Made by a program: the position numbers and the translations under genes
NCBI GenBank assembly: GCA_011049175.1
Contig: DSCJ01000001.1
Span: 1-42,270 of the forward strand
Origin: Bacteroidota bacterium
GTDB taxonomy: Bacteria > Bacteroidota > Bacteroidia > Bacteroidales > VadinHA17
Length of the DNA: 42,270 nt
Reading direction: 5' to 3'
The notes under the pieces: model-generated
The model's database searches: none
What the model saw: the letters and a program-made list of their open reading frames with translations, nothing else
Told to the model about the DNA's origin: nothing
Shown: piece by piece, positions 1-42,270 of the stretch
How positions within the stretch are numbered: the stretch's first letter is position 1
Layout: every line of letters starts with the position of its first letter

Positions 1-40
1 GGATTTAATAAACAATTAATGGAGATTGTTTATTAAATCC
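1..40. repeat. Perfect 16-bp inverted repeat at left edge
   Basis: Bases 1-16 are exactly the reverse complement of bases 25-40, with an 8-base loop (17-24). The stem is AT-rich and begins at the first base of the window. There is no T-run on the right side, so it is not a standard terminator for leftward or rightward genes. It may be a natural stem-loop, or the point where an assembly stopped because the sequence folds back on itself. Confidence 0.85.
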
Positions 41-279
41 TGAAATTGAAAAAAAACATAAATTTACAATGCAAAGCTACGAGAAGAAGATTCAGCCCAG
101 ACACACTCAATGGAACACTACCCAATTTATTTATTCTAATATATTCTATAACATATTAAATTTATACTACCGAAGGTGTGATATGCGCCTACTTTTGCGT
201 GAAAGCAAAAAGGATTTTTTTTAATTTTACATATCCAAGTATATCTATATATAAAAAATTAGAATCAAAAAAATAGTCC
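41..279. other. AT-rich non-coding leader of the sulfur operon
   Basis: No credible gene is seen here. The stretch is strongly AT-rich and ends at the first ATG of the molybdopterin reductase gene. It contains one TACTTTTG box (190-197) that fits the Bacteroidota -7 consensus TAnnTTTG, but without a matching TTTG at the -33 distance. It also contains a hairpin followed by a T-run (192-222). No Shine-Dalgarno sequence is visible before the start at 280. Confidence 0.6.
192..222 (+). terminator. Hairpin followed by T8, possible terminator
   Basis: CTTTTGC (192-198) can pair with GCAAAAAG (205-212, with one unpaired A) across a six-base loop, and a run of eight T follows at 215-222. This is terminator-like for a gene to the left of the window. 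It overlaps the TACTTTTG box, so it could also be an attenuator in the leader of the operon starting at 280. Confidence 0.4.
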
Positions 280-2526
280 ATGAGCACCCGCAGGGATTTT
301 ATTAAAATTGCCGCCACAGGATTGGGGGGATTGGCTCTGGGGGCGGGATCGGTTGCGTGGTTCCGGGGTACATCCAGATGGGCTGAAACGGCTGCAAAAG
401 CTGCGGCCGGTTTTCAGGGCAGGTTCACTACCTACTGTGAAATTTGTTTCTGGAACTGCGCCGGCTGGACCTATACGGATGAGGAAGGCAGAATTACCAG
501 AATTACAGGGAATGCCGGCGATCCTCATTGCCATGGAAGGCTTTGTCCGAGGGGTACCGGTGGTGTAGGGGCTTATTATGATGAGGATCGGTTGCGTACC
601 CCGTTGATCCGGAAAGAAGTAAACGGGAAGCAGAAATTTGTGCCTGCCGGATGGGACGAAGCTCTTGACCTGGTGGCTGAACGGCTGAAAGAAATTTCCC
701 GGAAACACGGTCCTGAAAGTATTGCCCTGTTCAACCACGGATCCCCGGGCGACCATTTCGGGCATCTTCTGAAAGCCATGGGTTCAAATAACATCACAGC
801 TCCTTCGTTTGCCCAGTGCCGGGGGCCCCGCGATACAGGATGGTATGTTACCTTTGGTACCGGAGTGGGATCGCCTGAACCTACCGATATACGTGATACC
901 CGGTGCCTGGTCCTGATCGGCTCCCATATCGGTGAGAACATGCATAACGGACAGGTGCAGGAAATGGCCGATGCCATTGACAGGGGGGCTACTTTGATTA
1001 CGGTCGATCCCAGGTTTTCCACCGCCGCATCAAAATCCAGGTTCTGGCTTCCGATCAAGCCATCCACCGATCTGGCCCTTCTGATGGCGTGGATCCATGT
1101 ATTGATCTATGAAGAACTGTACAACCGGGACTATGTGGAAAGGTATACCTACGGTTTTGATCTGCTGAAAGAGCATGTCTGGAACATGACTCCCGAATGG
1201 GCCTACGGCATTACCACCCTGCAACCTGCTCTGATACGTGAAACGGCCCGTCAGATGGCCAATGCAGCTCCTTCTGTTATTGTTCATCCCGGAAGACATG
1301 TGACATGGTATGGCGATGATACCCAGAGAGCACGGGCTATTGCCATTCTGAATGCCCTGCTGGGTTCCTGGGGATCGAGAGGAGGTTTCTATTTTGCCGA
1401 ATCGGTGCCGGTACCCAACTATCCGCATCCTGAATACCCCACACCGGCCTGGTCGTGGCAGGATCTGCAACGTGAAAAATATCCCCTGGCCGGGTTGGCT
1501 GTTTCCAATGTCCTTGTGGAGGCTTCTCTGAAGGAAACGGAAGCAAACAGAAGGATCAGGGCCTGGATGGTGGCCGGAACCAACCTTCCTCTGACTATTC
1601 CCCTGAAGGAAACCCTGGAGCAGGCTATGCAGGATGTTGAATTTTTACTGGTAGTGGATACCATGCCCATGGAGATTACCGGTTATGCCGATGTGGTGCT
1701 TCCGGAGTGCACCTATTTGGAAAGATACGATTCCCTTCGCTCGTCGGCCCACCGCGAACCGAACATTGCCCTTCGCATGCCGGCTGCCGAACCCATGTAC
1801 GATTCCAAACCTTCATGGTGGATGGCCAAACAACTGGGCGATCGCCTGGGTCTGGGAAGTTATTTTAATTACGCTGATTATACGGACGTGCTGGAATGGC
1901 AGTTACAGCAACTTGGCACTTCTCTGGAAGAGATGAAAAAAACAGGGGTTAAAAAATTCCCGCGCACCTCGGGTCCGCTGTACTTTCAAAAAGGTGAAAA
2001 CTATACTTTCAATACAAATACCGGGAAGATTGAGCTGTATGCCACTGAACTGGCAGCCACCGGGTACGATCCCATGCCGGTATATACTCCTCATGAGGAG
2101 CCTCCGCCCGGGTATTACCGTTTGATTTACGGAAGAGCCCCCATGCATACCTTCAGCCGTACGGCCAATAATCCGAATCTTACCGATCTGATGGACCAGA
2201 ACGATGTGTGGGTGAATCCGCGGGTGGCCAGACTCTGGGGATTAGAGAACGGACAGTATGTATACCTGAAGAATCCGGAAGGAATCGTTTCAAGTTTTCC
2301 TATCAGGGTGAGGATTACCGAGCGGATCAGATGGGATTCGGTATACATGGTGCACGGATTCGGTCACAGCTGGAAAAAACTGAGCCGCGCCTACGGAAAA
2401 GGGGCCAATGATACCGAGCTCATGTCGAAGGTGACCATTGACCCGGTGATGGGAGGAACCGGCATGCGGGGCAATTTTGTCACTTTTGTTACCGAAGAAC
2501 CTGTTGCAAAGGAGGCTGAATCATGA
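280..2526 (+). CDS. Tat-exported molybdopterin sulfur reductase, catalytic subunit (PsrA/PhsA-like)
   Basis: 748-residue member of the DMSO-reductase superfamily. The N-terminus has a twin-arginine signal (R4-R5 in STRRDFIKI, then a hydrophobic stretch), so the enzyme should act outside the inner membrane. A [4Fe-4S] motif is formed by C53, C56, C60 and C89, and C180 in the QCRGPRD segment is at the position of the molybdenum-coordinating cysteine of PsrA/PhsA enzymes. The C-terminal third is the molydopterin dinucleotide-binding domain. Length fits polysulfide or thiosulfate reductase and is shorter than TtrA tetrathionate reductase. It is the first gene of a seven-gene operon and overlaps the ferredoxin subunit by 4 bases. 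The downstream YeeE and rhodanese genes favour a sulfur substrate. Which one (polysulfide, thiosulfate or another) and the reaction direction cannot be read from the sequence. Confidence 0.88.
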   Translation: MSTRRDFIKIAATGLGGLALGAGSVAWFRGTSRWAETAAKAAAGFQGRFTTYCEICFWNCAGWTYTDEEGRITRITGNAGDPHCHGRLCPRGTGGVGAYYDEDRLRTPLIRKEVNGKQKFVPAGWDEALDLVAERLKEISRKHGPESIALFNHGSPGDHFGHLLKAMGSNNITAPSFAQCRGPRDTGWYVTFGTGVGSPEPTDIRDTRCLVLIGSHIGENMHNGQVQEMADAIDRGATLITVDPRFSTAASKSRFWLPIKPSTDLALLMAWIHVLIYEELYNRDYVERYTYGFDLLKEHVWNMTPEWAYGITTLQPALIRETARQMANAAPSVIVHPGRHVTWYGDDTQRARAIAILNALLGSWGSRGGFYFAESVPVPNYPHPEYPTPAWSWQDLQREKYPLAGLAVSNVLVEASLKETEANRRIRAWMVAGTNLPLTIPLKETLEQAMQDVEFLLVVDTMPMEITGYADVVLPECTYLERYDSLRSSAHREPNIALRMPAAEPMYDSKPSWWMAKQLGDRLGLGSYFNYADYTDVLEWQLQQLGTSLEEMKKTGVKKFPRTSGPLYFQKGENYTFNTNTGKIELYATELAATGYDPMPVYTPHEEPPPGYYRLIYGRAPMHTFSRTANNPNLTDLMDQNDVWVNPRVARLWGLENGQYVYLKNPEGIVSSFPIRVRITERIRWDSVYMVHGFGHSWKKLSRAYGKGANDTELMSKVTIDPVMGGTGMRGNFVTFVTEEPVAKEAES

Positions 2527-3056
2527 GATACGCCATGGCTATCGACACAAAAAAGTGTGTCGGCTGCAGTGACTGCGTTGTAGCCTGCCAGACCGAAAAT
2601 AACGTTCCCATAGGCTACTGCCGTGACTGGGTGGTGGAAAGCGTAGCCGGTACCTACCCGTTGGTTGAACTCGAGATCAGGTCGGAGCGATGCAACCATT
2701 GCGACAATGCCCCCTGCGTGCGATGTTGCCCAACGGGAGCCAGTCATATCGTGGAAGGGGGAGTGGTAATGGTAACCCCGAACAAATGCATTGGCTGCGG
2801 AGCCTGTATCCAGTCATGTCCCTATGATGCCCGTTATTCTCATCCTGATGGGTATGTGGATAAGTGTACCTTCTGTTATCACAGGCTGGTGAAGGGGGGA
2901 AGACCGGCCTGCGTGGAGGTATGCCCTACCAGATGCATGTATTTCGGCGATCTGGACCAACCCCAGTCGGAAGTATCGCAGATCCTGGCCCGAAGGAAAT
3001 GGAAAGTGCTGGCACCTGAGGCGGGAACCCGCCCGCAGGTGTATTTTTTGGTTTGA
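2523..3056 (+). CDS. Four-cluster [4Fe-4S] ferredoxin subunit (PsrB/PhsB-like)
   Basis: 177 residues with four cysteine groups typical of the electron-transfer subunit of complex iron-sulfur molybdoenzymes: CVGCSDC near the N-terminus, CNHCDNAPCVRCC, CIGCGACIQSC, and CTFC paired with CVEVCPTRC near the C-terminus. These should bind four [4Fe-4S] clusters and wire the membrane subunit to the molybdenum subunit. It has no signal peptide of its own; family members are co-exported with the Tat-bearing catalytic subunit. The start codon overlaps the end of the catalytic gene (ATGA), indicating translational coupling. Confidence 0.92.
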   Translation: MRYAMAIDTKKCVGCSDCVVACQTENNVPIGYCRDWVVESVAGTYPLVELEIRSERCNHCDNAPCVRCCPTGASHIVEGGVVMVTPNKCIGCGACIQSCPYDARYSHPDGYVDKCTFCYHRLVKGGRPACVEVCPTRCMYFGDLDQPQSEVSQILARRKWKVLAPEAGTRPQVYFLV

Positions 3057-3079
3057 TCTTTTACAACAAACGGTTTGTT

Positions 3080-4021
3080 ATGAAAGAAGAATTGTTTGTC
3101 AGCGGAAGGAATATACCCAACATTGATCCGCACCTGAATATCTGGCACTGGCAGATCCCGTTATACCTGTTTCTGGGTGGGCTGGCAGCAGGACTCATCT
3201 TTTTTGCCGGGTTGTATACCATTCTGAACAAAGAGAAAGAATTTCCCACGGCTGTTAAGCTGGCCAGCTTTATAGCCCCCCCTGCTCTCGTGATCGGCCT
3301 GTTCATGCTTTTTCTCGACCTGAAACACAAGATGTATTTCTGGCAGCTGTATACCACCTTCCGGATCGAGTCGCCCATGTCGTGGGGTGCATGGACGTTA
3401 ATGGCCATCACTCCCCTGTCATTTATCTGGAGTGCCAGTTACCTGAAAGAGGTGGTGCCGGGATGGGACTGGAAGAACAAATGGCTCGACCGCTTTGAAG
3501 CCTGGGTGATCGGTCACCGGAAACAACTGGCCTGGATTCAGGTGGTACTGGCGGTTATTCTGGGAGTTTACACAGGGATCCTGCTGTCGGCATTCAATGC
3601 CCGTCCCCTGTGGAACACTTCTATCCTGGGTTTTCTGTTTCTGACATCAGGACTTTCCACGGGAGCCGCCACCATCATGTGGATGTCAAAAAACCATACC
3701 GAGAGGAAGGTCTTTGGAAGGATTGATTTCCTGCTCATTGTGATCGAACTCTTTTTCATTACCCATATGTTGATGGGCTTTCAGGCGAGCACAGAGGTAC
3801 AGATACAGGCTGCATCCCTCTTTCTGGGAGGTGATTTTACGGTCTCGTTCTGGGTTTTTGTGATCGTTCTGGGTCTGGTTTTCCCCGGTGTACTGGAAGT
3901 GCTCGAGATTCGGGGATATCGCATACCCGTAGCTATTCCTGCCCTCTGCATTCTGATCGGAGGGCTGATTTTCAGGTTTATAATGGTAGAGGCCGGACAG
4001 GTAACAAGATATTTGTATTAA
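3080..4021 (+). CDS. NrfD/PsrC-type quinol-interacting membrane subunit
   Basis: 313-residue polytopic membrane protein beginning with a short hydrophilic segment and then about eight to nine hydrophobic helices. The first helix (IWHWQIPLYLFLGGLAAGL) and the spacing of the helices match the NrfD/PsrC family, which exchanges electrons with menaquinol and anchors the periplasmic reductase. No heme ligation pattern of a cytochrome b type is evident. The ATG at 3080 is preferred; an in-frame TTG at 3053 overlapping the upstream stop would add nine residues that look non-native. The next gene starts one base after its stop. Confidence 0.88.
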   Translation: MKEELFVSGRNIPNIDPHLNIWHWQIPLYLFLGGLAAGLIFFAGLYTILNKEKEFPTAVKLASFIAPPALVIGLFMLFLDLKHKMYFWQLYTTFRIESPMSWGAWTLMAITPLSFIWSASYLKEVVPGWDWKNKWLDRFEAWVIGHRKQLAWIQVVLAVILGVYTGILLSAFNARPLWNTSILGFLFLTSGLSTGAATIMWMSKNHTERKVFGRIDFLLIVIELFFITHMLMGFQASTEVQIQAASLFLGGDFTVSFWVFVIVLGLVFPGVLEVLEIRGYRIPVAIPALCILIGGLIFRFIMVEAGQVTRYLY

Positions 4022-4022
4022 A

Positions 4023-4568
4023 ATGGAACATCCAATGAAGGCACCAAACAGGAATGACAGGAGCACACGGTATCTGAATCCCTATCTGGGAGGGGTATTG
4101 CTGGGTTTGTTGCTGTTGATGACTTATTTTATTACCGGGCGCGGGCTGGGGGCCAGCGGGGCGGTAAAAAGTACCGTGGTGGCCACGGTGAGTGAGATTA
4201 CGCCTGATTATGCACACCGGTCGAATTACTACAGCCAGTTCATCAGCGATGATGAAAGTCCGTTGAACACCTGGCTGATGTTCGAGGTATTGGGAGTGCT
4301 GGCCGGGGCATTTCTTTCCGGAGCACTGGCCGGAAGATTGAAGCTCAAGGTGGAACATTCCCCGGGAATTACTGCCGGAACACGCCTGGCGGCTGCCACT
4401 CTGGGCGGTTTTCTGTTCGGACTGGGCTCGCAATTCGGACGGGGGTGTACCAGCGGGGCAGCCCTGAGCGGTTCGGCCTCTCTCGCCCTTTCGGGTTTCC
4501 TGGCTATGATGGGAATTTTTGGAACGGGTTATGCCATTGCATGGATATTCAGAAAGATATGGGTTTAA
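4023..4568 (+). CDS. YeeE/YedE (TsuA-like) sulfur transporter, first half
   Basis: 181-residue membrane protein of the YeeE/YedE (DUF395, sulfur transport) family. Its only cysteine, C142, sits in the signature GRGCTSG. In the characterised thiosulfate transporter TsuA, conserved cysteines in such motifs relay thiosulfate through the pore by S-H...S contacts. Single-chain family members carry two of these half-units; here the second half is the next gene, 19 bases downstream. A loop of about 45 residues between the first two hydrophobic segments is likely extracytoplasmic. Its place between an outward-facing sulfur reductase and rhodanese-fold proteins suggests import of a reduced sulfur compound or sulfane sulfur. 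Confidence 0.85.
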   Translation: MEHPMKAPNRNDRSTRYLNPYLGGVLLGLLLLMTYFITGRGLGASGAVKSTVVATVSEITPDYAHRSNYYSQFISDDESPLNTWLMFEVLGVLAGAFLSGALAGRLKLKVEHSPGITAGTRLAAATLGGFLFGLGSQFGRGCTSGAALSGSASLALSGFLAMMGIFGTGYAIAWIFRKIWV

Positions 4569-4587
4569 AAAGAAAAACAACCAGGAT

Positions 4588-5178
4588 ATGGGACCACTGA
4601 TACCACAGGGAGTTATTGATCCGGCATGGAACAATGTGTTCGCTCTGCTGATAGGTCTGGCCTTCGGATTTATTCTTGAGTCCAGCGGCTTTTCTTCCAG
4701 CAGGAAACTGGCCGGTGTTTTTTATGGTTACGACTTTGTTGTACTGAAGGTTTTCATGACGGCGGTCATGGTATGTATGATCGGACTGCTTTATTTCGAT
4801 TATATGGGATGGATGAAGCTTTCGTCCATTTATATATTGCCCACCTTTCTGTATTCGGTGATCATTGGCGGAGTGATTATGGGCTTCGGATTCATTCTGG
4901 GTGGATACTGCCCGGGAACAAGCTTCTGCGGCGCGGTTATAGGGAAAATAGATGCCATGTTTTTTACGGTGGGATTATATTTGGGTATTTTGTTTTTCTC
5001 GGTCCTGTATCCGGTATTTGAAAAAATTTACCATGCCGCGAACCTGGGACCGGTACAGGTGCATGATCTGATCGGTATTCCGGCTGCCTGGTTTGCTTTT
5101 GCCTTTCTGGTGGCCGGGTTGATTGCATTTTTTGTGGTTTCGAAAATCGAAGCACGGGCAAAGAAGGTTGAATATTAA
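4588..5178 (+). CDS. YeeE/YedE (TsuA-like) sulfur transporter, second half
   Basis: 196 residues from the ATG at 4588. The frame is open further upstream to 4519, but those residues are the shadow of the preceding gene. It contains the family motifs ESSGFSSSRKLAG (about 31-43) and GGYCPGTSFCG, with C108 and C114, plus C63 in a membrane helix. Together with the upstream gene it should form one complete pore with cysteines contributed by both halves. The next gene starts three bases after its stop, so all three membrane proteins and the rhodanese-like proteins are co-transcribed. Confidence 0.85.
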   Translation: MGPLIPQGVIDPAWNNVFALLIGLAFGFILESSGFSSSRKLAGVFYGYDFVVLKVFMTAVMVCMIGLLYFDYMGWMKLSSIYILPTFLYSVIIGGVIMGFGFILGGYCPGTSFCGAVIGKIDAMFFTVGLYLGILFFSVLYPVFEKIYHAANLGPVQVHDLIGIPAAWFAFAFLVAGLIAFFVVSKIEARAKKVEY

Positions 5179-5181
5179 CAC

Positions 5182-5805
5182 ATGATGATGAAGGATAAAG
5201 CATACTGGATCCTGGCAGCTGTCCTGCTGATGCTCGGAGGGGGACTGCTGGTTTTTTCACCTGCCGGAAAACCCGATGAACTGCCTCCTGAAGAGTTATT
5301 CCGGGCAATGCATGACTCCTCTCGATTCCTTCATACGGATGAAGTGACGCGAAGAATCATTGAAGAAGATCCTTCTTTATTGCTGATCGATGTTAGAAAC
5401 TCCGAAAGTTTCCGGTCGTTCAGCCTTCCCGGAGCCGTAAACATTCCTGTGACCGACCTTCTGTTGCCGGAATGGGAAGATTACCTGAGGGCACCGGGAA
5501 TGGAAAAGGTGCTGTATTCCAATGACGATATCATGGCCGGGCAGGCATGGATTCTTTGCACCAGGGTCGGTATAACCGATCTGTATATTATGCGTGGAGG
5601 CCTTAACCTGTGGGCCGATCATATCCTTGTTCCGGAAGCTCCTCCGGAAACCGCTTCCATGGAACTGACTGACCGGTACCGCTTCCGGCTGGGAGCCCGG
5701 TTGTATTTTACCGGAGGAACGGGTGCTGAGGTTTCGGTTATGCAGGCCGAACCCATTCCGGTAGTCAGGCGAGAGAAAAAAACTACCATCCAGGGAGGAT
5801 GTTAA
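5182..5805 (+). CDS. Membrane-anchored rhodanese-like protein with C-terminal GGC tail (1)
   Basis: 207 residues: a charged N-terminus, one membrane helix (about 8-27), a rhodanese fold (about 55-150, with LLLIDVRNSESF and GAVNIPV typical of its first half and IMRGGLNLW of its end) and a tail of about 55 residues. The loop after strand VLYSND (110-115) normally starts with the catalytic cysteine; here the position is S113. C126 lies in the following helix and not in the loop. The protein ends in RREKKTTIQGGC, so C207 is the last residue. The membrane helix with an inside-positive start predicts that the domain faces the periplasm, like the reductase. I infer a sulfur-binding or sulfur-carrying role based on the terminal cysteine; this has not been shown for this family. 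Confidence 0.8.
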   Translation: MMMKDKAYWILAAVLLMLGGGLLVFSPAGKPDELPPEELFRAMHDSSRFLHTDEVTRRIIEEDPSLLLIDVRNSESFRSFSLPGAVNIPVTDLLLPEWEDYLRAPGMEKVLYSNDDIMAGQAWILCTRVGITDLYIMRGGLNLWADHILVPEAPPETASMELTDRYRFRLGARLYFTGGTGAEVSVMQAEPIPVVRREKKTTIQGGC

Positions 5806-5820
5806 ATTAACGTAAGGAAA

Positions 5821-6444
5821 ATGAAAAACACGGCAAAAATCATCCTGACCTTACTTTTTGTTTTTATCGTTCTGGTTTTTCTGTTTTCAGGAAGGAATCA
5901 ACTCCGGTATACCCTCAGTGCGGAAGAAGTATTACTGGAAATAATAAAGGAAGATTATGACATGTCACCCCGGGAGGCCAATGAAATTTCTGTGAATAAA
6001 GAGAAAACAACGGTTTTTATTGATCTGCGTGATCCGGTGTTGTACGATAACGGACACCTGGACCAGGCTGTAAACATACCTTCCGGGAAACTGCTTGACA
6101 GGCACTTCATGAAGATGCTCCGGAATTTCCACGATGAAGGCCTGACGATGGTGCTTTACGGACAAGATCATCGCGAAGCTGTCGGTCCGTTTCTGTTTCT
6201 CAGACAAACGGGTTTTAACCGGTTAAAAATATTAACGGGAGGATATGATTATTTTCAACGTGTTGCTGCCTCAGGTAACGGGGTGGAAGAACTTCCTGAA
6301 CGGGTTTCTGAAGAGCCACGTTATGATTTTGCCGCTCTGATCGAAGAAATTGGGGGAGCCCCGGGTCAGGTTCAGCAGGCTATTGCACAGCCGGTGATCC
6401 CTGTAAGACGGGAGAAAACCACCACAATACAGGGAGGATGCTGA
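5821..6444 (+). CDS. Membrane-anchored rhodanese-like protein with C-terminal GGC tail (2)
   Basis: 207 residues and the same plan as the preceding protein: membrane helix (about 7-23), rhodanese fold (about 64-150; VFIDLRDPVLYDNGHL, AVNIPSG, LTGGYDYF) and a hydrophilic tail ending in RREKTTTIQGGC. The usual active-site cysteine position after VLY is G114. C207, the final residue, is the only cysteine in the whole protein. The two proteins are diverged along the domain but nearly identical in the last 14 residues, so the tail is under selection. The last gene of the operon, its TGA abuts the stop codon of the convergent NTPase gene with no spacer. Confidence 0.8.
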   Translation: MKNTAKIILTLLFVFIVLVFLFSGRNQLRYTLSAEEVLLEIIKEDYDMSPREANEISVNKEKTTVFIDLRDPVLYDNGHLDQAVNIPSGKLLDRHFMKMLRNFHDEGLTMVLYGQDHREAVGPFLFLRQTGFNRLKILTGGYDYFQRVAASGNGVEELPERVSEEPRYDFAALIEEIGGAPGQVQQAIAQPVIPVRREKTTTIQGGC

Positions 6445-6993
6445 TCAATTTGACCTGATGCAACTTTTCAGGATTTCCAGAAAACGGATCTCTTTTTCAG
6501 GTTCCTGTGCCGGATCCCAGATTGCAAGGGGTGAAAGGTGCCACTGATGCCATACCTTTTCCAACAGGGCAGTTCTGACCACAAGCAAAAGGTAAATTCC
6601 TGCATATGTTTGCCGGTGGTTGAGAAATGGACCCCAAAGTTTACCTGTCAGGTCAAATGGTCCGATTTCATCGATAACGATCAGGGAAGTTGTTTCAGGA
6701 GTGGCAGAACCAAGTATCCCGTAACCTTCTTGCATCGTTCCGGGATTGAACCAGAACCGGCCCAGCTTGATCCATCCTTCTGTGGCCTCTTTTCTGCAGA
6801 ATGGCAGGGAATGGTTCTCACCGATAAATTCCAGGTCGTATCCTGTATGGCGGTTCCGTTCGTAAAGGGCTGGGGTGGTCCATCCTTTCAGCCGGCCGGT
6901 ATAATCCGGCAGGTTGCCGATCACTGAACGCAGGGCAGTGGTTTTTCCCGAGCGGGTTTCTCCGGTAATAAAAAAGACCGGATGTGCTTCCAT
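6445..6993 (-). CDS. THEP1-like P-loop nucleoside triphosphatase
   Basis: 182 residues with a Walker A motif GETRSGKTT (11-19) and a Walker B strand SLIVIDEIGPFD, the pattern of the NTPase THEP1 family (DUF265). Members hydrolyse nucleoside triphosphates in vitro; the cellular role is unknown. It lies five bases downstream of the PLP enzyme gene and so probably shares its transcript. It is convergent with the sulfur operon. The family name is well supported, the biological function is not. Confidence 0.75.
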   Translation of the reverse strand: MEAHPVFFITGETRSGKTTALRSVIGNLPDYTGRLKGWTTPALYERNRHTGYDLEFIGENHSLPFCRKEATEGWIKLGRFWFNPGTMQEGYGILGSATPETTSLIVIDEIGPFDLTGKLWGPFLNHRQTYAGIYLLLVVRTALLEKVWHQWHLSPLAIWDPAQEPEKEIRFLEILKSCIRSN

Positions 6994-6998
6994 GTCCT

Positions 6999-8186
6999 TT
7001 AGTTCACCTGATCCAGCGCCTGGGAAAGATCACTGATCAGGTCTTCCACGTCTTCTATTCCAACGCTTAGCCGTACCAGCCCGTCGGTTATATCGGCCTC
7101 CAGGCGGGCTTCTGATGAAAGGGAGGCATGGGTCATGGAAGCCGGATGCTGTATCAGGGTTTCCACTCCACCGAGGGATACCGCCAGGGTGGCGAGCTGT
7201 ACCGAATTGATCATTTGTTCGCCCGCATCAAATCCTCCTTTCAGTTCAAAACTGATCATAGCTCCCGGTCCCCGCATTTGTTTTCTGGCCAGCTCATACT
7301 GCGGATGTGATTTGAGGCCGGGGTATCTTACCCACTTGATTTTCGGATGTTGTTCCAGCCAGTGAGCAATCGTTATGGCATTTTCCTGGGCTTTTTCCAC
7401 TCTGAGTGAAAGGGTTTTGATCCCTCTGAGCACCAGATAGGCCTGATGAGGGTCCATGTTGAAGCCCAGATTCACCATAATATGTCGCAGTTGATGATAA
7501 AGGGTTTCCGTTGATGTGATTATGATTCCACCCACAACATCCGCATGTCCGTTCACAAATTTGGTTACCGAATGAAACACAACATCGGCTCCGAGTTTCA
7601 GGGGGTTTTGCAGAAAGGGGCTTGAGAAGGTATTGTCTACTACCACCAGGATATCATGTTCATGGGCCAGTTTTGCACATGCCTCAATATCACTGAGCTT
7701 TATGGTAGGATTGGCGGGTGTTTCAAGATACAGCAGGCGGGTATTGGATTTGATAGCTTTTTTGATCAGGTCTGTGTCAGAAGTATCCACATAGCTGTAT
7801 TCCACACCGAACCGGGAGAAATCTTTTTCCATGATACTCCTGGAAGGTCCGTAAACGGATGAGGTGCTGATCATATGGGCTCCTGTTTGAAGCAGGCCCA
7901 TATAAATGGCGGACACCGCGCCCATTCCACTACCGGTGGCAATAGCCCCGAATCCGTTCTCCAGCACAGCCATGTTTTCTTCAAGGGCCTGCAGCGTAGG
8001 ATTCCCAATGCGAGTATAGATGTATCCTTTTTCTTTCCCGGCAAAACGGTTGGCTCCCTGCCGGGCATTTTCGAATGCAAAAGTGGATGTCTGATAAATA
8101 GGAACCGTGGCACTGCCAAAGTCATCGTCATAATGGCCTGCATGTACCATTTGCGTGTTGAAGCCTTTGTTTCGGATGTTTTTCAT
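6999..8186 (-). CDS. Transsulfuration-family PLP enzyme (cystathionine gamma-synthase/lyase or related)
   Basis: 395 residues of the Cys/Met metabolism PLP-dependent family. The Schiff-base lysine is K209 in SVTKFVNGHAD, and the phosphate-binding YTRIGNPT motif is at about 57-64. The family includes cystathionine gamma-synthase, cystathionine gamma-lyase, O-acetylhomoserine sulfhydrylase and methionine gamma-lyase. The cysteine that marks classical methionine gamma-lyases (in LYGCTF) is replaced here: VYGPSR has P114. Methionine gamma-lyase is therefore less likely, but the exact reaction remains open. The gene follows mlaF by 72 bases and precedes the NTPase by five. It could release or fix sulfide, which would fit the neighbouring sulfur operon, although the genes are on opposite strands. 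Confidence 0.85.
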   Translation of the reverse strand: MKNIRNKGFNTQMVHAGHYDDDFGSATVPIYQTSTFAFENARQGANRFAGKEKGYIYTRIGNPTLQALEENMAVLENGFGAIATGSGMGAVSAIYMGLLQTGAHMISTSSVYGPSRSIMEKDFSRFGVEYSYVDTSDTDLIKKAIKSNTRLLYLETPANPTIKLSDIEACAKLAHEHDILVVVDNTFSSPFLQNPLKLGADVVFHSVTKFVNGHADVVGGIIITSTETLYHQLRHIMVNLGFNMDPHQAYLVLRGIKTLSLRVEKAQENAITIAHWLEQHPKIKWVRYPGLKSHPQYELARKQMRGPGAMISFELKGGFDAGEQMINSVQLATLAVSLGGVETLIQHPASMTHASLSSEARLEADITDGLVRLSVGIEDVEDLISDLSQALDQVN

Positions 8187-8234
8187 AAAAAGGGAGTTTA
8201 TAAAACATTAAAGGCGGGAAATCCCGGCCCTGAA

Positions 8235-8255
8235 CCATGCTTTATGCAGGCATGG
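8235..8255. other. Small hairpin between mlaF and the PLP enzyme gene
   Basis: CCATGC (8235-8240) and GCATGG (8250-8255) form a perfect 6-bp stem with a 9-base loop, just downstream of the mlaF stop codon. No T-run follows in the direction of transcription, so it is not a clear terminator. It may mark a processing site or have no function. Confidence 0.3.
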
Positions 8256-8258
8256 AAT

Positions 8259-9017
8259 TTAATTTTTTATCGTGTTTTTTACGTGTTTGGCCAGACTGTT
8301 TGCAAATATAAAATCATTCAGCACCTGGTTATCGGAATGAAGGATTTCCCGGTTTGTTCCTTCCCAGCACTTCATTCCGTTGGCTATAAAAACCACTTTG
8401 GATCCGATCTCCATAACAGAATTCATATCGTGGGTATTTACGATGGTGGTCATATTGAATTCTTCGGTCAGCTCCAGGATCAGTTTGTCGATTACGATGG
8501 AGGTTTTCGGGTCCAGTCCTGAATTCGGTTCATCGCAGAACAGGTATTTGGGATTCAGAGCAATGGCCCGGGCAATGGCCACCCTTTTTTTCATTCCTCC
8601 GCTCAATTCATCGGGGTAAAGATGGTTTGAGTTTTCCATGTTCACTCGTTTCAGGCAGAAATTGGCCCGTTCTTTCTTTTCTTCTGTAGTCATACGGGTG
8701 AACATGTCCATGGGATAAATAATATTTTCTTCCACGGTGAGTGAATCAAACAGGGCTCCACCCTGGAAGAGCATGCCAATTTCTTTTCTGATGGATTTTT
8801 TGTCTTTGAAATTCAGTTTGTTGAAAACTACTCCGTCGTAAATAATATCGCCTTCATCCACTTCCAGCAATCCCACAATGCACTTCAGCAAAACGGTTTT
8901 GCCTGATCCGCTCTGACCGATCACGAGGTTGGTTTTTCCCCGTTCGAAGGTGACGGTAATATCTTTTAGTACCGTTTCATTACTGAAATGTTTGGACACA
9001 TGTACCACTTCAATCAT
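8259..9017 (-). CDS. MlaF-type ABC transporter ATPase (phospholipid transport)
   Basis: 252 residues with Walker A IGQSGSGKTVLLK (about 33-45), the signature LSGGMKKRVAIARA typical of Mla/Mce-type ATPases, and a Walker B CDEPNSGLDP. The protein powers an MlaE-type permease for lipid movement between the inner and outer membranes. It overlaps the mlaE gene by 4 bases (ATGA). No MlaD-like MCE substrate-binding gene follows in this window. Confidence 0.85.
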   Translation of the reverse strand: MIEVVHVSKHFSNETVLKDITVTFERGKTNLVIGQSGSGKTVLLKCIVGLLEVDEGDIIYDGVVFNKLNFKDKKSIRKEIGMLFQGGALFDSLTVEENIIYPMDMFTRMTTEEKKERANFCLKRVNMENSNHLYPDELSGGMKKRVAIARAIALNPKYLFCDEPNSGLDPKTSIVIDKLILELTEEFNMTTIVNTHDMNSVMEIGSKVVFIANGMKCWEGTNREILHSDNQVLNDFIFANSLAKHVKNTIKN

Positions 9018-9754
9018 GAGAGGATAAGCTGGGTTAAGATCACATTGAACAAAAGAATGAACACGGAACTGTGTACTACCGCACGGGTGCTGGAAACTCC
9101 CACCTCCAGCGAACCTCCGTAGGAATAATATCCGTAGTATGAGGAAATGCTGGTGATAAGGAAGGCAAAAACCACCATTTTAATCACGGAATAGGTGATA
9201 TAAAACGGGATGAAAGCATATTGTATCCCGTAAATAAAATCGGTTGGGGTAATCACCCGGGTAAAAACAACGGCAAGCCATCCTCCGGCCACACCCACTA
9301 CCATGCTGAAAAGCGTGAGCAGGGGGAATACCAGGATGCAGGCGATGATTTTCGGCAGGATCAGGTAACTGGCGGAATTAACGCCCATGATCTCCAGCGC
9401 GTCAATCTGCTCGGTAACCCTCATGGTCCCGAGTTCGGAAGCAATGTTTGAGCCAACCTTTCCCGCCAGAATCAGTGCTACCATGGTAGAGGAAAATTCC
9501 AGGATCATGGAATCGCGGCATCCCAATCCAATAAGATAGCTTGGAAGGAAGGGGTTTTCGGTATTATAGGCCGTTTGCAGGGTAATAACAGCTCCCATGA
9601 ATACGGAAATAATCAACACGATACCCACAGAATTCAATCCCAGTGCTTCCATCTCACGCACTGTCTGCCGGTAGTACATGATTCTTTTTTCGGGTTTTGT
9701 GAATACTTTAAGCATAAGCTCATAGTATTTTCCCACATGGAAGAAAAGGCCCAT
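9014..9754 (-). CDS. MlaE-type ABC transporter permease
   Basis: 246-residue polytopic membrane protein of the MlaE/YrbE permease family. Recognisable features are an amphipathic N-terminus, the helix with SVGIVLIISVFMGAVITLQ, the segment LAGKVGSNIASELGTMRVTEQIDALEIMG (given here in part; about 117-145), which is the most conserved part of the family, and hydrophobic helices at the C-terminus. With MlaF it forms the membrane part of a lipid transporter. It is first in its operon, divergent from the mannose-1-phosphate guanylyltransferase gene. Confidence 0.86.
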   Translation of the reverse strand: MGLFFHVGKYYELMLKVFTKPEKRIMYYRQTVREMEALGLNSVGIVLIISVFMGAVITLQTAYNTENPFLPSYLIGLGCRDSMILEFSSTMVALILAGKVGSNIASELGTMRVTEQIDALEIMGVNSASYLILPKIIACILVFPLLTLFSMVVGVAGGWLAVVFTRVITPTDFIYGIQYAFIPFYITYSVIKMVVFAFLITSISSYYGYYSYGGSLEVGVSSTRAVVHSSVFILLFNVILTQLILS

Positions 9755-9834
9755 AACCTGATGAATTTTGATGATAAAATTACTAATAATTTGCGAAAAC
9801 CGGACGGTTCCCGGTTTAACACCATACGTGATCC

Positions 9835-9865
9835 TGTGGTGCCATCATTTATTTTTTTACCTTTG
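9835..9865 (+). promoter_or_regulatory. Predicted promoter of the guanylyltransferase gene
   Basis: TACCTTTG at 9858-9865 fits the Bacteroidota -7 consensus TAnnTTTG exactly. TGTG at 9835-9838 is a three-of-four match to the -33 element TTTG with a 19-base spacer. The -7 box lies 52 bases before the ATG at 9918. Confidence 0.45.
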
Positions 9866-9917
9866 CAAACGCTAACCATTTTCTGTCTGCCTTCAACGCC
9901 AGACAGTACCAATCGAC

Positions 9918-11012
9918 ATGAGTAAAAAGGACCAATTCTGCGTGATTATGGCCGGGGGGATCGGAAGCCGTTTCTGGCCACTCAGCCGCAGTTCAAAACC
10001 GAAACAATTTCTCGACATTCTGGGTACCGGTAAAACCCTTTTACGGCAAACCTATGAACGGTTTGAAAAAATATGTCCAACGAAAAATATTTTTGTTGTG
10101 ACCCATAGCGAGTATGAAGATTTGGTGCAGGATCAGCTTCCCGAGCTGGACCGCAAGCAGATTCTGCTGGAACCAATGCGTAAAAACACGGCTCCGTGCA
10201 TTGCCTATGCCTGTTTCAGGATACATAAAATAAATCCTGAAGCAAAAATTGTGGTGGCGCCTTCCGATCACCTGATCATTAAAGAGAAAGAATTTGAAAA
10301 AACAGTTTATCAGGGATTTGAATTTGTCAGCCGGCACAATGCATTGCTTACGCTGGGAATTAAACCCAGCCGGATTGAAACCGGGTATGGATATATTCAG
10401 ACGGCAAACGGAGAAAAATTCCCCGAATTCCCGAATTTGAAAAAGGTGAAAACCTTTACTGAAAAGCCGGATTATGAAATGGCCAGAGTGTTTTATGAAA
10501 GCGGTGATTTTTACTGGAATGCCGGCATCTTTTTCTGGTCTCTTCCGGCCATTATGCATGCTTTCAGCAAATACCTCCCCGATATGCACGGCCTGTTCGA
10601 GGAGCGGGAAGGTGTTTTCGGAACCCGGGTGGAAAAGGAGCATCTTGAAATTATTTACGGAAACTGCTCGAGCATTTCCATTGACTACGGTATTATGGAG
10701 AAGGCGGAAAATGTTTATGTGATCTGTTCCGATTTCGGGTGGTCTGATCTGGGAACCTGGGGATCATTGTACGAACATCTTCCGCATGATCAGCAGGGGA
10801 ATGCTGTTTCAGGCGAAAATGTGATGATGTATGATGTACAGAAGTCCATCATTCAGGTAGAAGGTAAGAAACTGGTGGTGTTGCAGGGGCTGGATCATTA
10901 TATTGTAGTAGACACAAAGGAAGCGCTGCTGATTTGCAGGAAGCATGATGAACAGCAGTTAAAACAGATTGTGAATGATGTGAAAATAGAGAAAGGGGAA
11001 GAGTTTCTCTAA
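9918..11012 (+). CDS. manC: Mannose-1-phosphate guanylyltransferase
   Basis: 364 residues. The nucleotidyltransferase signature is near the N-terminus (MAGGIGSRFWPLSR followed by KPKQFL), and FTEKPD and GDFYWNAGIF segments are typical of GDP-mannose pyrophosphorylases. It makes GDP-mannose from mannose 1-phosphate and GTP, feeding surface polysaccharide or protein glycosylation. The length shows the single-domain form without the C-terminal phosphomannose isomerase domain of bifunctional enzymes. It is a monocistronic gene between a predicted promoter and a strong bidirectional terminator. Confidence 0.9.
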   Translation: MSKKDQFCVIMAGGIGSRFWPLSRSSKPKQFLDILGTGKTLLRQTYERFEKICPTKNIFVVTHSEYEDLVQDQLPELDRKQILLEPMRKNTAPCIAYACFRIHKINPEAKIVVAPSDHLIIKEKEFEKTVYQGFEFVSRHNALLTLGIKPSRIETGYGYIQTANGEKFPEFPNLKKVKTFTEKPDYEMARVFYESGDFYWNAGIFFWSLPAIMHAFSKYLPDMHGLFEEREGVFGTRVEKEHLEIIYGNCSSISIDYGIMEKAENVYVICSDFGWSDLGTWGSLYEHLPHDQQGNAVSGENVMMYDVQKSIIQVEGKKLVVLQGLDHYIVVDTKEALLICRKHDEQQLKQIVNDVKIEKGEEFL

Positions 11013-11030
11013 CAAAGGCATTGAAAAGAA

Positions 11031-11055
11031 AAACCCGGATATTGCATCCGGGTTT
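11031..11055. terminator. Bidirectional intrinsic terminator between manC and gldN
   Basis: A perfect 10-bp stem (AAACCCGGAT at 11031-11040, ATCCGGGTTT at 11046-11055) with a 5-base loop. The A-rich left arm and T-rich right arm extend into an A-run (11026-11033) and a T-run (11053-11058), so the structure works on both strands. It lies between two convergent genes. Confidence 0.88.
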
Positions 11056-11076
11056 TTTCATGCGTAAACTTTCATA

Positions 11077-11913
11077 TCAATATTCCCAGAGATCGTGTTC
11101 AAAGTTGAACAGCTCTTCTTTGATTCTTTCCGCTTCGAGCAAAGCAGACCGGCCGGTTTGGTACTGATTGATCAAACGGTTGTCGTACACGTTCGATTCT
11201 GCAATGATATAGCTGCTGAACCGGCGCTGCATGAACAGGTCGTCATAGGATATGCGGTGGGCGTCATTTGCCGGATTGAAAACTTCATGATTGGCCAGAG
11301 TGTTCCTGAAATCGGGGTAATAGGCCCAGAACACACGCACCTTATTGGTCATATTCGTTTCAGGATCGGTATAAATCCGGATGGGGCATATGCCCAGTAT
11401 TCTGACCCGCATGATGGAATGTTTTTTATCGAAATACCATTCTTCCCACAGCATATACTGCATTATTTCGGAAGTATTGATATCTCTTACAATGGTTGTT
11501 TCCTTGTACTCGCCGGTTTCAGGATCCTGGATGGTGATGGTTTCTTCCCCAGCTCCGAATTTTTTATTGATATCGTCCAGGGTGACTTTTTCCACCATAT
11601 TATACATATCGTCTCCGTTGTACACATCAATCACTCCGCTTTTGATCTCACCCATTAGTACATCGATCAGGCTGTAACGGTCTCCCATTGGGAATTTTGG
11701 GAAATACAGCACCTGGTTCATTTTTTCCCTCAAATCAACGATTCTCCATATCTGTTTTGACCACATGACATCGGCTTCCCGCAAATGGGGATATGGAATG
11801 GGTCTTTTGTCATGGATCCCTTTATCATACAGCCTTTTCACATCATCCTGAGCGGTGGCGAACTGACCGGCCACTATAATTAACAGGAGAATTAAGCCCA
11901 ATACTTTTTTCAT
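11077..11913 (-). CDS. gldN: GldN/PorN type IX secretion component
   Basis: 278 residues from the ATG at 11913; the frame opens four codons earlier (11925), but MKKVLGLILLLIIVAGQFATAQ is a clean signal peptide beginning at the inner methionine. The mature protein matches GldN/PorN, the periplasmic partner of the GldK ring in the type IX secretion system, with conserved blocks such as YPHLREADVMWSK, FWAYYPDFR and EVFNPAND. It is the last gene of the gld operon, following gldM by 16 bases, and ends before the terminator shared with manC. Confidence 0.9.
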   Translation of the reverse strand: MKKVLGLILLLIIVAGQFATAQDDVKRLYDKGIHDKRPIPYPHLREADVMWSKQIWRIVDLREKMNQVLYFPKFPMGDRYSLIDVLMGEIKSGVIDVYNGDDMYNMVEKVTLDDINKKFGAGEETITIQDPETGEYKETTIVRDINTSEIMQYMLWEEWYFDKKHSIMRVRILGICPIRIYTDPETNMTNKVRVFWAYYPDFRNTLANHEVFNPANDAHRISYDDLFMQRRFSSYIIAESNVYDNRLINQYQTGRSALLEAERIKEELFNFEHDLWEY

Positions 11914-11929
11914 GATATACACCATTTAA

Positions 11930-13561
11930 TTAGTTCAATTTTAAAATAACGGGAGGTAGTGGCCTTGTATTGCCATCGGGACCTACCGCCCTGATATCCT
12001 GGAAAACAACCTGATCTCCCCGACGCAGTCTGTCAAGCAGTTGCCTCTGTGCCTCAGTGATCCGGTTGCTGTTTGATTCTTCTTCCACGGTATAACCGCG
12101 GTCGTTTATGGATATCTTGAATCCGGTAATACGGAACGACAGTTCGAAATCAAAATCTTTCATAACGGCAAAAATCCCGGCCTGGGCCATCAGTTCGGCC
12201 TTGCTGATGTCTCCTCGTTCGCGTCCGGCCACCTGGGCAACAGGGTCGGGAACATTTTTGACCCGGAAAGGTTTTGGGGGCATGCGGCGCTGCACGCCGT
12301 CCACTTCAGCTATCACATTGACAATCACATCGGGTTTGCCGGCACGGCCCGGTCTGACAATATAGGAACTTCCGCTTACTTTCCGAATGGTTCCTCTGGA
12401 AAGGCTTACCCTGATTTTATCTTCAGCCACTCCCGGAACAGAAATATCTACGGGGTTATCCAATCCGGAATAGAATACGTTCATTTTTGTTGGAGAAACC
12501 ACAAGGCTGGCTTCAGCCACCTGGTAAGTTGACCTGAACGGGTAATCAACCATGGACCCGTCGGGCGCCTGCAGTCTGATCAGACCTCCCCAGCGGCGTG
12601 AACCCAGGCTTCCGGGCTTGACAGAATAGATACCCCGCCCGTTTTTGTCGATGGGTAATTCAGTAAAATCTCCAACCATCTGGTAAGTGACCACTCCGTC
12701 GGCAGTTACAGTGGAATCGTAATTCCCCACCATGATCCGGGGTTTCTGTGTGGTGTCGGTGGCGGCAATAAACACTTCGGCCCGGTATTCATTTCCCCGG
12801 AGAATGTAATTTGAATTGGGGATGACGGTGGGCACCAGCTTATTAAATTTGAAAGAACCGGCTTCAATCTGGTTGTACAGATAATTCAGCGTTTCCGCTT
12901 CGGCATTCCTGATATCCACCTGTATTTTAGAAAGAATGGTTACCACTGCCACCAGAGGTAAAGCATGGAAATTGTGTATTTCCCAGCTTACCCGGCTGCC
13001 GTCCTTTTCAGTATAATCATCCGTATTCAGGCTGTTGGCAATAGACTCTCTGATATTGACAGCCTCCACGGCTACGATATCGTTCATAATAAACTCCCTG
13101 AAATCAACTATCAGGGCTTTCAGGTCATAGGCTTTACCGTTCTGATCGGCACCGATCAGAACTTCTGAGGGAATGTTGTTTTCATCAATTTTCTTGATCT
13201 CGCGGGTATGGATCTGCCCTCCGGCTACAGCCTCACTGTCTTTGCCTTCGGCTTTGGTTACAATCTCTAACTTCAGGTCCTGAATGTAATTGATCAGTTC
13301 ATCGGCACGCTGTTTTACTTCATCTGCCCTGCGTTTCCATGGTCCGGCTTTAACGGGATTTGAAACCGCTTTTTCCGCAAAATCCTGATAAATCAGTTCA
13401 TTCTTGGCAACAAAGTTGGCGGTGGTTTTGGTCAACCCTTCGTCAACAAGTTTAAATGCTTCGACGGCTTCCTTTGATACATTCAGTGCCAGCAGGGCAG
13501 TAAGCACCAAATACATCATGCCGATCATTTTTTGTCTCGGGGTTTCTTTTCCGTGGGCCAT
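11930..13561 (-). CDS. gldM: GldM/PorM type IX secretion motor component
   Basis: 543 residues starting MAHGKETPRQKMIGMMYLV, the conserved N-terminus of GldM with a single membrane helix (about 13-30), followed by a long periplasmic region with several beta domains. GldM and GldL form the proton-driven inner-membrane motor of the type IX system, and the periplasmic part of GldM reaches the GldK/GldN ring. Length is normal for the family. It follows gldL by 48 bases. Confidence 0.93.
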   Translation of the reverse strand: MAHGKETPRQKMIGMMYLVLTALLALNVSKEAVEAFKLVDEGLTKTTANFVAKNELIYQDFAEKAVSNPVKAGPWKRRADEVKQRADELINYIQDLKLEIVTKAEGKDSEAVAGGQIHTREIKKIDENNIPSEVLIGADQNGKAYDLKALIVDFREFIMNDIVAVEAVNIRESIANSLNTDDYTEKDGSRVSWEIHNFHALPLVAVVTILSKIQVDIRNAEAETLNYLYNQIEAGSFKFNKLVPTVIPNSNYILRGNEYRAEVFIAATDTTQKPRIMVGNYDSTVTADGVVTYQMVGDFTELPIDKNGRGIYSVKPGSLGSRRWGGLIRLQAPDGSMVDYPFRSTYQVAEASLVVSPTKMNVFYSGLDNPVDISVPGVAEDKIRVSLSRGTIRKVSGSSYIVRPGRAGKPDVIVNVIAEVDGVQRRMPPKPFRVKNVPDPVAQVAGRERGDISKAELMAQAGIFAVMKDFDFELSFRITGFKISINDRGYTVEEESNSNRITEAQRQLLDRLRRGDQVVFQDIRAVGPDGNTRPLPPVILKLN

Positions 13562-13609
13562 AGTTCAGTAAATCGATTATTAACAATAGATTAGGTTATG
13601 TAGACCCTT

Positions 13610-14527
13610 TCAGGGATTTGATCTAACATTCATGGCAGCCAGCATATTTCCGTAAACGGTATTCAATGCGGCAAGATTCTGACTCAGCCTGGATACCTCT
13701 TCTCTGTATTTCTTCGTATCCTGGGCTGATTCCTTCAGATCATCAAGCATTTCATTCATTCCCGCATACATTTTCTCCGTGGCTTTGATTTGATCGTTTG
13801 TTCCCTGCAGCTGAAGTTCATAAACGGCGTTCAGTGCCGAAAGGTTTTTGTTGAGCGCCTCCAGCTGTTCGTTATATGACTTGCTGCCTTCTGAAATACT
13901 GAGAATGGAACCCGACAGACTTTCATAATTATTTCCCGACTGGGCAATAATGGTGGCCGTATTCTTGTAAGAGTCGGTTAGTTCTCCAACCGATTCCGCC
14001 AGTTTTTCTGTGGATTCCTGGTAGGCTCCGGAAAGTTTTTCAACCGATTCGGAAGCATTTTTCACTTTACCGACAAATTCGTTGGTTACCACCGATGCAT
14101 CGGCAATGTTTCCCAGTTTGGAGGCGGTCTGGCTAAGGTTCTCCATTCCCTGACCCAGCTTTCTGAAAAGATCAGGGGTTATTTCCGCTTTTTCGAGAAG
14201 GGCATCGAATTTTTCCAGAGCGGAGGAACCGTCTCCACCCCTGCTGCGGGCGGAAGCCGGTCTTAATTCTTCAGCCTCGTCTTCTGAAATACCGGCAAGT
14301 TCGGGATATACCAGTGTCCAGTCCACTTCTTCATGCAGGGGTTCGAAAGCAGAGAAAAAGAAGATGGTAGCCTCGGTAAGCAACCCGACCGTCAGGAATA
14401 ATCCGGCTGCTGGCCAGTGCTGAATTTTGAACAACGCGCCCACAATAACAACGGAAGCACCAAGCCCGTAAAGCTTAGCCATGAAATTTTTCCAGCCGCT
14501 GCTTTGTACTATTTCTGAAATGTTCAT
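13610..14527 (-). CDS. gldL: GldL/PorL type IX secretion motor component
   Basis: 305 residues with two membrane helices near the N-terminus (about 19-33 and 40-60) connected by KIQHWPAAG, and a long cytoplasmic coiled-coil tail rich in serine, glutamate and leucine. E52, in the second helix (GLLTEATIFF), corresponds to the membrane glutamate known to be important for proton-driven function in GldL. The tail ends in MLAAMNVRS. Confidence 0.92.
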   Translation of the reverse strand: MNISEIVQSSGWKNFMAKLYGLGASVVIVGALFKIQHWPAAGLFLTVGLLTEATIFFFSAFEPLHEEVDWTLVYPELAGISEDEAEELRPASARSRGGDGSSALEKFDALLEKAEITPDLFRKLGQGMENLSQTASKLGNIADASVVTNEFVGKVKNASESVEKLSGAYQESTEKLAESVGELTDSYKNTATIIAQSGNNYESLSGSILSISEGSKSYNEQLEALNKNLSALNAVYELQLQGTNDQIKATEKMYAGMNEMLDDLKESAQDTKKYREEVSRLSQNLAALNTVYGNMLAAMNVRSNP

Positions 14528-14572
14528 AGTGAATATTGCTTTAGTTAGAGATGTATCATCAATTATGACGGT

Positions 14573-15907
14573 TTATTCAAATCCCATATACGTTCTGACA
14601 TTCCGGAATCCGATAAAGGATTTGGACGAGTCCTGATATTCATAGGTTCGGGTACTTACCTGAAGGAAATATCCAACGTCTTTCCAGGATCCTCCCCTGA
14701 TCACTTTTCTTTTCATTACCACAGGATCGTCGGGAAGCGCATTGTATTTATAGGTAGGGTTCATATCGTGGGTAATGATATAGGCCGATTCGTCATAGGC
14801 ACTCGAGGTCCATTCGGCCACATTACCTGCCATGTCGTACAGTCCGAATTCATTGGGGCTGTACGATCCCACCTTGGTAGTGATCATGGCGCCGTCATCA
14901 ATGTAATTCCCGCGCATGGGTTTGAAGTTGGCAAGGAAGCACCCTTCGTCGTTACGGGTGTAAATCCCTCCCCAGGGATACATGGAAAGATCCAGCCCGC
15001 CGCGAGCGGCGTATTCCCATTCTGCTTCCGTGGGTAACCGGTATTCCTGTACATAGGAATTCCCCACGGAGGCCAGATAGTCATTCAGGAATTTGGTTCT
15101 CCAGATACTGAATGCATTGGCCTGTTTCCAGGTTACCCCCACCACAGGATAGTCATCGTATGAGGGGTGCCAGAAATACATATTGGTCCAGGGTTCATTG
15201 TAGGAATAGGTAAAGTCGGCAATCCAGCAAAGGGTGTCGGGATAAACCGGTACCTGGTCACGGATCACAAATGCCGAACGGTCCTGGATGGGAACTACCT
15301 CTCCCTGCTGGTTATAAACTTCTCCCTCATACTGACCGGTTTCAAAATTGTAACGGTTTGCACGCTTGGCAGCCTGTTGCAGATCAATCCAGAAGTATTC
15401 ATAGATCAGTTTGCGGGTATCGATTTCCTTACGGCGGAAAAAACGCTCGTTTTCAGGGTAATACATTTCTTCCATGATGTCCCGGACTTCTTCTTCGCGA
15501 GGATCGATTTTGGTTTCCCAGTCAATAACGGGAGGATCGTATTCATCCCCGTTCTCATCCACTTTGTAAAAGCCTTCCAGTCCGGCTTCGGCAAGCTTGG
15601 TGCGAAGAATGCTGTCGCGTACATAAAATACGAACTGGCGGTATTCGTTGTTGGTGATCTCCGTTTCATCCATCCAGAAGGCATCAACCGTTACCGTACG
15701 TGTCATGGTATTCATGGCATTGGCCAGGTCCTGGTCGGCAGGGCCCATATTGAAAGCCCCCTGGGGAACAAACACCATTCCATATGGATCGGGTTCAAAC
15801 CATTTCTTTCGGTTTGAAACACCAACCAGCTCCCCATTGGATTTATAACTCCCGCAACTGCTGAGAATTACCGCCAATATCGTACTGAAAAAAAGCAATT
15901 TTTTCAT
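14573..15907 (-). CDS. gldK: GldK/PorK outer-membrane lipoprotein of type IX secretion
   Basis: 444 residues with a lipoprotein signal (LSSC, C18) and a formylglycine-generating-enzyme/sulfatase-modifying fold: MVFVPQGAFNMGP, ETEITNNEYRQF, RLPTEAEWEYAARGG, MAGNVAEWTSSAY and VIRGGSWKD at the C-terminus. GldK forms the periplasmic ring with GldN under the outer membrane. An insertion between the conserved blocks (about 115-245) is rich in charged and aromatic residues, as in other GldK proteins. Gene order porP-gldK-gldL-gldM-gldN is the Bacteroidales arrangement. Confidence 0.93.
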   Translation of the reverse strand: MKKLLFFSTILAVILSSCGSYKSNGELVGVSNRKKWFEPDPYGMVFVPQGAFNMGPADQDLANAMNTMTRTVTVDAFWMDETEITNNEYRQFVFYVRDSILRTKLAEAGLEGFYKVDENGDEYDPPVIDWETKIDPREEEVRDIMEEMYYPENERFFRRKEIDTRKLIYEYFWIDLQQAAKRANRYNFETGQYEGEVYNQQGEVVPIQDRSAFVIRDQVPVYPDTLCWIADFTYSYNEPWTNMYFWHPSYDDYPVVGVTWKQANAFSIWRTKFLNDYLASVGNSYVQEYRLPTEAEWEYAARGGLDLSMYPWGGIYTRNDEGCFLANFKPMRGNYIDDGAMITTKVGSYSPNEFGLYDMAGNVAEWTSSAYDESAYIITHDMNPTYKYNALPDDPVVMKRKVIRGGSWKDVGYFLQVSTRTYEYQDSSKSFIGFRNVRTYMGFE

Positions 15908-15954
15908 AACGTAATCTTATTTATATGCTAAATAACAATAAATTTTTCAAAAAT

Positions 15955-16905
15955 TTACAAGAATCTCACACTTTTATAACGCTCAGGCGTTCGCTCAACC
16001 CTGATGCTGAAACAATACGAGAGCATCAGTTCATGACTTCCCCCGCTGTAATTCTGCAGCGAAGTGGTGGCATAATCATACGAATATCCCACCCTGATTC
16101 CGTTGAACAATTCCATACCTATCATGGCCACAATAGCTTCCCCCGGTCTGAATGAAACGCCTCCCCAGAGTTTTTTATTGTACAGGAGCATTAGATTCAA
16201 ATGAGTATGGGTTATTTTTCCGTCTGTTTGGACCAGCGCTGATGGGGTGATTTCAAAAAGAGGATTGGGGAGAAGAAAACTGTAACCGGCTGCAAGATAA
16301 TAATGCCGGGCAAGATACGATTCTCCGCTGGTAGTGGTATACCTGACGGAGGGCTCATTCAGGTGGGTGGAAGATATTCCGGCAAAAAGACGGTCGTGCT
16401 GGTACCATATTCCAACTCCCATATCAAAAATAACCTGACTTTCCTTGCCTGTAGGAATAAGTTCGTCTTCTTCCGGTGTGGAAAATCCTTCTCCTGTAGG
16501 AATATTCCATTCGGGATCCAGTATGCGGTTCTGTATGCCCAGGTTCAGCCCCATGCTTAATCTTCCCGGCCCGATATCCAGTTTGTAGGCATATGCTCCC
16601 TGAATACCAAGATTTTTGTCGAAACCAATAACATCCCGCAAAATGCTCAGACCAGCCCCGTGACTGGTGCCGAATAAACGGAAAGGAGTATGGACATTCA
16701 TCACAGTAACTTCCGGTCTATTACTGAACCCTACCCACTGTTGACGATTCAATGCTGAAAGGCAGATCATATCCTGACTTCCGGAGTATCCGGGATTAAA
16801 TGACTGGTAATTAAACATATATTGACTGAAATGCGGATCCTGCTGCGCCATGGAAATTATGGTTCCCATGACCATCACCGTCAGAATCAATATCCCCTTT
16901 TTCAT
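15955..16905 (-). CDS. porP: PorP/SprF family type IX secretion outer-membrane protein
   Basis: 316 residues with a signal peptide (to about SMAQQDPHFSQYMFN, the typical start of mature PorP/SprF proteins) and a beta-barrel C-terminal half ending in alternating hydrophobic strands. Members help surface assembly or attachment in type IX secretion. The ATG at 16905 is preceded by GGAGG (bases 16911-16915, five bases away), one of the few Shine-Dalgarno-like sequences in the window, which supports this start. It is the first gene of the porP-gldKLMN run. Confidence 0.88.
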   Translation of the reverse strand: MKKGILILTVMVMGTIISMAQQDPHFSQYMFNYQSFNPGYSGSQDMICLSALNRQQWVGFSNRPEVTVMNVHTPFRLFGTSHGAGLSILRDVIGFDKNLGIQGAYAYKLDIGPGRLSMGLNLGIQNRILDPEWNIPTGEGFSTPEEDELIPTGKESQVIFDMGVGIWYQHDRLFAGISSTHLNEPSVRYTTTSGESYLARHYYLAAGYSFLLPNPLFEITPSALVQTDGKITHTHLNLMLLYNKKLWGGVSFRPGEAIVAMIGMELFNGIRVGYSYDYATTSLQNYSGGSHELMLSYCFSIRVERTPERYKSVRFL

Positions 16906-17165
16906 GCCAACCTCCTGGCTAAAGCTTATTTACCCTGCATTTTCGTAAAGAGTAAAATAAGTAAAAATATTATTCTCCAACAAATATTGTCAACATCTTG
17001 TGTTGATAAGCATGATCTGACAGTGATACATTATACCGTTTTTCTCCCGATTATGTTACCTGAATGGCCGAAAAAATGCAGAAGAATGACCACGAAATTG
17101 ATAAAAAGCCCTGCAAACGGAATGAATGGGCCCAATTTCCGGATGAATTGCCCCGGCTCACTTGT
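16906..17165. other. Non-coding gap between ureohydrolase-like gene and porP
   Basis: A 260-base spacer, the longest between two genes on the same strand here. No gene is credible in it. It probably carries the promoter of the porP-gldKLMN operon, and separates that operon from the topA/ureohydrolase pair. Confidence 0.5.
16952..16984 (-). promoter_or_regulatory. Possible promoter of porP-gldKLMN
   Basis: On the minus strand, TTTG (16981-16984) is followed after 21 bases by TATTTTAC (16952-16959), an imperfect match to TAnnTTTG. It lies about 46 bases before the porP ATG. The -7 box misses the last two positions, so the call is weak. Confidence 0.3.
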
Positions 17166-18329
17166 TCAGTTCAGTTTCTGATAGAACCTGAGCCACCGTT
17201 CCGGGACTTCCTGATTGCTGGCCTTGAGATAGTCTTCGTAAGAACAGGCAATTATTTTCACCTCGCGATGGTCACCTGAAATAACAGGTACCTCACACCA
17301 CCATCTCCCGGAATAAATACTCTTGTAAAAAACCAGGGTGTGATCGGGTTCAGAAAGATTCACCATATATTTTGTAAATTCCTTAGAAGAAGGTCTGGGA
17401 AACTCTTCCCTCCATCCGGAAAAGCCATCCATGTAGTACCAGATGATCTCTGCGGCCAGCCGGGACGTCTGGTCGTTGATATCAAATTTCGGGTTTGTTT
17501 CAAACACACCGAAACAGCGCGGCCTGTTTCCTGCACCGGCATACTTTGCCAGCTGACAGATTTCTTCACTGTAGAATCCGTTGGGCGAAGGAGAAAAATA
17601 CCCGGGAGCATCTGACTGTTTGACTGAGCTGATATCCAGGCTGATAATATCGGCATCCCGGAATATGGGTTCGGTTTCTTTCATGTCGGCCCGTATCTGT
17701 CCTATTCCTATGCTTTCATAGTTATTTGACCGGAGCCTGTCAAGTTGTTGGCGACTTAGATGGTAAACCTGGTGCCCCAGGTTGGTATAGTGAAACAGGG
17801 CTGGATTTTCGCCAAACAGGACATCTTCCAGGTAGGTTTCGGGTGTTGTGTTTTCGGTTTCAGAGGGAAGGTCCAGCCGGCTGTCGATGGTTACCAGGTT
17901 GGGCCTGAGATTCAGGGTCCGGTAGGCCATGTACATGCCACGGGTCAGATCCTGAGTCCCCCCCAGCAGAATGGGGCAGATTCCCGCTTCAATGAGGTAT
18001 GCACTCACTTCTCTTACCGCATAGTAAGTGTCTATCGGATTTTTCCCGGGTTTGATGTTCCCCAGGTCAATAACAGGAATGTGCTTACCTGTACCCGAAA
18101 GTTGATAAAGACATTTTCTTATGTGGTCAGGGCCTTCAGCGGAACCGGTGTTTTCCGAATTCCTGTCTTCCGGAATTCCCATGATAGCCAGCACATAGTC
18201 TTTCACTTCGGGAATCGGCTGGTCGGGGGTGTGCTTGCGGATTTGTCCGGCAAGGGTATGTTCCACAGGCAGGAACTGTGTCTCCGGAGGGTCCAGACTT
18301 ACCGGGTTGAAATAATCGTTCAGGTTCAT
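17166..18329 (-). CDS. Ureohydrolase-family (arginase/formiminoglutamase-like) protein, probably not an active enzyme
   Basis: 387 residues with the arginase/agmatinase fold recognisable by three motif positions, each altered. The canonical GGGH(E) is GGTQD (123-127), DAHxD is DSRLD (149-153), and SxDxDxxDP is SLDISSVKQSD (230-240). Both histidine metal ligands are thus Q126 and R151, and one aspartate is S234. Family knowledge says those residues hold the two manganese ions, so I infer loss or change of catalysis. The gene lies 20 bases downstream of topA and 260 bases upstream of porP. The same neighbourhood (topA, formiminoglutamase-like gene, type IX genes) is known from other Bacteroidota, so the protein may have a structural or regulatory role there. 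The family is well supported, the role unknown. Confidence 0.75.
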   Translation of the reverse strand: MNLNDYFNPVSLDPPETQFLPVEHTLAGQIRKHTPDQPIPEVKDYVLAIMGIPEDRNSENTGSAEGPDHIRKCLYQLSGTGKHIPVIDLGNIKPGKNPIDTYYAVREVSAYLIEAGICPILLGGTQDLTRGMYMAYRTLNLRPNLVTIDSRLDLPSETENTTPETYLEDVLFGENPALFHYTNLGHQVYHLSRQQLDRLRSNNYESIGIGQIRADMKETEPIFRDADIISLDISSVKQSDAPGYFSPSPNGFYSEEICQLAKYAGAGNRPRCFGVFETNPKFDINDQTSRLAAEIIWYYMDGFSGWREEFPRPSSKEFTKYMVNLSEPDHTLVFYKSIYSGRWWCEVPVISGDHREVKIIACSYEDYLKASNQEVPERWLRFYQKLN

Positions 18330-18349
18330 ATGTCAGAATGATGCCAGTA

Positions 18350-20659
18350 TCAGGATTTTTTCTTTCCTGTGGATTTCCCTTTCCGGATAATTTCCTTGCA
18401 ATCCTGAAAAGTAAGCTCTTCCGGAACCCTGTCCCTGGGTATCCGGAAATTATCTTTCCCGTATTTGATATATGGTCCCCATCGTCCGTTCAGGATTTTC
18501 AGGTTCGGATCTTCTTCGAACTCTGTGATAACCTTCTTTTTGTCTTTTTCTGTTTTTTCCCTGATCACCTCTATGGCCCTTTCTATATTTACTGACAGGG
18601 GATCATCCGTTTTGCGGTTCAGGGAGTAAAACTTCCCGTCGTATTTCAGGTAAGGGCCATACCTTCCTATTCCGGCGGTAACTTCTTTTCCCTCATATTT
18701 CCCGACTTCTCGCGGTAATTTGAATAAACGGAGAGCCTCTTCCAGGGTGATGGTCTCAATGCGTTGATTCTTCATCATACTGGCAAAACGAGGCTTGTTT
18801 TCACCACCGCTTTCGCCCATCTGTGCCATGGGCCCGTAAGGGCCTATTTTTACCGTTACCGGCTCACCGCTTACCGGGTCATGGCCCAGAAAACGTTCAC
18901 CGGTCTTTTTTTCCGATTGCTCCAGGGTTTCTGTCACTTTCCTGTGAAAATGATCATAAAACCTGTCGATCATTTGCTGCCAGTCGAGTTTGCCACGGGC
19001 AATTTCATCGAACTGTTCTTCAACAGTGGCTGTAAAATTATAATTGAGAATATCGGCAAAATGTTCCACCAGAAAATCGGTAACCAGCATTCCGATATCG
19101 GCCGGAAAAAGTTTGCTTTTTTCACTTCCGGTCATTTCCGTGCGGGTTTCCGATTGCACCTGCTGTTCTTTGAGTGTCAAAACCCGGTATTCGCGTGATG
19201 TGCCCGGACGGTCTTCCTTTACCACATATCCGCGTTGCTGGATCGTGGAAATGGTGGGTGCATAAGTAGAAGGGCGACCTATTCCCAGCTCTTCCAGTTT
19301 TTTTACCAGACTGGCTTCGGTATACCTGGGCGGGTGCTGGGTGAATTTTTCTGTGGCAACGATTTGCCGGGGGTCGAGAACCTGGCCTTTATTTACCGGA
19401 GGCAGCAGATGCCGGGCTTCTTCCTCCTCCTCGGAACTTTCCCGGTATACTTTCAGGAATCCGTCAAATTTCAGGATCTCACCGGTAGCGGTAAATTTTT
19501 CAGAGGACCCGGATATACCGATCTGTACGGTGGTTTTCTCCAGTTCGGCATCACTCATCTGGGAGGCAATCGTCCGCTTCCATATCAGTTCGTACAATTT
19601 CTTTTCCGTCTGGGTGCCCTGAATAGTCTTCTGATCAAGATAGGTGGGGCGAATGGCTTCGTGTGCTTCCTGGGCGCCTTTTGATCTGGTTTTGTACTGC
19701 CGCGTTTTTATATACTTTTCACCGAATTCGCCGGTAATGGTTTTTCTTGCTACTCCCAGCGCCATCTGGGAAAGACTGACCGAGTCGGTTCTCATATAGG
19801 TGATCTTTCCCGCCTCGTAAAGGCGTTGGGCCACCGACATGGTTTGGGAAACGGAAAATCCCAGCTTTCTTCCGGCTTCCTGTTGCAGGGTGGAGGTAGT
19901 GAAGGGAGGCGCAGGCGATTTCTTTGCCGGTTTGCTCGAAACGTCGGTTACGGTAAACCGGGCTTTACGGCAGCTCTCCAGAAAATTTCCTGCCTCCTCG
20001 AGGGTGGAGAAACGCGTGGGGCATTCTGCGTTGAGAACATGTTCCTTGGCTTTCGAATCGGTAAATGTAAATTGCGCTGTAACCCGGAAGGAAGAAGTGG
20101 GTCTGAACTGCATAATCTCCCTTTCCCGCTCCACCAGAAGTCTGACGGCAACCGACTGAACACGCCCGGCAGAAAGAGAGGGCTGTATTTTTTTCCAGAG
20201 AATGGGCGAAAGTTCGAAACCTACCAGCCGGTCCAGAATCCTTCTTGCCTGCTGGGCATTCACCAGGTCGCGGTTTATTCCCCTGGGTTTTTTAATGGCT
20301 TCCTGAATGGCTTCTTTCGTAATCTCATGAAATACGATCCGTCGCGTCTTTTCAGGATCCAGGGCCAGTACTTCAGCCAGATGCCAGGCAATGGCTTCGC
20401 CTTCCCGGTCCTCATCCGAGGCCAGCCATACGGTTTTTGCCGATCCGGCCAGCTTTTTCAGTTCCGAAACCACTTTCTTTTTATCGGGAGATACAATGTA
20501 ATGCGGCCGGTACCCGTTATCAATGTCTATGCCCAGATTCTTTTTTGCCAGATCACGTATATGTCCGTAACTCGATTTGACCAGAAATTCTTTCCCCAGA
20601 AAACGTTCTATGGTTTTCGCCTTGGCCGGCGACTCAACAATGACCAGGTTCTCTTCCAT
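18350..20659 (-). CDS. topA: DNA topoisomerase I (type IA)
   Basis: 769 residues from the ATG at 20659. The frame is open to 20695, but the natural N-terminus is MEENLVIVESPAKAKTIE, the first strand of the Toprim domain, and a promoter-like sequence lies within the extended part. The active-site tyrosine is Y288 in ITYMRTDS. Toprim acidic residues are present (ASDEDREGEAIAWH). The C-terminus carries topoisomerase C-terminal repeats (GRYGPYLKYDGKFY, GRWGPYIKYGKDNF) in place of cysteine zinc fingers, and ends in a lysine-rich tail. The enzyme relaxes negative supercoils. Confidence 0.95.
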   Translation of the reverse strand: MEENLVIVESPAKAKTIERFLGKEFLVKSSYGHIRDLAKKNLGIDIDNGYRPHYIVSPDKKKVVSELKKLAGSAKTVWLASDEDREGEAIAWHLAEVLALDPEKTRRIVFHEITKEAIQEAIKKPRGINRDLVNAQQARRILDRLVGFELSPILWKKIQPSLSAGRVQSVAVRLLVEREREIMQFRPTSSFRVTAQFTFTDSKAKEHVLNAECPTRFSTLEEAGNFLESCRKARFTVTDVSSKPAKKSPAPPFTTSTLQQEAGRKLGFSVSQTMSVAQRLYEAGKITYMRTDSVSLSQMALGVARKTITGEFGEKYIKTRQYKTRSKGAQEAHEAIRPTYLDQKTIQGTQTEKKLYELIWKRTIASQMSDAELEKTTVQIGISGSSEKFTATGEILKFDGFLKVYRESSEEEEEARHLLPPVNKGQVLDPRQIVATEKFTQHPPRYTEASLVKKLEELGIGRPSTYAPTISTIQQRGYVVKEDRPGTSREYRVLTLKEQQVQSETRTEMTGSEKSKLFPADIGMLVTDFLVEHFADILNYNFTATVEEQFDEIARGKLDWQQMIDRFYDHFHRKVTETLEQSEKKTGERFLGHDPVSGEPVTVKIGPYGPMAQMGESGGENKPRFASMMKNQRIETITLEEALRLFKLPREVGKYEGKEVTAGIGRYGPYLKYDGKFYSLNRKTDDPLSVNIERAIEVIREKTEKDKKKVITEFEEDPNLKILNGRWGPYIKYGKDNFRIPRDRVPEELTFQDCKEIIRKGKSTGKKKS

Positions 20660-20692
20660 TCCCAACAGCTTTGGTGATGTGAAAAATCCACA

Positions 20693-20724
20693 CAAAGTAA
20701 ATCATTTCGGTTTCGAAGTTCAAA
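20693..20724 (-). promoter_or_regulatory. Predicted promoter of topA
   Basis: On the minus strand, TTTG (20721-20724) is followed after 20 bases by TTACTTTG (20693-20700), a five-of-six match to TAnnTTTG at the fixed positions. It ends 33 bases before the topA ATG. Both boxes and the spacing fit the Bacteroidota sigma-factor consensus. Confidence 0.5.
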
Positions 20725-20782
20725 ATTTTTACCTAACATAATCGTTATATTTATTACTTTTACCCCAATTAACGGAGATTTC

Positions 20783-23140
20783 ATGAATAATGAAACACGA
20801 AAAATCCGAAAATACCTGATCATTTGCTGGTCAGTTTTTGCCGCTCCGTTTCTGATTATGGCCATTTTGTTTATCCTGATCTCAGCCGAAGTGTTCGGGC
20901 CGATGCCCAGCTTTGAAGAGCTGGAAAATCCTGAAAGCAACCTGGCTGCCGAAGTATATTCAGCCGATGGGGTCCTGATCGGGAAATTTTATATTCAGAA
21001 CCGTACCTGGACAGATTATGAAGACATATCCCCCCAGGTGATCAATGCCCTGATTGCAACCGAAGATATTCGATTTTATAAACATTCCGGAATAGATATC
21101 CGCGGACTGGCCCGTGTGGTGTTCAAAACGGTGTTGCTGGGTCAGCGTGAGTCGGGAGGCGGAAGCACCATTACCCAGCAGCTTGCAAAAAACCTTTTTC
21201 CGAGGGATACAACACGTTACCAGTCTTCATTGAAAAGAACCATCAATCTGGGAATTACCAAGTTCAAAGAGTGGACCACCGCTGTTAAGCTGGAACGAAG
21301 CTATACCAAGGAAGAGATCATTACCATGTATCTCAATGTGTTCGATTTTCTTTACCAGGCGGTGGGGATCAATTCGGCTGCCCGGATCTACTTCAATACC
21401 ACTCCCGATTCACTGAGGCTGGAGCAGGCAGCCCTGCTGGTGGGAATGGCCCAGAATCCTTCTTATTACAATCCGGTAAGACGACCCGAGGAAACCATGA
21501 AACGCCGGAATGTGGTCTTAAGCCAGATGGTGAAGTACGGATACCTCTCACGGGAAAAATACGATTCCCTCAAGCTTATGCCCGTTGAACTCGATTTTAA
21601 TGTGGAAGGCCATAATGAAGGGCTGGCTACCTATTTCAGGGAATACATCCGTACCACCATGATCAAATATGAACCTGAACGGGAAAATTTCTTCAGCGCA
21701 GCACAGTATGAGGATGCGCTGTGGGAATGGAACAACAATCCCCTTTACGGATGGTGCAGAAAAAACCAGAAACCCGACGGCACAAACTACAATCTTTACC
21801 GTGACGGACTCAAAATATATACTACCATTGACTCGCGAATTCAAAAATATGCCGAAGAGGCCGTCAGGGAACACCTCGGAAAGGACCTGCAGGTTGTTTT
21901 CAATGAGGTGGCCGAAGGATACCGCAATCCACCCTTCTCCGATGACCTGAACCGGAATGAGGTGGAAGAATTGATCAGGCTTACCATGCGCCGCACCGAC
22001 CGGTACAGAAGTTTGCAACGTTCCGGTGTTTCGGAAGATTCCATTGTCACCAGCTTTAATACCCCTTTTCCCATGAAAGTGTTCTCATGGGAAGGGGATA
22101 TCGACACAGTTATGAGCCCACTCGATTCCATCTGGTACTATAAGTATTTTCTGCGATCGGGATTGATGGCTATGGAACCGGGTACCGGCCATGTAAAGGC
22201 CTATGTCGGGGGACCCGATATCAGATACTTCAAATTTGATGCGGTGACCCTCCAGAAAAGGCAGGCAGGAAGTACTATTAAACCTTTCCTGTATACCCTG
22301 GCCATGCAGGACGGGTATTCACCCTGCCATAAGGTTCCCAATGTTCCGCAAACCTTCCAGGATAACGATTCCACCTGGACACCCAGAAGTTCGGGAAACC
22401 CTGAAAACTGGGGAAAAATGGTTACGCTCCGCTGGGGCCTGGCCAATTCTGAAAACTATATTTCGGCCTGGCTCATGAAACAGTTCAATCCTGAATCGGT
22501 TATTGATGTTATGCAGAAAATGGGGATCAGGAGCTACATCGATCCCGTTAATTCCATTTTCCTGGGAACATCCATTATGTCGCTCTACGAACTGGTGGGG
22601 GCCTTCAATACCTTTGCCAACAAAGGTGTGCATGTGCAACCCCTTTTCGTTACCCGGATTGAAGACAAGAACGGGGATGTGATACAGAGCTTCAAGCCCC
22701 GGGTGGAAGAGGCGATCAATGAAGAAATTGCCTACCTTATGGTGAATCTGCTGGAAGCCGTGGTAAAGGAAGGAACCGGTATCAGGCTTCGTTATAAGTA
22801 TGAGTTAATGAACCAGATCGGAGGAAAAACAGGCACAACACAAAACCAGTCCGACGGATGGTTCATGGGAATTACCCCGCAACTTACAGCAGGGATATGG
22901 ACCGGATGGGAAGACCGCAGCATCCATTTCAACTCGCTGGGCCTGGGAAGCGGGGCCAATATGGCTCTTCCCGTCTTCGGCCTGTTTATGCAGAAGGTGT
23001 ATGCCGATTCCACCCTGCATGTGTACCCGGAAATGACCTTCGATGCTCCACCTCATTTCAATCCGGATATTCTTGACTGCGAGAAGTACGAGAACCTGCA
23101 TAATGATCCTGCACGAAGGCTCGATGAAGTGATATTCTGA
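20783..23140 (+). CDS. Class A penicillin-binding protein (PBP1A-like)
   Basis: 785 residues. It has a short cytoplasmic N-terminus, one membrane helix (about 12-35), a GT51 glycosyltransferase domain with ATEDIRFYKHSG (catalytic E94) and GGSTITQQLAKNL, and a transpeptidase domain with the SxxK motif STIK (S497), the SEN triad and KTGTT near the C-terminus. It polymerises and cross-links peptidoglycan on the periplasmic side. The stop codon TGA directly abuts the stop of the convergent ABC gene (TGATCA). Confidence 0.94.
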   Translation: MNNETRKIRKYLIICWSVFAAPFLIMAILFILISAEVFGPMPSFEELENPESNLAAEVYSADGVLIGKFYIQNRTWTDYEDISPQVINALIATEDIRFYKHSGIDIRGLARVVFKTVLLGQRESGGGSTITQQLAKNLFPRDTTRYQSSLKRTINLGITKFKEWTTAVKLERSYTKEEIITMYLNVFDFLYQAVGINSAARIYFNTTPDSLRLEQAALLVGMAQNPSYYNPVRRPEETMKRRNVVLSQMVKYGYLSREKYDSLKLMPVELDFNVEGHNEGLATYFREYIRTTMIKYEPERENFFSAAQYEDALWEWNNNPLYGWCRKNQKPDGTNYNLYRDGLKIYTTIDSRIQKYAEEAVREHLGKDLQVVFNEVAEGYRNPPFSDDLNRNEVEELIRLTMRRTDRYRSLQRSGVSEDSIVTSFNTPFPMKVFSWEGDIDTVMSPLDSIWYYKYFLRSGLMAMEPGTGHVKAYVGGPDIRYFKFDAVTLQKRQAGSTIKPFLYTLAMQDGYSPCHKVPNVPQTFQDNDSTWTPRSSGNPENWGKMVTLRWGLANSENYISAWLMKQFNPESVIDVMQKMGIRSYIDPVNSIFLGTSIMSLYELVGAFNTFANKGVHVQPLFVTRIEDKNGDVIQSFKPRVEEAINEEIAYLMVNLLEAVVKEGTGIRLRYKYELMNQIGGKTGTTQNQSDGWFMGITPQLTAGIWTGWEDRSIHFNSLGLGSGANMALPVFGLFMQKVYADSTLHVYPEMTFDAPPHFNPDILDCEKYENLHNDPARRLDEVIF

Positions 23141-24862
23141 TCAGAAAAGCTGAACGGGCATAGACTGGCCGGGTACCGAACGGATCAGTTCGCGCGTGTA
23201 CTGTTCTTTCGGATTGCGGAACAGTTCTTCCGCCTCTCCGGATTCTACCAGTTTTCCGTTTTTCATGACCAGAACCCTGTCAGACATATACTTGACCACG
23301 GAAAGATCGTGGGAGATGAAAATATATGTAAGGCCGAATTCTTCTTTCAGCTGGTTCATCAGGTTCAGGATCTCGGCCTGTACCGATACATCGAGTGATG
23401 AAACCGATTCATCAAAAATGATGAATTCCGGTTCCAGGGCCAGTGCCCTGGCGATGCCGATGCGCTGCCGCTGACCTCCCGAGAATTCATGGGGGAACCG
23501 TCCGGCGTGGGAGGGATCGAGCCGGACTTTCTCCAGCAGCCGGTACATTTTCCTTTGCCTGCTTATCCTGTTTCCCGAAAGACCGTGTACACGCATGGGT
23601 TCCATGATGGTTTCCCCCACGGTAATTCTAGGATTCAATGAAGAATACGGATCCTGGAATACAATCTGGAATTTTCGCCTGAAAGCTTTCAGCGCCTTCC
23701 CCTTGATTTCCAGGGTGTTTACCCCGGAATACAGGATCTGTCCCGACTGGGCATGTACCAGGTTGAGCAGGCTTCTGCCCAGGGTGGTCTTGCCACATCC
23801 TGATTCCCCTACCAGGCCTAATGTTTCTCCACGGTAAACTTCGAAACTTACGCGGTTTACCGCCCTCACCGTTTCTTTTTTCCAGCCTTTCCTTCGGGTA
23901 AACCAGGTCTTCAAATCCTTGATGACCAACATGGGCGGGGAAGAATATATCTGTTGCCTTTTGCTGATCTGATCTTCTTCCCGGCGCTCTTCCGGTTCGA
24001 CCTTTCCCTTCTCCAGAAATTCCCTGACTGTAGGCAGCCTTACAGGCTGCCGGGTATATACGGGACGGCAATGCAGCAGACCTTTGGTATAGGGGTGTTT
24101 CGGTTCTTTCAGTACATCTGCCAGGGGCCCCTGTTCCGCCAGCATTCCTTCCTGCATCACGGCCAGGCGGCCGGCAATCTCACTGATCAGTCCCAGGTCA
24201 TGGGTGATGAACAGAATGCCCGGCCGGTATTTTTCCTGCAGATTTTTCAGCAAACGGATGATCGACTGCTGAATGGTTACATCCAGGGCGGTGGTTGGTT
24301 CATCGGCAATCAGCACGGCCGGACGGGTACAGAGGGCCATGGCCATCATTACACGCTGTCTTTGTCCTCCCGACAATTCGTGCGGATAGGCATGATATAT
24401 TCTTCCGGGCCCGGGCAGGTGCATCTCTTCAAACCAGTGCAGTACTTCCTCTCTGATCTGACGTGGGGTGAGGGATGAATGGATAGCCAGGGCTTCGGCT
24501 ACCTGGTGACCACAGCGCATAGACGGGTTCAGTGAAGTCATGGGTTCCTGGAAAACCATGGAAATGTGCCTGCCCCTGATGGCCGTCATTTCCTCTTCGT
24601 TTAAACGGGTAATACTTTTTTCTTCCGGCGTTCCCGGATAAAGAAGGATACTGCCCCGGACAACATGTGCCCCGGGAGGCAGCAGCCTGAGCAGGGCCAG
24701 ACCGGTCAGGGTTTTTCCCGACCCCGATTCTCCTACCAACCCCAGTGTTTCACCCCGGTGCAGTTCGAAATGCAAACCGGAAACCACCGGCTTATGTGAT
24801 GGCCCGAACGAAACCGTGAGGTCCTGTACCCGGAGAATGCATGTGTTGTTGTTCCGGTTCAC
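23141..24862 (-). CDS. Fused double ATPase of a peptide-type ABC importer (DppD-DppF/GsiA-like)
   Basis: 573 residues with two nucleotide-binding domains in one chain. The first has [29 protein letters not shown] and [10 protein letters not shown]; the second has [30 protein letters not shown] and FDESVSSLD. Each is followed by the oligopeptide-transporter C-terminal extension. Such fused ATPases serve dipeptide, oligopeptide or glutathione-type importers. No permease or binding-protein gene accompanies it here, so the partner is encoded elsewhere. It starts two bases after the DUF4197 gene ends. Confidence 0.88.
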
Positions 24863-24864
24863 CT

Positions 24865-25569
24865 TCAGGTGACGTTTGAGCCGAATACGCGGCGCAATAA
24901 TTCGGTAACACGGGCCTGGGGATCGGTGCGGATCTTTTTCTCTTCTTCTGCCAGCTTTATAAAAAGCGCCTGCACCGTTCTTTCTGTTACATATTGCGAC
25001 AGATCGGTCTCTACCTCACGGGTAAAGGGGATCTTGTTATAGGCGGTGGTGATGTCGGTCCAGTAACGGGTCACTTCCACCTGATCAAGGGTAGTTTTTA
25101 CATCCGGTTTGAAGACCGCAATGAGAGAGGCTGTGGTTTTGTTCCTGAAATAGTTCGTGGCAGCATCATCGGGCCCTTTCAAAATCTGCCGGGCATCTTC
25201 AAAGGTCATTTCCCGGATGGCGGCCAGAAAAATGGGGCCGGCCTTTTTCACAGCTTTTTCTGCACCCCGGTTCATGGTCAGGATAAAATCATCCACCAGC
25301 TTGTCCATTCCGATGCCCCTGAGCTTTTCTTCCACTACTTTGGCTTCCTCAGGGAAAGGGATTCTCAACAGAGCATTTCCGTAAAATCCGTTTTCCTGAC
25401 CCAGGTAGTCAATAGCATGGTTTGTTCCAACCGAAAGAGCTTCCTTCAGCCCGCTGACAATTTCCGGGGTGGTCAGTGGAGTGCCCGAAACGGGCATTTC
25501 CAGGTTCTGAAGGACATCACATGCCTGAATACAGCACATTGTCAGAATAATGGCGATCCATTTTTTCAT
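24865..25569 (-). CDS. DUF4197 family lipoprotein
   Basis: 234 residues with a short signal and a lipobox-like IQAC (C17), then a helical domain matching DUF4197 (for example SGLKEALSVGTNHAIDYL, IPFPEEAKVVEEKLR, FFL-like helix GPIFLAAIREMTFEDARQIL and AATNYFRNKT). Function is unknown. It lies between the phosphatase-family pseudogene-like gene and the ABC ATPase gene in one tight run, but this does not suggest a role. Confidence 0.82.
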   Translation of the reverse strand: MKKWIAIILTMCCIQACDVLQNLEMPVSGTPLTTPEIVSGLKEALSVGTNHAIDYLGQENGFYGNALLRIPFPEEAKVVEEKLRGIGMDKLVDDFILTMNRGAEKAVKKAGPIFLAAIREMTFEDARQILKGPDDAATNYFRNKTTASLIAVFKPDVKTTLDQVEVTRYWTDITTAYNKIPFTREVETDLSQYVTERTVQALFIKLAEEEKKIRTDPQARVTELLRRVFGSNVT

Positions 25570-25599
25570 AACGGTAATTTTTTTAAAGATAGGGAAGAA

Positions 25600-26461
25600 T
25601 TAATGAAATTCTAAATCGGCAAGAACCGGAAGATGGTCGGAAGGGAATTTCCCCGACCATGAATCGCTGAGTATTCCGTACCTCAGAATAGAAACCCCCG
25701 CTGAAACAAATACATAATCAATCCTTTGCCCGGGTTTCCCGGCCATATGAAACCCGCTCCAGGTACCGTCGGGTCCGTGCGGGGGTTCCCGACTGACCAG
25801 ATATCCGTCGTTCAGATGCATGCCTTCTTCCGGATCTGTCAGGATCCGGTAAGGCTCCGAGGAAGGGAGGAAATTGAAATCGCCGGTAAGAAACAACCGG
25901 TGCATCACCGGCAATTTCCTGTATTTTCCGCTTAATGAGCCGGGCGCTCTCCCTTCTGGCTGTTTGTCCCACATGGTCGAAATGGGTGTTGAAATGATAG
26001 AAGGTTTTTCTGTTATGCCGGTTCCTGAATTTGCCCCAGGTAACAATCCGGGGGCAGGCCGCATCCCAGCCGATTCCCGGTGTGCCGGGATTTTCAGATA
26101 ACCAGAACTGGCCGTTCTGCAAACATTCCAGTTTTTCTTTATTATAAAAAATTGGGGAATATTCTCCGTTCCGGGCCCCGTCATCCCGCCCTGTGCCGAT
26201 CCTTGCATAATCCTGCAGGAGTGAATCAAGTTGTGTTACCTGATGGTGCAGGACCTCCTGCAATCCGGCCACGTCGGCCCGGTGAAAACGGACCATGCTG
26301 GCCGCCATTTCTTTCCGGTACGGCCATGCATTATCCCCGTCGGCCGGTGTGTCGAGGCGGATGTTGAACGTCATGACGGTAAGGGATGACTCGCCCGCAT
26401 CATGCCTCTGCCGGCAGGATAACGAAAGAATAAGAACGAGGGCAGTAATGCAGTACTTCAT
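25600..26461 (-). pseudogene. Endonuclease/exonuclease/phosphatase family lipoprotein, one-base frameshift
   Basis: The protein is split between two frames. The first frame (from 26461) has a lipoprotein signal (SLSC, C16), MTFNIRLDTPADGDNAW, LQEVLHHQ and HFNTHFDHVGQ, and reads correctly up to APVV (residue 190). The second frame then continues with LTGDFNFLP, RIDYVFVS and SDHLPVLADLEF to the stop at 25600. Removing one T from the TTT at 25891-25893 (minus strand) joins them as APVVLTGDFNF, giving about 286 residues with all EEP metal and catalytic motifs. The break could be a real inactivating mutation, a phase-variable tract (though only three T) or a sequencing or assembly error. Its flanks are intact operon genes (radA upstream, DUF4197 gene downstream). 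Confidence 0.8.
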
Positions 26462-26502
26462 AACACGTTTGTTTTACAGGTACCGGAATATCACCTGAAC
26501 TA

Positions 26503-27864
26503 TTAGCGGAATATCTTTTTCACCAGATCTTCTATCCGGTTAACGGCAACAACTTCCGTATTTCCTTCCGGCTTGGGCAGCCCCTTGGCATTGTACCTGG
26601 ATATGACCACTTTGTCGAATCCCAGACGGGCTGCTTCCCTTATCCGGATATCGATACGGCTTACCGGCCTGATTTCTCCTGAAAGACCCACTTCAGCCGA
26701 GAAACAGATCTTTTTCGAAACGGGAACGTCCAGGCTGGAGGAAAGAATGGCCGTTACCACAGCCAGATCCAGTGCGGGATCCTGTACCCGGATGCCTCCG
26801 GCTATGTTCAGGAACACGTCGCTGGCTCCCAGCCTGAAACCGGCCCGTTTTTCCAGTACGGCCAGTAGCATGTTCAGTCGCCTTGCATCAAAGCCGGTGC
26901 CCGAACGCTGGGGGGTGCCGTATACCGCCGAACTGACCAGGGCCTGGGTTTCGATCAGAAAAGGACGGATCCCGTCGATGGTGGCTCCGACAGCCGAACC
27001 GCTCAGATTTTCATCGTGTTGTGTGATAAGGTGTTCAGAAGGGTTCAGTACTTCTTTCAGCCCGTCCTGTTGCATTTCGAAAATTCCCAGTTCGCTGGTG
27101 CTTCCGAAACGGTTCTTAACCGTCCGAAGGATGCGGTACAGATGATGGCGGTCGCCTTCGAACTGGAGAACCGTATCAACAATATGCTCCAGCACCTTTG
27201 GGCCGGCAAGGGCCCCTTCCTTGTTGATATGTCCGATGAGGAATACGGAAAGATTGTTTTCCTTGGCATGCCTCAGCAGCTGGTTGGAGCACTCTCTAAC
27301 CTGCGACACGCTGCCGGGGGATGATTCCACCCTTTCGGTATAAAGAGTCTGGATGGAATCGATTATGACCAGGTCGGGTTCCATGTGCTGCAGATGACTC
27401 AGAATATTTTCCAGGGAGGTTTCCGACAGGAAAAAGCACGATTCGTTCTGCATGTCCATGCGTCCTGCCCTGAAACGGATCTGTGAAAGGCTTTCTTCGC
27501 CTGACACATACAAAGTTTTTGTTTTTTTGAGCTGCAGGGCCAGTTGCAGGGCCAGGGTCGATTTGCCTATGCCGGGCTCTCCTCCGATCAGTACTACCGA
27601 ACCCTGCACCAGCCCGCCGCCCAGAACGCGGTTCAGTTCATTGATGGGCAGAGGGATACGGGACTCCCCGTCGGGTGAAATTTCCGTGAGGGGAACAGGT
27701 GCATTTCTTTGCAGGGGAGGCCGTGAACCGTGCAGCGAATGGTCTTTGACCACCACTTCTTCCACATACGTGTTCCATTCATGGCAGGAAGGACATCTTC
27801 CAATCCATTTCGGAGAGTTTGCCCCGCAATTCTGACATACGAATACCGTTTTTTGTTTGGCCAT
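26503..27864 (-). CDS. radA: DNA repair protein RadA
   Basis: 453 residues. N-terminal C4 zinc finger (C10, C13, C24, C27), Walker A GGEPGIGKST (K101), the RadA-specific KNRFG motif in VKNRFGST, and a C-terminal Lon-protease-like domain (SAEVGLSGEIRPV). RadA is a DnaB-type/RecA-like helicase that drives branch migration in recombination. Sits 12 bases downstream of the hldE-type gene in the panC operon. Confidence 0.95.
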   Translation of the reverse strand: MAKQKTVFVCQNCGANSPKWIGRCPSCHEWNTYVEEVVVKDHSLHGSRPPLQRNAPVPLTEISPDGESRIPLPINELNRVLGGGLVQGSVVLIGGEPGIGKSTLALQLALQLKKTKTLYVSGEESLSQIRFRAGRMDMQNESCFFLSETSLENILSHLQHMEPDLVIIDSIQTLYTERVESSPGSVSQVRECSNQLLRHAKENNLSVFLIGHINKEGALAGPKVLEHIVDTVLQFEGDRHHLYRILRTVKNRFGSTSELGIFEMQQDGLKEVLNPSEHLITQHDENLSGSAVGATIDGIRPFLIETQALVSSAVYGTPQRSGTGFDARRLNMLLAVLEKRAGFRLGASDVFLNIAGGIRVQDPALDLAVVTAILSSSLDVPVSKKICFSAEVGLSGEIRPVSRIDIRIREAARLGFDKVVISRYNAKGLPKPEGNTEVVAVNRIEDLVKKIFR

Positions 27865-27876
27865 TTGCCGGTTTTT

Positions 27877-28371
27877 TCAGCCCCTGAGCTTGTCAATGAT
27901 CTTACTGGTAGAATGTCCTTTGATAAAAGGAAGGATCACCACCTGTCCGCCCGACTGCCGCACGGTTTCCGCACCGGCAATCTCCTCTTCCCGGTAATCG
28001 CCCCCCTTGACCAGAATATCGGGTTTCACCAACCGGATGAGTTCTTCCGGGGTGGGTTCGCTGAACATAACTACGGCTTTTACCATCGGAAGCATAGCCA
28101 GCGCCAGGGCCCGGGTTTCTTCGTCCTGTACGGGGCGGTTATTCCCTTTCAAATTTCTAACCGAACTGTCGGAATTCATTCCGATGATCAGCACATCTCC
28201 CAGTGAGGCGGCTTCACTCAAATATTCCAGGTGCCCACGGTGCAGGATATCGAAACACCCGTTGGTAAACACGATACGATGTTCTTTGAATCGCCAGATG
28301 GTCAGCATACGGACCAGATCCTCCTTCTGCAGTATCTTTCTCCGTGCCGATTGCATGTACAGGTTCATCAT
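27877..28371 (-). CDS. Stand-alone HldE/RfaE C-terminal-type nucleotidyltransferase
   Basis: 164 residues of the cytidylyltransferase-like family, with VFTNGCFDILHRGHLEYL (HRGH is the HxGH motif) and SSVRNLKG, GGDYREEEI and SKIIDKLR near the C-terminus. This matches the adenylyltransferase half of HldE/RfaE, which makes ADP-glycero-manno-heptose for lipopolysaccharide. The sugar kinase half is not present here. It overlaps the flippase-like gene by 4 bases (ATGA). Confidence 0.87.
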   Translation of the reverse strand: MMNLYMQSARRKILQKEDLVRMLTIWRFKEHRIVFTNGCFDILHRGHLEYLSEAASLGDVLIIGMNSDSSVRNLKGNNRPVQDEETRALALAMLPMVKAVVMFSEPTPEELIRLVKPDILVKGGDYREEEIAGAETVRQSGGQVVILPFIKGHSTSKIIDKLRG

Positions 28372-29396
28372 GATATGTTTATTTGGCTGATTCTTCTTTT
28401 TCCGAAAAATACCAAAAACATGGAAATTCCCCCAACGATCAGGATCAGGAGTGTTTGAGATTCATGTGAAATGATGGCATAGACCAGTCCGTCTTCACGG
28501 GGTATGCCATACAGTGAAAGCCCCAGGCTTACCAGCAGGTGATAGGTGCCGATCCCGCCCTGTACAGGCAGCGTCATTCCTATGGTGCCGAAAACCAGTA
28601 TAAAAAGCCCGTCGGCAGGGCCCAGGCTGCGGGTGGCGGGAATGGTAAAAAATACCACCCAGGTCATCAGAAAATACATGCCCCATACCAGAAAGGTGTA
28701 CAGTAAAAATTCCCCCCTTTTTTTCATTCGAAATACCGAGCGGATTCCTGTCATAACCCCCCGTATTACTTCCCTGATTTTTGAAAATCCCCTGATACGC
28801 AGGATCTGATGACGGAAAAGGATCAGGGCGGCCAGGGAAGAAAGCAGCAGGGATGCCAGGACGATCCATAGCGCCGGGTGCGACAGATAAGCCTCTCTTA
28901 CTCCTTCATATGTGGGCAGGAAAATGGTTTCCTGTATGAAAGATCCGAAAAAATGGATCTTAATAAAGAATACAAGGAAAAACAGAATAATCAGCATAAG
29001 GAAGTCGACGGCACGTTCGGCCACTACGGTACCCAGCAGCTGACCCACCGGCACCTTGCTTTTCCTGTTCAGAGCCGCACACCGGGTAATTTCTCCGATA
29101 CGGGGGAAAGCGTAATTGGCCAGGTAACCGGTCATTACCGCCAGAAATGTATTTTTCAGGCCGGGCCTGTATCCCAGGGGTTCTATCAGCAGGTTCCAGC
29201 GGGCGGCCCTCAGGAGGTGGGAAATCAGGCCGAAAGCCAGAGAAACAACCACCCATGCGTAACGGGCATGGATCAGTTCTTCCAGAAATGCCGAAAAGCG
29301 GATGCCCCGGAAGGCAAAATACAACAGGACTAAACCAATCAACAGGAATAGAAGGAACTGAAGCCCTCTGGAAAGTTTCTGTCGAAAGCCGCTCAC
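28368..29396 (-). CDS. Flippase-like integral membrane protein (LPG synthase TM/UPF0104 family)
   Basis: 342 residues with about eight hydrophobic helices and the family pattern LLRAARWNLLIEPLGYRPGL, GYLANYAFPRIGEITRCAAL and PVQGGIGTYHLLVSLGL. Members include the membrane domain of lysyl-phosphatidylglycerol synthase and dolichol-sugar-related proteins; the substrate here is unknown. The start is a GTG (29394-29396) directly abutting the panD stop codon. Confidence 0.8.
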   Translation of the reverse strand: MSGFRQKLSRGLQFLLFLLIGLVLLYFAFRGIRFSAFLEELIHARYAWVVVSLAFGLISHLLRAARWNLLIEPLGYRPGLKNTFLAVMTGYLANYAFPRIGEITRCAALNRKSKVPVGQLLGTVVAERAVDFLMLIILFFLVFFIKIHFFGSFIQETIFLPTYEGVREAYLSHPALWIVLASLLLSSLAALILFRHQILRIRGFSKIREVIRGVMTGIRSVFRMKKRGEFLLYTFLVWGMYFLMTWVVFFTIPATRSLGPADGLFILVFGTIGMTLPVQGGIGTYHLLVSLGLSLYGIPREDGLVYAIISHESQTLLILIVGGISMFLVFFGKRRISQINIS

Positions 29397-29750
29397 CTAT
29401 TTTTTCAGTTTGTTGGTAGCAGTATCGGGAAATACAATAACGGGACGGAAATGTTTGGCTTCCTCAAAATCCATCATGGCGTAAGAAATGATGATCACCA
29501 CATCTCCCACTGTGACTTTCCTGGCGGCGGGGCCGTTCATAACGATCTCTCCCGACCCTCTTTTTCCCCTGATCACGTACGTATCGAGCCTTTCCCCGTT
29601 GTTCAGGTTCAGAACCTGCACCTTTTCATTCTCAATGAGATTGGCTGCATCCATGAGATCCTCATCGATCGTGATGCTCCCAATATAGTGCAGGTTGGCA
29701 TCAGTTACGGTGACCATGTGGATTTTCGATTTGAGGACTTCAATGTTCAT
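29397..29750 (-). CDS. panD: Aspartate 1-decarboxylase
   Basis: 117 residues. The self-cleavage site G24-S25 lies in YIGSITIDE, which generates the pyruvoyl group on S25; other family segments are [19 protein letters not shown] and [13 protein letters not shown]. It makes beta-alanine from aspartate for pantothenate. It follows panC by 15 bases, so panC and panD form a pantothenate module. Confidence 0.95.
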
Positions 29751-29765
29751 AACCCTGCAAATTTA

Positions 29766-30614
29766 CTAAGAAAATCTGATATTGTCTATCAGGCGCACTT
29801 TGCCCAGCTTTACTGCAATGCATCCAACCGTACCTTTGTTTTTCTGCCACCGGCTAAGAGGAACCAGCGTCCGGTCATCCACAATTTCAAAATATTCCAC
29901 CTCCATGTCTGGCAGTTGGCTGAGCTGCTCTGTCACCCATTGTTTCACTTCCGTTAGGGTAGCTTTGTGCCGCATGGCCCTGGCCCGGGAAAGAGCACGG
30001 GATATGGATGCGGCCGTTTTCCGTTCATCGGGCGTGAGCAAAACGTTTCTCGAACTCATTGCCAGCCCGTCGGGTTCCCGTACAATAGGACAGGCAACGA
30101 TCTCGACCGGAATATTCAGATCTTTTGTAATATGCCTGATAATAGCAAGTTGTTGAAAATCTTTTTCTCCGAAATACGCACGGGTGGGATTCAGAATTTC
30201 GAAAAGCCGGGTGACCACCTGGGCTACCCCGTTGAAATGCCCGGGCCGGTATGCGCCTTCCATAAAACGGTCCAGCCCGCCAAAATCAAAGGTTCTGGTA
30301 TCGGGTTCAGGATAGATCTCTTCTACCGGAGGGTGGAATACCGCATCCTCCCCGCGCATCCTATCCTGCAGGATGGATATGTCTTGCTCCGGGTTGCGCG
30401 GATATCTGCGGAAATCGTTTGGATCATTGAACTGGGTGGGATTAACGAATATGCTTACCACCACCACATCGTTCTCACTCAGGGCACGGTTTACCAGGGA
30501 AAGATGGCCCCTGTGAAGAGCTCCCATGGTGGGAACCAGCCCTACCGTTTTTCCCTCAGCCAGCAAGGGCAACAAATATTCGCCTATGGAGCGGTTGTCG
30601 GTGAACAGATGCAT
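29766..30614 (-). CDS. panC: Pantothenate synthetase
   Basis: 282 residues from the ATG at 30614; the frame is open to 30647, but the inner start fits the family and lies 20 bases after a -7 box. It has the ATP-binding VPTMGALHRGHLSLV (HRGH), FVNPTQF, KDFQQLAIIRH and the MSSRN segment. It joins pantoate and beta-alanine using ATP. First gene of the long minus-strand run that includes panD, the flippase-like gene, the hldE-type gene and radA. Confidence 0.95.
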   Translation of the reverse strand: MHLFTDNRSIGEYLLPLLAEGKTVGLVPTMGALHRGHLSLVNRALSENDVVVVSIFVNPTQFNDPNDFRRYPRNPEQDISILQDRMRGEDAVFHPPVEEIYPEPDTRTFDFGGLDRFMEGAYRPGHFNGVAQVVTRLFEILNPTRAYFGEKDFQQLAIIRHITKDLNIPVEIVACPIVREPDGLAMSSRNVLLTPDERKTAASISRALSRARAMRHKATLTEVKQWVTEQLSQLPDMEVEYFEIVDDRTLVPLSRWQKNKGTVGCIAVKLGKVRLIDNIRFS

Positions 30615-30634
30615 GTGTTGCTTTTTCTGTGCTG

Positions 30635-30667
30635 CAAATATAACCAATAATTCAACCGGTTGTCAAG
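30635..30667 (-). promoter_or_regulatory. Predicted promoter of panC
   Basis: On the minus strand TATATTTG (30635-30642) matches TAnnTTTG exactly, and CTTG (30664-30667) is a three-of-four match to TTTG with a 21-base spacer. The -7 box is 20 bases before the panC ATG at 30614. Confidence 0.5.
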
Positions 30668-30751
30668 TTAACCGGACAGGTCACTCGAGCGGAAAGAGGT
30701 TGCGCCGGAACCTTTCGGGAACCGATCACGGGATGTATCAAGAATTTTTAC

Positions 30752-30759
30752 TAATTTTG
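30752..30759 (+). promoter_or_regulatory. Possible -7 element of the glgA-like/DUF4270/glmS run
   Basis: TAATTTTG fits TAnnTTTG exactly and is 30 bases before the ATG at 30790. No TTTG is found at the -33 distance. It faces away from the panC promoter in the 175-base divergent spacer. Confidence 0.4.
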
Positions 30760-30789
30760 CAAAACATTTCGGCACAACGGTTCCGCTAA

Positions 30790-31620
30790 ATGAAAAGCAA
30801 ACGAATATTATTTGTTTCCCAGGCAATCACTCCTTATCTTCCGGAGGATCAGATTTCCCGTATAGGCAGGTACCTGCCCCAGGGAATCCAGGAAAAGGGA
30901 AAGGAAATACGTACCTTCATGCCGCGGTTCGGATGCATCAACGAAAGAAGAAACCAGTTGCATGAAGTAATCCGGCTTTCGGGAATGAACCTGATTATTG
31001 ACGATACCGACCATCCCCTCATCATTAAGGTGGCATCCATTCAGGCAGCCAGAATGCAAGTGTATTTTATTGACAATGAAGATTACTTTCACAGGAAATT
31101 CGAGTATGCTGACGACGAAGGGAAGGAATTTGCCGACAATGACGAACGCCTCATCTTTTTTGCCCGTGGCGTTCTTGAAACGGTGAAAAAACTGAGATGG
31201 CCGCCGCACATCATTCACTGTCACGGATGGTTCACATCCCTGATCCCACTATATGTGAAAAAATCGTACCGTGACGATCCCATTTTTTCCGATTCCAGAG
31301 TAATTTATTCCGTTTATGACCGCTCATTCCGTCAACCCCTTGATCCGTTCTTTACCAGAAAACTGAGTTATGAAGGGATTGAACCCGGTGATCTGAAGCA
31401 TGTCGAAAAAAAGGCCGATTTTACTGGTCTGAACAAGCTGGCCATCGAAATGTCCGATGCAGTGATCCAGGGAAGCGAGACAATAGATCCGGCCCTGCTT
31501 TCGTTTATCAAAAAATCCGGGAAAAAATTCCTGGATTTTCAGTCAGAAGAAAAATACATTGATGTGTATTCAGATTTTTATGACGAATTGCTAAGCCAGA
31601 AAATACATGATGCTAAATAA
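30790..31620 (+). CDS. Stand-alone glycogen/starch synthase N-terminal domain-like protein
   Basis: 276 residues resembling only the N-terminal Rossmann half of GT5 glycogen synthases: SKRILFVSQAITPYLP, FMPRFGCINERRN, VYFIDNEDYFHR and IIHCHGWFTSLIPLYVK. The ADP-glucose-binding KxGGL motif after the first strand is absent (ITPYLPEDQISRIGRYLP) and the C-terminal GT-B half is missing, so it is unlikely to be a glycogen synthase. The reading frame is intact and overlaps the next gene by 14 bases, which argues for a retained function. Similar short proteins occur near panC, DUF4270 and glmS in other Bacteroidota. Confidence 0.75.
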   Translation: MKSKRILFVSQAITPYLPEDQISRIGRYLPQGIQEKGKEIRTFMPRFGCINERRNQLHEVIRLSGMNLIIDDTDHPLIIKVASIQAARMQVYFIDNEDYFHRKFEYADDEGKEFADNDERLIFFARGVLETVKKLRWPPHIIHCHGWFTSLIPLYVKKSYRDDPIFSDSRVIYSVYDRSFRQPLDPFFTRKLSYEGIEPGDLKHVEKKADFTGLNKLAIEMSDAVIQGSETIDPALLSFIKKSGKKFLDFQSEEKYIDVYSDFYDELLSQKIHDAK

Positions 31621-32887
31621 ATTCTTCCGCCCTGTTTCCCCGGTGTTGTTTGGCGGTATGATCATATTTCTTTTGTTTGCCCGCTGCGAAAAGGAGCCGG
31701 GAACTATTGGCCTTACCATTCAACCGGATGCCGACCGCCCCCTCCTGGCCTATTTTGATACCATGACAGTGGAAGCTTATACACTTTCCGTCGACTCGGT
31801 TAGAAGCGATGAAAATCTGTATTCCCTGGTGGGCGAAATGGTCGATCCTGTGTTCGGCGCTGTAGAAGCTTCTTTCATGACCCAGATTGTTCTTTCCGGA
31901 TTGTATTTCTATCCGGGAGTGAATCCTGAACTGGATTCGGCGGTTATTTATCTGAAGGTAAATGAACGCTACGGAATGGGCGAAACCGAATACCAGCTCA
32001 ATATCCGGGAATTGATACAGCCCATTGATATCGATTCAACTTACTATTCCAACATGGATCCGACACCTTATCTTTCGGGCTACCTGGTGGGCACCACCAC
32101 TTTCTCTTCAACTGATACCGTTATCCAGTGCACCCTCAATCCCCTGATAGGAAATAAACTGATTGAAGATTCCCTGGCTCTTTCGTCCCAGTCGAATTTC
32201 AGGGAGCATTTTTACGGGTTTCATATCAGTGCGGAAAAACTTTCAGGCAATGGGGCTCTGGTTGCTTTTGATCTTCTTTCGGAAGAAAGCCGGGTGGATG
32301 TGTATTATTCCAATGCCAGCGCCGATTCGCTGAATAACAGCTTCCTGATCAACTCCTCCAGTGCCCGGATCAATATCTACCGGAAAGATCTTTCTCAGGC
32401 CGATCCTCTGCTCAGGATTCAGCACATCGGTACCGGTTTCAAAGATTCGGTTTGTTATGTGCAGGGATTGGCGGGTGTGGAAACTTATCTCCATTTTCCT
32501 TTTCAGGAAAACTGGACAGACAGGATCCCCGGAGCCGTCAACAAGGTCACGCTTACTCTTCCTGTTGAAAACCACGATCCCACGGCCACGGTTCTGGAAC
32601 CCGCTTCCCGTCTGATCGCTCTTTACAGGGCCGAGGATAACCGGTTGCTCTATCTTCCGGATAAAGGCCTGGGAGAAGAATATTTCGGGGGATATTATGA
32701 CAAACAGCGGAAAGAGTATGTTTTCAATATCACTGATTTTTATAAGGATTTTCTGCTGGGGAACAGGGATCATATCGACATGTATATCAGAGCCAATGAA
32801 TACACTACCACCCCGCACCGGGTGGTACTGACCTCGGGTAATAACTCCAGGCCGGTTACTTTGAAGGTATATTATACCGGGTTCTGA
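31607..32887 (+). CDS. DUF4270 family lipoprotein
   Basis: 426 residues with a hydrophobic signal ending in LLFARC (C27, a weak lipobox) and a beta-rich domain matching DUF4270 (GTIGLTIQPDADRPLLAYFDTM region, given here in part, SVRSDENLYSLVGEMVDPVFG, and the C-terminal RVVLTSGNNSRPVTLKVYYTGF segment). Function is unknown; likely outer-membrane or surface located. An alternative start is the adjacent ATG at 31610. It begins inside the end of the preceding gene and is followed by glmS after 39 bases. Confidence 0.85.
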   Translation: MMLNKFFRPVSPVLFGGMIIFLLFARCEKEPGTIGLTIQPDADRPLLAYFDTMTVEAYTLSVDSVRSDENLYSLVGEMVDPVFGAVEASFMTQIVLSGLYFYPGVNPELDSAVIYLKVNERYGMGETEYQLNIRELIQPIDIDSTYYSNMDPTPYLSGYLVGTTTFSSTDTVIQCTLNPLIGNKLIEDSLALSSQSNFREHFYGFHISAEKLSGNGALVAFDLLSEESRVDVYYSNASADSLNNSFLINSSSARINIYRKDLSQADPLLRIQHIGTGFKDSVCYVQGLAGVETYLHFPFQENWTDRIPGAVNKVTLTLPVENHDPTATVLEPASRLIALYRAEDNRLLYLPDKGLGEEYFGGYYDKQRKEYVFNITDFYKDFLLGNRDHIDMYIRANEYTTTPHRVVLTSGNNSRPVTLKVYYTGF

Positions 32888-32926
32888 GAAAAAGCAATAG
32901 ATAGTTGTACCAAAAATTCCTGAACT

Positions 32927-34762
32927 ATGTGTGGAATTGTAGGTTACATAGGAAGCAAAGAGGCCTATCCCATTCTGATCAATGGACTGAAACGTTTGGA
33001 ATACAGGGGTTACGATTCGGCGGGAATATCCCTCCTTGACAATCAGATCAAGATCTACAAATGCCAGGGGAAAGTGTCGCGGCTGGAAAGCTTTGTCACC
33101 AGCAGGGATATCAGCGGCAGTGTGGGAATTGGCCATACCCGGTGGGCTACCCACGGCGAGCCCAACGATGTGAATGCCCACCCGCATCGCTCGATGAACG
33201 GCAAATTCGTGGTGATCCATAACGGGATCATTGAAAATTACGCCCGCCTTAAAGAGAAACTCAGCAGCAGGGGTTATACCTTTGCCAGTGAAACCGATAC
33301 GGAAGTACTCGCTAATCTGATTGAATATATTTACCTGAAGGGCAAACTTTCTGCAGATATAGCCGTTAGACTGGCCCTGACCAAGGTAATCGGTGCTTAC
33401 GGGCTGGTGATTATGTGTGTGGATGAGCCCGATAAGCTGATTGCTGCACGGAAGGGAAGCCCTCTGGTGATTGGCGTGGGTGAAGGCGAATATTTTGTGG
33501 CCTCCGATGCTACTCCCATCGTGGAACATACCAAAAGTGTGATTTATCTCAATGATGATGACGTGGCCGTGATCAGCCGCGATGAGCTGGTACTGAAAAA
33601 CCTGAAAAATGTGCCTCAGACCCCGGTTGTGCACACCGTCGACCTGGATATCGGTGAGATTGACAAGAACGGGTTCGACCATTTTATGCTCAAGGAAATA
33701 TTCGAACAACCCCGGTCTATTCTCGATACCTTCCGGGGAAGGGTTTCCGGTGATAAGAAGGAAATTCATCTGGGGGGACTGTATCAGGTAATGAACCGTT
33801 TGCAGGAATCCCAGCGCATCATCATGGTGGGTTGCGGTACCTCGTGGCATGCAGCACTGGTAGGCGAATATCTTTTTGAGGATTTTGCCCGCATCCCCGT
33901 GGAGGTGGAATATGCTTCGGAATTCAGGTACCGGAATCCTTTGATCACCAAAAAGGATGTGGTGATTGCTATCAGCCAGAGTGGCGAAACGGCAGACACC
34001 CTGGCAGCCATCAGGCTGGCCCGTGAAAAAGGAGCCCTGGTGCTGGGAATATGCAATGTGGTAGGATCGAGCATTCCGCGTGAAACAAATGGCGGGGTTT
34101 ATACTCATGCCGGGCCCGAGATCGGTGTGGCTTCCACCAAAGCCTTCACAGCGCAGGTAACGGTACTGACCATGATGGCGCTGCTGCTTGGGTACAGGAG
34201 GAAAACCTTGTCAAAGGCCAATTACCAGCGGATGGTGAACGAACTGACCTTGATCCCTGAAAAGATAGAACGGATTCTGGAAACTAACGGAAAATACAGG
34301 GACATTGCCGCCCTGTACAAGGACGCCAATAACTTTCTTTACCTGGGAAGAGGATATTTCTTCCCGGTGGCCCTGGAAGGGGCTCTCAAACTTAAGGAGA
34401 TATCCTACATTCATGCGGAAGGCTACCCCGCCGCCGAAATGAAGCACGGACCCATTGCATTGATCGATAAAAATATGCCTGTGGTGGTGATCGCCACCAA
34501 AGACAAGTCGTACGACAAGATCGTCAGCAATATTCAGGAAGTGAAGGCCAGGAACGGAGTGGTGATCGCCGTGGTGACGGAAGGCGATACCGTTATCCGT
34601 GAAATGGCCGATCATGTGCTGGAGGTTCCCAGTACCGAAGTACCTCTGGCCCCGCTTACCACCGTGGTGCCCCTTCAGTTGCTTTCCTATTATATAGCTG
34701 TGTTGCGGGGATGTAACGTTGACCAGCCCAGAAACCTGGCCAAGTCGGTTACCGTGGAATGA
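32927..34762 (+). CDS. glmS: Glutamine-fructose-6-phosphate aminotransferase (isomerizing)
   Basis: 611 residues. C2 at the N-terminus (MCGIVGYIG) is the glutaminase nucleophile, followed by GYDSAGISL and GHTRWATHG. Two SIS sugar-isomerase domains follow (VGCGTSWHAAL; ISQSGETADT; the C-terminal NLAKSVTVE). It makes glucosamine 6-phosphate, the precursor of UDP-GlcNAc, which feeds the convergent nucleotide-sugar cluster. The stop codons of the two convergent units are 12 bases apart. No glmS ribozyme-like leader is possible in the 39-base spacer. Confidence 0.96.
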   Translation: MCGIVGYIGSKEAYPILINGLKRLEYRGYDSAGISLLDNQIKIYKCQGKVSRLESFVTSRDISGSVGIGHTRWATHGEPNDVNAHPHRSMNGKFVVIHNGIIENYARLKEKLSSRGYTFASETDTEVLANLIEYIYLKGKLSADIAVRLALTKVIGAYGLVIMCVDEPDKLIAARKGSPLVIGVGEGEYFVASDATPIVEHTKSVIYLNDDDVAVISRDELVLKNLKNVPQTPVVHTVDLDIGEIDKNGFDHFMLKEIFEQPRSILDTFRGRVSGDKKEIHLGGLYQVMNRLQESQRIIMVGCGTSWHAALVGEYLFEDFARIPVEVEYASEFRYRNPLITKKDVVIAISQSGETADTLAAIRLAREKGALVLGICNVVGSSIPRETNGGVYTHAGPEIGVASTKAFTAQVTVLTMMALLLGYRRKTLSKANYQRMVNELTLIPEKIERILETNGKYRDIAALYKDANNFLYLGRGYFFPVALEGALKLKEISYIHAEGYPAAEMKHGPIALIDKNMPVVVIATKDKSYDKIVSNIQEVKARNGVVIAVVTEGDTVIREMADHVLEVPSTEVPLAPLTTVVPLQLLSYYIAVLRGCNVDQPRNLAKSVTVE

Positions 34763-34774
34763 TCCGGTGATTCA

Positions 34775-35836
34775 TCAAAACGGCCGGTCGTAGTATTGCC
34801 GGTTGTAATATTGCCGGTATTCACCGGTAATGACATGATCAAGCCATTCCCGGTGTGAAAGGTACCAGTCAAGGGTTTTTGCCAGCCCTTCCTGAAAACT
34901 TACCCGGGGTTCCCATCCCAGTTCCTTCCTGATCTTTTCCGCATCAATGGCATACCTCAGATCATGCCCTGCCCGGTCTTTCACAAAACTGATCAGCCTT
35001 TCTGAACTGCCGGGATCGTTCCCCAGCCTTTCATCGGCCAGCCGGCATAACAACCTGAGCAGGTCAATGTTTTTCCATTCATTGTACCCGCCGATATTAT
35101 AGGTTTCTCCCGGTTGTCCCCTGTGAAACAGCAAATCGATAGCCCTGGCATGGTCTTCTACGTACAGCCAGTCGCGTATGTTTTCTCCTTTTCCGTATAC
35201 GGGAATTTCCTCCCCGTTCATGATCCGGTAAATAGCCAGGGGGATGAGCTTCTCGGGGAACTGGTATGGTCCGTAGTTGTTCGAACAATTGCTTATCACC
35301 GCCGGCAATCCGTAGGTATGGGCAAAAGCCCTGACCAGATGGTCTGCCCCCGCCTTGCTGGCTGAATACGGACTTTTCGGGTCGTAGGGGGTATCTTCCC
35401 GGAATTTCCCTTCCCTGCCCAGCGAACCGAAAACTTCGTCGGTTGAAATATGGTAAAACAACTTTCCTTCGTATGATCCTTTCCAGTAATCCCTGGCCAG
35501 GGTGAGCAGGTTTCCTGTTCCCACCACATTGGTGCTGATGAATTCGGTGGGATCGGATATGGACCTGTCTACATGCGACTCGGCCGCCAGATGAATGACT
35601 GCATCGGGCCGGTGTTCCTCGAACAGTCGCTTCATTTCTTCCCGGTTCCGGATATCCCCCCTGACGAAAAGATAGTTCTTCTCCTTTTCGATATCTTTCA
35701 GATTTTCCAGGTTTCCTGCATAGGTCAGCAGGTCGAGGTTGATAATGCGGTATTCCGGGTAGCTTTTTACGAAATGTCGTACCACATGGGACCCGATAAA
35801 ACCGGCCCCGCCGCTGATCAGTATGGTTTTATTCAT
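34775..35836 (-). CDS. rfbB: dTDP-glucose 4,6-dehydratase
   Basis: 353 residues of the extended SDR family: NAD-binding GGAGFIGSHVV at the N-terminus, STDEVFGSLG with the catalytic DE pair, and YSASKAGAD (YxxxK). It converts dTDP-glucose to the 4-keto-6-deoxy sugar. It is the last of six nucleotide-sugar genes on this strand; rfbA, rfbC and rfbD are not in the window. It overlaps the galE end by 8 bases. Confidence 0.93.
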   Translation of the reverse strand: MNKTILISGGAGFIGSHVVRHFVKSYPEYRIINLDLLTYAGNLENLKDIEKEKNYLFVRGDIRNREEMKRLFEEHRPDAVIHLAAESHVDRSISDPTEFISTNVVGTGNLLTLARDYWKGSYEGKLFYHISTDEVFGSLGREGKFREDTPYDPKSPYSASKAGADHLVRAFAHTYGLPAVISNCSNNYGPYQFPEKLIPLAIYRIMNGEEIPVYGKGENIRDWLYVEDHARAIDLLFHRGQPGETYNIGGYNEWKNIDLLRLLCRLADERLGNDPGSSERLISFVKDRAGHDLRYAIDAEKIRKELGWEPRVSFQEGLAKTLDWYLSHREWLDHVITGEYRQYYNRQYYDRPF

Positions 35837-36869
35837 CGCTGAATGGGTTTTCCCTGTATTTTTTCTCCCAGTTCCAGGCCGTCAGCATGGCATCATCCAG
35901 GGTGCTCCGGGCTTCCCACCCCAGTTCAGTATTTGCCAGGCGGGTATCTGCCCATACTTTTTCCACATCTCCCGGACGGCGGTCTACAAAACGGTAATTG
36001 AGTTTTACGCCCGAAACACGCTCGAACGACCGGATGGCTTCCAACACAGAAACTCCCTGACCGGTGCCCAGGTTAAATACTTCAAAAGGATGTTTCTGCT
36101 GTCCGGCCAGTAAACGTTCAATGGCCACCACATGAGCCCGGGCCAGATCGGTAACATGCAGGTAGTCACGAATGGCCGTTCCATCGGGGGTGTTGTAATC
36201 CCGGCCGAATACTTTCAGCTCTTTTCTGAGCCCGATGGCTGTTTGTGTGATGAAGGGAACCAGATTGTCGGGGATGCCCTGGGGTAATTCGCCGATCAGG
36301 CCCGAAGGATGGGCTCCGATGGGGTTGAAATACCTCAGGGAAATGACGCCCATCGCATGGTGGTTCACAAGAAAATCCTGAAGGATTTCTTCCGAGATCT
36401 TTTTGGTGTTTCCGTAAGGAGAGGCGGGACGCTTCACCTGAGCTTCCTCCGTTACCGGCAGCTGGTCGGGTTGCCCGTAAACGGTACACGAAGAAGAAAA
36501 AACCATGGCAGGCACTCTGTGTTTTTTCATTCCTTCCAGCAGATGGATAAGGGAAACCAGATTGTTGTAGTAATAATCCAGCGGGCGGGCAACCGATTCC
36601 CCTACCGATTTGAGGGCGGCAAAATGGATCACCGCCACGATATCCGGATACCTGTCAAACAGGCCCAGGGTTTTCTCCTGCCGGCAAAGGTTGAACTTTT
36701 CGAAAAGAGGACGTTTACCGGTGATTTGGGCAATCCGGCCAAGGATCTCCTCGCGTGAGTTTGACAGATCGTCTACCACCACCGCCTCATACCCGGCCTC
36801 CTGCAGTTCAACCACAGTGTGTGATCCGATATATCCGGTTCCTCCGGTAACCAGTACCTTTTTCTTCAT
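35829..36869 (-). CDS. galE: UDP-glucose 4-epimerase
   Basis: 346 residues: TGGTGYIGSHTVVELQ at the N-terminus, FSSSCTVYG, the YGNTK segment (YxxxK) and the C-terminal GWEARSTLDDAMLTAWNWEK. This is the classical GalE arrangement. It interconverts UDP-glucose/UDP-galactose and, in many forms, the N-acetylated sugars, which would connect it to the dehydrogenase upstream. Starts three bases after the dehydrogenase gene ends. Confidence 0.94.
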   Translation of the reverse strand: MKKKVLVTGGTGYIGSHTVVELQEAGYEAVVVDDLSNSREEILGRIAQITGKRPLFEKFNLCRQEKTLGLFDRYPDIVAVIHFAALKSVGESVARPLDYYYNNLVSLIHLLEGMKKHRVPAMVFSSSCTVYGQPDQLPVTEEAQVKRPASPYGNTKKISEEILQDFLVNHHAMGVISLRYFNPIGAHPSGLIGELPQGIPDNLVPFITQTAIGLRKELKVFGRDYNTPDGTAIRDYLHVTDLARAHVVAIERLLAGQQKHPFEVFNLGTGQGVSVLEAIRSFERVSGVKLNYRFVDRRPGDVEKVWADTRLANTELGWEARSTLDDAMLTAWNWEKKYRENPFSDE

Positions 36870-36872
36870 TGT

Positions 36873-38174
36873 TTACAGGCTCCAGTAGGTAAGTTTTTTA
36901 ATTTTTCCCCGGTAAATGCCCTTGATATCGACAAAAACCGCCTTTTTTCCGGCCAGTTCAAGAAAATCGTCTTCCGTAAGGCCTGCATATTCTTCATGTC
37001 CCACCGCCAACACCATGGCATCGTAGTTCCTGTCGGGCTGAGCCCTGAGATCAATGCCGTATTCTTCCTTCACTTCTTCGGCCGATGCTCTGGCATCCAG
37101 CACATCCACATGCAAACCATACGATTCAAATTCGCGGATCATGTCAACCACTTTGGTGTTTCTTATATCGCTCACATTTTCCTTGAAAGTGATCCCCATG
37201 ACCAGCACCTTCGCCCGGCTGATGTTTTTCCCGGCAGCGATGATCTTCTTCACGGTTTGCTTGGCTACGTATCCTCCCATGGAATCGTTCACATACCTTC
37301 CGGCATTGATAATCTGGGCATGATAGCCCAGCTCGCGCGATTTATAAGCCAGGTAATACGGGTCAACCCCGATGCAATGGCCTCCCACCAGTCCGGGCGA
37401 AAAGCGGAGGAAGTTCCATTTGGTGGCGGCAGCCTCCAGTACTTCATAGGTGTTGATTCCCATGCGGTTGAATATGATCGAAAGCTCATTCATAAAGGCG
37501 ATGTTGATATCCCGCTGGGTGTTTTCAATGATCTTGGCCGCTTCGGCCACCTTGATGGAACTGGCACGGTGAATTCCGGCCCTGATGATCAGTTCATAGG
37601 TCAGTGCAATGTTCTCGAGCGCTTCCTCATCATTCCCCGATACCACCTTGGTGATGTTGGTCAGGGTGTGCACCCTGTCGCCCGGATTGATCCTTTCGGG
37701 AGAAAAACCCACTTTGAAATCCTTCCCGGCCGTAAGCCCCGATTCCTTTTCCAGAATGGGAATGCAGTCTTCTTCCGTACATCCGGGATATACCGTGGAT
37801 TCATATACCACATAATCCCCCTTTTTCAGCACTTTTCCTACCGTTTTACTGGCTGAAAGAAGAGGTTTCAGATCGGGCTGATTGTGCTCATCGATGGGTG
37901 TGGGTACGGCCACAATATGAAAATGGGCTTCTTTCAGTTTTTCCGGGTCGTGCGTAAAACGGATCTGCACCCCTTCGAATGCTTCGCTTCCTATTTCTCG
38001 GCTGGGATCCTGCTTTTTGTTTAACATGGCAATCCGGTGTTCATTCACATCGAAACCTGTTACCGGCATATGGCGGGCAAATTCCAGGGCGATGGGAAGT
38101 CCAACATATCCCAGTCCGATGACGGATATTCGCTTTTTCCCTTCTGTTAACTCTTTAAACATGCTTTTTTCCAT
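36873..38174 (-). CDS. Nucleotide-sugar 6-dehydrogenase, WbpO/TviB type
   Basis: 433 residues of the UDP-glucose/GDP-mannose dehydrogenase family. NAD-binding VIGLGYVGLPIALEFA (about 18-33), YESTVYPGCTEE, and the catalytic C267 in GLVGGHCIGVDPYYL. The WNFLRFSPGLVGGHC context resembles the WbpO/TviB/CapL group, which oxidises UDP-GalNAc or UDP-GlcNAc to the uronic acid. In this cluster it should supply UDP-GlcNAcA-type substrate for the WbpB/E/D homologues. An inner start at M5 is possible. Follows wbpB by six bases. Confidence 0.88.
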   Translation of the reverse strand: MEKSMFKELTEGKKRISVIGLGYVGLPIALEFARHMPVTGFDVNEHRIAMLNKKQDPSREIGSEAFEGVQIRFTHDPEKLKEAHFHIVAVPTPIDEHNQPDLKPLLSASKTVGKVLKKGDYVVYESTVYPGCTEEDCIPILEKESGLTAGKDFKVGFSPERINPGDRVHTLTNITKVVSGNDEEALENIALTYELIIRAGIHRASSIKVAEAAKIIENTQRDINIAFMNELSIIFNRMGINTYEVLEAAATKWNFLRFSPGLVGGHCIGVDPYYLAYKSRELGYHAQIINAGRYVNDSMGGYVAKQTVKKIIAAGKNISRAKVLVMGITFKENVSDIRNTKVVDMIREFESYGLHVDVLDARASAEEVKEEYGIDLRAQPDRNYDAMVLAVGHEEYAGLTEDDFLELAGKKAVFVDIKGIYRGKIKKLTYWSL

Positions 38175-38180
38175 GGCGCT

Positions 38181-39176
38181 TCAAACATCATTTTTTGAAA
38201 GGTTATATAAAAGGGGATGTACCTCTCCCGACAGCCCTTCGGGCTGAGCGTTCCTGATATGATACACTATTTCTATGGAACGGCGAATATCTTCAATGCC
38301 AAATCCGTTGCCTTTCAGGATCTGGCGGTAACTTTCCGTATGCAGATCGGTAAATCCGTCGGAAAACTCAATTTCTTCGCCGTCAATCCGGATTGACCGG
38401 TAGGTTCTTTGTCCCTTTTTTCTGACCGCTTCGGGAAGATCGGCTGCATTCAAACTGAGGAACCACCTGACCCTGGCCTTTTCGAGTTGCAGGAAGCCCG
38501 ACGCCCTGTTGTTTTCCAGTAAATGGACCCTGTTCTCGGCAGGTTTGCCGAATATCCAGGTCAGCATGTCGAAAAAATGCACCCCGATATTGGTGGCAAT
38601 CCCTCCCGATTTCTGTATATCTCCTTTCCAGGAGATGAAATACCAGTGGCCCCGGCTGGTGATGTAGGTAAGGTCGATATCGTAAATCTTTTCTCCGTTT
38701 TCCTGATCGATTTTTTTCTTCAGAGCCTTTATTGACGGATGAAGCCTGAGCTGCAAAATGTTGTTGACCTTTCTGCCGGTTTCCTGTTCAAACTCCTGCA
38801 GCGCATCCACGTTCCAGGGATTCAGTACCATGGGCTTCTCGCAAATGGCATCGGCCTGGTGCTTCAGGGCAAAGCGGATGTGTGAATCGTGCAGGTAATT
38901 GGGAGAACAGATGCTTACATAATCGATGCGTTTTCCAATACGGCGCATCTTGTCAATATGCCTGTCGAACCTTTCGAATTCAACAAAAAAATCGGCGTTG
39001 GGAAAATAACTGTCCAGAATCCCTACGGTATCAGACGGATCAAGGGCGGCCAGCAGAACATTCCCCGTATCATAAATGGCCCTGAGGTGTCTTACTGCCA
39101 CGAATCCGGCAATACCTATCAGGGCAAAATGTTTCGGTTGGCTTGGGTACTTCATCGCGATATCCCGATTCATCAT
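38181..39176 (-). CDS. wbpB: WbpB/WlbA-type UDP-GlcNAcA 3-dehydrogenase
   Basis: 331 residues of the Gfo/Idh/MocA oxidoreductase family. The N-terminus (FALIGIAGFVAVRHLRAIYDTGN), VSICSPNYLHDSHI, and EKPMVLN with the conserved lysine-proline match WbpB/WlbA enzymes, which oxidise C3 of UDP-GlcNAc uronic acid using NAD. An alternative start is the ATG at 39155. It lies between the acetyltransferase and dehydrogenase genes, the expected order for this pathway. Confidence 0.86.
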   Translation of the reverse strand: MMNRDIAMKYPSQPKHFALIGIAGFVAVRHLRAIYDTGNVLLAALDPSDTVGILDSYFPNADFFVEFERFDRHIDKMRRIGKRIDYVSICSPNYLHDSHIRFALKHQADAICEKPMVLNPWNVDALQEFEQETGRKVNNILQLRLHPSIKALKKKIDQENGEKIYDIDLTYITSRGHWYFISWKGDIQKSGGIATNIGVHFFDMLTWIFGKPAENRVHLLENNRASGFLQLEKARVRWFLSLNAADLPEAVRKKGQRTYRSIRIDGEEIEFSDGFTDLHTESYRQILKGNGFGIEDIRRSIEIVYHIRNAQPEGLSGEVHPLLYNLSKNDV

Positions 39177-39179
39177 TTG

Positions 39180-39767
39180 TTAATCAATCATTTTTCTTAC
39201 CCGGTTATTTTCCAGCAGGTATTTTTCCCCGCTTTCGGCACAAACGGCTATTCCCTCTTCATTGAAATCCAGGCGGTGTCCGTACTCGCTCATCCATCCC
39301 ACCTGCCGGGCAGGATTTCCCACCACCAGGGCATAGGGTTTCACTTCCCTTGTAACCACTGCTCCGGCTCCGATAAAAGCGTATTCACCAATGTCGTTAC
39401 CGCATACGATGGTGGCATTCGCCCCAATTGAGGCTCCTTTCCTCACATATGTGCGAACGTACTGCCCTCTTCTCACCACGGCGCTGCGGGGATTCACCAC
39501 ATTGGTAAATACCATGGAGGGACCCAGGAAAACATCGTCTTCACAGATCACTCCGGTGTAGATGGAAACATTATTCTGTACCTTGACATTTTTGCCGAGA
39601 ACCACTTCCGATGAAATCACTACGTTCTGGCCGATGTTGCATTCTTCTCCGATCACCGCTCCGGTCATGATATGGGAAAAATGCCAGATCTTTGTGCCCC
39701 GTCCAATGCGGGCTCCCTGGTCAATTACAGCCGTTTCATGGGCAAAATATTCCTTTTCGGTGCTCAT
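39180..39767 (-). CDS. wbpD: WbpD-type N-acetyltransferase (left-handed beta-helix)
   Basis: 195 residues from the ATG at 39767, which overlaps the wbpE stop codon by 4 bases (ATGA); the frame is open 30 codons further upstream inside wbpE, which is shadow. Hexapeptide repeats fill most of the protein ([60 protein letters not shown] given in parts). The [14 protein letters not shown] ending is typical of WbpD. It should acetylate the 3-amino group of the UDP-sugar made by WbpE. Confidence 0.9.
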
Positions 39768-40891
39768 GGTCTGAATGCATGAAGTTGTTCCACAATATAT
39801 TCCTGCTGGTCGGGCGACAGTTCCGTATGCATGGGCAGGCTGATCACCTGCCGGCACAGGGAATCGGTTACCGGGAATTCGCTCTCACGGTACCCCAGGT
39901 ACGCATAGGCTTTTTGTGCATGCAGGGGCACAGGATAATACACCATGGCCGGTATGTTTTTTTCATGCAGGAATTCTCTCAGCCGGTTGCGGTCTATTCC
40001 TTTTGTTTTCAGGGTATACTGATGGAAAATATGGGTGGAAAAGGGACTACGCGCCGGAATGTCAAACCGGCCGGAAAGCTTCAGTGCTTCGTCATAGCGT
40101 GCAGCGGCTTCCTGGCGGCGGGTGTTGAAATCATCCAGGTATTTCAGTTTAACCTGCAGAATGGCGGCCTGCAGGGTGTCCAGCCGGGAATTGACCCCGA
40201 TGCGGTCATGATAATACCGCGCCTTCATGCCGTGGTTAACAATCGAACGCATGCTGGCTGCCAGCTCATCCGACTCTGTGAAAATCGCTCCCCCGTCGCC
40301 GTAGGCCCCCAGATTCTTCGATGGGAAAAAGGAAGTGCAGCCGATATGACCCAGTGTGCCGGCTTTTCCTGTCGTGCCCCCTTTCCCCTTATATTCCGCT
40401 CCGAGTGCCTGGGCTGCATCTTCTATCACATACAGGTTGTGTTCGCGGGCCAGTTCCAGAATGGGCTCCATATCGGCACACTGACCGAAAAGATGCACGG
40501 GCACAATGGCCCTGGTGCGTGGAGTTATGGCTTTGCGCACAGCCTCGGGAGTTATGTTGAAGGTGTGGGGATCCACGTCCACAAATACGGGTTTTGCTCC
40601 CAGCAGGGCAACCACTTCCGCAGTGGCAATAAAGGTAAAATCAGGTGTGATCACCTCATCGCCGGGTTTCAGCCCGATGGCCATCAGCGCCACCTGAAGG
40701 GCGTCGGTGCCGTTTCCGCAGGGAACCACATGTTTAACCCCCAGGTAATTTCCCAGACCTGTGGCAAATTTACCTACAGCCGGTCCGTTGATAAAAGCTG
40801 TGGAATCAATGACTTCCCGGATGGCTGCGTCTATTTCTCCTTTCAGCCGGCGGTACTGGCCGGTAAGATCTACCATCCTGATCTGTTCCAT
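39764..40891 (-). CDS. wbpE: WbpE-type UDP-sugar 3-aminotransferase
   Basis: 375 residues of the DegT/DnrJ/EryC1 PLP aminotransferase family. The PLP lysine is K192 in [15 protein letters not shown]158 in [10 protein letters not shown] pairs with the pyridine nitrogen, and [16 protein letters not shown] is the usual N-terminus of WbpE. It transfers an amino group to C3 of the 3-keto UDP-sugar. First gene of the six-gene nucleotide-sugar operon, with a possible promoter just upstream. Confidence 0.9.
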
Positions 40892-40908
40892 ACGAAGCAG
40901 AATTTTTG

Positions 40909-40942
40909 CGAAGATACCAAATTCGAAACGAATGACGACAAA
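40909..40942 (-). promoter_or_regulatory. Possible promoter of the nucleotide-sugar operon
   Basis: On the minus strand TTTG (40939-40942) is followed after 22 bases by TATCTTCG (40909-40916), a five-of-six match to TAnnTTTG. It ends 17 bases before the wbpE ATG. The spacer is slightly long. Confidence 0.35.
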
Positions 40943-41031
40943 AACGAATGGATTTCAGCTGATGGAATACCGCAGGAAAAATTGCAGAGGGAATTTATTG
41001 TGAAAAATGATGACATGCTCTGAATATTTCG

Positions 41032-41039
41032 TAATTTTG
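41032..41039 (+). promoter_or_regulatory. Possible -7 element of the HU-SPOR gene
   Basis: TAATTTTG fits TAnnTTTG exactly and lies 28 bases before the GTG start at 41068. No TTTG is present at the -33 distance. Confidence 0.4.
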
Positions 41040-41067
41040 CCTGAGATAAAACCCAAAAGAACATACC

Positions 41068-42063
41068 GTGGATATTGTTGCCCACATCCGGCAGTTGCTT
41101 GTTTTGCATGATTGTGTCATTGTCCCTGATTTCGGAGGGTTTGTTGCCAATTATCAACCGGCTGAAATCGATTTTGAACGGCATGTATTTTCCCCGCCTT
41201 CCAAAAGGATCAGTTTTAACAGAAACCTGTCGGGGAACGACGGTTTGCTGGTGGGTTATATTTCCGAAAGGCAGGGCATAGGCTATGTTGACGCCCGGAG
41301 GGCCGTGGCCGGGTTTGTGAAAGAGGTAAAAGACCGGCTTGAAAAAGGGAAACCTTTTCATTTTGAGGATATCGGCCGTTTTCAGTATGATGAGCGGCAT
41401 AACCTGCAGTTCGAACCCGACCATACACGGAATTATCTGATCGGATCGTACGGCCTGTCTAGGTTTACGGCTACCCCGCTGGAGGATTATGACGTAAGGA
41501 AGAAGATCAGAAAGTTCAGAGACAAGCCTCCGGCCGGAAAGCGGCCTGCCGGAAAAACCCTGCGGCGTGTATTGATTGCTATTCCCGTACTGGTCGCTCT
41601 GGCCCTGATCCCCCTTAAAACCCATTACCTGGATGATCTGAACCTGGATTTTTCTTCTTTCCAGTGGTTGAAGAAAAAAGAAGCGGTGACAGAACAGCCG
41701 GCCACTCCCGGACAAACCGCCCGTTACAACGATGATGTGGAGGAAGGCAAAGAAGAAGAGGCTCAGCCGGTAATGGAGGAAAAGGAAATTCCTGTGGAAG
41801 AAACCCCTGAAAAAGTCCTTCCCGCCCCGGCAGTAAGCCGGTATTATTTGATTGCCGGTAGTTTCCGTAGGGCAGAAAATGCCCATACCCTTCAGGGCGA
41901 GCTTGAATCAAAAGGATATTCCTCCGAGATCCTGGAAGCCGGAAACGGATACCTGCGGGTATCTATGAGCGTTTTTGATAATAAAGAGGAAGCCCTTCAG
42001 TCTCTTCAAAGGATCAGGCAACAGCCCGGCAGACAGTCGGTGTGGCTGCTGAAAAATCCATGA
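41068..42063 (+). CDS. HU-CCDC81-like and SPOR domain membrane protein
   Basis: 331 residues starting at a GTG. The N-terminal ~140 residues match the bacterial HU-CCDC81 type domains (VAHIRQLLVLHDCVIVPDFGGF, SFNRNLSGNDGLL, GKPFHFEDIGRF). A single membrane helix (about 170-190, RVLIAIPVLVALALIPL) follows a basic linker, then an acidic, proline-rich linker (about 210-255), and a C-terminal SPOR domain (about 257-331, YYLIAGSFRRAENAHTLQ). SPOR domains bind denuded glycan strands at division sites, so the predicted layout is HU-like domain in the cytoplasm and SPOR domain in the periplasm. A cell-division role is inferred. Confidence 0.85.
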   Translation: MDIVAHIRQLLVLHDCVIVPDFGGFVANYQPAEIDFERHVFSPPSKRISFNRNLSGNDGLLVGYISERQGIGYVDARRAVAGFVKEVKDRLEKGKPFHFEDIGRFQYDERHNLQFEPDHTRNYLIGSYGLSRFTATPLEDYDVRKKIRKFRDKPPAGKRPAGKTLRRVLIAIPVLVALALIPLKTHYLDDLNLDFSSFQWLKKKEAVTEQPATPGQTARYNDDVEEGKEEEAQPVMEEKEIPVEETPEKVLPAPAVSRYYLIAGSFRRAENAHTLQGELESKGYSSEILEAGNGYLRVSMSVFDNKEEALQSLQRIRQQPGRQSVWLLKNP

Positions 42064-42221
42064 GACCGTTTGTCTTCGGGCATAGCCACATTGGGTTGTG
42101 TGGTTCGTGTTTCGTGTTCAAATGGTTCTGTTTAAAAGATGGTGGTTAACTACGTAGATACTGTGTTAAAATCCAAATAATATTTCAAAAAACACTACTT
42201 TTGTATTTAACCGAAGGAAGG

Positions 42222-42237
42222 CTTTGGTTTACCAAAG
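42222..42237. other. Small perfect hairpin near right end
   Basis: CTTTGG (42222-42227) and CCAAAG (42232-42237) form a 6-bp stem with a TTTA loop. It would lie in the 5' leader of any transcript starting at the TACTTTTG box upstream. Confidence 0.5.
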
Positions 42238-42250
42238 TCTATCCTGTGTA

Positions 42251-42270
42251 GTGGGAGGGATACCTCCCAC
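42251..42270. repeat. Perfect 8-bp inverted repeat ending at the right edge
   Basis: GTGGGAGG (42251-42258) and CCTCCCAC (42263-42270) form a perfect stem with a GATA loop, and the second arm ends at the last base of the window. GC-rich, in contrast to the left-edge repeat. Confidence 0.85.

Follow-up and report, generated by a model that had tools for sequence, protein, structure and literature searches.

Rhodanese-fold proteins with a C-terminal cysteine tail are candidate periplasmic sulfur carriers for YeeE-type transporters

The tandem proteins RhdA and RhdB belong to a large family of rhodanese-fold proteins that lack the catalytic loop cysteine, end in a conserved C-terminal cysteine, and are encoded beside, or fused to, the paired halves of a YeeE-type transporter. 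We consider it probable, at roughly 60%, that members of this family are membrane-anchored periplasmic swinging-arm sulfur carriers for YeeE, in which the reactive cysteine has moved from the loop to the tail. At the sequence level, this reading is supported by the fold, the loss of the loop cysteine, the conservation of the tail cysteine, the pairing and fusion with YeeE, and an estimate of membrane topology.

In the window (the whole 42,270-nucleotide stretch of DNA that was analysed), RhdA is encoded at 5182..5805 and RhdB at 5821..6444, both on the + strand. Each has 207 residues and one N-terminal hydrophobic segment (hydropathy), and the sole Pfam match of each at E 0.01 is the Rhodanese domain PF00581 (46.4 bits for RhdA and 43.3 bits for RhdB; cut-off, 22.2). 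The open reading frames, Pfam matches, and hydropathy thus agree with an earlier account made from the letters alone (the sequence-only reading), which had placed two 207-residue proteins here with a single N-terminal helix and a rhodanese fold. That account had also claimed that the loop cysteine is replaced and that both C termini are GGC, and alignments confirmed this. The catalytic-loop position is occupied by S113 in RhdA (codon 5518..5520, +) and by G114 in RhdB (codon 6160..6162, +). Therefore, both proteins have the fold of a catalytic rhodanese but not its loop cysteine. The C terminus is VRREKKTTIQGGC in RhdA and VRREKTTTIQGGC in RhdB, and the translated tails are RREKKTTIQGGC (5767..5802, +) and RREKTTTIQGGC (6406..6441, +). 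C207 is indeed the only cysteine of RhdB, and RhdA has C126 in addition to its C207. This genome has five rhodanese-domain places, and the three rhodaneses outside the RhdA/RhdB operon have the loop cysteine and no C-terminal cysteine.

RhdA and RhdB close a co-directional row of + strand genes, and the genes beyond them are on the opposite strand. The row begins with the catalytic subunit of a PhsA/PsrA-like molybdopterin oxidoreductase (280..2526; Pfam Molybdopterin, 127 bits; NCBIfam PhsA, 434 bits, below the cut-off of 694). Its N terminus, STRRDFIK, is presumably of the twin-arginine type, judging by eye. It is followed by a PsrB-like 4Fe-4S electron-transfer subunit (2523..3056; Pfam Fer4_11) and an NrfD/PsrC-like membrane subunit (3053..4021; Pfam NrfD, 150 bits), both of which have the same position in relatives. 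Next are YeeE1 (4023..4568), a PmpA-like C-terminal half of YeeE/TsuA with a conserved cysteine in GRGCTSG, and YeeE2 (4588..5178), a PmpB-like N-terminal half with a conserved cysteine in CPGTS, the latter also identified by alignment. Both match Pfam Sulf_transp (PF04143) above its cut-off and keep the conserved cysteine, as members of that family should; their matches to the TsuA model (positions 238-326 for YeeE1 and 5-108 for YeeE2) are below cut-off. We placed the YeeE2 start at a conserved MGPL at 4588 (the mechanical open reading frame starts at 4519). Among the nine proteins scanned in 280-8186, there was no Pfam match to the SoxY family, SoxZ, or TusA.

Among the 117 genomes searched from the same family, 73 had a relative of RhdB. 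Their best-match loci contained 37 distinct open reading frames ending in GGC, none of which had a loop cysteine in the alignment (one, L018, is a fragment). A search of genome contigs returned one locus, from the same genus. In 22 aligned members, which had been picked for having the tail, the invariant residues were D70, R72, P89, G139, and G140 in the fold and G205, G206, and C207 in the tail. A profile of these 22 was then run against 395 genomes of the phylum, after which 70 loci were read, some places being covered twice. Because this initial profile was built from tailed proteins only, the wider search, the alignments, and the counts of 106 and 55 proteins given below are biased toward tailed relatives.

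At the Bacteroidota loci read, we counted 106 distinct rhodaneses that either neighbour YeeE or are fused to it, merging proteins with identical last 120 residues and dropping by name three rhodaneses near YeeE that have no terminal cysteine (L094_16, L115_39, and L035_26). A cysteine was among the last two residues in 102, and the loop cysteine was absent in 104 (the loop residue being S in 55, A in 28, G in 20, D in 1, and C in 2). Therefore, the proposal that loss of the loop cysteine goes with a tail cysteine holds over a large family. There are three main tail classes: GGC, EGC (mostly KKKK(R/K)EGC, with PsrABC), and MGC. The 102 tailed proteins end in GGC (68), EGC (18), GGC plus one residue (11), MGC (3), DGC (1), or FQC (1), and in 76 of them the tail cysteine is the only one from the start of the domain to the end. 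All 31 rhodaneses fused to YeeE2 are tailed; these fusions have about 400 residues, and most end in GGC or GGC plus one residue. As for the four untailed proteins, L016_11 is at a contig end, L116_14 is frame-shifted (the next frame ends in KKKKREGC), and L010_0 and L015_5 are truncated RhdB proteins in genomes of one genus. The sequence-only reading had named two findings that would count against it, and both occur, but rarely. A tail together with an intact loop cysteine was found in L083 and L084, from one genus, and an orthologue without the tail is seen in RhdB of the sister genomes G026 and G027, in which RhdA is tailed.

The 55 unlinked rhodaneses were different: 36 had the loop cysteine, 16 had another residue there, and in 3 no residue was aligned. 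The tail occurred in 4 of the 55, namely, L018 and L020, whose operons are cut by contig edges, and two proteins from genome G412 (L062). The 40 control regions were picked by hand from weaker profile rows, so they are non-random, and one (L135) turned out to be YeeE linked. As a background, 763 distinct mechanically called open reading frames of at least 150 amino acids were taken from 110 loci. Setting aside the 83 with tail-family endings, only 6 of the remaining 680 had a cysteine in the last two residues, compared with 102 of 106 YeeE-linked rhodaneses, so the tail cysteine is not due to chance. Nor is the tail a local oddity, because it is found family-wide.

The tail was already part of the first profile, so we repeated the search with YeeE2 alone as an unbiased test. 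This gave 64 places in 247 genomes. Of these, 43, in 41 genomes, are strong (E no higher than 1.6e-50), 19 are weak (with E values of about 1e-8 to 9e-7), and two are intermediate. At all 43 strong places, a rhodanese with a cysteine in the last two residues was fused to YeeE2 or encoded next downstream on the same strand. However, no tailed rhodanese was found at the 17 weaker places read (both intermediate ones and 15 of the 19 weak; L204 is cut by a contig end). Nine of the 15 weak places have a nearby open reading frame of 469-614 residues that matches the rhodanese profile at 16-57 bits and lacks a terminal cysteine. These 17 places are in the same phylum and are taken to be nearer to PmpB, as a separate class by profile score.

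The surroundings of the YeeE pair vary. In 14 of 20 larger regions the order is PhsA-PsrB-NrfD-YeeE1-YeeE2-Rhd, and the contig of a fifteenth begins within NrfD. The other five have YeeE1-YeeE2 and a rhodanese ending in GGC plus one residue, with PsrABC absent from the stretch. All 22 fusion-type loci compared have a multiheme (octaheme) cytochrome (520-565 residues where called) and a cytochrome b upstream of YeeE1. The octaheme family was assigned on one representative of the 22, which matches the tetrathionate-reductase octaheme family TIGR04315 (572 bits; cut-off, 375) and for which one solved relative, 1sp3, was found. Finally, in L114, L115, L198, and Gemmatirosa, a YeeE pair is accompanied by a rhodanese ending in MGC or RRGC, and no reductase is present in the stretch. 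The last of these, plasmid 1 of Gemmatirosa kalamazoonensis (a Gemmatimonadota megaplasmid; L217), was reached by searching plasmids with an EGC-type rhodanese and has the order YeeE1-YeeE2-rhodanese, with the loop VLYSEGG and the end RRGC. A two-domain rhodanese that has a loop cysteine (YCHIGQQ) and, by eye, a signal-peptide-like start is the upstream neighbour in L115, L198, and Gemmatirosa; in L114, the two-domain rhodanese open reading frame is broken or split in the gene call. (A plasmid search with the fusion protein gave two distant partial matches, one of them annotated DUF6691.)

Thus, there are three neighbour modules, a Psr/Phs-type molybdoenzyme, an octaheme cytochrome, and an active secreted rhodanese, and what is common to all three is the YeeE pair and the tailed rhodanese. 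Because of this, the constant partner of the tailed rhodanese is the YeeE1/YeeE2 pair, and PsrABC is one of several neighbours. A reductase as constant partner was ruled out, because tailed rhodaneses also occur beside the octaheme cytochrome, which is of another family, or with neither reductase in the stretch read. The sequence-only reading had linked the tail to both YeeE and NrfD neighbours; the YeeE part stands (43 of 43 strong places and 31 fusions), but the reductase is interchangeable and not the constant partner. One genome goes against this. G412 (99% complete) has PsrABC and two GGC rhodaneses downstream of NrfD, with the contig ending beside the operon, and neither the YeeE2 nor the YeeE1 profile matched in it (the same YeeE2 search matched in five other genomes). 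Therefore, the tail can exist without a YeeE transporter.

YeeE2 has five hydrophobic segments and a basic last loop, and in all seven fusions examined YeeE2 is joined to the rhodanese through a basic linker and one further hydrophobic segment, the sixth, according to a crude hydropathy method that found only three segments in YeeE1 and an extra borderline segment in one of the seven fusions. If basic loops are inside, the sixth segment would put the rhodanese body and tail in the periplasm, on the same side as the PhsA-like protein with its twin-arginine-type signal (by eye). This estimate backs the periplasmic side that had been proposed for the rhodanese body. The transporter cysteines are invariant: the YeeE1 motif (GC-x-SG type) was found in 92 of 92 distinct relatives scored and the YeeE2 CPG motif in 93 of 93. 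Going by the aligned ranges of the TsuA model, which give an estimate and not an alignment to TsuA itself, these cysteines are near TsuA C293 and C91, and the PmpA and PmpB cysteines are described as equivalent to the same two residues in the available text of PMC11582611. The YeeE2 profile had no match among solved structures at E 0.01, so the C293/C91 equivalence rests on the model ranges and the published PmpA/PmpB statement. The position of TsuA C22 falls on a serine in YeeE2, again as a rough estimate from model ranges. In TsuA, the order is given as C293, C91, and C22, followed by C17 of YeeD, the "fourth cysteine" at the cytoplasmic exit (PMC11073785, as far as its available text goes). 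There was no match to the TusA family at E 0.001 in 31 of the 41 strong-YeeE2 genomes, including this one; the rest comprise six matches above cut-off and four weaker ones. That this known cytoplasmic acceptor family is mostly missing speaks against the carrier reading, since an import route would be left without its expected acceptor in the cytoplasm.

In the mechanism that we favour, the cysteine-less rhodanese body would serve for docking, and the reactive cysteine would sit at the end of a flexible, usually Lys- or Arg-rich tail (GGC, EGC, MGC, etc.). This cysteine would swing from a sulfur enzyme in the periplasm to the YeeE1/YeeE2 heterodimer and back, and at the periplasmic mouth of that heterodimer it might exchange sulfane sulfur or thiosulfate with the two conserved transporter cysteines. 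The enzyme at the other end would vary by operon (a Psr/Phs complex, an octaheme cytochrome, or an active secreted rhodanese), and the carrier would correspond, on the periplasmic side, to YeeD. We infer that the tail carries sulfur, that it docks at YeeE, and that it meets partners on its other side; for the direction of transport, we lean toward delivery into the transporter. A bolder version, which we raise tentatively and would not bet on, is that the tail cysteine is the outermost of a cysteine-to-cysteine relay, in which sulfur crosses the membrane protein bound as a persulfide and not as a free ion. Periplasmic enzymes of several unrelated kinds might then plug into one carrier-transporter unit, making it a group-translocation system.

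The net charge of the last 22 residues averages +4.7 in tailed proteins (range, -1 to +10), compared with +0.6 (-6 to +9) in unlinked, untailed rhodaneses; the G412 tails have little net positive charge. An AlphaFold model of RhdA, based on four sequences, has a mean pLDDT of 56.8 and a pTM of 0.53. Its core is rhodanese-like (block means of pLDDT about 65-81), and a Foldseek search with it gave BH2092 as the best match (E 2.2e-06), followed by named rhodanese domains such as 3tp9 (E 1.8e-05). Residues 146-207 are below 50. Such low confidence is what a flexible arm would have, as the sequence-only reading had proposed, although the shallow alignment could also explain it.

The sequence-only reading had also noted that the two folds have diverged and the tails have not. 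We could put numbers on this in 10 tandem pairs: identity over the nine residues that precede GGC is 84% for tails of one genome and 43% for tails of different genomes (none of 20,000 permutations was as high), whereas the cores are 26.0% identical within and 25.8% between genomes (p 0.39). Relatedness is not accounted for in the permutation, yet it is equal for the cores, and these show no signal. The tandem genomes G005, G009, G026, and G027 were excluded from the test because they have no complete tail pair. The tandem arrangement itself is a feature of this locus and not of the family, most relatives read having one copy per operon. Recent gene conversion was rejected as the full cause of the alike tails, because the codons differ at 43 of the 106 positions with identical residues; identical codons were found in G412 only. 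An older conversion event confined to the tail may have contributed. The simplest reading is a docking partner common to both tails.

The main alternative is that the tail cysteine chiefly serves the periplasmic reductase (PsrA/PhsA or the octaheme enzyme), bringing it sulfur derived from polysulfide or thiosulfate, and that YeeE is merely in the same regulon. There is a precedent, since Sud is thought to bring polysulfide sulfur to the Psr of Wolinella. Psr/Phs is directly upstream in 14 of 20 regions and in more loci, the octaheme cytochrome is present in 22 of 22 fusion loci, and no single case favours a direct role with the reductase more than G412, which has PsrABC and tailed rhodaneses but no YeeE match. 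Even so, nine loci (L044, L047, L049, L051, L054, L114, L115, L198, and L217) have a YeeE pair and a tailed rhodanese with neither reductase in the stretch, the two reductases are of different families, and all 31 fusions seen are to YeeE2. This makes the reductase-carrier explanation unlikely. We think it quite improbable that the system instead works outward, with YeeE releasing cytoplasmic sulfane sulfur or thiosulfate that the tail cysteine catches at the exit and passes to the reductase for respiration or detoxification. We know of no YeeE-family exporter, and the loci with a secreted loop-cysteine rhodanese and no reductase better fit loading of the tail from outside. An outward route would, however, account for the mostly missing TusA and for the serine at the rough position of TsuA's cytoplasmic third cysteine. 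It would also fit the location of YeeD, the known YeeE carrier, at the exit side (PMC11073785, available text), given that the carrier here is periplasmic by the topology estimate.

The tail might also carry no sulfur and have a structural or regulatory role, its terminal cysteine forming a disulfide with the transporter (as a gate) or with a second tail, or acting as an attachment point. A lone exposed cysteine that follows Gly-Gly and a basic stretch might act as a tether, and the tails are alike within a genome. Against this, we recognised by eye no sorting or lipidation motif at the C terminus, the operon encodes sulfur chemistry, and both the rhodanese fold and the cysteines of YeeE suggest that sulfur is handled, so we give the idea little credence. 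It is scarcely believable that the bodies are vestigial and that the tail lacks a common function: the catalytic cysteine is lost, but the tail cysteine is near-universal over deep divergence and two phyla, and the protein has been fused to the transporter.

PspE (2jtq) and 1qxn, which is listed under the title sulfide dehydrogenase and which we take to be Sud, share the rhodanese fold with RhdA and RhdB, and both match the family profile. However, RhdA and RhdB have no loop cysteine, their conserved cysteine is C-terminal, and they have their own membrane helix. SoxY is a periplasmic protein with its sulfur-carrying cysteine in a Gly-rich C-terminal tail, GGCGG (PMC6067878, available text). 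The RhdA and RhdB tails end in GGC and may be of a similar flexible kind, that of RhdA having low pLDDT in the model from four sequences. The differences are that RhdA and RhdB have a rhodanese fold and a membrane anchor, that their tail ends at or just after the cysteine, that SoxZ is absent among the operon proteins scanned, and that their relatives are fused to a transporter half. Like YeeD/TsuB, a small carrier with one reactive cysteine that is dedicated, and sometimes fused, to YeeE (PMC11073785, available text), they are linked to a YeeE protein, but YeeD/TsuB is cytoplasmic and has a TusA fold, whereas here the fold is rhodanese, the side is periplasmic by estimate, and the fusions are made via an extra membrane segment. 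The tailed rhodanese would work like SoxY and YeeD and yet is a member of neither, because fold, side, and partners differ. YeeE1 and YeeE2 resemble PmpA and PmpB, short YeeE proteins that are C- and N-terminal halves with a conserved cysteine each (PMC11582611, available text), but they are a separate class by profile score and are paired with the tailed rhodanese.

In the open-licence PMC literature, to the extent that its text was available and with most subscription papers outside its scope, we found no description of a tailed-rhodanese family. Several reports come near it by description alone. In Desulfurivibrio, Psr is co-encoded with a secreted triple-rhodanese sulfurtransferase, and the same source contains the suggestion that polysulfide or periplasmic sulfurtransferases supply YeeE/YedE with sulfur (PMC12142623). 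Cable bacteria have periplasmic rhodaneses and YeeE (PMC13047784), and rhodanese proteins adjoin octaheme cytochromes in Dethiobacter (PMC10376724). The route by which SoxYZ-bound periplasmic sulfur gets into the cytoplasm is stated to be unknown (PMC11582611); all four sources are cited from their available text. With a carrier that goes together with a YeeE half, is recurrently fused to it, and keeps one conserved cysteine on an arm, a SoxYZ-type transfer step would become testable by a single mutation. It would also be an enzyme fold whose catalytic residue has in effect been relocated to a tail. The sequence mark, a cysteine-less rhodanese ending in GGC or EGC beside YeeE, could serve to find sulfur-trafficking operons whose proteins are otherwise labelled "rhodanese-like." If the relay reading is true, sulfur group translocation would be conserved across Bacteroidota and outside that phylum.

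In a quick, midpoint-rooted tree from which the tails had been left out, all YeeE-linked rhodaneses used were separated from 49 hand-picked controls by a branch with an SH-aLRT of 91 (L094_16, L115_39, L035_26, L016_11, L018_3, L148_5, L158_8, and short rows were omitted). The L079 fusion groups with the EGC class, apart from the other fusions. Because it is in a separate clade, the YeeE2-rhodanese fusion probably arose at least twice. The loop-cysteine proteins L083 and L084 are nested within the tailed family. Given this nesting and the separation from the controls, it seems likelier that the loop cysteine was lost once and later regained than that it was lost many times.

In G412, a genome that is 99% complete, two rhodaneses with GGC tails directly follow PhsA, PsrB, and NrfD genes (locus L120; contig 4, 1-11000). 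Profile searches of this genome found no match to YeeE1 or YeeE2. The tails of its rhodaneses (KKVKVEVEEGGC) have little net positive charge, and their codons are identical between the two.

Two loci from one genus, L083 and L084 (G240 and G147), encode rhodaneses that are linked to YeeE and carry a cysteine in the loop (LLYCE) as well as an EGC tail. Their loop cysteine looks like a regain in a quick tree of rhodanese sequences built without the tails. A further rhodanese of the window's own genome (L005, contig C45) has a loop cysteine and a cysteine-rich C terminus (QGGCGCDKNCCSTSA).

Three other genes adjoin the YeeE-only loci L044, L047, L051, and L054. One encodes a 344-363 aa rhodanese, which had two Pfam stretches in L047, the only one of the four tested. 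Another encodes a protein of 353-393 residues, with a weak RHS-repeat match in L047. The third, an ORF of 140-144 aa, resembles half of a rhodanese in degenerate form. Locus comparison also revealed an operon encoding an octaheme tetrathionate-reductase-family cytochrome, cytochrome b, YeeE1, and a YeeE2-rhodanese fusion, which was noted at L105 (2560-4140) and is conserved in 22 fusion-type loci. In the open-licence literature searched, we found nothing on a pairing between cytochromes of this family and YeeE transporters.

In the window, the operon is converged upon by a minus-strand gene for a methionine gamma-lyase-like PLP enzyme (6999-8186; a model match under the cut-off), and ORFs of similar length (392-393 aa) also adjoin the operon in L038 and L041. 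Between RhdB and this gene is one for a small NTPase_1-family protein (Pfam; 6445-6993, minus strand). Farther along, minus-strand genes at 11077-14527 are putative gldN, gldM, and gldL of gliding motility/type IX secretion. Finally, the mechanically called YeeE2 ORF begins at a TTG at 4519, whereas alignment with relatives places its start (MGPL) at 4588.
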